The position numbers and the translations under genes were made by a program. The notes beneath the pieces were generated by a model. That model had not been told where the DNA came from and ran no database searches. It was given only the letters and a program-made list of their open reading frames with translations. A stretch of 37,007 nucleotides of DNA. Source: Bacteroidales bacterium. GTDB lineage: Bacteria; Bacteroidota; Bacteroidia; Bacteroidales; Muribaculaceae. Location of the stretch: the NCBI GenBank assembly GCA_014800735.1, contig JAAVFP010000023.1:84139-121145 (forward strand). The letters are read 5' to 3'. Positions 1 through 37,007 of the stretch are shown piece by piece. Each line of letters starts with the position of its first letter. Position 1 is the stretch's first letter.

Positions 1-1626
1 GAACGTATCTTCGCAAAATATCGCGGCCGAACGGCTGCCGTAGTGGCTGCGGACCCCTATGCGATGGTCGAGGACGTGTGGCAGCTGTCGTTCTTCATGG
101 CCGATAAGATAGGCCACGCCCTGGGGATTGCGCCCGACGACCCTCGCCGACTCCAGGGGGCACTCGTCGGCGCCGTTAAACACTTTGCCGAACAAGGCCA
201 TCTGTTCGCCACGCCCGCGCAAGCAACCGCCCGCGCAGCCGAAATCACCGGCACGTCGCCCGAGGCCATCCGCCGCGAAATCCCTGCTACGGTAGCTTCC
301 GGACGCCTCGTCGAAAGCCGCGGAGGCCTCTACCTGCCGGTGTTCTACAAGGCCGAAAAGGAAGGCGCGCGCAAAATCCTCGCGCTCGCCGAACATCCGC
401 TCCCGGCCCTAAGCTCCACCGACATTCCGGCTCTGACACGTTCCCGGCAGCCGTACAGCCCGGAGCAGTCCGAGGCCATCCTGCGCACGGTCAATTCGCC
501 CGTCATGGTGCTCACCGGCGGTCCGGGCACCGGCAAAACCACCGTGCTCGCCGGCGTGATAGAAGCCCTCGAACGGCAGGGTAAAAAGGTTGTGCTCGCC
601 GCCCCCACAGGCCGCGCCGCCAAACGCATGACCGCCCTCACCGGCCACGAAGCTACCACCATCCACCGTCTGCTGGGCTATCGTCAGGGCGAGGGCTACG
701 CGCGCCGCCACATTGATGCTGACGCTCTAATCATCGACGAAGGCTCAATGATGGAGCAGGTACTCTTCAACCACTTGCTGGACGCCGTGCGCCCCGGCAC
801 CCAGATTATCCTCGTTGGCGACGTGGACCAGCTTCCAGCCATAGGCGCCGGCGATGTGCTCCGCGACATGATAGACTCCGGCACAGTGCCCGTGGCAAAG
901 CTCAACGGCAATTTCCGCCAGGACCGGGGCAGCCTGATAGCCTCGGGCGCGCACGCCATCCGCTCGGGCCTGATGCCTCTCTCGGACCCTGCCCGCGACT
1001 TTATGATAATCGAAGAAAACGGTCCGGCCGCCATCCGTCGCCGTGTGCTCAGTCTCGTGGCCCGCGAACTCCCGGCTGAGCGCGGCATAGCACCGGCCGA
1101 CATCCTTGTGGTCACTCCCCAGCAGGTAGGACCCCTCGGTGCGCGCAAGCTCAACGCCGACCTCCAGCAGCACCTCAACCCCGAGGGGCCCTCGCTGCAA
1201 CGCGGTGCCACCACACTGCGCCTTGGCGACCCTGTGATGCAGACCGCCAATTCGCCCGAACGTGGCCTCTACAACGGCGAAGTGGGCCGAATCACCGCCG
1301 TCGACCCCGCTGCCCGCACTCTCACAGTCACGTTTGCCGACGGTGCCCGCACATCCGTCTATGGCCCCGGCGAGCTGGGCGAGCTCACCCTGGCCTATGC
1401 CACCACGGTCCATAAGCTCCAGGGCTCCGAAACGCGCTACATGGTCTTTCCCGTCACCATGGCCCACAAGCCCATGCTTTACCGGAACCTCCTTTACACC
1501 GCCGTCAGCCGTGCCACCCGCCTGTGCGTCCTCGTCGGTGAGAAAGAAGCCCTGCGCCACGCCATCGCCACTACTCCCGCCACCACCCGAAACTCCAACT
1601 TCCGCCACCGCCTGCGCCGCCGCTAA
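1..1626 (+). CDS. recD2: RecD2-type ATP-dependent DNA helicase, 5' end outside window
   Basis: The frame is open from base 1 with no stop, so the start lies upstream; the GTG at 43 is internal. About 541 residues remain, and stand-alone RecD2 proteins are usually 700-750 aa, so roughly the first 180-200 (OB-like/early N-terminal part) are missing. Counting from GTG 43: a helix-hairpin-helix-rich N domain, Walker A GGPGTGKTT at 159-167, motif Ia APTGRAAKR, Walker B LIIDEGSM at 229-236, a GDVDQLP motif, and the C-terminal 2B/UvrD_C-like part with TTVHKLQGSE and YTAVSRAT. RecD2 is a 5'-3' SF1B helicase acting in DNA repair without RecBC. The family call is strong. It is followed by a new promoter, so it probably ends its own transcript. 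Confidence 0.93.
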   Translation, partial: ERIFAKYRGRTAAVVAADPYAMVEDVWQLSFFMADKIGHALGIAPDDPRRLQGALVGAVKHFAEQGHLFATPAQATARAAEITGTSPEAIRREIPATVASGRLVESRGGLYLPVFYKAEKEGARKILALAEHPLPALSSTDIPALTRSRQPYSPEQSEAILRTVNSPVMVLTGGPGTGKTTVLAGVIEALERQGKKVVLAAPTGRAAKRMTALTGHEATTIHRLLGYRQGEGYARRHIDADALIIDEGSMMEQVLFNHLLDAVRPGTQIILVGDVDQLPAIGAGDVLRDMIDSGTVPVAKLNGNFRQDRGSLIASGAHAIRSGLMPLSDPARDFMIIEENGPAAIRRRVLSLVARELPAERGIAPADILVVTPQQVGPLGARKLNADLQQHLNPEGPSLQRGATTLRLGDPVMQTANSPERGLYNGEVGRITAVDPAARTLTVTFADGARTSVYGPGELGELTLAYATTVHKLQGSETRYMVFPVTMAHKPMLYRNLLYTAVSRATRLCVLVGEKEALRHAIATTPATTRNSNFRHRLRRR

Positions 1627-1668
1627 AAATTCCTGCCCACATTCTCGTCGAACTTGGGATTTTTTCAC

Positions 1669-1676
1669 TAACTTTG
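1669..1676 (+). promoter_or_regulatory. Promoter -7 element for the DUF1846 gene
   Basis: TAACTTTG matches the Bacteroidota sigma-ABfr -7 consensus TAnnTTTG and is followed by GCATC. It lies 32 bp before the ATG at 1708. No good -33 TTTG is seen at the expected spacing. Confidence 0.6.
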
Positions 1677-1707
1677 CATCCCGTATTAATGGCATCTGCA
1701 CATCATT

Positions 1708-3195
1708 ATGAAATACGGATTCGACAACGAAAAGTATCTGAAGATACAATCAGAACACATCAAGGAGCGTATCGCTCAGTTCGGTAACAAACTCTATCTG
1801 GAGCTCGGTGGCAAGCTCTTCGACGACCACCACGCCAGCCGTGTGCTACCCGGTTTCCAGCCCGACAGCAAGCTCCGCATGCTCAGCCAGCTCAAGGACC
1901 ACGCTGAAATCGTGATAGTTATCAGCGCCCTGGACATCGAGAAAAACAAGGTGCGCCAGGACCTCGGCATAACCTACGACATGGACGTGCTCCGCCTGCG
2001 CGAGGAATTCATGAAGCGCGGCTTCCTGGTGAGCTCCGTTGTCATCACCCACTACAACGGCCAAATCAGTGCCGATGCCTTCCGCCAGCGTCTGGAACGA
2101 CTGGGCATCACCACCTACTACCACTACACCATCGAGGGCTATCCCACCAACGTAGGCCTCATTGCCTCCGACCAGGGTTTCGGCCACAACGACTACATCG
2201 AAACCACACGTCCGCTCGTTATCGTCACCGCCCCCGGCCCCGGCAGCGGCAAGATGGCAGTGTGCCTCAGCCAGCTCTACAACGAGCACAAGCGCGGCAT
2301 CGAGGCCGGTTACGCCAAGTTCGAAACCTTCCCCGTGTGGAGCCTTCCCCTGAAGCATCCCGTCAATATTGCCTACGAGGCTGCCACGGCCGACCTCAAC
2401 GACGTCAACATGATTGATCCCTTCCACCTGGAGGCTTACGGCAAGACGGCAATCAACTATAACCGCGACATCGAAATCTTCCCTGTGCTCAACGCCCTCT
2501 TCGAGGGTATCTACGGCACTAACCCCTACAAATCGCCCACCGATATGGGCGTCAACATGGTGGGCTTCTGCATCAGCGACGACGAGGTGTGCTGCGAGGC
2601 TTCCAAAAACGAGATTATCCGCCGCTACTACACCGCCCTCAATGCTCTGGCTCAGGGCGAGGGCAACGACAGCGAGGTCAACAAAATTGCCCTCCTGTTC
2701 AAACAGGCCAAAATCGACCCCAACTACCGCCGCGCCATCCCTGCCGCCAAGGAGCGCGCCAAGCGTTCGGGCAAGAACTGCTCCGCAATCGAGCTGGCCG
2801 ACGGCACGATCATAACCGCCGAGTCAGGCGAGCTGCTGGGCCCGAGCGCTGCCCTTATCCTCAACGCCATCAAGCACCTTGCCGGCATTGACCACGACGT
2901 GAAGCTCATCCCCCAGGCCATGATTGAGCCCATTCAGCACACCAAGACCCACTACCTGCGCAGCCTCAACCCCCGCCTGCACACCGACGAGGTGCTCGTG
3001 GCCCTTTCGGTGCTCAGCACGCGCGACGAAAACTGCCGTCGCGCTCTTGAAAAGCTCCCTGAGCTCTACGGCTGCCAGATGCACTCCACCGTGATGCTGG
3101 GCGAAGTGGACCGCAAGATTTTCAAGAAACTCGGCGTGGGCCTCACCTGCGACCCCAAGAGCAAGAAAGCCGCTCCGGTGGACGCCGTTGAGTAA
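1708..3195 (+). CDS. DUF1846 (UPF0371) domain protein
   Basis: The 495-aa protein matches the conserved UPF0371/DUF1846 family in length and in blocks such as the N-terminal GFDNEKYLKIQ, the LELGGKLFDDHHASRVLPGF stretch and a glycine-rich APGPGSGKMA segment near residue 175 that looks nucleotide- or phosphate-binding. No signal peptide or membrane segment is visible, so it is cytosolic. The biochemical role of the family is not established. The ATG is preceded by a -7 element at 1669. dtd follows after 26 bp on the same strand, suggesting cotranscription. Family membership is firm; function is unknown. Confidence 0.88.
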   Translation: MKYGFDNEKYLKIQSEHIKERIAQFGNKLYLELGGKLFDDHHASRVLPGFQPDSKLRMLSQLKDHAEIVIVISALDIEKNKVRQDLGITYDMDVLRLREEFMKRGFLVSSVVITHYNGQISADAFRQRLERLGITTYYHYTIEGYPTNVGLIASDQGFGHNDYIETTRPLVIVTAPGPGSGKMAVCLSQLYNEHKRGIEAGYAKFETFPVWSLPLKHPVNIAYEAATADLNDVNMIDPFHLEAYGKTAINYNRDIEIFPVLNALFEGIYGTNPYKSPTDMGVNMVGFCISDDEVCCEASKNEIIRRYYTALNALAQGEGNDSEVNKIALLFKQAKIDPNYRRAIPAAKERAKRSGKNCSAIELADGTIITAESGELLGPSAALILNAIKHLAGIDHDVKLIPQAMIEPIQHTKTHYLRSLNPRLHTDEVLVALSVLSTRDENCRRALEKLPELYGCQMHSTVMLGEVDRKIFKKLGVGLTCDPKSKKAAPVDAVE

Positions 3196-3221
3196 CTTGT
3201 TATAAGACTTATAAAGATAGA

Positions 3222-3671
3222 ATGCGACTCGTACTACAGCGTGTGACCGAGGCTTCCGTCAGCATTGGCGGAAGCCTCCACAGCGCCATCGGTCCCGGAC
3301 TGCTGGTGCTCGTTGGTGTTGAAACCGGCGACACCGAGGACGACGTCCGCCGCATGGCCGCCAAAACAGTAGCTCTACGTATCTTCAACGACGATGCCGG
3401 CGTGATGAACCGCTCCGTGGCCGACGTGGGTGGTCAGGTTCTGGCCGTTAGCCAGTTCACGCTCCTTGCAAGCACCGTCAAGGGCAATCGCCCGAGCTAC
3501 ATCCGTGCCGCCGGCCACGACCTTGCCGTGCCACTCTACGAGCTCTACTGCCGCCTGGTGGCCGAAGCCCTCGGCCGCCAGGTGCTCACAGGCGTGTTCG
3601 GCGCCGACATGCAGGTGGCGCTCACCAACGACGGTCCCGTCACCATCCTCATGGACTCCCGCACCCGCTGA
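3222..3671 (+). CDS. dtd: D-aminoacyl-tRNA deacylase
   Basis: This 149-aa protein has the full Dtd fold length. It carries the two signature blocks of the family: KGNRPSYIRAA in the middle (the SQFTL...GxRPS region) and NDGPVTILMDS at the C terminus (the Gly-cisPro-type NxGPVT motif). Dtd hydrolyses D-aminoacyl-tRNAs (for example D-Tyr-tRNA) and Gly-tRNA(Ala) mischarges in the cytosol, as translation quality control. The start MRLVLQRVTEASVS is the canonical family start. It sits 26 bp after the DUF1846 gene and 41 bp before the GH89 gene, all on the + strand. Confidence 0.95.
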   Translation: MRLVLQRVTEASVSIGGSLHSAIGPGLLVLVGVETGDTEDDVRRMAAKTVALRIFNDDAGVMNRSVADVGGQVLAVSQFTLLASTVKGNRPSYIRAAGHDLAVPLYELYCRLVAEALGRQVLTGVFGADMQVALTNDGPVTILMDSRTR

Positions 3672-3712
3672 TTGGCAGGTGCGCCATGTCGTTATCTATC
3701 AAACAACTAACC

Positions 3713-5866
3713 ATGAACAAACTCATCGTTTGCCTGATTATTGCCTTTGTTGGCGCATTTCACGCAACGGCGGCTGAAAGAAATCCCCGCGCTGTGTGTG
3801 AGCTCATCGACCGCATTGGTGGCCATGGAGCTGCCAATCGTTTCGAAACCGTGCTCAACCCCGATATAGCCGGCGACTCCTGCGAAACTTTCATAATAAC
3901 TGAAGCGGATGGGAAGCCCTGCATCCAGGGCTCAACCATGTCGGCGCTCACAGCGGGCCTTGGATGGTATCTCAATCACTACGCCGGTATTAACCTTGCG
4001 TGGAACAACCCTACGGCCAACCTCCTGGCTGCCGAGCTACCTGTGCCGGCGGCCGAAGAACGCCATACTACCGACGCACGCTACCGCCACTATCTGAACT
4101 ACTGCACATATTCCTATTCAACCACACCCTGGACCTGGGAGCGCTGGCAGCAGGAAATTGACTGGATGGCGCTCCATGGTGTGAACCTGCCGCTCCAGAT
4201 AGTTGGAGTGGAGGAGGTGTGGCGGCGCACTTTGGGCGAATTCGGCTATTCGCCTGATGAAATCAACGCCTTCGTGGCCGGTCCTGCCTATCAGGCATGG
4301 TTCCAGATGGGCAACGTGGAGGGCATCGGCGGTCCGAACCCCGACTGGTGGTACGAACGCCAGGCATCCCTGGGCCGAAAAATCACCGACCGCATGCGCT
4401 CCCTGGGCATGGACCCCGTGCTCCCCGGCATCTACTTCGTGCCATCCACCTTTGGCGAAAAGACCGGCATGAAAACCCACAGCACAGGCTCGTGGAACAA
4501 ATACCCGCGGCCTCATGTACCCGATGTCACCGAGCCCCTATTCGCCCGGCTCGCCGAGCGCTTCTACAGCAACATGGATAGCGTTCTCGGGCCGTCCGAT
4601 TATTATTCCATGGATCCTTTCCACGAAGCCGACCAGGAGTTGTGCTCACGCCTGAGCGTGGACACCACCTACAGCACGCTGTTTCATCTTATGGACCGTG
4701 CTCATCCCGGTTCCAAGTGGGTCATCCAGCACTGGTCATGGGGCAATCCTGACAAACCTCAGTGGCGCAGCCTGGCTAATGTGCCGGTAGGGCGCCTTCT
4801 GGTAATCGACCTATTTGCCGATGCGCGCCCTGCCTGGGACCGCATGGGGCAGCACGATGTGGTCTACTCCACGATTTTCAACTTTGGCGGCCGCACCGGC
4901 CTTTTCGGGCGCATGGACGGCACTGCTCAGGGCTACGGCCTGGCACGCAAACATCCCGGCGTCAAGGGCATCGGAGCAACCCCCGAAGCCATCGAGCAGA
5001 CGCCGGTAATCTACGACCTGCTATTCGAAATGCCGTGGCTTGACACCGTGCCCGACACCAACTGCTGGCTGGATGATTACACTGTGCGGCGCTACGGCAC
5101 TGACAATCCCCACGCACGCCGTGCATGGCAGATGATTCACCACTCAGCTTTCGGGTGCACCGACAGCCGCCAGGGGCCTCACGAGGCCACGGTATGTGCC
5201 CGTCCGTCGCTCGACGTTAATCGTGTGTCGGCCTGGGGGCGCACTGAGATATTCTACGACCCCGATAGCATGGTTCAAGCTGCCTACGAACTCCTGGCGG
5301 CCGATATCGACCACCCAAACTATTCCTACGATCTTGCCGACGTGGCCCGTCAGGCGCTCACCGACTATTCACGAACTCTTCTGGCCGAAATCCGCACGGC
5401 CCACGAGGCAGGCGATACCGCGGTCTTTGGTGCCCGTCGCGACGAATTCCTGGCGCTGATGCTCGACATTGATACAATCCTATGCACCGTGCCTGATTTC
5501 ATGCTTGGCCGTTGGACCGAGAGTGCCGCGCGCATTGCCGACGAAGTTCCGGGCACCACCGCTGCCGACCGCGACTGGCTGGACCGTGATAATGCGCGTA
5601 AACTCATCACTACATGGTTCGATGAAGCCATGTCGCGCTCGCTCCACGAATACTCCTACCGCCAGTGGGGCGGTATGCTCAGTTCATTCTATCATCCCAG
5701 ATGGAAGGCGTGGTTCGACGCCGGTATGCAGGCCCCCGAGGAAGGCTGGTACAGTTGGGAAACCAATCGTATCCGTGAAGCCGACCACTATCCCACCCAA
5801 GCCACGGGCAGCACCCGTGCCACCGTGGCCCGCATCCTACCCAAGTACCTTACCCCGGACCGCTAA
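3713..5866 (+). CDS. Secreted alpha-N-acetylglucosaminidase, GH89 (NAGLU family)
   Basis: A signal peptide MNKLIVCLIIAFVGAFHATAA starts at the ATG at 3713; the in-frame ATG at 3686 would add nine polar residues before it, so 3713 is preferred. The 717-aa protein shows the NAGLU layout: short N-terminal alpha/beta domain, (beta/alpha)8 barrel and all-helical C-terminal domain. Barrel motifs include WQQEIDWMALHGVNLPL, GNVEGIGGPNPDWW and DPFHEADQ, whose E305 matches the GH89 acid/base. PEAIEQTPVIYDLLFEMPW has E425 at the nucleophile position. Both assignments are by analogy with human and clostridial NAGLU. GH89 removes terminal alpha-GlcNAc from heparan sulfate or from class III mucin glycans. 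It ends at a strong convergent terminator. Confidence 0.93.
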   Translation: MNKLIVCLIIAFVGAFHATAAERNPRAVCELIDRIGGHGAANRFETVLNPDIAGDSCETFIITEADGKPCIQGSTMSALTAGLGWYLNHYAGINLAWNNPTANLLAAELPVPAAEERHTTDARYRHYLNYCTYSYSTTPWTWERWQQEIDWMALHGVNLPLQIVGVEEVWRRTLGEFGYSPDEINAFVAGPAYQAWFQMGNVEGIGGPNPDWWYERQASLGRKITDRMRSLGMDPVLPGIYFVPSTFGEKTGMKTHSTGSWNKYPRPHVPDVTEPLFARLAERFYSNMDSVLGPSDYYSMDPFHEADQELCSRLSVDTTYSTLFHLMDRAHPGSKWVIQHWSWGNPDKPQWRSLANVPVGRLLVIDLFADARPAWDRMGQHDVVYSTIFNFGGRTGLFGRMDGTAQGYGLARKHPGVKGIGATPEAIEQTPVIYDLLFEMPWLDTVPDTNCWLDDYTVRRYGTDNPHARRAWQMIHHSAFGCTDSRQGPHEATVCARPSLDVNRVSAWGRTEIFYDPDSMVQAAYELLAADIDHPNYSYDLADVARQALTDYSRTLLAEIRTAHEAGDTAVFGARRDEFLALMLDIDTILCTVPDFMLGRWTESAARIADEVPGTTAADRDWLDRDNARKLITTWFDEAMSRSLHEYSYRQWGGMLSSFYHPRWKAWFDAGMQAPEEGWYSWETNRIREADHYPTQATGSTRATVARILPKYLTPDR

Positions 5867-5873
5867 AAATAAT

Positions 5874-5927
5874 CGGGCCCTTGGGGTCCTTAAAGTCGTT
5901 AGTGACCTTAAGGACCCCAAGGGCCCG
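5874..5927. terminator. Perfect 20-bp hairpin between convergent genes
   Basis: The arms 5874-5893 and 5908-5927 are perfectly complementary over 20 bp (CGGGCCCTTGGGGTCCTTAA). After one mismatch three more pairs form, leaving a 6-nt loop. It lies 7 bp after the GH89 stop and 17 bp from the stop of the opposing gene at 5945. There is no long T tract on either side (CTTTATT on +, TTATTTTTA on -), but it is placed to stop both transcripts. Confidence 0.8.
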
Positions 5928-5944
5928 AGCTTTATTCAGTGTTC

Positions 5945-8900
5945 TTACTTCACCTTCACACCGTAGAGATTGGTGCGGCCGGTGATGTATAGGGTGTTGT
6001 CCTTGCCGAAACGCAGGGTCGAGGGGCGCTCAGGGGTACGGATTTTTCCGATGCGCTTGCCTTGCGGGTTGAACACGTACACGTCGCCGTCGGCCACGTA
6101 GATGTTGCCCTCGGCATCAACGGTAGTGCCGAATTCGCCTTGCTCAACGAAGTAGGTGAGGTCGCTCAGCGTGCCGTCCTGGGCCACTTCGGTGCGCACA
6201 ATGCGGCGGTCGTACTCGTCGGAGGTGTAGAAGGGTTTGCCCGGCACGGCCTCAAGCAGCTGCGAGCAGCGCGCAAGGTCGAAGTAGTGCGGGATGATGG
6301 TGCGGCCGTCGGGCGCCATGAAGCACATTTCAGGGCGGTAGAGGGTCACTTCATTGAAGTCGTGGAAATCGCGCCAGCGATTGGAGGGGTAGAGGGCCTT
6401 GGCCACGGAGCTTACGCTCGTCATGGGCACGCGCTCAAGCGCCTTGATGCTTTCCTCGGGGTTCTCGGGATCGATGCTGTACATCGCCATCGTGAAGCCC
6501 GAATTGCCGTAGCCGCTGAACGAGGTTCCGCCCGTATCGGGGGTGCGGGGCAGTTGCTCGGGCTTGCCGTCAATCAGATAGCCGGGCTGGGCCTCGTAGC
6601 GGAACAGCACCAGCACGTTGTCGTCCGTGTCGACGGCCAAATTGGCCGGACGCCAGGGGAAATCGGCAAGCAGCGTCAGGCGGTCATCGGAGGGGTTATA
6701 GCGGTACACGCGGCGCATCCTGCTGTCGCAGAAGTAGATGTTGCCCTTGCTGTCGGCGGCCAGGCCCTCGGCGAACTCGAAGTCGGATGCAATGCGGTTC
6801 ACCGCGCCCACCTCAGTGCTCAGGGGCTCGGAGCGCTGCTCGCTGCCGGTCACCACCAGGCGCGACAGCTCCCAGGGGCGCAGGTCGATGTCCTTGCCGG
6901 CGTCGTACACGGCCACGTTGTTGGTGTACTTGATTTGCGAGTAGTTGTGCAGGTTCAGGAAGGTGATGTCATGGCAGTTGCGGATGCGGATGGAGCTGTG
7001 GTAGGGCTCGTCGATGCGAATCACGCGGAACATATAGAGGTTGGCGAAGGTCATGTCCGAGCAGTCGTCCATCTCGATGGGCTGGCAGTCCATGCTCTCG
7101 CGGCTTTCTTCCTCGGTCTGGAGGCAATATACCTTCCAGTTCGAAACACGGTTGAAGCGGACCTCATTGCGCACGTGGTGCTCCACGGACATTGCGTAGA
7201 TGCGGCTCGGTGTGGCCGTGCGGCTGGCGTAGAAACCGCTTGTGGCGTAGGAGCTGGCGCTCCAGATGTCCTTGAAGGTACCGCCGCCACCGTCGGTCAC
7301 CCACAGGCTCCAGTACTGGTTGTCCCAGGCCTGGTCCTTGCCGGCATCGGTCACGGGCTCGTAGGGATTGCTGATTTTGCGTTCGCGCTGCCACCAGCCG
7401 CGAGGCTCGTCCTGGCCGGGGCGGGGCTTCCACATGCCTCCGTGGCCACCCACGAACTTTACGTCGTTGAGGTAGGAACCCTGGCCGGACAGCCACTTCA
7501 CGCCCACAGCGCGGTAGTTGTAGGCGCCGGTGTTTATGCCGATGCCGTTGAGGATATTGTCGGCTCCGGGAGCGGACTGAAGCATGGGCTGAGGACCGCC
7601 GAAACCGCTGAACGCCGGGGTGCTTTCGGCCAGTTGCAGCTGTGTGCCGAAGGGATGCAGACCGATGAGCTTATTTTCGGGGCGCATCACCAGCGGGCGG
7701 CTGATGCGGTACCAGCCCTGGGGAGCATAAACCACGTCGTAGCGGTCCAGCGCAGCCTGGATGGCGTCGGTATCGTCGGTTTCACCGTCGCCCACCGCAC
7801 CCAGTGTGCGCAGGTTCAACCACTCTTTCATATCGGGCAGGGCGGGGATGTCCGTCACCATGGGTTTGGGAAGCGATTTGAGGGGCTCCACAGCGATTGT
7901 GGTGGCGTATTCGGCCTCGTCTGTGAGGCTGTCCATCTGCAGGCCGTGGTCGTAGCTCACAATGCGGTAGGTGCGTTCGGGCACCGCCGTTTCGGTGGCA
8001 CTGCGCACGTAGCGGGCCACCACGGGCACGCGGCTGCAATCCACGTTGCGGAAAGTAATCTGGTTGTTGCTGTTGTTCTCGTTGGCGATAATAACGGCGG
8101 CGTCGGTCACGTTCTCGAAGCGGCTGTTCTCAACAAAGAGCTTGTCGCAGTAATTACGGTCGATGTCAAACACCGCAGGCACGTTCTTCACCTGGAGGTT
8201 CACCATTGCCAGGCCCGACTCCTGGCAGCGCAGTGCGGCCTTGCGCTGGCCCTCGAAGTAGGCGTCCACCATCATCACGGGCCAGCCGGGCGAGGATTTG
8301 GTGGTGTAGATGCCGTAGTCGCCGCCGTAGAAGGCCACGCTTTCAAGCTCGTTGCCCACATCGAAGAGGCCGGCCTTGCCCTTGCCTATGTTGATGCTCA
8401 CGAAGTTGATGAAGCAGTGCTGGGCGAAGTGCGTGCGCAGGGCCACGGCGTGGGGGTTGCCGTCGGCTATGCGCAGGTTGATGTTGGACATGGCGCTGTA
8501 GAAAGTGCCGGCGTTGGCGTCGCGGGGTTCGCCGCCGGGCTCAACCATGTTGCCGGTGAACCAGAACATATAAGCGGCCTTGCCCTTGTCGGCGCTCACT
8601 TCCTGCTGGAAGCCGGGCGAGTTAGGCGCCAGCACAAACTCGGGGCGCTTCTTGCCGTAGCCAATCAGGCGGATTGCCGGCGGAATGTAGATGGTGCGAC
8701 TGATGGTGTAGGTGCCTTCGGGGATGAACAGGATGCCGAAGTTGCGGGTGCGCTTCAGGTCGTTGATGGCGGCCTGGAGCTGCTCCGACACGTCGGTGCG
8801 CCCGTCGGCTGTGATGCCTGGGTAGTTGTCGGGCGTGAAGTAGAAAGCCTCGGGGTCGTCCGGGCGCAGGGTGTAGACTGAATTGAGCTGCACGGCATGC

Positions 8901-8950
8901 GCGCACAGGAAATTCAGGGCAATAAGCAGACAAAACACAAGTTTCTTCAT
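5945..8950 (-). CDS. Secreted pectate-lyase/GH55-like double beta-helix protein with C-terminal beta-propeller
   Basis: The 1001-aa protein begins with a signal peptide (MKKLVFCLLIALNFLCAHA). Two Pectate_lyase_3-type beta-helix starts are visible. One is near residues 45-105: DGRTDVSEQLQAAIND, FIPEGTYTIS, IRLIGYGKK. The other is near 380-440: LGAVGDGETDDTDAIQAALD, YAPQGWYRIS, NKLIGLHPFG. This is the tandem layout of GH55-like proteins. The C-terminal third has NHL/SMP-30-like blades (FAEGLAADSKGNIYFCDS, RPANLAVDTDDNVLVLF, VDAEGNIYVADG). It probably acts on an extracellular or periplasmic polysaccharide; the substrate and catalytic residues cannot be read from sequence. It is the last gene of the minus-strand operon, 45 bp after pdxB. 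Confidence 0.8.
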   Translation of the reverse strand: MKKLVFCLLIALNFLCAHAVQLNSVYTLRPDDPEAFYFTPDNYPGITADGRTDVSEQLQAAINDLKRTRNFGILFIPEGTYTISRTIYIPPAIRLIGYGKKRPEFVLAPNSPGFQQEVSADKGKAAYMFWFTGNMVEPGGEPRDANAGTFYSAMSNINLRIADGNPHAVALRTHFAQHCFINFVSINIGKGKAGLFDVGNELESVAFYGGDYGIYTTKSSPGWPVMMVDAYFEGQRKAALRCQESGLAMVNLQVKNVPAVFDIDRNYCDKLFVENSRFENVTDAAVIIANENNSNNQITFRNVDCSRVPVVARYVRSATETAVPERTYRIVSYDHGLQMDSLTDEAEYATTIAVEPLKSLPKPMVTDIPALPDMKEWLNLRTLGAVGDGETDDTDAIQAALDRYDVVYAPQGWYRISRPLVMRPENKLIGLHPFGTQLQLAESTPAFSGFGGPQPMLQSAPGADNILNGIGINTGAYNYRAVGVKWLSGQGSYLNDVKFVGGHGGMWKPRPGQDEPRGWWQRERKISNPYEPVTDAGKDQAWDNQYWSLWVTDGGGGTFKDIWSASSYATSGFYASRTATPSRIYAMSVEHHVRNEVRFNRVSNWKVYCLQTEEESRESMDCQPIEMDDCSDMTFANLYMFRVIRIDEPYHSSIRIRNCHDITFLNLHNYSQIKYTNNVAVYDAGKDIDLRPWELSRLVVTGSEQRSEPLSTEVGAVNRIASDFEFAEGLAADSKGNIYFCDSRMRRVYRYNPSDDRLTLLADFPWRPANLAVDTDDNVLVLFRYEAQPGYLIDGKPEQLPRTPDTGGTSFSGYGNSGFTMAMYSIDPENPEESIKALERVPMTSVSSVAKALYPSNRWRDFHDFNEVTLYRPEMCFMAPDGRTIIPHYFDLARCSQLLEAVPGKPFYTSDEYDRRIVRTEVAQDGTLSDLTYFVEQGEFGTTVDAEGNIYVADGDVYVFNPQGKRIGKIRTPERPSTLRFGKDNTLYITGRTNLYGVKVK

Positions 8951-8995
8951 AGGCTAATGATTTAAGTTATGGGGTAGAAATCAAGGGGGCATCCC

Positions 8996-10027
8996 TCAGT
9001 CCTCGGAGCCTTCGGGGGCCTCGTGGCGCAGCTCGTAGGTGTTGCGCAGGCGCTCGAAGTTGGCCGGATCGGCCTTGAGCTCGGCGGTGAGGGGCATGGA
9101 GTCGAAGCTGTCGGTCACGCCTTGGATGGTGACGCAGCGCGGAGTTGCCGGGGGGAGAGGCTCGGTCACGGTGACGCGCGGGAGCATGAAAAATGTGGTG
9201 GCGGCATCGAGCACAATCTGCGAGGCGCGCACCTTGCCCTCGCGCGAGTAGCCGGCGATGTGCGGCGTGGCCACGGCGGCAAGGTCCAGGAGCTCGCGGT
9301 TAATGTCGGGCTCACCCTCCCAGCAGTCAATGATGAGCGGGCCTGTGAGGCCGTTTTTACGGGCCTCTATGAGCGCCTGAGTGTCCGCTATGGCACCGCG
9401 GGCGCTGTTGATGATGATGGGAGCACGGCGTAGGGTGCCCAGATAGTCGGCCCCGAGCATGTGGTAGGTGGGAAATTCGCCGTCCCTGGTCAGAGGAGTG
9501 TGCACGGTGATGATGTCGGCCTCGCGGGCTATAGTGGCCATATCAGTCCAGTCGTCGCCGCCCTCGGCCTGCTGCCGTGGCGGGTCGCACTGCAGCACAC
9601 GCATGCCCAGGCCCCGGGCCCAGCGGGCCACGATGCTGCCCACATGGCCCACACCCACCACGCCGATGGTGTAGGAGCTCAGGGGACGGTTCACCACCTG
9701 CATCAGCGAGCCGAACACGTACTGTGCCACGGCCGGAGCATTGCAGCCCGGAGCGTTCACCACCGTTATGCCGCGGCTGCGGCAGTAGTCGGAGTCGATA
9801 TGGTCGGTGCCAATGGTGGCTGTGGCAATGAACATCACGTCGGAGCGTTCAAGCAGTGCGGCATCGCAGCGGGTGCGGGTGCGCACAATCAGTCCGTCGG
9901 CCTCGCGCACGGCTTTCGGGGTGATGTCCTCGGGTGCGAGATAGGTGATGGTTGCGTAGTCGTCGAGCAGCCCGCGCACAAAGGGGATGTTGCTCTCCAC
10001 AATTATTTTCACATTACTGTTTGGCAT
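8996..10027 (-). CDS. pdxB: 4-phosphoerythronate dehydrogenase (PdxB)
   Basis: A D-2-hydroxyacid dehydrogenase of 343 aa. It opens with the PdxB-like VKIIVESNIPFV and carries TATIGTDHID, the NAD-binding GVVGVGHVGS (122-131), and the catalytic set R210 (NSARG), E239 (CWEGEP) and H256 (PHIAGYS). PdxB oxidises 4-phospho-D-erythronate to 2-oxo-3-hydroxy-4-phosphobutanoate in DXP-dependent pyridoxal phosphate synthesis. The E. coli enzyme is 378 aa, so the C-terminal dimerisation region is somewhat shorter here. Its ATG lies inside the 3' end of the preceding membrane-protein gene (19-bp overlap), which suggests translational coupling. Confidence 0.9.
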   Translation of the reverse strand: MPNSNVKIIVESNIPFVRGLLDDYATITYLAPEDITPKAVREADGLIVRTRTRCDAALLERSDVMFIATATIGTDHIDSDYCRSRGITVVNAPGCNAPAVAQYVFGSLMQVVNRPLSSYTIGVVGVGHVGSIVARWARGLGMRVLQCDPPRQQAEGGDDWTDMATIAREADIITVHTPLTRDGEFPTYHMLGADYLGTLRRAPIIINSARGAIADTQALIEARKNGLTGPLIIDCWEGEPDINRELLDLAAVATPHIAGYSREGKVRASQIVLDAATTFFMLPRVTVTEPLPPATPRCVTIQGVTDSFDSMPLTAELKADPANFERLRNTYELRHEAPEGSED

Positions 10028-10989
10028 ACGAACAAAGCTGCGTAGATAACTAAGATTACGGCGATTATGATGTAGGATTTATCCACCCGGTGAGTGGACA
10101 GATAGTGGGCTGCCTGGAGCGCCGCAAAGAAATCAAGCAGCGGCACGTAGGCAATAAGGTTGCGGTAGTCGGCACACATGGCCACGATTGTGGCCAGGGC
10201 GGTGATGGAGATGACGCCGTTGACGGCGCGGGAGCGGGCGTTGTAGGCGATTGCCTTCATCAGGTTGAGCACCAGGGCGGTCAGGAACAGCAGGGCAGTC
10301 AGACCCACGGTGATGAGCAGCAGCACGGTGTCCTCCGGCCCGATGCCGGCAAACACGCTGATGAGCTGGGGCAGGTGGATGTCGCTCAGGGTGATGATGC
10401 CGAAGCCCAGCATTATCCACCACGGTGTGATGATGCCCAGCATTGCGGCCACAAAGGTGCGGCCGTTGAAAATGCGCATCTGGGCGCAGGCAATCAGGAA
10501 CACCGGCAGGTAGAAGATGAAGCAATACTGCGTGGCCGCGAATCCCGACAGCAACAGGAAGATGAGGTAAACCCTCGGGGTGGCCTTGACGTCGCGGTAA
10601 CAGCCCAGGATGAGCAGCAGCGACAGTGCCACGATGATCAGCAGCACCGTGCCGGTGTAGAACTGCACGAAAAGGTTGGCCGTGGCGGCCATCATGGCGC
10701 CGAAGAATGCGATGTAGACCGAGGTCATGGACCGCAGCACGTTGTGCACCTTGTTGAGCAGCAGCAGGATAATCATTGCCGCTACGGCTCCGCCCATGGC
10801 CGCGCCGAAGTCCACGTAGGTATTGGCGAACCACTCGTTGGCCGACGGCAACGCCAGGCCGCGGTCGCCGGGGATGTTCTCGGCATAGCCCCCGAAAAAG
10901 TAGAAGCATGCTGCCAGAAAAGCAATAATGCCCACTCCGAGGCCGAAGCCTCGGGTGTGCATTATGCGTGTGAAGAAGGCGGCTTGCAT
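10009..10989 (-). CDS. Polytopic inner-membrane protein of unknown function
   Basis: The 326-aa protein is almost entirely hydrophobic, with about nine or ten membrane segments separated by short loops. Examples are GLGVGIIAFLAACFYFFGG, GAAMGGAVAAMIILLLL, VLLIIVALSLLLILG, a conserved-looking GIITPWWIMLGFGIITL, and the C-terminal IIIAVILVIYAALFVC. I do not recognise a transporter motif; it resembles Bacteroidota membrane proteins annotated only as DUF6427-like, a weak match made by eye. It sits 13 bp after purD and overlaps pdxB by 19 bp, so it belongs to the operon. Its job cannot be inferred from the mixed housekeeping neighbours. Confidence 0.75.
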   Translation of the reverse strand: MQAAFFTRIMHTRGFGLGVGIIAFLAACFYFFGGYAENIPGDRGLALPSANEWFANTYVDFGAAMGGAVAAMIILLLLNKVHNVLRSMTSVYIAFFGAMMAATANLFVQFYTGTVLLIIVALSLLLILGCYRDVKATPRVYLIFLLLSGFAATQYCFIFYLPVFLIACAQMRIFNGRTFVAAMLGIITPWWIMLGFGIITLSDIHLPQLISVFAGIGPEDTVLLLITVGLTALLFLTALVLNLMKAIAYNARSRAVNGVISITALATIVAMCADYRNLIAYVPLLDFFAALQAAHYLSTHRVDKSYIIIAVILVIYAALFVCQTVM

Positions 10990-11002
10990 GGCTGAAGCCG
11001 TA

Positions 11003-12283
11003 TTAGCCGATGAATTCGTGGGCGATGTCGCGGCGCGAATATTTGTCGGCGAAGTGGATGTCGGCCAGGGCCTCGTAGCTCAGGGCTGCGGCCTCGGCGA
11101 TGGTGGGGGCCAGGGAGCTGACGGTGAGCACTCGGCCGCCGGCGGTCAGGATGTGGCCCTCGGCATCGGCTGTGGTGCCGGCGTGGAACACAATCGACTT
11201 GGCCGGCTGGAGATTACCGGTGATTTCGTCGCCCTTGCGGTAGGCCTCGGGGTAGCCGCCGGCCACGGCCATAACGGTCACGCAGGCGCGGGGGTCGATT
11301 TCAAGAGGTGCGGCCTCGTTGATATTGCCTTTGGCCAGCGCAACGAGCGTGGGCAGGAGGTCGGAAGCGATGCGTGGCATGACGGCCTCGGTTTCGGGGT
11401 CGCCCATGCGCACGTTGTACTCGATTACCATCGGTTCGCCACCGCAGTCAATGAGGCCCAGGAAGATGAAGCCGCGGTAGTCGATACCCTCGGCCTTGAG
11501 ACCGCTGAGGGTGGGACGCACAATGCGTTCCTCCACCTTAGCCATGAATTCGTCGGTGCAGAAGGGCGGGGGGCACACAGCACCCATGCCGCCGGTGTTG
11601 AGGCCGGTGTCGCCCTCGCCGATGCGCTTGTAGTCCTTGGCGGGGGGCAGAAGGCGGTACTGGCCGGTGCCGTCGGTGAGCACGAACACTGAGCACTCGA
11701 TGCCGCTGAGGAACTCCTCGATAACCACCTTGGCGGAAGCCTTGCCGAACTTGCCGCCGAGCATCTCGCGCAGCGAAGCCTTGGCCTCGGCCAGATCGGA
11801 GATAATCAGCACACCCTTGCCGGCAGCCAGGCCGTCGGCCTTGAGCACGTAGGGGGCTGCAAGGGTGTCGAGGAATGCCTCGCCCTCGGCCACGTTGTCG
11901 GCATTGACGGTCATGTAGCGGGCCGTGGGGATGCCGTAGCGGGCCATGAAGTGCTTGGCAAAGTCCTTGGAGCCTTCAAGCGCGGCGCCCACTTTGCCGG
12001 GGCCAACCACCAGCACGCCGGGAGCGGCCTGGGCCAGATATTCGCGCACGCCTTCCACCAGCGGGTCCTCGTTGCCGGCAATCACCAGGTCGATGCCCAG
12101 ATCGGCCACGGCCTTGGCCACGGCGGGGAAGTCGGTGGGTTTCACGGCAATATTGGTGCCGTAGGCGCTTGTGCCGGCGTTGCCGGGAGCGATATATAGT
12201 TTTTCGAGCAGAGGGCTCTGGCTGAGTTTCCATGAGATGGCACATTCGCGGCCACCGCTGCCTAAAAGAAGAACTTTGTACAT
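11003..12283 (-). CDS. purD: Phosphoribosylamine-glycine ligase (GARS)
   Basis: The 426-aa protein has the PurD N domain (MYKVLLLGSGGRECAISWKL) and NEDPLVEGV. Its ATP-grasp core includes PYVLKADGLAAGKGVLI, IEEFLSGIECSVFVLTDG, NTGGMGAVCP, RGFIFLGLI and EYNVRMGDPETEAVMPR, followed by a C-terminal domain with the expected AGGYPEAYRKGDEI. It joins 5-phosphoribosylamine and glycine with ATP, the second step of purine synthesis. One oddity is GGRECA where most PurD proteins have GGREHA. Length is normal. It lies 28 bp after the methyltransferase stop and 13 bp before the membrane-protein gene. Confidence 0.96.
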   Translation of the reverse strand: MYKVLLLGSGGRECAISWKLSQSPLLEKLYIAPGNAGTSAYGTNIAVKPTDFPAVAKAVADLGIDLVIAGNEDPLVEGVREYLAQAAPGVLVVGPGKVGAALEGSKDFAKHFMARYGIPTARYMTVNADNVAEGEAFLDTLAAPYVLKADGLAAGKGVLIISDLAEAKASLREMLGGKFGKASAKVVIEEFLSGIECSVFVLTDGTGQYRLLPPAKDYKRIGEGDTGLNTGGMGAVCPPPFCTDEFMAKVEERIVRPTLSGLKAEGIDYRGFIFLGLIDCGGEPMVIEYNVRMGDPETEAVMPRIASDLLPTLVALAKGNINEAAPLEIDPRACVTVMAVAGGYPEAYRKGDEITGNLQPAKSIVFHAGTTADAEGHILTAGGRVLTVSSLAPTIAEAAALSYEALADIHFADKYSRRDIAHEFIG

Positions 12284-12311
12284 TTTTTATTGCGGGATTT
12301 GAAGTGAGGGG

Positions 12312-13787
12312 TTATTCTGACTGGTCTTTCTTGCGCTTGCGCCAGGTGGGACGGTTGATGATGATTTCCTTGTCGGCGGGAATGGACGGTGTGCGTCCCA
12401 TGCGTTTCAGGTCGAGCGGGCGGCGCTCCTGAGCCTGAGGTGCGCCCTCGTCGGTGCGCGGTTTGCGCTCGGTGCGGTCAGCACGGTCGCCTTTGCCGAA
12501 GGGGCGCTTGCCGCCATCGTGGCGGCCTCCATCGAACTTGCGGCGGCGGTCAGCGCCACCTGCAGCTGCCGGCCGACGTTCTTTTTTCTTCTCGGGGCGT
12601 TCCTCCTTGATTTTGCCGCCTGCGGAGCGGAAATCGCGCTTGGTGCCTTCGAAAATCACATATTCGCGCAGCTCACATTCCAGGCCACCGTTGTTGAGGG
12701 CCACTTTCTGCGAGGGTGCCAGGCCGATTTCGTGGAAGTACACGTCCTCGTAGCCGATAATCCATGCGTGGTAGCCCTTGAAGGCGTGCTTCAGTGTGGA
12801 ACCGATGGTGCCGTAGAGGGCGTTCATGTCGTCGGCGGTGATGCGCTTGCCGTAGGGCGGGTTGGTGATGAGCACACCGGCCGGGGTGGGCACATCGGCC
12901 TCGGTCCACTGCGATATGGGGCGCTTCACCAGGGTGATGTAGCGCTCCACGGCGGCGTTCTTGGCGTTGGAGGTGCTTATCTCGATTGCGCGGGGCGAAA
13001 TATCGGCACCGATGATGGGCACTGTCACCTCGCGCTCGGCGGAGTCGTCGTTGTAGATGGATTCAAGCAGCTCGGCGTCGAAATCAGGCCAGTTCTCGAA
13101 AGCGAAATGCTGGCGGTAGACACCGGGGTAGATGCCTGCTGCAATCATGGCGGCCTCGATTACGAAAGTGCCCGAGCCGCACATGGGGTCCACGAAAGGT
13201 GTTTCGCCACGCCAGCCGCTCATCAGGATGATACCTGCGGCCAGCACCTCGCTGATAGGCGCTTCGTTCTGCGCCTGGCGCCAGCCGCGCTTGTGGAGCG
13301 ACTCGCCGGATGAATCGAGCGACAGGGTTACGTCGTCGGCCGAGATGTGCACATTAATCATGATGTCGGCCCCGTCCAGGCGCACGCGGGGGCGGCGTTC
13401 CTGGTCGTCGTGGTCGCGGAACCAGTCCACGATGGCGTCCTTCACACGGTAGGTGACGAACTGGGAGTTGCGGAAATCCTCGCTATATACCACCGAGTCG
13501 ATGGCAAAAGTCTTGTCGGGGTCCATCAGGGTGGCCCAGTCGAAGGTTTTCACCTTGGCGTAGAGCTGGTCGGGGTCGGTAGCTTTGAATTTGAAGAAAG
13601 GCTTGAGGATGCGCAGCGCTGTGCGGCAGCAGAAATTGGCTTTATAAAGCATTGCAAGGTCGCCGCGGAAGCTCACCATTCGGTTTCCGGGCGTCACATC
13701 GTCCGCGCCCAGTGCGCGGAGTTCGTCGGCAAGCACAACTTCCAGTCCGCGGAAGGTCTTGGCGACCATTTCAAATTTTGAATCCAT
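12312..13787 (-). CDS. THUMP-domain class I RNA methyltransferase (RlmL-N/TrmN-like)
   Basis: The ATG at 13787 (MDSKFEMVAKT) is chosen because the upstream in-frame TTG at 13811 lies inside the -7 promoter element. The 491-aa protein has a ferredoxin-like/THUMP N half (about 1-160) and a Rossmann methyltransferase with DPMCGSGTFVIEAA near 200 and the base-flipping NPPYGKR near 309. A disordered tail from about 385 is rich in Lys, Arg, Gly and Glu, typical of an RNA-binding extension in Bacteroidota. By family (COG0116) it methylates guanine N2 in 23S rRNA or tRNA; which target is not decidable here. It is the first gene of the minus-strand operon running to 5945. Confidence 0.88.
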   Translation of the reverse strand: MDSKFEMVAKTFRGLEVVLADELRALGADDVTPGNRMVSFRGDLAMLYKANFCCRTALRILKPFFKFKATDPDQLYAKVKTFDWATLMDPDKTFAIDSVVYSEDFRNSQFVTYRVKDAIVDWFRDHDDQERRPRVRLDGADIMINVHISADDVTLSLDSSGESLHKRGWRQAQNEAPISEVLAAGIILMSGWRGETPFVDPMCGSGTFVIEAAMIAAGIYPGVYRQHFAFENWPDFDAELLESIYNDDSAEREVTVPIIGADISPRAIEISTSNAKNAAVERYITLVKRPISQWTEADVPTPAGVLITNPPYGKRITADDMNALYGTIGSTLKHAFKGYHAWIIGYEDVYFHEIGLAPSQKVALNNGGLECELREYVIFEGTKRDFRSAGGKIKEERPEKKKERRPAAAGGADRRRKFDGGRHDGGKRPFGKGDRADRTERKPRTDEGAPQAQERRPLDLKRMGRTPSIPADKEIIINRPTWRKRKKDQSE

Positions 13788-13808
13788 ATACGTCTTACTA
13801 ATCGGATG

Positions 13809-13816
13809 CAAAGGTA
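13809..13816 (-). promoter_or_regulatory. Promoter -7 element of the methyltransferase-purD-pdxB operon
   Basis: Reading the minus strand, TACCTTTG then GCATC matches TAnnTTTG. It is 21 bp before the ATG at 13787, so the 5' UTR is short (about 15 nt) and the start choice is constrained. No clear -33 TTTG is present. Confidence 0.6.
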
Positions 13817-13860
13817 CGAAAAAACCGCTACGCGCCGAAATAACGGGGAAGATTTCTATA

Positions 13861-14023
13861 AGTCAAAAGTCAGAAGTCATTGGTCAGGGGTTGCCGCGTT
13901 AGCGGCGGGGAGCTCCTTTTGGAGCGAGATAATGATAGCCCATGGTGAGAACCGCGTAGCGCGTTCGAAACCATGGGTGGAGGGACCTCCTCAGGGGTTG
14001 AGCTCCGGAGGAGCGATGTAATC
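13861..14023. repeat. Intergenic chain of hairpins preceded by 7-bp tandem repeats
   Basis: 13861-13888 is four imperfect heptamers (AGTCAAA, AGTCAGA, AGTCATT, GGTCAGG). A series of short hairpins follows. GCCGC/GCGGC lies at 13893-13906 and GCTCC-TTTT-GGAGC at 13912-13925. CCCATGGT/ACCATGGG (13939-13946 and 13970-13977) encloses GAAC-CGCG-TAG-CGCG-TTC. GCTCC-GGA-GGAGC lies at 14002-14014. The second and last hairpins are each followed by GCGAGATAAT or GCGATGTAAT, so they are diverged copies of one unit. No convincing gene is present. The organisation suggests an interspersed, structured repeat family. Copy number elsewhere is unknown. Confidence 0.6.
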
Positions 14024-14032
14024 GGGGATACG

Positions 14033-14067
14033 AAAAAAAGCGGTTGCACCGAAAGTGGTGCAACCGC
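14033..14067 (-). terminator. Rho-independent terminator of the tRNA-Asn transcript
   Basis: A perfect 11-bp stem GCGGTTGCACC/GGTGCAACCGC (14040-14050 and 14057-14067) with a 6-nt loop. On the minus strand it is followed by seven T residues (14033-14039), 11 nt past the last tRNA. Confidence 0.92.
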
Positions 14068-14077
14068 CGTGCTTGTG

Positions 14078-14151
14078 CGCTTCAAGATGGACTCGAACCA
14101 ACGACCCTCTGATTAACAGTCAGATGCTCTAACCGACTGAGCTATTGAAGC
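14078..14151 (-). tRNA. tRNA-Asn (GTT), second copy in transcript order
   Basis: Reading the minus strand the gene folds as a 74-nt cloverleaf. The acceptor pair is GCTTCAA/TTGAAGC, followed by a D arm with AGCTCAGTCGGTTAGAGC, an anticodon stem-loop CTGACTGTTAATCAG with anticodon GTT, a T arm with GGTTCGAGTCC, and discriminator G as expected for tRNA-Asn. CCA is not encoded (CAC follows). It is identical to the copy at 14188-14261 and shares its promoter and terminator. Confidence 0.97.
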
Positions 14152-14187
14152 TTGCAAGAAAAGAATAGATTGGAATGATAATGAAAG

Positions 14188-14261
14188 CGCTTCAAGATGG
14201 ACTCGAACCAACGACCCTCTGATTAACAGTCAGATGCTCTAACCGACTGAGCTATTGAAGC
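14188..14261 (-). tRNA. tRNA-Asn (GTT), first copy in transcript order
   Basis: Same 74-nt sequence as 14078-14151, with a 36-bp unrelated spacer between them. Acceptor GCTTCAA/TTGAAGC, anticodon GTT, discriminator G, no encoded CCA. It lies about 30 nt downstream of a -7 element at 14294. Confidence 0.97.
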
Positions 14262-14293
14262 AGATGCGTGTGCCCCTCCGGGCTTTTGCGGTG

Positions 14294-14324
14294 CAAATTT
14301 ACGGCAAAGTTTCGGAATATGCAA
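14294..14324 (-). promoter_or_regulatory. Promoter of the tRNA-Asn pair
   Basis: On the minus strand, TTG (14322-14324), a 20-bp spacer and TAAATTTG (14294-14301) fit the Bacteroidota -33/-7 arrangement exactly. Initiation near 14288 would leave a leader of about 25 nt before the first tRNA. Confidence 0.75.
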
Positions 14325-14437
14325 CAGTAAAGCGAATTTTTTTTGAAAAAATTGCAGAAAATGCGAAAAAGCACCCTGCCGGAGCCTGCAAACATGACTT
14401 TTCCCGGCAAGTTTTTGCAGGAATTTTGTCGGAAAAA

Positions 14438-14468
14438 TTGCAGATTACGGAAATTATGATTAATTTTG
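14438..14468 (+). promoter_or_regulatory. Promoter of a candidate small RNA
   Basis: On the plus strand, TTG (14438-14440), a 20-bp spacer and TAATTTTG (14461-14468) form a good Bacteroidota promoter. No protein-coding gene lies downstream on this strand before a strong terminator at 14530-14567. Confidence 0.55.
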
Positions 14469-14474
14469 CGCGTC

Positions 14475-14567
14475 GACATTGCTCTGCATTGTTGACTCCG
14501 ACAAAACAATAAGTGAATCATAGGTTAGGATGCAATTGCCTGCGAAGGTAGTTGCATTTGTTTTTTT
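14475..14567 (+). ncRNA. Candidate small RNA of about 93 nt
   Basis: The 3' end is a textbook intrinsic terminator: an 11-bp stem (14530-14540 with 14547-14557, two G-U pairs only in the plus-strand RNA), a 6-nt loop TGCGAA, then TTGTTTTTTT. The 5' end follows from the promoter at 14438-14468. A second weak stem ATTGTT/AACAAT (14488-14493 with 14505-14510) lies between. There is no ATG in the first 50 nt, so a leader peptide is unlikely. The start coordinate is an estimate. The remainder of 14262-14720 contains the tRNA promoter, a CCTGCAAA/TTTGCAGG inverted repeat (14385-14421) and the terminator at 14591, and no gene I can support. Confidence 0.5.
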
Positions 14568-14590
14568 GATAGTGTGGCGCCGGTGTGCAC

Positions 14591-14624
14591 AAAAAATCCC
14601 GCGCCATGGGGTATGGTCGCGGGA
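14591..14624 (-). terminator. Terminator downstream of the DUF6291-like gene
   Basis: TCCCGCG/CGCGGGA arms (14597-14603 and 14618-14624) with a 14-nt loop, followed on the minus strand by six T residues (14591-14596). It lies about 95 bp after the stop at 14721. Confidence 0.7.
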
Positions 14625-14720
14625 ACTTGAGACGCTAAAATCTTGTTCGATTATGGCTTTTTTAATGAAGCCAGAAAAATGCCTCTCATGTCTATCAAAC
14701 ATCCGCGACGGAAAAATGGT

Positions 14721-15143
14721 TCACCCGGGGGGCGAAAAAAGTTTTTTGCGAGCCTGCCTTTTGGCATGGCGCTTTTGTTCGGCCGCCATCAGCCGGCGCT
14801 CACGGCGGTTGGGGCCGGGGAAGATAATGGGGGTGATTTTAGGGGGAGTGGTGGGTGATATGGGAGTGGTGGGAGGATTGGGAGTTATGGGTTCCTCGGT
14901 AGACTTGGCTGCCAGGCGGGCTTTGCGGCGGGCGCGGTACTCGGCGGCTTTTGCACGACGGCGAAAGTCGGGCATAATATATTGTTCGAAAGCCTCGGCG
15001 GCTTCGGCCGACAGCGGACCGGTTTCGCCGGTTTCGGCGTAGCGCACAGCGGCCTCGTAGATTTCAAGGCGGCACAAGGGGGCAAGGTGGGCTATGGCCT
15101 GTTGCCATTCAAAGCGGAAGGAAAAGTTTTTTCTTTGCATCAT
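14721..15143 (-). CDS. Small DUF6291-like protein with basic, proline-rich tail
   Basis: The 140-aa protein has an N-terminal helical block (about 1-60) of the type FRFEWQQAIAHLAPLCRLEIYEAAVRYAETGETGPLS. This resembles the DUF6291 domain found in many Bacteroidota chromosomal and phage-derived small proteins. Next come a basic helix RRRAKAAEYRARRKARLA, a Pro/Thr-rich linker (about 82-110) and a basic C terminus, suggesting nucleic-acid contact. Two consecutive ATGs (15143 and 15140) could serve as start. DUF6291 proteins have no settled role; some lie next to phage replication genes, but no other phage gene is present here. Confidence 0.65.
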   Translation of the reverse strand: MMQRKNFSFRFEWQQAIAHLAPLCRLEIYEAAVRYAETGETGPLSAEAAEAFEQYIMPDFRRRAKAAEYRARRKARLAAKSTEEPITPNPPTTPISPTTPPKITPIIFPGPNRRERRLMAAEQKRHAKRQARKKLFSPPG

Positions 15144-15165
15144 CGGTGTGTGTTTTTCTTTGATG

Positions 15166-15173
15166 CAAAGTTA
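15166..15173 (-). promoter_or_regulatory. Promoter -7 element of the DUF6291-like gene
   Basis: On the minus strand TAACTTTG followed by GCATC, 22 bp before the start codon at 15143. The -33 region is not recognisable. Confidence 0.6.
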
Positions 15174-15318
15174 AGGGCAAAAAGCCCGGGCGATGGTACA
15201 ATTTTTGTCCGCGAGGAAAAAACTGTATGTTCAAAACAGCGCAAATAAAGCGCGCAATTTGGGATAACAGACGTGTCCTAAGCCTGTTGCAGAACTTGAA
15301 ATTTCAGGACGGGAAATT

Positions 15319-16461
15319 TCAGTATTGCGGCTGTGTACTGAGCCAGCGGGCAAAGAAATGGTCGTAGAGCGCAGTGTGAGTTCCGGTGGTCGTAATCAGT
15401 CCGTGGGCGCGTAGGCCTTTTAAAGCCGATTGTAGCGAGGCTGTGGAGGGGAAACCGCTGGCCTGAAGTACGGAGCCCGACGTGATGTTCTGGACTGCAC
15501 CCTCGCGGGCCAGGAATGAGGCAAGCACGCGCTGGCGGGGCGACAGGCGCGACATTAACTCGCGGTAGCTGAACTCCTGCACACCGATTATATTCTTTTC
15601 GGCCACGGGGAGTGAAGCACTGTCGGTGACAGCACCTGCAGGAGTGATGGCAAAGAGCTCGTTCATCATCATTTGAACGAACCAGGTGATGCCGCTCATT
15701 GAATTATATACTTCTGCGATAATTTCGGGGGTTGCCTGCTTGCCGTAGTCGGCAAAGAGGTTCATTGCGAAACGGGTGTATTCCTCCAGGGGAATAGGTT
15801 TGAGTCCAAGAGTGAGGCAACTCTGGTAGAAGGGTTTTTTTGGACTGTTGAAAATGTTGTTCATCATGCTTTCGGCACTGCCGGCAAAGATGAAGCGGGT
15901 GCTGTTGCAACGCTGCACCAGGGTGCGGAGCAGGGCCTCAGTACGCTCCTCGGGGTAGGTGCTGATTTCCTGAAATTCGTCAATTGCTATTATACAGGGG
16001 CGAGGAGCGCTCTCGAGGAAGGTGAATATTTCGTTAAGTGTCAGTTCAGGCTCGGTGATTGTAGCGGCGCTTATGCCGAACGAGGGCTGTCCGGAGATTG
16101 GGTCAATGCTGATGTTGGGCCGGAGACTTTTGACCGATTCCACAAATTTACGCCAGTAGGATTTCTTTTCGTTGAGCATGGCGCGGAACACTGCGTGGCC
16201 CAGCAGCGAGATTAGCTCGCTTTGCGAGGATGTGGCGTAGATGTCGATGAAGATAGGGATATACTCATCACGCACGAAATCGGAAGCGAAAAAGTGCTCA
16301 ATCAGGCCGGATTTGCCCAGGCGGCGAGGTGAAATAATGGCCACGTCGCGTCCGTTTTCAACGGATTTTTTGAGAAACTCCGTTTCTTCGCGCCGGTCGC
16401 AGAAGTATTCTGCCGATATGTATCGCCCTACAACAAAGGGGTTTGCTATTTTTGTGGCCAT
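15319..16461 (-). CDS. AAA ATPase of the archaeal-type (COG1672-like) family
   Basis: The 380-aa protein starts NPFVVGRYISAEYFCDRREE, the usual opening of this family. It has Walker A SPRRLGKSGLI near 45-55, Walker B PCIIAIDEFQEI near 155 and a sensor-like FIFAGSAESMM. The C-terminal winged helix (about 300-380) has LSPRQRVLASFLAREGAVQNITSGSVLQASGF. Such STAND-like ATPases are common and multicopy in Bacteroidales, and their targets are mostly unknown. It stands alone with its own promoter. Its start region carries an unusual AT palindrome that could be an operator. The call to family is firm; function is open. Confidence 0.85.
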   Translation of the reverse strand: MATKIANPFVVGRYISAEYFCDRREETEFLKKSVENGRDVAIISPRRLGKSGLIEHFFASDFVRDEYIPIFIDIYATSSQSELISLLGHAVFRAMLNEKKSYWRKFVESVKSLRPNISIDPISGQPSFGISAATITEPELTLNEIFTFLESAPRPCIIAIDEFQEISTYPEERTEALLRTLVQRCNSTRFIFAGSAESMMNNIFNSPKKPFYQSCLTLGLKPIPLEEYTRFAMNLFADYGKQATPEIIAEVYNSMSGITWFVQMMMNELFAITPAGAVTDSASLPVAEKNIIGVQEFSYRELMSRLSPRQRVLASFLAREGAVQNITSGSVLQASGFPSTASLQSALKGLRAHGLITTTGTHTALYDHFFARWLSTQPQY

Positions 16462-16506
16462 GGCTTGTGTGCGTAAATTATTATGATTTCAATTATTATA
16501 TTTTTG

Positions 16507-16560
16507 ATTATTATAATTATAATAATTGCAAAGATAATAATTTGCGTGCATCCGCGCAAA
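16507..16560 (-). promoter_or_regulatory. Promoter of the AAA ATPase gene with a 20-bp AT-only palindrome
   Basis: On the minus strand TTTG (16557-16560), a 20-bp spacer and TATCTTTG (16529-16536) form an ideal Bacteroidota promoter. Immediately downstream, 16507-16526 is a perfect 20-bp palindrome made only of A and T (ATTATTATAA and its complement), covering the expected transcription start. This position fits a repressor operator. The surrounding 16480-16545 is very AT-rich. Confidence 0.65.
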
Positions 16561-16570
16561 TATTTTTAAA

Positions 16571-17935
16571 TCAAGCGGCCTGGTGGGCCTGGAGGTTGAT
16601 GTGGCGGAAGGTGATGAGCACCAGGATAAGGGTGACAACGGTGGCCAGGAGGTCGGAGATGGGGAAGGTGTACCACACACCCTCGATGCCCCAGGCTTTG
16701 GGTAGGAACAGCAGCAGGGGTATCAGGAAGATGACCTGGCGCAGAAGGCTGACGATGATGGACTTGGCCGCGCTGCCGATGCTCTGGAAGAAGGATGTGG
16801 ACACAATCTGGAAGCCCACCACGGCGAAGGCCTGCAGGGCGATGCGCAGTGCGCGGTCCGTGCACTCAATCAGCCCGGCGTCGTTGGTGAAGATTTCGGA
16901 TATAATCTGAGGGCAGAGTATGGCGATGGCCGAGCCTGCCACGGTGAGTACCGACGAGGCCAGGACGGCCAGCAGATAGGCGCGCCTGAGGCGGTGGAAC
17001 TGCCCGGCGCCGTAGTTATAGCCCACGATGGGCTGCATGCCCTGGTTGATGCCCAGCAGGATGTTGATTATCACTGCGGTATAGGTGGTGAAGATGCCCA
17101 TGGCAGCGATATCAAGGTCGGAACCGTAGGTGCGCAGGCTGTTGTTGGCGATGGCGTTGATGGCGCAGGCGGCGGCGTTGACCACTGCAGGTGCGGCACC
17201 GATGGATGCAATGCTCAGCACCAGGCTCCAGCGCAGGCGGTAGGTGCCGGGGCGGAAACGGATGGTGGTTTTGGGCGACATGAAGTGGGCGGCCACAAAG
17301 GCGGCCGAGCACAGCATGGCGATGTCAGTAGCCCAGGCAGCCCCGGCAATACCCATGTGGAACACATATATAAATATGGGGTCGAGCACAACGTTGGCCA
17401 CGGCGCCAATCATCATGGTGATCATGGCGCGGCGTGGATAGCCGGTGGAGCGCATCACGTTGTTGAGGCTGAAGGCGAAGTTGGTGAGCAGCAGGCCGGG
17501 GAGCATGATGCTCATGTACTGGTGGGCGTAGGGCAGGGTGGTGTCGCTGGCACCGAACAGCCGCAGCAGTGGGTCGAGGTAGTACCATGCCAGAATGTAG
17601 AAAACTCCGTTGAGCAGGGTGAGGGTGAGGGCGTTGCCCAGCAGATTCTCGGCCAGGTCGCGGCGCCCGGCGCCGATGGCGATGGATATGCGCGAGGAAG
17701 CGCCTATACCCACCAGAGTGCCGATGGCGGTGGTGAGGTTCATCACCGGGAATGTGACTGCCAGGCCCGCAATGGCGTGAGGCCCAACCCACTGGCCGAT
17801 GAAAATGCGGTCCACAACGTTGTAGAGCGCAATGACCAGCATGCCCACCACGGCAGGGAGGCTGTACTGCCACAGCAGGCGCCCAACGGGTTTGGAGGCC
17901 AGCTCGCGGAAACGGATGTCTTCTTGTTCATTCAT
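16571..17935 (-). CDS. MATE family multidrug/cation antiporter
   Basis: The 454-aa protein shows the 12-TM MATE pattern in two homologous halves. Motifs include GRLLWQYSLPAVVGMLVIALYNVVDRIFIG at the start of half one, GASSRISIAIGAGR, and in half two ILLGINQGMQPIVGYNYGAGQ, a classic MATE signature. These transporters export organic cations or drugs through the inner membrane using H+ or Na+. The start at 17935 (MNEQEDIRFRELASKPVGRL) is typical. No promoter is clear. It follows the TPR gene by 115 bp containing a hairpin, so it may depend on partial read-through. Confidence 0.92.
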   Translation of the reverse strand: MNEQEDIRFRELASKPVGRLLWQYSLPAVVGMLVIALYNVVDRIFIGQWVGPHAIAGLAVTFPVMNLTTAIGTLVGIGASSRISIAIGAGRRDLAENLLGNALTLTLLNGVFYILAWYYLDPLLRLFGASDTTLPYAHQYMSIMLPGLLLTNFAFSLNNVMRSTGYPRRAMITMMIGAVANVVLDPIFIYVFHMGIAGAAWATDIAMLCSAAFVAAHFMSPKTTIRFRPGTYRLRWSLVLSIASIGAAPAVVNAAACAINAIANNSLRTYGSDLDIAAMGIFTTYTAVIINILLGINQGMQPIVGYNYGAGQFHRLRRAYLLAVLASSVLTVAGSAIAILCPQIISEIFTNDAGLIECTDRALRIALQAFAVVGFQIVSTSFFQSIGSAAKSIIVSLLRQVIFLIPLLLFLPKAWGIEGVWYTFPISDLLATVVTLILVLITFRHINLQAHQAA

Positions 17936-17980
17936 AGGCTGATGGGTAAGGATGGCTGTTGTGTGGGAGGGAGGTATAAT

Positions 17981-18023
17981 GCGAAAAGGACCGCCCGCGC
18001 GGTGCGGTGGCGGTCCCTTTCGC
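17981..18023. terminator. 15-bp GC-rich hairpin between the TPR and MATE genes
   Basis: Arms 17981-17995 and 18009-18023 pair over 15 positions with a single A/C mismatch (GCGAAA-GGACCGCC), loop 13 nt. There is no T tract on either strand. Given its position after the TPR stop it may attenuate or terminate transcription into the MATE gene. Confidence 0.5.
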
Positions 18024-18050
18024 TGTTATGGCTGGGTAAATAGAAATTCC

Positions 18051-18695
18051 TTATTTAGCCTGGGCGGCTGCACGCTCGTAGTACTTGCGGATGTCGATGC
18101 GCATGGACTGAGCGTACTGGGGATAGTCGTCGAGGATGGTCTTGTAGGCCTTGGCCTCGTCGGAGTATTTGCCTTCGGTGCGGAACACGTTTGCCTCCTT
18201 GATGAGCATCATGGGCACGATTTCGGGGTTGCCGTTGGCCTTGGAGATTGCTTTCTGGTAGTTGGACACGGCCTTGTCGTACTGCTGGAGGTTGGCATAG
18301 CAGTCACCCTTGAGGCTGTAGACGCCGGCAGCGGCGATGTTGTCGTCGAGCGAGCAGCCGTCGAGGTACTTGATAGCTTCTTCGTACTTGGCTTCCTTGT
18401 AGAGGCGCACAGCCACTTCGGCTTTAGCGCGGTTGCCGCTCTTGTAGCCTGCCTTGGCGGCTTCGGTGTAGAGGGCCATGGCCACGGAGTCGTTCTGTTC
18501 GATGTCGGCCTTGGCGATAGCCTCGTCGGCCTTGCGGCTGCCGTTCTGTGCTACCAGGAGCCACACCATGGCGCCGATGACCACCACGAGGAGCACAATC
18601 ACGCACAGCATAATGCCTTTTTTGTTAGCACGGGCTTTTGCGATGATGTCGTCGGTGGGTTCGACCTCCTGAGCGGTCGGTTTGTTCTGTTCCAT
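18051..18695 (-). CDS. Membrane-anchored tetratricopeptide repeat protein
   Basis: The 214-aa protein has a short cytosolic N terminus, one membrane segment at about 27-48 (GIMLCVIVLLVVVIGAMVWLLV) and then helical repeats. KADEAIAKADIEQNDSVAMALYTEAAK, YSLKGDCYANLQQYDKAVSNYQKAI and YSDEAKAYKTILDDYPQY are recognisable TPR units, so the C-terminal part faces the periplasm. The layout resembles YfgM-like ancillary TPR proteins that assist secreted or envelope proteins, but identity with YfgM is not claimed. It is transcribed from a promoter at 18770, divergently from cdd. Confidence 0.82.
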   Translation of the reverse strand: MEQNKPTAQEVEPTDDIIAKARANKKGIMLCVIVLLVVVIGAMVWLLVAQNGSRKADEAIAKADIEQNDSVAMALYTEAAKAGYKSGNRAKAEVAVRLYKEAKYEEAIKYLDGCSLDDNIAAAGVYSLKGDCYANLQQYDKAVSNYQKAISKANGNPEIVPMMLIKEANVFRTEGKYSDEAKAYKTILDDYPQYAQSMRIDIRKYYERAAAQAK

Positions 18696-18769
18696 TGGAG
18701 TTATGTGATTTTTTATTTTTACGATTGGTTGAAGCGGGCCCGCGGCGCGAGCGCATGCTTTTCGAACTG

Positions 18770-18800
18770 CAAAAATACTGCTTATTCCCCGAATAACAAA
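18770..18800 (-). promoter_or_regulatory. Promoter of the TPR gene with an inverted repeat in the spacer
   Basis: On the minus strand TTTG (18797-18800), a 19-bp spacer and TATTTTTG (18770-18777). The spacer contains TTATTC-3 nt-GAATAA (18782-18796), a possible operator half-site pair. The resulting 5' UTR is about 70 nt. Confidence 0.6.
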
Positions 18801-18841
18801 AAAAATCGCACGATTAATGATGTTTTTATATTATAAAAGAG

Positions 18842-18849
18842 TAATTTTG
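18842..18849 (+). promoter_or_regulatory. Promoter -7 element of the cdd-tyrS operon
   Basis: TAATTTTG on the plus strand, 21 bp before the ATG at 18871. About 20 bp upstream is a T-rich stretch (GTTTTTATA) in place of a clean TTTG. Confidence 0.6.
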
Positions 18850-18870
18850 CAGTAGTAAAAGCCACGATGT

Positions 18871-19344
18871 ATGCGAAAAATAGAGATAATCACCCCTGTC
18901 GAGGCTAAAAGCTACGACGAACTTACTGACTCCGACCGCCGCCTTGTGGACCTTGCCCGCCGTGCCACCGAGGGGTCGTACGCACCCTATAGTCACTTCC
19001 GCGTGGGGGCTGCCATCCTGCTGGCCAACGGCGAGATTGCCGTGGGCGCTAATCAGGAAAATGCCGCCTTCCCCTCGGGCATGTGTGCGGAGCGCTCCGC
19101 CTGCTACTGGGCCGGTGCCAATTATCCCGGTGTGGCCTTCGAGAAGATTGCCATTGCCGCCGTGGGCACCGACGGCTTGCCCACGCCTCAGCCCTGCGCA
19201 CCCTGCGGAGCCTGCCGCCAGGCCTTGCTGGAATACGAAACCCTGGCCGGCCACGATGTGGAAGTGCTGCTTGTGGGCGCTTCCGAAATCTACTCGCTGC
19301 CCTCGGTGGCCTCGCTGCTGCCGCTGGCATTCTCAGAATTTTAA
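18871..19344 (+). CDS. cdd: Cytidine deaminase (small, tetrameric type)
   Basis: The 157-aa protein has the zinc/active-site set of homotetrameric Cdd: NAAFPSGMCAER with Cys72 and the proton-shuttle Glu74, and PCGACRQ with Cys112 and Cys115. The region around residues 37-64 (GSYAPYSHFRVGAAI) is a typical substrate-site segment. It deaminates cytidine and deoxycytidine to uridine forms in pyrimidine salvage. tyrS starts 18 bp after its stop, so the two are cotranscribed from the promoter at 18842. Confidence 0.95.
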   Translation: MRKIEIITPVEAKSYDELTDSDRRLVDLARRATEGSYAPYSHFRVGAAILLANGEIAVGANQENAAFPSGMCAERSACYWAGANYPGVAFEKIAIAAVGTDGLPTPQPCAPCGACRQALLEYETLAGHDVEVLLVGASEIYSLPSVASLLPLAFSEF

Positions 19345-19362
19345 AAAAACTTACGATATACG

Positions 19363-20655
19363 ATGAACTTTATAGACGAACTTACGTGGCGCGGTATGAT
19401 CCACACCGTGATGCCCGGAACTGAAGAGGAACTCAAAAAAGGCATGGCCACGGCCTATCTGGGCATCGACCCCACGGCCGACAGCCTTCACATCGGCCAT
19501 CTGGTGGGTGTGATGATGCTCAAGCACTTCCAGCGCGCCGGCCATCGCCCCATTGCCCTTGTGGGCGGCGCCACCGGCATGATCGGCGACCCCTCGATGA
19601 AGAGCCAGGAGCGCAAGCTGCTGGACGAGGACACTCTGCGCCACAACCAGGAGGCCATCAAGAAGCAGCTGGCCAAGTTCCTGGATTTTGACTCCGATGC
19701 TCCCAACGCTGCTATCCTGGTGAACAACTACGACTGGATGAAGAATTTCAGCTTCCTGGATTTCATCCGCGACGTGGGCAAGCTCATCACCGTGAACTAT
19801 ATGATGGCCAAGGACTCAGTGAAGAAGCGCCTGGCCGGCGACTCGCAGCACGGCATGTCGTTCACCGAATTCAGCTACCAGCTGGTGCAGGGCTACGACT
19901 TCCTCAACCTCTACCGTGAGCACAACTGCCGCCTGCAGCTGGGTGGTTCCGACCAGTGGGGCAACATCACCACCGGCACCGAGCTTATCCGCCGCACCGA
20001 GGGCGGCGAGGCCTTTGCCATCACCTGCCCGCTGATCACCAAGGCCGACGGCTCCAAGTTCGGCAAGACCGAGAGCGGCAACGTGTGGCTCGACGCCCGC
20101 TACACCTCGCCCTACAAGTTCTACCAGTTCTGGCTCAACGTGGCCGATAACGACGCCGAGAAGTACATCAAGATTTTCACCGAACTCAGCCGCGAGGAAA
20201 TCGACGCCCTCATCGCCGAGCAGGCCGAGGACCCCGGCCGCCGTCCGCTGCAGCGCCGTCTGGCCCAGGAGCTCACCACCATGGTGCACTCCAAGGAGGA
20301 CTACGAGGCTGCCGTGGAAGCATCGCAGATCCTGTTCAGCAACAAGGCCACTGAAATCCTGCATAACATCGACGAAAAGACCCTGCTGGATGTGTTCGAG
20401 GGTGTGCCCAAATTCGAGGTGAGCCGCAACGACATCGAAACCGGCATCCGCCTGGCCGACCTCCTCACCGAGAAGGCCCCCGTGTTCCCCTCCAAGGCCG
20501 AGATGCGCAAACTGGTGCAGGGCGGCGGCTTCTCCATCAACAAGGAGAAAATCACCGACCCGCAGGCTGTGGCCGCAACCTACATGCTGCTCAACGACCG
20601 CTATATAATTGTGCAGAAAGGCAAAAAACAGTACTTCCTGCTGATTGTGAAATGA
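19363..20655 (+). CDS. tyrS: Tyrosyl-tRNA synthetase
   Basis: The 430-aa class I enzyme has the HIGH motif HIGH at 43-46 within [25 protein letters not shown] for tyrosine binding, and KFGKT near 232 as the KMSKS loop. An S4 RNA-binding domain lies at the C terminus (about 365-430). It charges tRNA-Tyr. The start [14 protein letters not shown] is typical for bacterial TyrS. The stop overlaps the start of the next small gene by four bases (ATGA), indicating coupling. Confidence 0.97.
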
Positions 20656-20870
20656 AAAATCCGGTTTTAGCAGCGCAGTTCTCCAATCCCATGCAGGCCA
20701 ACATTGCCTGCGGCATGCTGGAGAGCGCCGGCATCGCGGCCTTCGTGGTGACCGACGAAATGGCCACGCTCTACGGCGCAGGGTCCACCTGGGCCCCGGT
20801 GCGCCTCTACGTCGAGGCTGCCGACCTTGAGCAAGCCACCGCGCTGCTGAAAGAACATGGCGATATCTGA
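20652..20870 (+). CDS. DUF2007-type small protein
   Basis: The 72-aa protein resembles DUF2007 ('putative signal-transducing') proteins. It has the sequence pattern of moving substrate or side chains between a 'source' and 'level of repair' helix ([24 protein letters not shown]) and a strand-helix end [19 protein letters not shown]. No catalytic motif is seen; such domains form a ferredoxin-like fold that probably binds a partner or ligand. Its ATG overlaps the tyrS stop (ATGA), and the CobW-type gene follows after 2 bp. Confidence 0.75.
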
Positions 20871-20872
20871 CT

Positions 20873-22111
20873 ATGACTAAAGAAATTCCCGTACTGCTGC
20901 TCACGGGCTATCTGGGCAGCGGCAAGACAACCCTCCTGAACCGCATCCTCACCAACGAGCGCGGAATCCACTTCGCTGTAATCGTCAACGACATCGGCGA
21001 GGTGAATATCGATGCCGACCTGATCCAGAAGGGCGGTATCGTGGGCCAGAACGACGACCTGGTGGCCCTGCAGAACGGCTGCATCTGCTGCACCCTGCAG
21101 ATGGACCTGGTGAAGCAGATCACCGACCTCCTGGCCATGAAGCGATTCGACTATATCGTAATCGAGGCCAGCGGCATCTGTGAACCCGCTCCCATTGCGC
21201 AGACCATCTGCACCATCCCTCAGATGGTGCCCAACGCTCCCGTGCAGCCCCGCCTGGACTGCATCGTGACCGTGGTCGACGCCCTGCGCATGGCCAGCGA
21301 ATTCGGCTGCGGCGACGCCCTGACGGCCGAAAATATCGGCGACGAGGACCTTGAGAAGCTCGTAATCGAGCAGATTGAGTTCTGCAACATCATCCTGCTC
21401 AACAAAATCTCCGAGGTCACCCCGGAGCAGGCAGCCCAGATTCGCGCTATCATCCGCGAGCTCCAGCCCAAGGCACAGATTATCGACACCGACTATGCCG
21501 ACGTGGCTCTTGGCCGCATAATCAACACCCGTCTGTTCGATTTCGAAAAGGTGGCAACCTCGGCTACCTGGGTGCAGGAAATCGAAGGCCATCACGATGA
21601 TGATGACGACGATGATGATGACGACGACCACGAGGAGCATCACCACCATCATCATCATGACCACGACGAGGATGAGCACGAGCACGAACATGAGCACGGC
21701 CATCATCATCACCACCATCACCACCACGGCGAAGGCGAGGCCGAGGAATACGGCATCGGCACGTTCGTGTACTACCGCCGCCGTCCGTTCAACTTCGAGC
21801 GCTTCGACGACTTCGTGGCCCGCCACTGGCCCAAGAGCGTAATCCGCTGCAAAGGTGTGGTTTGGTTCAGCCAGAACAACGACATGTCGGTACTCTTCGA
21901 GCAGGCCGGTGTGCAGCACAAAATCACCGATGCCGGCTACTGGTATGCCACCGCGCCGGCCGAGGAACTCGAAATCCTCATGCGCGACGAACCCGGCCTG
22001 GCCCGCGACTGGGACGACAAGGTGGGCGACCGCATGATAAAACTCGTGTTTATCGGCCGCCAGATGGACCGCGCCGCTATCGAAGCACAGCTGGACGCCT
22101 GTCTTGACTGA
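20873..22111 (+). CDS. CobW/ZNG-type G3E GTPase metallochaperone with Asp/His-rich loop
   Basis: The 412-aa protein has Walker A GYLGSGKTT (12-20), the metal-binding CICC (70-73) and an SGIC-EPAPI switch region. HHDDDD at about 239 opens a stretch to about 286 of eleven Asp, then His runs of seven and nine with alternating Glu-His. It closes with the CobW C-terminal domain (FVYYRRRPFNFERF, VIRCKGVVWFS). Family members hand Zn2+ or another metal to client enzymes using GTP; the His/Asp loop is a likely metal store or sensor. The reading frame crosses about 140 bp of GAY/CAY triplet repeats, which are prone to length change. It ends the cdd-tyrS-DUF2007 operon. Confidence 0.9.
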   Translation: MTKEIPVLLLTGYLGSGKTTLLNRILTNERGIHFAVIVNDIGEVNIDADLIQKGGIVGQNDDLVALQNGCICCTLQMDLVKQITDLLAMKRFDYIVIEASGICEPAPIAQTICTIPQMVPNAPVQPRLDCIVTVVDALRMASEFGCGDALTAENIGDEDLEKLVIEQIEFCNIILLNKISEVTPEQAAQIRAIIRELQPKAQIIDTDYADVALGRIINTRLFDFEKVATSATWVQEIEGHHDDDDDDDDDDDHEEHHHHHHHDHDEDEHEHEHEHGHHHHHHHHHGEGEAEEYGIGTFVYYRRRPFNFERFDDFVARHWPKSVIRCKGVVWFSQNNDMSVLFEQAGVQHKITDAGYWYATAPAEELEILMRDEPGLARDWDDKVGDRMIKLVFIGRQMDRAAIEAQLDACLD

Positions 22112-22149
22112 CCGCGAGGCGCTGCGACCGCAAAATAGCGCGGCAAAAA

Positions 22150-22181
22150 TTTGCTGACGTCAGAAAAAATAACTAACTTTG
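22150..22181 (+). promoter_or_regulatory. Promoter of tRNA-Ser
   Basis: TTTG (22150-22153), a 20-bp spacer and TAACTTTG (22174-22181), followed by GCAGTCGCATCC and the tRNA 5' end at 22195. The spacer starts with a 10-bp palindrome CTGACGTCAG. Confidence 0.85.
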
Positions 22182-22194
22182 CAGTCGCATCCAT

Positions 22195-22282
<88 letters not shown>

Positions 22283-22289
22283 AAAAAAA

Positions 22290-22313
22290 GCAGCCTTCCG
22301 GGCTGCTTTTTTT
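22290..22313 (+). terminator. tRNA-Ser terminator
   Basis: GCAGCC/GGCTGC stem (22290-22295 and 22301-22306) with a 5-nt loop and seven T residues (22307-22313). Eight A residues precede the stem, so it can act on both strands. Confidence 0.93.
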
Positions 22314-22356
22314 ATAGAGCCAGGGTTGAGCCTCCCGGCTCGTTGTCGCGCAGCAA

Positions 22357-22371
22357 GAATCCCTCTCTCTC
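22357..22371 (+). repeat. Second copy of 15 bp of the tRNA-Ser 3' end
   Basis: GAATCCCTCTCTCTC here is identical to 22263-22277 in the T-arm/acceptor part of tRNA-Ser, 94 bp downstream. Direct repeats of a tRNA 3' end are the usual mark left by tyrosine-recombinase integration. The stretch 22314-22390 also holds CAGGGTTGAGCC with a GAGCC/GGCTC hairpin (22328-22341), resembling part of the repeat at 13995-14014. No integrase is present. Confidence 0.5.
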
Positions 22372-22390
22372 TTTGCTCTCATAAATAATA

Positions 22391-22425
22391 AAAGACGCTG
22401 TAATTTGCATAGTTACAGCGTCTTT
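22391..22425. terminator. 13-bp bidirectional terminator
   Basis: AAAGACGCTGTAA/TTACAGCGTCTTT (22391-22403 and 22413-22425), loop 9 nt, followed by CTTTTTT on the plus strand and TATTATTT on the minus strand. It may back up tRNA-Ser termination or stop the converging protease mRNA. Confidence 0.8.
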
Positions 22426-22502
22426 CTTTTTTGTGATTCACAATACGTACCCAAATGTATGTATTTCTCAATGGATGCAAGGACTATTTTTACAATAAGA
22501 AA

Positions 22503-22534
22503 CGGTCCTCTGTGCCGCGAGAGCCGGAGGACCG
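22503..22534 (-). terminator. Probable terminator of the protease operon
   Basis: CGGTCCTC/GAGGACCG arms (22503-22510 and 22527-22534) with a 16-nt loop, about 20 bp after the protease stop; TTTCTTATTG follows on the minus strand. No gene is seen in 22426-22554. Confidence 0.5.
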
Positions 22535-22554
22535 TCGGTGGTGACGATGATTTA

Positions 22555-23634
22555 TCAGTTCTTGGAGTAGAGCGAGAATTCGCATCCGAATTCTTCGACG
22601 AGACGATTGTCGAGTTCATCGGCTGTGGTTGCAAGACCAACGATATTGTCCAGTATACGTTCGGCGGATTCAGCGGTTATATCGGCCAGATGTATTCGGT
22701 AGCAGAGATAAACCTGACGTCCGTCAATCCCCATTTTGTATGGAGCTAAGTCCGTCTCGAGTATGAAGTTGAGCACGTCCTCTACATTTTTCTTGGGTAA
22801 GAGGTTTATGGGTGATACGGCAAAGAGATAGTTCCGGTCGTAGACAAAGAGGCGTATTTCTGAACTTCCGCGATGGAATACCCACGTATCATGGCCATTA
22901 CGCGCGAGTACCGGATTGATTCCAATACGTGCTATCGCGCTTTCGCAAAACTGTTCGAGAGGCGAAAGTTCATGGGTTGAAAGTACACTTTCGTCGATTT
23001 GGGCACCGCATGACGGACAGTATTCTTCGTCGCCACTGATGAGCTCGTCGCAACTTGCACATTGCACATGGAACTCAGTGCGGTCGAGATTTTCTATCAT
23101 GCCAAGAAGCTGTTTCAGAGTCTCTGCACGTACGCCGAAGCCCATGTTGTCTGCTGCTGAAGAGGCAAATTTACTCACGGTTACACCGATAACATCTCCG
23201 TTTTCGTTGATTATAGGGCCGCCGGAATTGCCGGGATTAATGGGCGCATCGACCTGTAAGTAATATTTACCGCCTATAAGCTGGCGCGGAGATGATATAG
23301 AACCCTCAGTGATGGTGAACGGCATGCCAAATGGATAGCCTGCAACACGTACTTTCGAGCCGATGATGGGCTCCACCTCATCAGATATTTCAAGTTCGGG
23401 TAGATGGCTGAAATCGGCGTCTACGGCGAGCAGCGCCAAGTCGGTGTCGGGATTAACTACGACCACGCTAGCCTCGTAGGGATTACGGTCGTTATCTTGA
23501 ATAGCAACCGTACGATAGCCGGCCACCACGTGGTAGTTGGTGACGAAAATATCGTAGGGTTTCAGATAGAAGCAGCTGCCTGAACCGTCGGCATGATTCA
23601 CTTTATATATAAGCTTGTTGAAATCTTGATTCAT
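22555..23634 (-). CDS. Cytosolic trypsin-like serine protease with zinc ribbon and YbjN-like domain
   Basis: The 359-aa protein has no signal peptide. Residues 1-185 are a trypsin/DegP-type protease: His35 in NYHVV, Asp65 in NPDTDLALL and Ser137 in PGNSGGP, the complete triad. A zinc ribbon follows with Cys192/195 (CASC) and Cys206/209 (CPSC). Residues 220-359 form an alpha/beta domain resembling YbjN/type-III-chaperone folds (LEQFCESAIARIGI, EIRLFVYDRNYLFAVSPI, VYLCYRIHL). There is no PDZ domain, unlike DegP/HtrA. It lies 43 bp downstream of the acidic protein gene at 23678, in the same apparent operon. Protease function is well supported; substrate and role are unknown. Confidence 0.85.
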   Translation of the reverse strand: MNQDFNKLIYKVNHADGSGSCFYLKPYDIFVTNYHVVAGYRTVAIQDNDRNPYEASVVVVNPDTDLALLAVDADFSHLPELEISDEVEPIIGSKVRVAGYPFGMPFTITEGSISSPRQLIGGKYYLQVDAPINPGNSGGPIINENGDVIGVTVSKFASSAADNMGFGVRAETLKQLLGMIENLDRTEFHVQCASCDELISGDEEYCPSCGAQIDESVLSTHELSPLEQFCESAIARIGINPVLARNGHDTWVFHRGSSEIRLFVYDRNYLFAVSPINLLPKKNVEDVLNFILETDLAPYKMGIDGRQVYLCYRIHLADITAESAERILDNIVGLATTADELDNRLVEEFGCEFSLYSKN

Positions 23635-23677
23635 AGTGTGATTGAGATTGTAGTGGAGTTTTGTGAAGTCGAGTTGC

Positions 23678-25057
23678 TCAGCAGCCCATATTTTTAATCA
23701 TGATCATCTGCAACTCTGTCGCAAGTCGCATGTATTCGGGCACGTTACCTGCCTTAAGGGCTTCGTCCATCTTTTGTTGTAGTTCGACGATTTCCTGGCC
23801 GCTCATAGCTTCGGCTATTTTCTGGTGTGCGGCCATGACATTCGCATGAGCTTCTTCCAAGGTCGTCTCGTCATCTTCGTCGTTATCGTCTTCGTTTTCT
23901 TCTCCGTCTTCTTCCTCGTCGTCTTCTTCCTCGTCGTCTTCTTCCGGCTCGATTTCTCCATCCATCAATTTATCGAGAGCTTCGAGTAGTATTTCGGCCG
24001 CTTCATTAAGTGGTAGATTAGCACTCTTACGAAGCGCCATTATGACGTGATACTCCAGCAGCAGAGGTATATTATTCTCTACCAAAAGTCTATAGAAAGC
24101 TTGGAAGATACGTACCACCACCTGATCGTAGTCGCGTTTTTGCATAGCCTCGATGGTGTCTTCGTGGATACTTTCAAAATCCTCCTGTACGCTTTGCAGT
24201 GTCACGTATGGCTTGACTGATACCATCATCTCTACAGAGTAGAGGTCTTTAGCTAATTCTTCCTTGGTCATCTCCATCAATCTATTGAGGAAATTGATGC
24301 CTCGCGACACGAGCTCTTCCAGCGGACGTTCGTCCGACATAGCTTCGAGAGCCTTGTCGATTTCGTTGATTAACTGGCCTTGCGGATTCGCGAAGAAGGA
24401 GAACTGATAGATGGCTGCGCTGACGATAGTCCAGGCATAGATATAGCGACGCTGCGAGCAGTATTCTGCTGCTGCGGTCTGCGCGAGATTGCCGACTGTC
24501 TGTAAATCATCATATACCTTTTCAATCTGTTCAGGAGTGAACGGTGTTATTTTCGGATTGTAGCAGCGTGATGCATTGAAACGCGTACATAATTCGTCAT
24601 CATATTTATCGCCTACGGCACAGATATTGTGTATTACCGAATGAATCTTGTGCGGGTGTGTGTCAGTAATAGGACATGAATATTCCATCTTTAGCGTGTC
24701 GTCGCTTTTGACAAAACGGGCAAGCATTAGATTTTCGGTGTTCATCTCAGCAATCTGCCGTAACATAGCGACACGGCCTTTTTCTGGCAGTCGCAGGAAG
24801 TCGGCCGAGATGTGAAGCGTTTCGGGCTTGATGTCGATGTTTACGACAATTGATCCATGGGGAATTGAGAATGATGTACCGCGTTTGCTACCATAGCGTT
24901 CGCGAAAATCACCGTCCAGAGCATCAATAAGGAGTTGTAGTGACTTTGCGTAGTCATGTCGTTCGTAAGCTTCGACAGCCTCTTCCATAATTTCACCGTC
25001 GGTATATACCAACTGCGACTCTGCTGCAGGAGCAATGTAGGGAAATGACAGTTTCAT
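23678..25057 (-). CDS. Acidic YbjN-like domain protein, partner of the protease gene
   Basis: The 459-aa protein has no signal peptide or membrane segment. Residues about 30-175 look like a YbjN-type domain (alternating strands GSIVVNIDIKPETLHISADFL, then LRQIAEMNTENLMLARFVKSDDTLKMEYSCPI). The middle is helical (YDDLQTVGNLAQTAAAEYC, YDQVVVRIFQAFYRLLVENNI). A very acidic linker of about 30 Asp/Glu-rich residues (about 377-410) is followed by a helical tail with GQEIVELQQKMDEAL. I do not recognise a named family for the full length. It is first in a two-gene transcript with the protease, which also carries a YbjN-like domain, so the products probably interact. Base composition is lower in GC than the flanks. 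Confidence 0.75.
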   Translation of the reverse strand: MKLSFPYIAPAAESQLVYTDGEIMEEAVEAYERHDYAKSLQLLIDALDGDFRERYGSKRGTSFSIPHGSIVVNIDIKPETLHISADFLRLPEKGRVAMLRQIAEMNTENLMLARFVKSDDTLKMEYSCPITDTHPHKIHSVIHNICAVGDKYDDELCTRFNASRCYNPKITPFTPEQIEKVYDDLQTVGNLAQTAAAEYCSQRRYIYAWTIVSAAIYQFSFFANPQGQLINEIDKALEAMSDERPLEELVSRGINFLNRLMEMTKEELAKDLYSVEMMVSVKPYVTLQSVQEDFESIHEDTIEAMQKRDYDQVVVRIFQAFYRLLVENNIPLLLEYHVIMALRKSANLPLNEAAEILLEALDKLMDGEIEPEEDDEEEDDEEEDGEENEDDNDEDDETTLEEAHANVMAAHQKIAEAMSGQEIVELQQKMDEALKAGNVPEYMRLATELQMIMIKNMGC

Positions 25058-25129
25058 GTGTCAACAGTTTTTATAGAGTTGTGGTAATGAGTTTGCGTAG
25101 AACAACCGATTTCCACCGCAATTCGTTTG

Positions 25130-25137
25130 CAAAGCTA
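25130..25137 (-). promoter_or_regulatory. Promoter -7 element of the YbjN/protease operon
   Basis: On the minus strand TAGCTTTG followed by CAAAC, 72 bp before the ATG at 25057. No clear -33. The stretch 25058-25279 otherwise holds only this and the upstream region of the divergent pseudogene. Confidence 0.5.
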
Positions 25138-25279
25138 ATTAAAATAATTGGAAGTATCGATATGCAGTCGGACGAATATGTACCGAAATGTACGGGATTG
25201 CGATTGCCTTTTTACTGAAATCCCACGTACTTTTATGATTGATAAAGTGTTAATAAAAATGAAACTAAATTGCAGAATT

Positions 25280-26074
25280 ATGAATATCATTGAAGCTATG
25301 AAGGAGCACCGTTTGGTACGAACTTTCGACGGCTAAGGTATTACGAAAGAACAAAGAAATTTACTTGAAAAAGCGATTGCAGAGACTGCGTCGCCTTTTG
25401 GCGGTAACGTAACTATCCGTCTGAAGGAGTTTGATTTGAAAGCCGGGTATAAGCCCAGTACGTATGGTATGATTAAGGGTACGGAAGATTTCTTTCTTCT
25501 CGGTATTGGTTCGGACGAAGTGTCGGCCCCCAGCGCCGGATTCAGGTTCGAACAGGTGGTTCTGAAAGCTTTGCAGATGGGTTTGGGAACATGCTGAATT
25601 GCCGTCACATTCAAAGGTTCGGTTTTTGACAAGAATCAGGCTTGGGCCGATGGCGAAGAATTGAAGGTTATCTGCCCTGTCGGTAAGGCTGAGAAACCAT
25701 CTATCAAGGAGAAACTGACCCGCATAACTCTTGGTAGTAAGAACCGAAAGGCGTTCGACTCGCTATTCTTCTATAGCAATTTTACCACTCCGGTGCCTGC
25801 TGATAATACTTTCCGCGAAGCATTAGAGATGCTACGACTTGTGCCCTCATCAACCAACTCTCAGCCTTGGTGTGCCCTGGTGAGCGGCAATGCTGTTCAT
25901 TTCTATTACAAGCCCAAGAGTCCTGCCTCTGTGCTCGATTGCGGTATCGGTATTTGTCATTTCTACGAAACAGAAAAGTTCAATGGCCGCAGTGGCAAAT
26001 TCTCGAAAGTTGCTAATGCTCCCAATGCTCCGGAAGATTGGATGTATCTGGTGAGCTATACATTGGATGTATAA
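25280..26074 (+). pseudogene. Nitroreductase-family protein (TM1586-like), two in-frame stops
   Basis: A single uninterrupted frame of 265 codons encodes a putative TM-nitroreductase-like protein. It contains MNIIEAMKEHRLVRTFDG, KGTEDFFLLGIGSDE, FEQVVLKALQMGLGTC, IAVTFKGSVFD, LEMLRLVPSSTNSQPW and DCGIGICHF. It is broken by TAA at codon 19 (25334-25336) and TGA at codon 106 (25595-25597). The TGA falls where relatives have Trp (GTC-W-IA) and is one transition from TGG. The TAA is one change from CAA or AAA. There are no frameshifts or deletions, so inactivation is recent or reflects sequencing error. The family reduces nitro compounds or flavin-linked substrates. Confidence 0.8.
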
Positions 26075-26090
26075 TATTCAGTAGGTGATT

Positions 26091-26113
26091 CTCCCGTAAA
26101 GATACTACGGGAG
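26091..26113. terminator. Hairpin at the converging 3' ends
   Basis: CTCCCGTA/TACGGGAG (26091-26098 and 26106-26113), loop 7 nt, 17 bp after the nitroreductase stop and overlapping the stop codon of the maturase at 26105. No T tract, so its termination strength is uncertain. Confidence 0.5.
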
Positions 26114-27301
26114 TGTCATTACATTGGATGGTGGGCGCCTCGCGGCGAGTTCGGCGGCCATGAAGTCCATGTAGGGGGCGGCGTGGGCAAAGAATTTGCG
26201 GTAGCCTTCGCACAGGTAGTTGAGGCCCGGCTCGCCGTCGGCGGTTGTGGCGAAGCGGTTGCGGGGGCACTCGCCGTTGCAGGCGAACAGCCATCGGCAC
26301 TGCCGGCATTGTGCCGGCAAACTGTCGCGCTTGGCGGCTCCGAAGGCGTTCTGGCGGGGGCTGTACATCATTTCGGCCACGGTGTGGGTGCGCAGGTTGC
26401 CCAGGCGGTACTCGGGGAACACGAAGTGGTCGCAGCTGTACACGTCGCCGTTGTGCTCCACGGCTCCGGCGTGGCCGCAGGTGGGGGCCATGGCGCAGAT
26501 GCCGGGCGGCTGGCCCACCCAGTTGGCCAGGGTGGCGTCGAAGAGCTGTACGAATATGCTGCCCACGTCGGTGCGCCGCCACAGGTCGAACACCCGGCAC
26601 AGGAAGTTGCCCCACTGCGCGGGAGTGACGGAGAAATCCGTGACCTCGCCATCCTTATCGGAGCCCGCGCGGAGTGCCCCCGAGGCATTGCGGCGCTCCA
26701 CCACAGGGGTGAACTGGAGGTAGCGGCAGCCGATGTCGCGGAAAAAATTGTAGAACTCGTCGGGGTAGTCGGCGTTGTAGTCGTTGATCACCGCCATGGC
26801 GTTCCACTCCACGCCGTAGCGCTGCAGCATGGCGATGCCGCGCATGGTCTGGGCGAACGAGGCCTTGCCGGCGCTGTTGCGGCGGTACTCGTTGTGGAAC
26901 TCCGCGGGGCCGTCGATGCTGATGCCCACCAGCCAGCCATTGTCGCGCAGAAAGCGGCACCACTCGTCGGTGAGCAGTGTGCCGTTGGTCTGGATGCAGT
27001 TCATTATCGGGCGTCCGCGGCCGTAGCGCTGCTGCAATTCGATGACGCGGCGGTAGAACCCGATGTCGCGCATCGTGGCCTCGCCTCCGTGCCAGGTGAA
27101 CATCACCTCGGGCATGGTCTGCGAGTCGAGATAGCTGCGGACGAACAGGTCCAGCATCTCGTCGGACATATAGGTGTGCTTCGGGTCGGCGAACAGGCGG
27201 CTCTTTTCCAGGTAGTAGCAGTAGTGGCAGGCCAGATTGCAGGCCGGCCCTACGGGCTTGGCCATAAGATAGAGAGGCGAGGCGAAAGGCGAGGGTATCA
27301 T
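26105..27301 (-). CDS. Anaerobic sulfatase-maturating enzyme (radical SAM, SPASM)
   Basis: The ATG at 27301 (MIPSPFASPLYLMAKPVG) is used; an upstream in-frame TTG at 27346 sits inside the -7 promoter. The 398-aa protein has the radical-SAM triad Cys21/25/28 (CNLACHYC), TWHGGEAT for SAM contact, and SPASM-type C-terminal cysteines (CAMAPTCGHAGAV, YSCDHFVFPEYRLGNL, CRQCRWLFACNGECPRNRF) for two extra 4Fe-4S clusters. anSMEs oxidise the active-site Cys or Ser of sulfatases to formylglycine under anoxia in the cytosol. The divergent neighbour is a serine-type sulfatase, its evident client. Confidence 0.94.
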   Translation of the reverse strand: MIPSPFASPLYLMAKPVGPACNLACHYCYYLEKSRLFADPKHTYMSDEMLDLFVRSYLDSQTMPEVMFTWHGGEATMRDIGFYRRVIELQQRYGRGRPIMNCIQTNGTLLTDEWCRFLRDNGWLVGISIDGPAEFHNEYRRNSAGKASFAQTMRGIAMLQRYGVEWNAMAVINDYNADYPDEFYNFFRDIGCRYLQFTPVVERRNASGALRAGSDKDGEVTDFSVTPAQWGNFLCRVFDLWRRTDVGSIFVQLFDATLANWVGQPPGICAMAPTCGHAGAVEHNGDVYSCDHFVFPEYRLGNLRTHTVAEMMYSPRQNAFGAAKRDSLPAQCRQCRWLFACNGECPRNRFATTADGEPGLNYLCEGYRKFFAHAAPYMDFMAAELAARRPPSNVMTLP

Positions 27302-27343
27302 TTTTATTCTGATTGTAAAGCGCCTGACGTGCGCTTTCAAGGA

Positions 27344-27390
27344 CAAAAATAGGAAATTTATGCTGCATCCGCAAAGTTTTTGTAAATTTG
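27344..27390. promoter_or_regulatory. Divergent promoters of the maturase and sulfatase genes
   Basis: On the minus strand TTTG (27372-27375), a 20-bp spacer and TATTTTTG (27344-27351) drive the maturase. On the plus strand TAAATTTG (27383-27390) followed by CATATC drives the sulfatase, 50 bp before its ATG. The two core promoters are adjacent within 50 bp, so a shared regulator could control both. Confidence 0.7.
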
Positions 27391-27440
27391 CATATCTTAT
27401 AAAACAACGTAGAATTCATATCAACTTTTAATCTATCCAC

Positions 27441-29033
27441 ATGAAAAGACAATACGGTAAGGCTATCGTGCTGTCGGGTGCGGCTATAGCCGCAACGGCC
27501 GGCGCGGCTTCGGCCTCCGCAAGCGCGAAAGACGCGGCCCGCGAGGCCGGCAAGAAGCCGCTCAACATTGTGTACATAATGACTGATGACCACACGTCGC
27601 AGATGATGAGTTGCTACGACACGCGCTATGCCCACACTCCCAACCTTGACCGCATAGCAGCCGACGGCGTGCGGTTCACCAACAGTTTCGTGGCAAATTC
27701 GATCTCGGGCCCCTCGCGTGCGTGCATGCTCACGGGCAAGCACAGCCACAAAAACGGCTACAAGGACAACACCACCTGCGTGTTCGATGCCTCGCAGCCG
27801 ACCTTCATCAAGCACCTGCACGATGCGGGCTACCAAACCGCTATTTTCGGCAAGTGGCACCTGGGCGCCCTGCCGCAGGGCTTTGACCGTTGGGAAATTG
27901 TTCCCGGCCAGGGTGATTACTACAATCCGCGGTTCATTGAGCAGACCGGCGACACCGTAAGGCTCCACGGCTACCTTACTAACGTCATCACCGATAAGAG
28001 TCTTAACTGGCTTGAAAATGAGCGTGATAAAAAGAAACCATTCTGCCTGCTGATACACCACAAGGCCATGCATCGCAACTGGATGGCCGACACGGCCCAT
28101 CTGGCCCTGTTCGAGGACACTGTTTTCACCCCTCCGGCCAACTTCTACGATGACTATGCCGGCCGCCAGGCCGCCCCGAAGCAGGAAATGCACATCATGA
28201 AGGACATGGATCTGATTTTTGACCTCAAGATGTTGCGCGAGGACAAGAACAGCCGCCTGAAAAGGAACTTTCAGAATACTCTCCGCCGAATGGACAGCGA
28301 GCAGCGCGCCGCGTGGGATGCGTTCTACAATCCTATAATCGAGGATTTCTATTCGCGCGACCTCCAGGGCCGGGAGCTGGCCGAGTGGAAGTTTGACCGC
28401 TATGTGAAGGACTATCTCAAGGTGGTGAAGAGCCTTGACGACAATGTGGGCCGCGTGCTGGACTATCTTGAAGAACACGATGTGCTCGACAACACCCTGG
28501 TGGTGTACACCTCCGACCAGGGGTTCTACATCGGCGAGCACGGATGGTTCGACAAGCGGTTTATGTACGAGGAGTCGTTCCGCACGCCCCTGGTGATGCA
28601 TCTGCCCGAGGGCTACAGCCACCGCGGCGACATCTCTGAAATGGTGCAGAACATTGACTACGCCCCCACGTTCCTGGATATGGCCGGTGTGGAGGTGCCG
28701 GAGGATATGCAGGGTGTGAGCATGGCGCCGCTGCTGCGAGGCGAGCATCCGGTCGACTGGCGCGACGCGCTTTACTACCACTACTACGAATATCCGGCCG
28801 AGCACATGGTGTGCCGCCACTACGGTGTGCGCGACGACCGCTACAAGCTGATTCACTTCTACAACGATGTGGACCAGTGGGAACTATACGACCTGCAGGA
28901 GGACCCCACCGAGATGCACAACATCTACGGGCAGCCCGGCACCGAGGAGGTGACGGCCCGCATGATGGCCAAACTCAAGGCCCTCCAGGAGCAGTACGAC
29001 GACCCTATCCGGTTCACATATCCGGTGGAATAA
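27441..29033 (+). CDS. Serine-type S1 family sulfatase, exported
   Basis: The 530-aa protein starts with a cleavable signal (MKRQYGKAIVLSGAAIAATAGAASA). The S1 signature is SISGPSRACMLTGKHSHKNGY, with Ser89 (S-G-P-S-R) as the residue converted to formylglycine, Arg93 and Lys100. Asp49/Asp50 in MTDDH and the later SDQGFYIGEHG supply the calcium site. Ser-type sulfatases need a radical-SAM maturase, present next door. The overall pattern recalls Bacteroides S1_11 N-acetylglucosamine-6-O-sulfatases, but the substrate is inferred by resemblance only. It acts in the periplasm or at the cell surface on sulfated glycans. Confidence 0.92.
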   Translation: MKRQYGKAIVLSGAAIAATAGAASASASAKDAAREAGKKPLNIVYIMTDDHTSQMMSCYDTRYAHTPNLDRIAADGVRFTNSFVANSISGPSRACMLTGKHSHKNGYKDNTTCVFDASQPTFIKHLHDAGYQTAIFGKWHLGALPQGFDRWEIVPGQGDYYNPRFIEQTGDTVRLHGYLTNVITDKSLNWLENERDKKKPFCLLIHHKAMHRNWMADTAHLALFEDTVFTPPANFYDDYAGRQAAPKQEMHIMKDMDLIFDLKMLREDKNSRLKRNFQNTLRRMDSEQRAAWDAFYNPIIEDFYSRDLQGRELAEWKFDRYVKDYLKVVKSLDDNVGRVLDYLEEHDVLDNTLVVYTSDQGFYIGEHGWFDKRFMYEESFRTPLVMHLPEGYSHRGDISEMVQNIDYAPTFLDMAGVEVPEDMQGVSMAPLLRGEHPVDWRDALYYHYYEYPAEHMVCRHYGVRDDRYKLIHFYNDVDQWELYDLQEDPTEMHNIYGQPGTEEVTARMMAKLKALQEQYDDPIRFTYPVE

Positions 29034-29068
29034 GCCTGACAGACAGTAAGTAAGCTGCATAAAAAGAG

Positions 29069-29106
29069 ATCCGGCACCGTGGTTGCGCGCGGTACCGGAT
29101 ATTTTT
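29069..29106 (+). terminator. Sulfatase terminator
   Basis: ATCCGGCACCG/CGGTACCGGAT (29069-29079 and 29090-29100), 10 of 11 paired, 10-nt loop, then ATTTTT. It is 36 bp after the sulfatase stop. Confidence 0.85.
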
Positions 29107-29108
29107 GG

Positions 29109-29664
29109 CTATGTAGTGACGTATATCACGCCGCGCGCCGTAAGCTGCCGTAATTTTTCATAGTCGATATATGCGCGGTCCATTGCCATTATGTCGCCTT
29201 TGCTCAAGGTTGTAGGTTTGAGCATAAAGGAGTCATTTGTAGCGGCTGAGGTGAACTTTATATCCGACGGCACAACTTCGTTGGCATGTATTACGGTATG
29301 CACCTTGATTCCGCCCTTCTTTTTCCCAGTCTTTGGATGACGTCCGACTCCATTGAATAGAAGGTTTGAGAACAGTGTGATGGTCGTGGAATCGATAATC
29401 TGCAGCCGTTTCATCCATTCTCGCGCAACGAGTCAAACGCATGATAATAGCATAAAGCATCACAACCAGGTGGATCCAGCAATTGAAGCGTTTGGTGTAC
29501 CTCTCTCCGCCGTTTTCACGGCTGAACTGAAGAATTTTTGACTTGTCAAGCAATTTTATCACCTGACCATAGAGCGGCTGTCCGCTAAAATGACTATTTT
29601 TGCGCATCGGTTGTTTTTGATTTTTGGCGAAACCAAGATAACCAAAAAGGGTCGAATCCTGCAA
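29109..29664 (-). pseudogene. IS4-type (DUF4372) transposase remnant
   Basis: The 5' part encodes the DUF4372-like N domain of an IS4-family transposase (NSHFSGQPLYGQVIKLLDKSKILQFSRENGGERYTKRFNCWIHLVVMLYAIIMR). After this the frame shifts by one base (relatives have MRFDSLRE) and a central block of roughly 80 codons is missing. A second frame then continues with WMKRLQIIDSTTITLFSNLLF, RHPKTGKKKGGIKVHT and SFMLKPTTLSKGDIMAMDRAYIDY, which includes DDE-type Asp residues. It ends early at GVIYVTT, next to the sulfatase terminator. It is non-functional. A hairpin of AGGGTC/GACCCT (29648-29678) lies at the upstream edge; no clear terminal inverted repeats or target duplication remain. Confidence 0.85.
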
Positions 29665-29738
29665 ATGGAATTGACCCTAAATTTTTATGTCTTCAAAAAT
29701 TTTTTTTCGGACAGCAATATATTCTTATAGACTTTCTA

Positions 29739-29972
29739 ATGTCCAAAGGGTTTATCGGTAATATGAGAATGACTTCGGCGCATATTGAATTATCCAACGA
29801 TAAAGCATTTGTAAAAATTCCTAACGTAGAAATTCTCCAAAAGGCTATAGTAATAGATGTTCTCCAAAATGCGGGATTAAATTTCTCCGAATTTGAAGAA
29901 CATCTACAATGTATTGAGAATTATAAATCAATGATTGACCTTGGAATCGGCACAAAGCTCAAAAGAAATTGA
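29739..29972 (+). CDS. Small hypothetical protein
   Basis: A 77-aa AT-rich reading frame (SAHIELSNDKAFVKIPNVEILQKAIVIDVLQNAGLNFSEFEEHLQCIENY). It reads like a folded strand-helix protein, but I recognise no family. There is no clear promoter; it starts 75 bp past the IS remnant and ends 1 bp from the converging gene at 29974. It may be real or the tail of a larger lost gene. Confidence 0.35.
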   Translation: MSKGFIGNMRMTSAHIELSNDKAFVKIPNVEILQKAIVIDVLQNAGLNFSEFEEHLQCIENYKSMIDLGIGTKLKRN

Positions 29973-29973
29973 T

Positions 29974-30597
29974 TTACTCCTTTTTGTCAAGCGGTATCTG
30001 AGCTATTACCTTGCCGTCTATGCTTAGATAATAGGTTTCTTCTTTTACTGAGTAGCCTACTTTCTCTCTTTTGCCGATATTGGGTTCCACGGTTGTAAAG
30101 AAGAACGTGCTTGGCATAAAGTCGCCGAACATTTGGTCGTAAATTCCAGCATCTTCCACTTCTACCTTGTCGGAATCCAAGAGTTTCCAATCACAGTTGC
30201 TTATGAAAAAGGTTTCGTTGGAGTTATTCTTTATTGTTAGAGAGAATATCAAGTTAAGACCATCATTAGGGATTCTCTTTACTTGAATGTTGTCGAAGGA
30301 GATTTTCACATCAGCATTACTATAACGCATTGTGTAGACTGAGCCAATTGATAGTACGGGAATTTCCGCAGGTTTTCCCTCTGCTTTTTCGGAAACCTTT
30401 TGCTCCTCGTTTGCTTCTTTCAACGTTGAGTTATTCTCCATGATAGAAGCTCCGATGAACACGCAGATAATAAATACTCCGAGATAAATCAAAGCTACTT
30501 TACCTCTTGACTTACACATTACCGTAGCAGGCTTGAATATACCCACTACGAATGCCAGAAATGATAGTACGGCAATAATTCTTAAAACTGTTTCCAT
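29974..30597 (-). CDS. Two-TM protein with DUF4352-like extracytoplasmic domain
   Basis: The 207-aa protein has two N-terminal membrane segments (about 5-21 IAVLSFLAFVVGIF and 33-50 VALIYLGVFIICVFIGA) and a charged linker. An immunoglobulin-like beta domain (about 85-207) has DVKISFDNIQVKRI, LNLIFSLTIKNNSNETFFISNCDWKLLDSDKVEV and a C-terminal YYLSIDGKVIAQIPL. This pattern is typical of DUF4352/TelA-like domains on membrane proteins of unknown role. It is AT-rich compared with the chromosome. Its start codon lies in the 3' arm of a 10-bp hairpin, and a ~240-nt structured leader precedes it. Confidence 0.65.
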   Translation of the reverse strand: METVLRIIAVLSFLAFVVGIFKPATVMCKSRGKVALIYLGVFIICVFIGASIMENNSTLKEANEEQKVSEKAEGKPAEIPVLSIGSVYTMRYSNADVKISFDNIQVKRIPNDGLNLIFSLTIKNNSNETFFISNCDWKLLDSDKVEVEDAGIYDQMFGDFMPSTFFFTTVEPNIGKREKVGYSVKEETYYLSIDGKVIAQIPLDKKE

Positions 30598-30836
30598 TTT
30601 ACATATTTAGGTTAGACAATGTTCTGTAAAATGGCAACGATACATACGAAAGACGTAGAACCGAAGCCCAACGTCGTCGAGGCCTACCACAGCCAACTTT
30701 CCCATGAGCATGGTTCTACGTTATACGCGTAGACATACCTCACCCATTGGGAAAGTTATCGGAAAGCCTTATCTTATATCAAGGTGGTAGTTCGACGACG
30801 ATTAGGCTATATGTCACAAACAGGATAATCTGTTTG
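30598..30836 (-). ncRNA. Candidate structured 5' leader RNA, pseudoknotted, unknown class
   Basis: Several long perfect helices fall in 240 nt. C: 30672-30680 with 30792-30800 (9 bp), plus 30684-30690 with 30784-30790 (7 bp). B: 30695-30704 with 30748-30757 (10 bp, one extra G-U on the minus-strand RNA), inside C. A: 30653-30662 with 30712-30721 (10 bp), which crosses both C and B and would make a pseudoknot or an alternative fold. A hairpin 30715-30720/30728-30733 competes with A. A 5' hairpin CAAACAG/CTGTTTG lies at 30817-30836. Finally 30625-30634 pairs perfectly with 30594-30603 over 10 bp, burying the ATG (30595-30597) of the downstream gene. A -33/-7 promoter ends at 30842. This fits a cis-regulatory RNA; no known class is recognised. 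Confidence 0.5.
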
Positions 30837-30841
30837 CGGAA

Positions 30842-30873
30842 CAAAATTAGTTATTTTTATTAAGATAAACAAA
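30842..30873 (-). promoter_or_regulatory. Promoter of the structured leader
   Basis: On the minus strand TTTG (30870-30873), exactly 20 bp, then TAATTTTG (30842-30849), followed by TTCCGC. It overlaps the start region of the divergent small gene at 30876. Confidence 0.7.
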
Positions 30874-30875
30874 TC

Positions 30876-31127
30876 ATGAAATATTTTACGAGAGAAAGAA
30901 CTGTACGTTTGGTTACTTTTAACCGAATAACTAAATTTGTGGCAAAATTATTTGGCATGATTAGTAAATTCAAAAACGAAGAATACGTACAACTAAGATT
31001 TGACAAACGTAAAAAGTTCTTTGTTGTATCAAACGTAATAGTTGATGGAAAAATTCAATTAGGGTATTTTAATGAGGGTACAGGTTTTATTGATGAATCC
31101 GCATTTATTGAACCCTCAAAATTATAA
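30876..31127 (+). CDS. Small basic hypothetical protein
   Basis: An 83-aa AT-rich frame: a basic amphipathic N terminus (MKYFTRERTVRLVTFNRITKFVAKLFGMISKF), then strands EYVQLRFDKRKKFFVVSNVIV and IQLGYFNEGTGFIDESAF. No family is recognised. It is divergent from the leader RNA and shares its control region. Codon use differs from the housekeeping genes, consistent with transfer along with 29109-31250. Confidence 0.4.
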   Translation: MKYFTRERTVRLVTFNRITKFVAKLFGMISKFKNEEYVQLRFDKRKKFFVVSNVIVDGKIQLGYFNEGTGFIDESAFIEPSKL

Positions 31128-31255
31128 TACTCCGTAGAGGAATTTATGTGCAAATATAAAGAGTTTAATCATAGAGCTGATTTGGAAGACTCATTATAAT
31201 ATCTTATTTTGGTAGAAATAATATATAATTACGTAGTAATATATATGAGTATGTT

Positions 31256-32005
31256 ATGAAAATCGGTAAGGAAAAGGTAATTGGTTTTGTATGGCAACAT
31301 TTTCTGCTGTTGCTCTCGATGTTTTTCATGACTTTCGGTGTGGCGCTGTGTGTGCGCTCCAATCTTGGCAGCGGTGTGATTTCGTCCATCCCAATGTCGT
31401 TCAGTCTGGCCGGCGAGGCGGGGCTTGCGCCCGGGCTGACAATCGGCGGTTACACCAATATAATGAATGTGATTCTGGTGGCCGCTCAGGTGGCGGTGCT
31501 AAGGCGCCGCTTCGAGCCTATTCAGCTGTTTCAGCTCGTGGTAGGCTTCGTGTTCGGCTTCTTTCTTGATGTCAACATGTGGCTCACATCCTACTTTTCG
31601 ACCTATGAGGCTATTACGGCCCAGGTGGTAGCGCAGTTCGCAGGCGCTACGATTCTTGGCTGTGCAGTAGCGGCGGAGATTCGCTGCGGCTCCATCACGA
31701 TGCCCGGCGAGGGTATCCAGGTGGCCATTGCCAGGGTGACGGGCAAACCTTTCCCGATAGTGAAAATAATGGTGGATACAGCGTTGGTGGTGCTGGCCGT
31801 TATTTCCGGCTTCTGCTTTTTCGGCGCATGGCCCCGGACGGTTGTCGGGCCGGGCACTCTGTTCGCAATGTTCTATGTGGGCTACGTAGTGAAGCTGGTC
31901 AACCCTCACTTGGGGTGGTTCGACCGCTTGCTGGACTATCGCCCCGGCTTCAGGCGCTATATCTACGGCCTGGCGCGCTTCATCTACCCCAACCGGGAAG
32001 GGTAG
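31256..32005 (+). CDS. YczE/YitT-like (DUF6198-type) membrane protein
   Basis: The 249-aa protein has five or six membrane segments: HFLLLLSMFFMTFGVALCV, LTIGGYTNIMNVILVAAQVAVL, LFQLVVGFVFGFFLDV, AGATILGCAVAAEI, IVKIMVDTALVVLAVISGFCFFG. It carries the family's N-terminal NLGSGVISSIPMSFS and the MPGEGIQVAIARVTGKPF block. Proteins of this YczE/YyaS group have no defined substrate. The upstream 128 bp is AT-rich and holds ATTAC-GTA-GTAAT (near 31230), but no clear -7 element. Confidence 0.8.
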   Translation: MKIGKEKVIGFVWQHFLLLLSMFFMTFGVALCVRSNLGSGVISSIPMSFSLAGEAGLAPGLTIGGYTNIMNVILVAAQVAVLRRRFEPIQLFQLVVGFVFGFFLDVNMWLTSYFSTYEAITAQVVAQFAGATILGCAVAAEIRCGSITMPGEGIQVAIARVTGKPFPIVKIMVDTALVVLAVISGFCFFGAWPRTVVGPGTLFAMFYVGYVVKLVNPHLGWFDRLLDYRPGFRRYIYGLARFIYPNREG

Positions 32006-32010
32006 ATTGC

Positions 32011-33609
32011 TTATACCGTCCGGGCACTTGAACGGAACGCGCTGGGTGTCTGGCCGGTGCGGTCCTTGAAGAAGGTGCTGAAGTGGCGCTGTGCGCGGAA
32101 GCCGAGGCGCTCGGATATTTCGCTGATGGTGAGCGAGGGATCGCGCAGCAGGGCATAGGCACGGTTCAGGCGGTAGTCGTTGATGTAAGCGGCGATGGTG
32201 TTGCCGGTCAGGGCCTTGAACTTGGAGTAGAGAACGGTGCGCGACATTCCCATGCTGCGGGCGATTGCGTCGACGTTGAATTCCGGGTCGGCGAGATTGG
32301 CACTGATGAGGCTGTCGATTTTCCGGATGAATTCGTCGTCGGCATCGAGCACGGGCTGCTCATCGGTTTCGGAGACGGCCTCGGCGGGGCGGTTGTGGAG
32401 CAGTGTGTGGATGCGCATCATGAGCGCTGTTACGTCGAACGGCTTGGCAATATAGCTGTCGGCCCCGGCGCTGAGGGCCATCTCGGGCTGTGAGCCGGTG
32501 GGGAGGTCGGTGAGCACCACCACGGGGATGTGGCGGGTAGCCGGATCACCCTTTATTTCCATGCACAGTTCTGTTCCGCTCATAGCCGCCAGGGAGAATG
32601 AACTCAGTACGATGTCAGGGCGATGGAGGCGCGCGTGCTGAAGCGCTTCGTCGCCTGCGTTGGTGGTGTACACATGCTTGAAGTGAAAGCGGAGCTGGGA
32701 GGCCAGGAAGGTGCACAGTTCGCTATCGGCCTCGGCCACGAGCGCTGTCATTGCCGAGGTGTCGACGTCCGAAAATTCGGCCTCGGCTACGCTTGCAAGG
32801 GCCCTCGGAGTGCCCGACGTGCCCGAAACGGCATCGAGCGGAAGCTCAACCCACACGCTCAGGCCCGGCTCGGGGGCGTTGGAGCGGGCTCCCATGCGTC
32901 CGCCAAGGCTCTCGGCCATGCTGCGGGTGTAGGACAGTCCCAGGTGGTTGGGCGACAGATGCCCGGAGGCAACGGTGCCACTGTCGGCAAACGACACGCG
33001 CACGGCTCCCGGCCCGGCCATCTGCACGGATATTTTAATGGATGCGCCCTGAGCCGAGCGGCGCATGGCGTGCTGCATGAGTTTGTCGAGTATCGTCCGC
33101 AGGCGTTCCGGAGCTGTGTGGTTGAGACCCGGGAGGTTATCGGGCGCGTCGATGTCGATGTTAAGGCCGCGGCTGCGGATTTCGGTGTTGTGGCGTTTGA
33201 GAGTGGCAAGAATAGCTTGCACCATGTTGTGGCTGTCGGCGTCGGCTTCCAGGCTGTGGCTGCCCGAGGTGTGGACTTCCATGGCCGTGTTCAGGATGTG
33301 CTCCATGTGTTCGGCCTGACGGCACACGGCCTGCAACTCGCGCCCAAAATCCACCGTTTCGCCCCTTGCAGCGCGCGCCTGCATTGATTTCAGCGGTGCA
33401 TAAATCAAGTTGAGCGGAGTGCGCAGGGCCAGGTTGGAATCCACCAAAAAAGCGTTCTCTTTTTCAAGTGCCGGGGTGCGTGCATCGGCAGGTACAGGTG
33501 CGGTCGGGAGGGGGGACCCGGGGGTGCTCCTGCGGCGAAAAAATCTGTCAATGCCAAGGGTGGCACCTATAACTGCAAGGATGAGTAAAACGATGATGAA
33601 AGGGGCCAT
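32011..33609 (-). CDS. Degenerate HTCS-like regulator: pseudokinase, pseudoreceiver, AraC DNA-binding domain
   Basis: The 532-aa protein has one N-terminal membrane segment (4-20), no periplasmic sensor, a HisKA/HATPase-like region (52-258), a receiver-like domain (288-405) and an AraC-type helix-turn-helix domain (425-532: DAIARSMGMSRTVLYSKFKALTG, ISEISERLGFRAQRHFSTFFKDRTGQTPSAFR). The H box reads SNLALRTPL, with Leu60 in place of the phosphorylated His. The receiver reads PDIVLSSFSLAAMSG, with Ser337 in place of Asp; only Lys389 and Thr367 remain. The ATPase N box is also lost. It is unlikely to take part in phosphotransfer. It has its own promoter at 33696. Target genes are unknown. Confidence 0.85.
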   Translation of the reverse strand: MAPFIIVLLILAVIGATLGIDRFFRRRSTPGSPLPTAPVPADARTPALEKENAFLVDSNLALRTPLNLIYAPLKSMQARAARGETVDFGRELQAVCRQAEHMEHILNTAMEVHTSGSHSLEADADSHNMVQAILATLKRHNTEIRSRGLNIDIDAPDNLPGLNHTAPERLRTILDKLMQHAMRRSAQGASIKISVQMAGPGAVRVSFADSGTVASGHLSPNHLGLSYTRSMAESLGGRMGARSNAPEPGLSVWVELPLDAVSGTSGTPRALASVAEAEFSDVDTSAMTALVAEADSELCTFLASQLRFHFKHVYTTNAGDEALQHARLHRPDIVLSSFSLAAMSGTELCMEIKGDPATRHIPVVVLTDLPTGSQPEMALSAGADSYIAKPFDVTALMMRIHTLLHNRPAEAVSETDEQPVLDADDEFIRKIDSLISANLADPEFNVDAIARSMGMSRTVLYSKFKALTGNTIAAYINDYRLNRAYALLRDPSLTISEISERLGFRAQRHFSTFFKDRTGQTPSAFRSSARTV

Positions 33610-33695
33610 TTTTTAGCTGATGGAGTTAAGGTGGTGAGCAGCGGATGGTATGTGCGGACGAATGTGGAAAATGCCTTATTCCGAAATCGTACGCG

Positions 33696-33726
33696 CAAAT
33701 GTACGTCATTTTCTCCAATCCCGCAA
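33696..33726 (-). promoter_or_regulatory. Promoter of the HTCS-like gene
   Basis: On the minus strand TTG (33724-33726), a 20-bp spacer and TACATTTG (33696-33703) followed by CGCG. The 5' UTR to the ATG at 33609 is about 80 nt. Confidence 0.65.
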
Positions 33727-33761
33727 TAAGTTAACTGAAAATCTTTCGTGCACATCCAAAA

Positions 33762-33786
33762 TTGTACGGCACTGTCCGCCGTACAA
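33762..33786. terminator. 9-bp inverted repeat upstream of the HTCS-like gene
   Basis: TTGTACGGC/GCCGTACAA (33762-33770 and 33778-33786), 7-nt loop, followed on the minus strand by TTTTGG. It could terminate the phosphatase mRNA (stop at 33886), or act as an operator 36 bp upstream of the regulator's -33 box. Apart from this and the promoter, 33610-33885 holds only a GGCCTC/GAGGCC pair (33858-33886) at the end of the phosphatase gene. Confidence 0.45.
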
Positions 33787-33885
33787 AATCCGAATATGTC
33801 GGAATAAAAGCGGAAGTGCCGTTACAAATTTGGAATTGCGGTGATAGGAGCCGCTTCGGCCTCGTTTCAGGCGCTCGTCGGAGGC

Positions 33886-35187
33886 CTATTCCGTGAATGT
33901 GCTGGAAAAATTCTGTAATTTGGTCAGGTAGTAATCGCGCAGATCGGACCACCGGTAGTAGGGGCCGACGACGGGGACTACGGGGAGTGTCACCTCGCGC
34001 TCGTTGAGTAGGACTTTCACCAGAACGTCGGCGGGCGAGTAGGGCGCGGCCTTGCCTTCCGGACGGTAGAACACCATCTGCATGTTGCCTGCCATGGGGA
34101 TGATTTCGAAGTCGCGCCAGGTGAGGTCGTCGAGCTCCTCAACGGTGGCGAACTCGCGGCCGTAGTTGTTGAGCTCCATCAGTGTCACCAGGTTCACCAG
34201 GATACCGTCATGGCCGTAGCGCAGGTTGGCTCCGTGGGTACCGGTAGCCAGGGCCGAGTCCGTGCGCTCAATCATGCGCTCAAGGAGCTTTCGCTGGGTG
34301 TAGGGCATGCGGTGGTTGGTCATGGGGGTGTTGGCGCTGTGGATAAACCACGTGGCGTTGCCGCTTTTCCACATCTCCATCAATTCCTCGGGCGAGAAAA
34401 CCTCTTCGAGTAGCCATGGCTGGCCGGTGTGGCCCTGAGCGGCGCCAAGCACCCAGTAGAGATAGGGCATTATGCCCGGGGCCACGCTGTCGCGGGCAAA
34501 TTCGGGGTCGGTCACCAGGCGGCTCAGATAGGTGCTGTCGCCACGGTGCGCGGCCTGGTATGGCCTTACGTACTCGGCCTCTGCCCTATCCTTGATAGGC
34601 CATGCCGGGCGGTCGTTGTAGTTCATGAAGCGCATATCGGCCTCACTGGCATCGGTGGTGGGGCGGATGCCCGGTGCTACCTGCTGAATACCCTCCAGGC
34701 CGTTGAACATGGACAGGATGCAGCGGATAACGATGGTGGCTTTGGCGTCCACTGTGGCCGAATCGTTGAAAATCTGGGGATAATTCCGGGCCATGCGCCG
34801 GCCGATGATCTGGTGCTGGAGAGCACCCTTATCCGATAGCTCGCCCAGGCGGCCGTGCGAGGCATCGGCAATACTGCGCAGGGCTGTCAGGGTGGTTTGT
34901 CCCAGGGGTGTCAGTTTGCCTGCCCGCTCCGCCTTTTCAAGATTGCGGACCGGGGTGAGATAGTCGTTCTTGCCAATGAGCCAGCGCGAGCCGTGACGGC
35001 CGTAATGCTCCATGTGGAAGGGCTCGTAGCCATCTGGGGTGGGGGTCTGTGCCGGTGGCTCGGCATCAACGTAAGGATAGACTGTGAGGTTGCCGGCCAG
35101 GCCCTTGGCGGGGAGTTCCTGAGCCGGAGCGGTGCTTGCCCAGGCAGCGGCAAGCGCAGCGAAAAATAGTTTTCGATATAATCTCAT
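33886..35187 (-). CDS. Secreted histidine-type phosphatase (MINPP/phytase-like)
   Basis: The 433-aa protein has a signal peptide (MRLYRKLFFAALAAAWASTAPAQ). The histidine acid phosphatase active site is Arg64-His65-Gly-Ser-Arg68 in EHYGRHGSRWL; the C-terminal catalytic pair is His326-Asp327 in RYGHDGILVNL. Between them lies a large helical cap with LSDKGALQHQIIGRRMARNYPQIF. Bacteroides MINPP-type enzymes of this family dephosphorylate inositol phosphates; phytate or another phosphomonoester is the likely substrate. The His-Asp dyad (rather than His-Ala-Glu) suits an acid phosphatase of the HAP branch. It has its own -7 element at 35214. Confidence 0.9.
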   Translation of the reverse strand: MRLYRKLFFAALAAAWASTAPAQELPAKGLAGNLTVYPYVDAEPPAQTPTPDGYEPFHMEHYGRHGSRWLIGKNDYLTPVRNLEKAERAGKLTPLGQTTLTALRSIADASHGRLGELSDKGALQHQIIGRRMARNYPQIFNDSATVDAKATIVIRCILSMFNGLEGIQQVAPGIRPTTDASEADMRFMNYNDRPAWPIKDRAEAEYVRPYQAAHRGDSTYLSRLVTDPEFARDSVAPGIMPYLYWVLGAAQGHTGQPWLLEEVFSPEELMEMWKSGNATWFIHSANTPMTNHRMPYTQRKLLERMIERTDSALATGTHGANLRYGHDGILVNLVTLMELNNYGREFATVEELDDLTWRDFEIIPMAGNMQMVFYRPEGKAAPYSPADVLVKVLLNEREVTLPVVPVVGPYYRWSDLRDYYLTKLQNFSSTFTE

Positions 35188-35213
35188 GATTTTAGATTGT
35201 GGATGAATGAGTG

Positions 35214-35221
35214 CAAATGTA
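35214..35221 (-). promoter_or_regulatory. Promoter -7 element of the phosphatase gene
   Basis: On the minus strand TACATTTG followed by CACTC, 27 bp before the ATG at 35187. Confidence 0.6.
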
Positions 35222-35302
35222 GCAATTTCCAGCCGGAAGTAAAATTTTTCATAGCAACTTTTTGCACCTTGACGATGTTATATCCTTATAAAACTGAAAG
35301 AT

Positions 35303-35749
35303 ATGAAAAAGTTATTCTGAGTAGGCATCTTTGCGATGCTGTTTTCGGCTGTCGGGTTCGCAGCCGACAAATATTCGATTGACCGCAACGACCTGCCCGA
35401 GGCCGCCCGTGAATTTCTGACCGAGTATTTCCCCAAGGCTAAAGTGGGTATGATTAAGGTGGACTCGCATCTGCTTAAGAAAACGGACTACGATGTCAAG
35501 CTGGTGAACGGCACCAAAATAGAATTTGACAACGCCGGCCGCTGGACCGAAGTGGATTGCAAGAACCAGGCCGTGCCTGATGGCATTATCCCCAAGGCAA
35601 TCCGAAACTACGTGAAGAAAAATTTCGACGGTGTGAAGATTGTGAAAATCGAAAAGAAAGCCACAAAATACGAAGTCGAACTTTCGGATGACGTCGAGCT
35701 GACTTTCAACCTCTTAGGTCAGTTTAAAAGCATGAAGCTGGACGACTGA
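35303..35749 (+). pseudogene. PepSY-like (PF11396-type) exported protein with a stop in its signal peptide
   Basis: From ATG 35303 the frame reads MKKLF, TGA (35318-35320), VGIFAMLFSAVGFAADKYS, which is a complete signal peptide apart from the stop. The mature part (about 125 aa) has two PepSY-like/BLIP-type repeats: LPEAAREFLTEYFPKAKVGMIKVD with YDVKLVNGTKIEFDNAGRWTEVD, and IPKAIRNYVKKNFDGVKIVKIEK with YEVELSDDVELTFNLLGQFKSM. An in-frame ATG at 35336 could restart translation, but would lack the basic n-region. So it is a new pseudogene, a sequencing error or a read-through case. The protein type is usually periplasmic. Confidence 0.75.
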
Positions 35750-35823
35750 CACAGAACATCCGAAGATGAATAGCACGAGTTTACGGATCGTATTGTTGGG
35801 GTCGATACCGGTGCAGAGTAGGG

Positions 35824-35889
35824 TATCATAATAAGGACCGCAAGCACACCATCCGCATTATTGCAAGCGTGCTCTATACTCTTATGATA
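35824..35889. terminator. Imperfect hairpin between convergent genes
   Basis: TATCATAA(T)AAG pairs with CTTATGATA (35824-35835 and 35881-35889), with an inner AGCAC/GTGCT (35843-35847 and 35869-35873). It sits between the PepSY-like and ORF6N genes. No T tract. Nothing else is seen in 35750-35910. Confidence 0.35.
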
Positions 35890-35910
35890 GTATTACTGAT
35901 TAGGTAACCG

Positions 35911-36840
35911 TTATCTAACTCTTGTTAGAATTTCTTCCGGCGATTGATCCATTCTGCTAAAGGCAACAATCTTTTTCCCAAGGTCTTTTATTGAGCCGCC
36001 AATAAAATAGACAGTGTTGTCAACAATCAGAAACCTATCATGGACATTGGTACAAGTGCGGAGATTGATTTGCGGATACTGCGCATTATGTCGGTTCAAA
36101 TCTTGGCTGATATGGGAATTGCGAGGGTTGGTGTAGATGGTGGCTGAAACACCCTCTTTGCGTTTATCAAGTGTTTTCAGCACACGGTCATCAACATAAT
36201 TATCGATTAGTACTATGCGAGAATGCGCACTCCTTACTAAATCCGAGATAAGCGTATAGGCATCGAATATTTGTCCTTCAAAGAAAAATCCCTCAATCGG
36301 CTCAACTGCTTTATTCTCAAGGCGTGTAAGGACCTCTTCAATTTTCTTGTCGTTTTCAGACAGATGCTTCTGCATGAGCAGCTGATGATGCTCAATAGTT
36401 TCAAGACGTTGAAACATGTGCGCATTACTCGTAAGGAAACTTCTCATCGCTGTGAATGCCCGCATTATTCTGATATTTACCTCGATGGCTTGTTCGGACT
36501 TCAAAACGCTGCTTAGCATTGCCACACCATTTTCAGTGAAAGCAAAAGGTGTATAGCGGTTGCCCCCTCGCTGGGCTTTCTGGTTTGAGGTCGCAATTTG
36601 CGACCTCAAACCAGAAAGTTCGGCTTTTGTCAATTCGAACATGAAATCCGACGGGAAACGGTTTATATTGCGTTTAACTTGCTCTTTCAATCGTTTGGTT
36701 TCAACACCATATAACTGGGCTAAATCACTGTCAATCATCACCTGTTGGCCGCGGATAACATGAATTAGGTTATTAATGGGCATAAATCCGGAATTGTCAT
36801 CGCCGGATAATGGTATCGGTGCTATATTATTACCTTCCAT
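35911..36840 (-). CDS. ORF6N domain protein with C-terminal PLD-like domain
   Basis: The 309-aa protein has an ORF6N DNA-binding domain at about 22-115 (NLIHVIRGQQVMIDSDLAQLYGVETKRLKEQVKRNINRFPSDFMFELTKAEL and FAFTENGVAMLSSVLKSEQAI). A coiled coil lies near 140-180 (LETIEHHQLLMQKHLSENDKKIEEVLTRLE). The C-terminal half resembles a phospholipase-D-like domain (IFDAYTLISDLVRSAHSRIVLIDNYVDDRVLKTL, VHDRFLIVDNTVYFIGGSIKDLGKK). The PLD motif keeps His and Asp, but the usual Lys of HxK is Arg. ORF6N proteins are phage-type antirepressor relatives common on Bacteroidota chromosomes. A 43-nt palindrome lies within residues about 74-89. Confidence 0.85.
   Translation of the reverse strand: MEGNNIAPIPLSGDDNSGFMPINNLIHVIRGQQVMIDSDLAQLYGVETKRLKEQVKRNINRFPSDFMFELTKAELSGLRSQIATSNQKAQRGGNRYTPFAFTENGVAMLSSVLKSEQAIEVNIRIMRAFTAMRSFLTSNAHMFQRLETIEHHQLLMQKHLSENDKKIEEVLTRLENKAVEPIEGFFFEGQIFDAYTLISDLVRSAHSRIVLIDNYVDDRVLKTLDKRKEGVSATIYTNPRNSHISQDLNRHNAQYPQINLRTCTNVHDRFLIVDNTVYFIGGSIKDLGKKIVAFSRMDQSPEEILTRVR
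36576..36618. repeat. 43-nt palindrome inside the ORF6N gene
   Basis: Two perfect 21-nt arms (36576-36596 and 36598-36618) around a single central base. They encode the segment LSGLRSQIATSNQKA between the DNA-binding helices. In relatives this loop is short (LRSQIATS then GG), so the palindrome seems to have lengthened it by about five residues. Confidence 0.85.
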
Positions 36841-37007
36841 GATAAGTAACTCTTAAAAATTAGTTTATATTTACGTTTATCAAGCACCCCCTTAGGGCCA
36901 ATATATCTTTGCTCGTCTTTGCGGTGCTTTTAATTCTTTCACTCAGTCGGTTAGCTCGCTAACCTCCCTCGCTCAATAATCAAAATCCCTCGCAAATCCT
37001 TCACAAA
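36841..37007. other. Intergenic end of the window
   Basis: Upstream of the ORF6N gene. It holds a plus-strand TATCTTTG (36904-36911) that could be a promoter for a gene beyond the window, and a GGTTAG-CTCG-CTAACC hairpin (36949-36964) followed by CTCCCTCGCTC. No gene is supported. Confidence 0.4.

Follow-up and report, generated by a model that had tools for sequence, protein, structure and literature searches.

What kind of element is the structured leader that precedes a small membrane-protein gene in a Muribaculaceae genome, and what could it do for that gene? The window analysed here is a stretch of 37,007 nucleotides from a Bacteroidales bacterium (contig JAAVFP010000023.1), and the leader runs on its minus strand from about position 30873 to 30594, 5′ of the gene. 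Our main reading, to which we give a probability of roughly 60%, is that the mRNA begins with a cis-acting RNA switch, probably operating by transcription attenuation. The 248-nucleotide leader RNA folds at −89.8 kcal/mol, compared with −59.1 ± 5.0 kcal/mol for 200 dinucleotide shuffles (z = −6.1). The opposite (plus) strand is nearly as stable (z = −5.6), as expected of a helical region, so the strand is not set by folding alone; it is decided by the promoter, the orientation of the gene and the homologues.

The 5′-most element is a Bacteroidota-type promoter (30842..30873, minus strand), which is exact, as an earlier sequence-only reading had stated: TTTG at 30873–30870, a 20-base spacer and TAATTTTG at 30849–30842. 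A 5′ hairpin stands at the predicted transcript start (30817–30823 with 30830–30836, 7 of 7 pairs); judged by eye and not by count, 5′ hairpins of relatives such as L002 look alike. The double-pseudoknot core (30653..30810, minus strand) was recovered by cmsearch at 52.5 bits (E = 7 × 10−10) with R2, a covariance model of 33 Prevotella-type copies from which the window sequence had been left out. Its helices, all on the minus strand, are P0 (30804–30808 with 30765–30769, 5 of 5 pairs), P1 (30792–30800 with 30672–30680, 9 of 9), P1b (CUACCAC at 30784–30790 with GUGGUAG at 30684–30690, 7 of 7), P2 (30748–30757 with 30695–30704, 10 of 10), the local hairpin P3 (30728–30733 with 30715–30720, 6 of 6), the long-range helix PK (30712–30721 with 30653–30662, 10 of 10), P5, which continues PK (30705–30709 with 30666–30670, five pairs, one of them G-U), and P4 (GGC at 30692–30694 with GCC at 30681–30683, 3 of 3), which flanks the 3′ strand of P1b. 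From 5′ to 3′ the strands follow one another as 5′ hairpin, P0 5′, P1 5′, P1b 5′, P0 3′, P2 5′, P3 5′, P3 3′ (which is also PK 5′), P5 5′, P2 3′, P4, P1b 3′, P4′, P1 3′, P5 3′, PK 3′ and a U-rich stretch; P0 thus crosses P1, and PK with P5 crosses P2, P1b and P1.

PK, P2 and P1 are the helices A, B and C of the sequence-only reading, and the helices it named are exact in the window sequence. Its helix A does cross B and C, PK spanning strands of P2 and P1. Its helix list was incomplete: it had overlooked P0, P5 and P4, whose window versions are short and which relatives brought to light. The gene behind the leader (29974..30597, minus strand) encodes a 207-amino-acid, membrane-type protein that is DUF4352-like; its match to Pfam PF11611 (E = 6.4 × 10−5, 23.7 bits) lies under the 25.9 cut-off. 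Just downstream of this gene is a remnant of a DDE transposase (PF01609, E = 1.2 × 10−12, 101 amino acids; 29109–29414, minus strand).

The family is absent from Rfam 15, the RNA family library searched. A cmscan of the whole window returned no family at its gathering score except three tRNAs, and no relevant match near the leader at E values up to 10; 14 member loci gave one tRNA only, and 11 further member loci gave none at E ≤ 0.1. The sequence-only reading knew of no leader class with this arrangement, and neither the leader nor the member loci scanned matched a known family other than tRNA. Two of the tRNA genes lie side by side (14078–14151 and 14188–14261, minus strand) and have identical Rfam scores. 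No RNA in the published descriptions compared was recognised as the leader RNA. A paper of 2017 in NAR reportedly describes 224 candidate RNAs.

Relatives are scattered. A DNA search of 48 other genomes of the window's genus found no relative of the leader. The search of 397 genomes of the taxonomic family admitted E values up to 1 and scored two candidates per genome; the matches in 273 of the 397 were mostly chance short matches, and only four further long ones were kept (L002–L005, 72–78% identity, E below 10−12). Of 393 genomes from the order, 7 gave a match to R1, a covariance model built from three of these four with no pseudoknot in it; one of the 7 is the window's own genome. A pattern describing the conserved core occurs in at least 118 stretches of GTDB genomes, where about 4 are reckoned by chance for random DNA of the size of the scan, and in 4 viral contigs of IMG/VR. 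In the sample of the order it matched 6 of 393 genomes, and a reversed control pattern had zero among the matches listed. One pattern match, L155, is set aside as a probable chance match, without leader context. R2 was run against the window and 96 of the 122 pattern loci, and at E ≤ 0.001 it matched 87 of these 97 sources; L043, L049, L063, L085, L090, L096, L104, L110, L121 and L128 had no match. In a sample of the phylum R2 matched 2 of 395 genomes; among the matches listed, scoring covered 7 of the several hundred candidates in each genome, and the figure is therefore no measure of distribution.

By record label, 67 of the 80 pattern loci listed belong to Bacteroidota. The other 13 carry the labels Kiritimatiellota, Lentisphaerota, Verrucomicrobia, Phycisphaerae, Nitrospiraceae and Delongbacteria, with two Clostridia-labelled bins. 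Six of these 13 pass R2 at E ≤ 0.001 (L040, L058, L077, L098, L099 and L105; the E values, such as 9 × 10−4 for L077, are rough), five were searched and failed that threshold (L063, L085, L090, L096 and L110), and two lie outside the R2 search (L056 and L078). The score of L040 resembles that of a Prevotella copy, and its bin assignment may be wrong. The window's genome has a single copy, and among eight genomes picked as carriers one has seven. That genome (G1176, with L062 and L068) is a 2.2-Mb Prevotella metagenome-assembled genome, several of whose copies have a divergent P1b, mostly compensated. BLASTN searches of phages and plasmids with the window leader, of phages with L004 and of plasmids with L066 found none. 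Taken together, these comparisons indicate an RNA family of more than 100 copies, mostly from gut and rumen bacteria, with relatives in the window's taxonomic family and order.

Do the proposed helices covary? PK and P5 are part of no model used, and in A7, a sequence-only alignment of 33 rows (out of 35 copies passing the filter), they are paired in 97.7% of 428 cells compared with 90.0% in shuffled alignments, with double changes at 9 of 13 pairs; none of 500 shuffles did as well on any of the five measures, and versions of PK and P5 slid along the sequence pair in only 21–51%. PK alone is paired in 98.1% of cells and P3 in 95.8%, and 4 of 5 P5 pairs have double changes. For the nested helices 86.0% of cells are paired compared with 71.3% after shuffling, and covariation is 0.418 compared with 0.188 (0 of 500 shuffles); their pairs with double changes (20 compared with 18.7; 127 of 500) and further pair types (55 compared with 53.3; 158 of 500) are not above shuffles. 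When all 11,325 column pairs of A7 were ranked by corrected covariation, a P1b pair came first, P5 pairs took ranks 2, 17, 20 and 40, PK rank 12 and P3 ranks 21, 29 and 32; about half of the top 40 lie outside the proposed helices, and low ranks fall to several pairs of P1 and PK. A second alignment, of 88 rows fitted to R2, leans toward P1, P2, P1b and P3, and the top 21 of its 11,935 pairs all belong to these helices; PK, which was not fitted, takes ranks 24 and 35. P0 is paired in 82.4% of 454 cells of these rows and is the weakest helix, which appears only modestly supported.

A strand-swap test, which is independent of any alignment, points the same way. Exchanging strands between 117 distinct copies lowers complementarity from 22.9 to 16.0 for PK, from 21.1 to 11.9 for P1, from 19.8 to 13.4 for P2 and, slightly, from 16.4 to 14.8 for P0. 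(The strand-swap, U-rich, start-codon and ORF counts and, within the terminator analyses, the main count of first arms and the first count of hairpins leave out copies that repeat the internal sequence of another or lie too close to the end of a contig.) The apparent invariance of P1b partly reflects selection, because the pattern that yielded most copies fixes this region; copies found by model only vary in P1b, mostly with compensation. A11, a set including such copies, has compensated changes at 5 of the 7 P1b pairs, a variable P4 pair that is C-G in 16, U-A in 5 and U-G in 1, and PK and P5 paired in 93.9% and 90.0%, respectively. The sequence-only reading had staked its case on covariation of helices A–C among homologues, and these helices do covary. 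Because independent tests agree, that this is a real RNA family or class is nearly sure.

The conserved letters GAA, GGY and RCC adjoin P1b. Ribozymes, too, typically have double pseudoknots and a core with conserved letters, and the two crossing elements together with these letters would suit a self-cleaving ribozyme. We consider this very improbable: no Rfam family matched, ribozyme families included; the core is larger than most small ribozymes; and the exclusivity of PK and P3 and the U-run suggest regulation. The idea that this is an integron attC site or a similar DNA element can be dismissed with still greater assurance. The core boxes of attC sites read RYYYAAC/GTTRRRY, and the outer P1 of L003 (1501–1677) reads box-like, GCCTAAC ... 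GTTAGGC, but P1 varies in sequence with compensation across the family and does not form conserved boxes, and an attC site would leave the crossing helices, the promoter box and the U-run unexplained. We judge the likeness in L003 a coincidence.

The strand that PK and P3 have in common is central to the switch reading. The 3′ strand of P3 is the 5′ strand of PK, so that P3 and PK are mutually exclusive. The pair of columns joining P3 5′ to PK 3′, rank 14 in A7, corresponds to no helix and is a three-strand signature: if P3 and PK are alternatives it is expected, because the outer strands would each covary with the strand for which they compete. The sequence-only reading had seen a two-state logic in TCTACG (30715–30720), which can pair either way, and the family supports it because P3 and PK share a strand and both covary. 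On these grounds we regard a two-state switch as likely.

A second set of alternatives involves the other end of PK. In the 7 nucleotides after PK at least four are U in 95 of 107 copies, compared with 13 at a control position. A terminator-like hairpin stands directly before the U-run in 44 of 110 copies, compared with 13.2 ± 3.1 in shuffled sequences and 27.1 ± 3.2 of 110 at the same site when the 5′ part is swapped between copies, by a criterion chosen after examples had been seen; 66 of 110 have no such hairpin by this criterion. Its 3′ arm is the tail of PK and its 5′ arm is the 3′ strand of P1b or P1. The window's own U-rich stretch (30646..30652, minus strand; CUUUCGU) is weak. With P3 and PK, these hairpins amount to mutually exclusive structures of the kind found in a riboswitch expression platform. 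In Prevotella-type copies such as L066, L083 and L134 the conserved PK-tail sequence GUCUGC is also complementary to GUAGGC in the 3′ strand of P1b, and the constancy of both may be explained by each complementing the other.

In a smaller group the PK tail is instead the first arm of a full terminator near the start codon. By a strict count this holds for 6 of 117 copies (L044, L051, L075, L109, L128 and L136) and by a looser criterion for three more (L069, L072 and L095), and all nine precede genes of DNA-modification or defence type: C5 methylases (L051, L069, L095 and L128), D12 methylases (L072 and L075), an HNH endonuclease (L109), an AIPR protein (L136) and an AAA_5 protein (L044). A McrB-like hit falls in one member in a database list that gives no locus, and we take the AAA_5 protein of L044 to be of the McrB kind. 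This subgroup holds every C5 and D12 methylase counted downstream of the family. In L128 the ATG comes almost immediately after the U-run, and L121 is a tenth copy with the first-arm arrangement by the looser criterion. Because both arrangements use the PK tail, the core fold and the terminator would be mutually exclusive. We lean slightly towards transcription attenuation as the output in most copies, and place the polarity, with the folded core as the on state, at even odds.

Could the output instead be burial of the start codon, which the sequence-only reading had proposed for the window? The 10-base-pair helix it named is present and is longer than described, pairing 30625–30638 with 30590–30603 (minus strand; 13 of 14 pairs) around the AUG at 30597–30595. 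At 9 of 11 subfamily loci examined, the window included, a second hairpin brings the AUG into a stem or next to one; at these nine at most 2 of 100 shuffles were as good, and they precede three gene families that have no mutual BLAST similarity. L033 and L159 are without the lock, with 17 and 81 of 100 shuffles as good, respectively; the start used for L159 lies upstream of the one homologous to the start of L003. For the class as a whole, the surroundings of the start codon show no unusual degree of structure (mean z = −0.46; 10 of 81 below −2), and we rejected start-codon sequestration as a general feature. The buried start codon is thus a property of the window's subfamily and not of the class. 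Termination is, on this comparison, the better-supported general output, and control of translation may add to it or replace it in the window's subfamily.

A TAnnTTTG box occurs in the interval from −110 to −20 before AACTNCCAC in 75 of 122 copies (all copies, duplicates included). On the opposite strand 4 copies have one, and the control intervals give 7 of 121, 2 of 113 and, behind the core, 5 of 116; the spacing in the window falls within the main peak of the family. A same-strand ORF of at least 80 amino acids begins within 165 nucleotides in 72 of 85 copies, compared with 43 of 85 random places and 19 of 85 in divergent orientation. Ten of the remaining 13 copies have an ATG-started same-strand ORF of at least 80 amino acids within about 450 nucleotides, the exceptions being L138, L144 and L155. 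The promoter box, the covariation and the downstream ORFs together point to a conserved structured domain at a predicted 5′ UTR, a trait of riboswitches.

The genes behind related leaders are homologous: that of the window to those of L050 (46% identity) and L149 (50%), that of L002 to that of L033 (66%), and those of L003–L005 to those of L157–L160 (62–100%), with nothing at E = 10−3 in BLASTP between the three groups. Leader and gene are, by this comparison, kept together across separate genomes. L157–L160, which are the IMG/VR viral contigs, precede a gene starting MVTIRHNID or MVTIKHNID, as L003–L005 do, and because of this shared gene it may be that prophages or other mobile elements carry the leader with them. 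A stand-alone, trans-acting RNA of about 180 nucleotides with its end at the U-run, its downstream gene a by-product of read-through, would account for the family's own promoter box, for the U-rich stretch that ends the core and for the terminator-like hairpins. We think such a small RNA unlikely: 72 of 85 copies have a gene close behind on the same strand and 10 of the other 13 have one further on, promoter boxes are scarce behind the core, related leaders retain homologous genes and the AUG lock recurs. That the RNA acts in cis on the downstream gene is, from these arrangements, highly probable.

Which genes would it control? Signal-peptide-like products are found downstream in 62 of 102 cases, compared with 28 of 113 controls, by a simple ad hoc rule; the control proteins, here and in the Pfam comparison, come from the longest ORFs at distances above 2 kb and are unmatched in kind. 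We scanned 94 of 96 downstream proteins (the short L135 and L155 were dropped) and found 64 Pfam families, the commonest of them in 4; the first 25 of the 64 are considered here. These include four C5 DNA methylases, two D12 methylases, one type III methylation subunit, one AIPR protein, one Nmad3, one MetK and four BspA-like repeat proteins, and NCBIfam and PADLOC matches agree. Among 90 of the 113 control proteins scanned there are 125 families, the commonest 25 of which contain no DNA methylase; Nmad3 and HSDR_N are present in the controls, so the neighbourhoods themselves may be rich in such genes. We considered S-adenosylmethionine (SAM) as a ligand, given MetK behind L053 and the four C5 and two D12 methylases, and did not adopt it, because most other downstream genes do not fit.

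As a whole the downstream genes share no common pathway among the first 25 families of each list. This, with the 5′ hairpin and the strong fold, would be compatible with a static 5′-UTR structure, one that does not switch and serves to stabilise the mRNA or to bind a protein. We consider this no more probable than the small RNA, as two exclusive helices on one strand both covary and terminator-like alternatives occur above control.

We therefore return to the cis-acting switch, in which the PK tail strand would be the control strand. In the core fold the tail would be held in PK. With the core unfolded, in many copies it would pair with the 3′ strand of P1b or P1 to give a terminator-like hairpin before the U-rich stretch; in the subgroup before DNA-modification and defence genes the freed tail would become the first arm of a full terminator near the start codon. 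A terminator, once formed, would stop transcription and leave the gene off, whereas a folded core would allow read-through and leave it on. In the window's subfamily an additional hairpin would hide the start codon. More tentatively, and with the odds somewhat against it, the family could be a multi-phylum riboswitch class, mainly of Bacteroidota but occurring also in some bins of Kiritimatiellota, Lentisphaerota and Planctomycetota. The 3′ strand of PK would then be the terminator control strand, and surface proteins and a DNA-methylase and anti-phage subgroup would come under one common signal. Such a family, absent from Rfam, would reveal a layer of control over the surface and restriction/modification genes of dominant gut bacteria. 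Should the pseudoknot strand double as the terminator strand, this would be a compact switch design, and what signal it senses would become a direct question.

How does the family compare with known RNAs? Candidate RNAs of Bacteroidota published in 2010 (Bacteroidales-1, Bacteroides-1, Flavo-1 and others) were likewise found by comparison and come from the same phylum; in the portion of that report compared, those with Rfam entries do not match the leader RNA, and Bacteroides-2, which has no Rfam number, lies outside the comparison (PMC2864571). The HMP2 candidate structured RNAs of human microbiomes include some Bacteroidetes and Prevotella candidates, which may overlap with the family; the main text mentions no pseudoknot (PMC8040213). 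Closer in design, as far as excerpts of their descriptions go, are the fluoride, preQ1 and ZTP riboswitches, transcription-attenuating RNAs with pseudoknotted aptamers, which share with the leader RNA the position in a 5′ leader, a pseudoknotted core and competition with a terminator-like hairpin by strand displacement. The leader RNA differs from them in its sequence, its core of about 160 nucleotides, its lack of an Rfam match and the lack of a common metabolic gene in the lists compared. No thiamin family, as would recall the HMP-PP (thiS) riboswitch, is among the first 25 downstream families in two lists. That riboswitch is described as having an aptamer embedded in the terminator (PMC6478431), and aptamer and terminator have strands in common as they would here; in the leader RNA, by contrast, it is a long-range pseudoknot whose 3′ strand would be shared.
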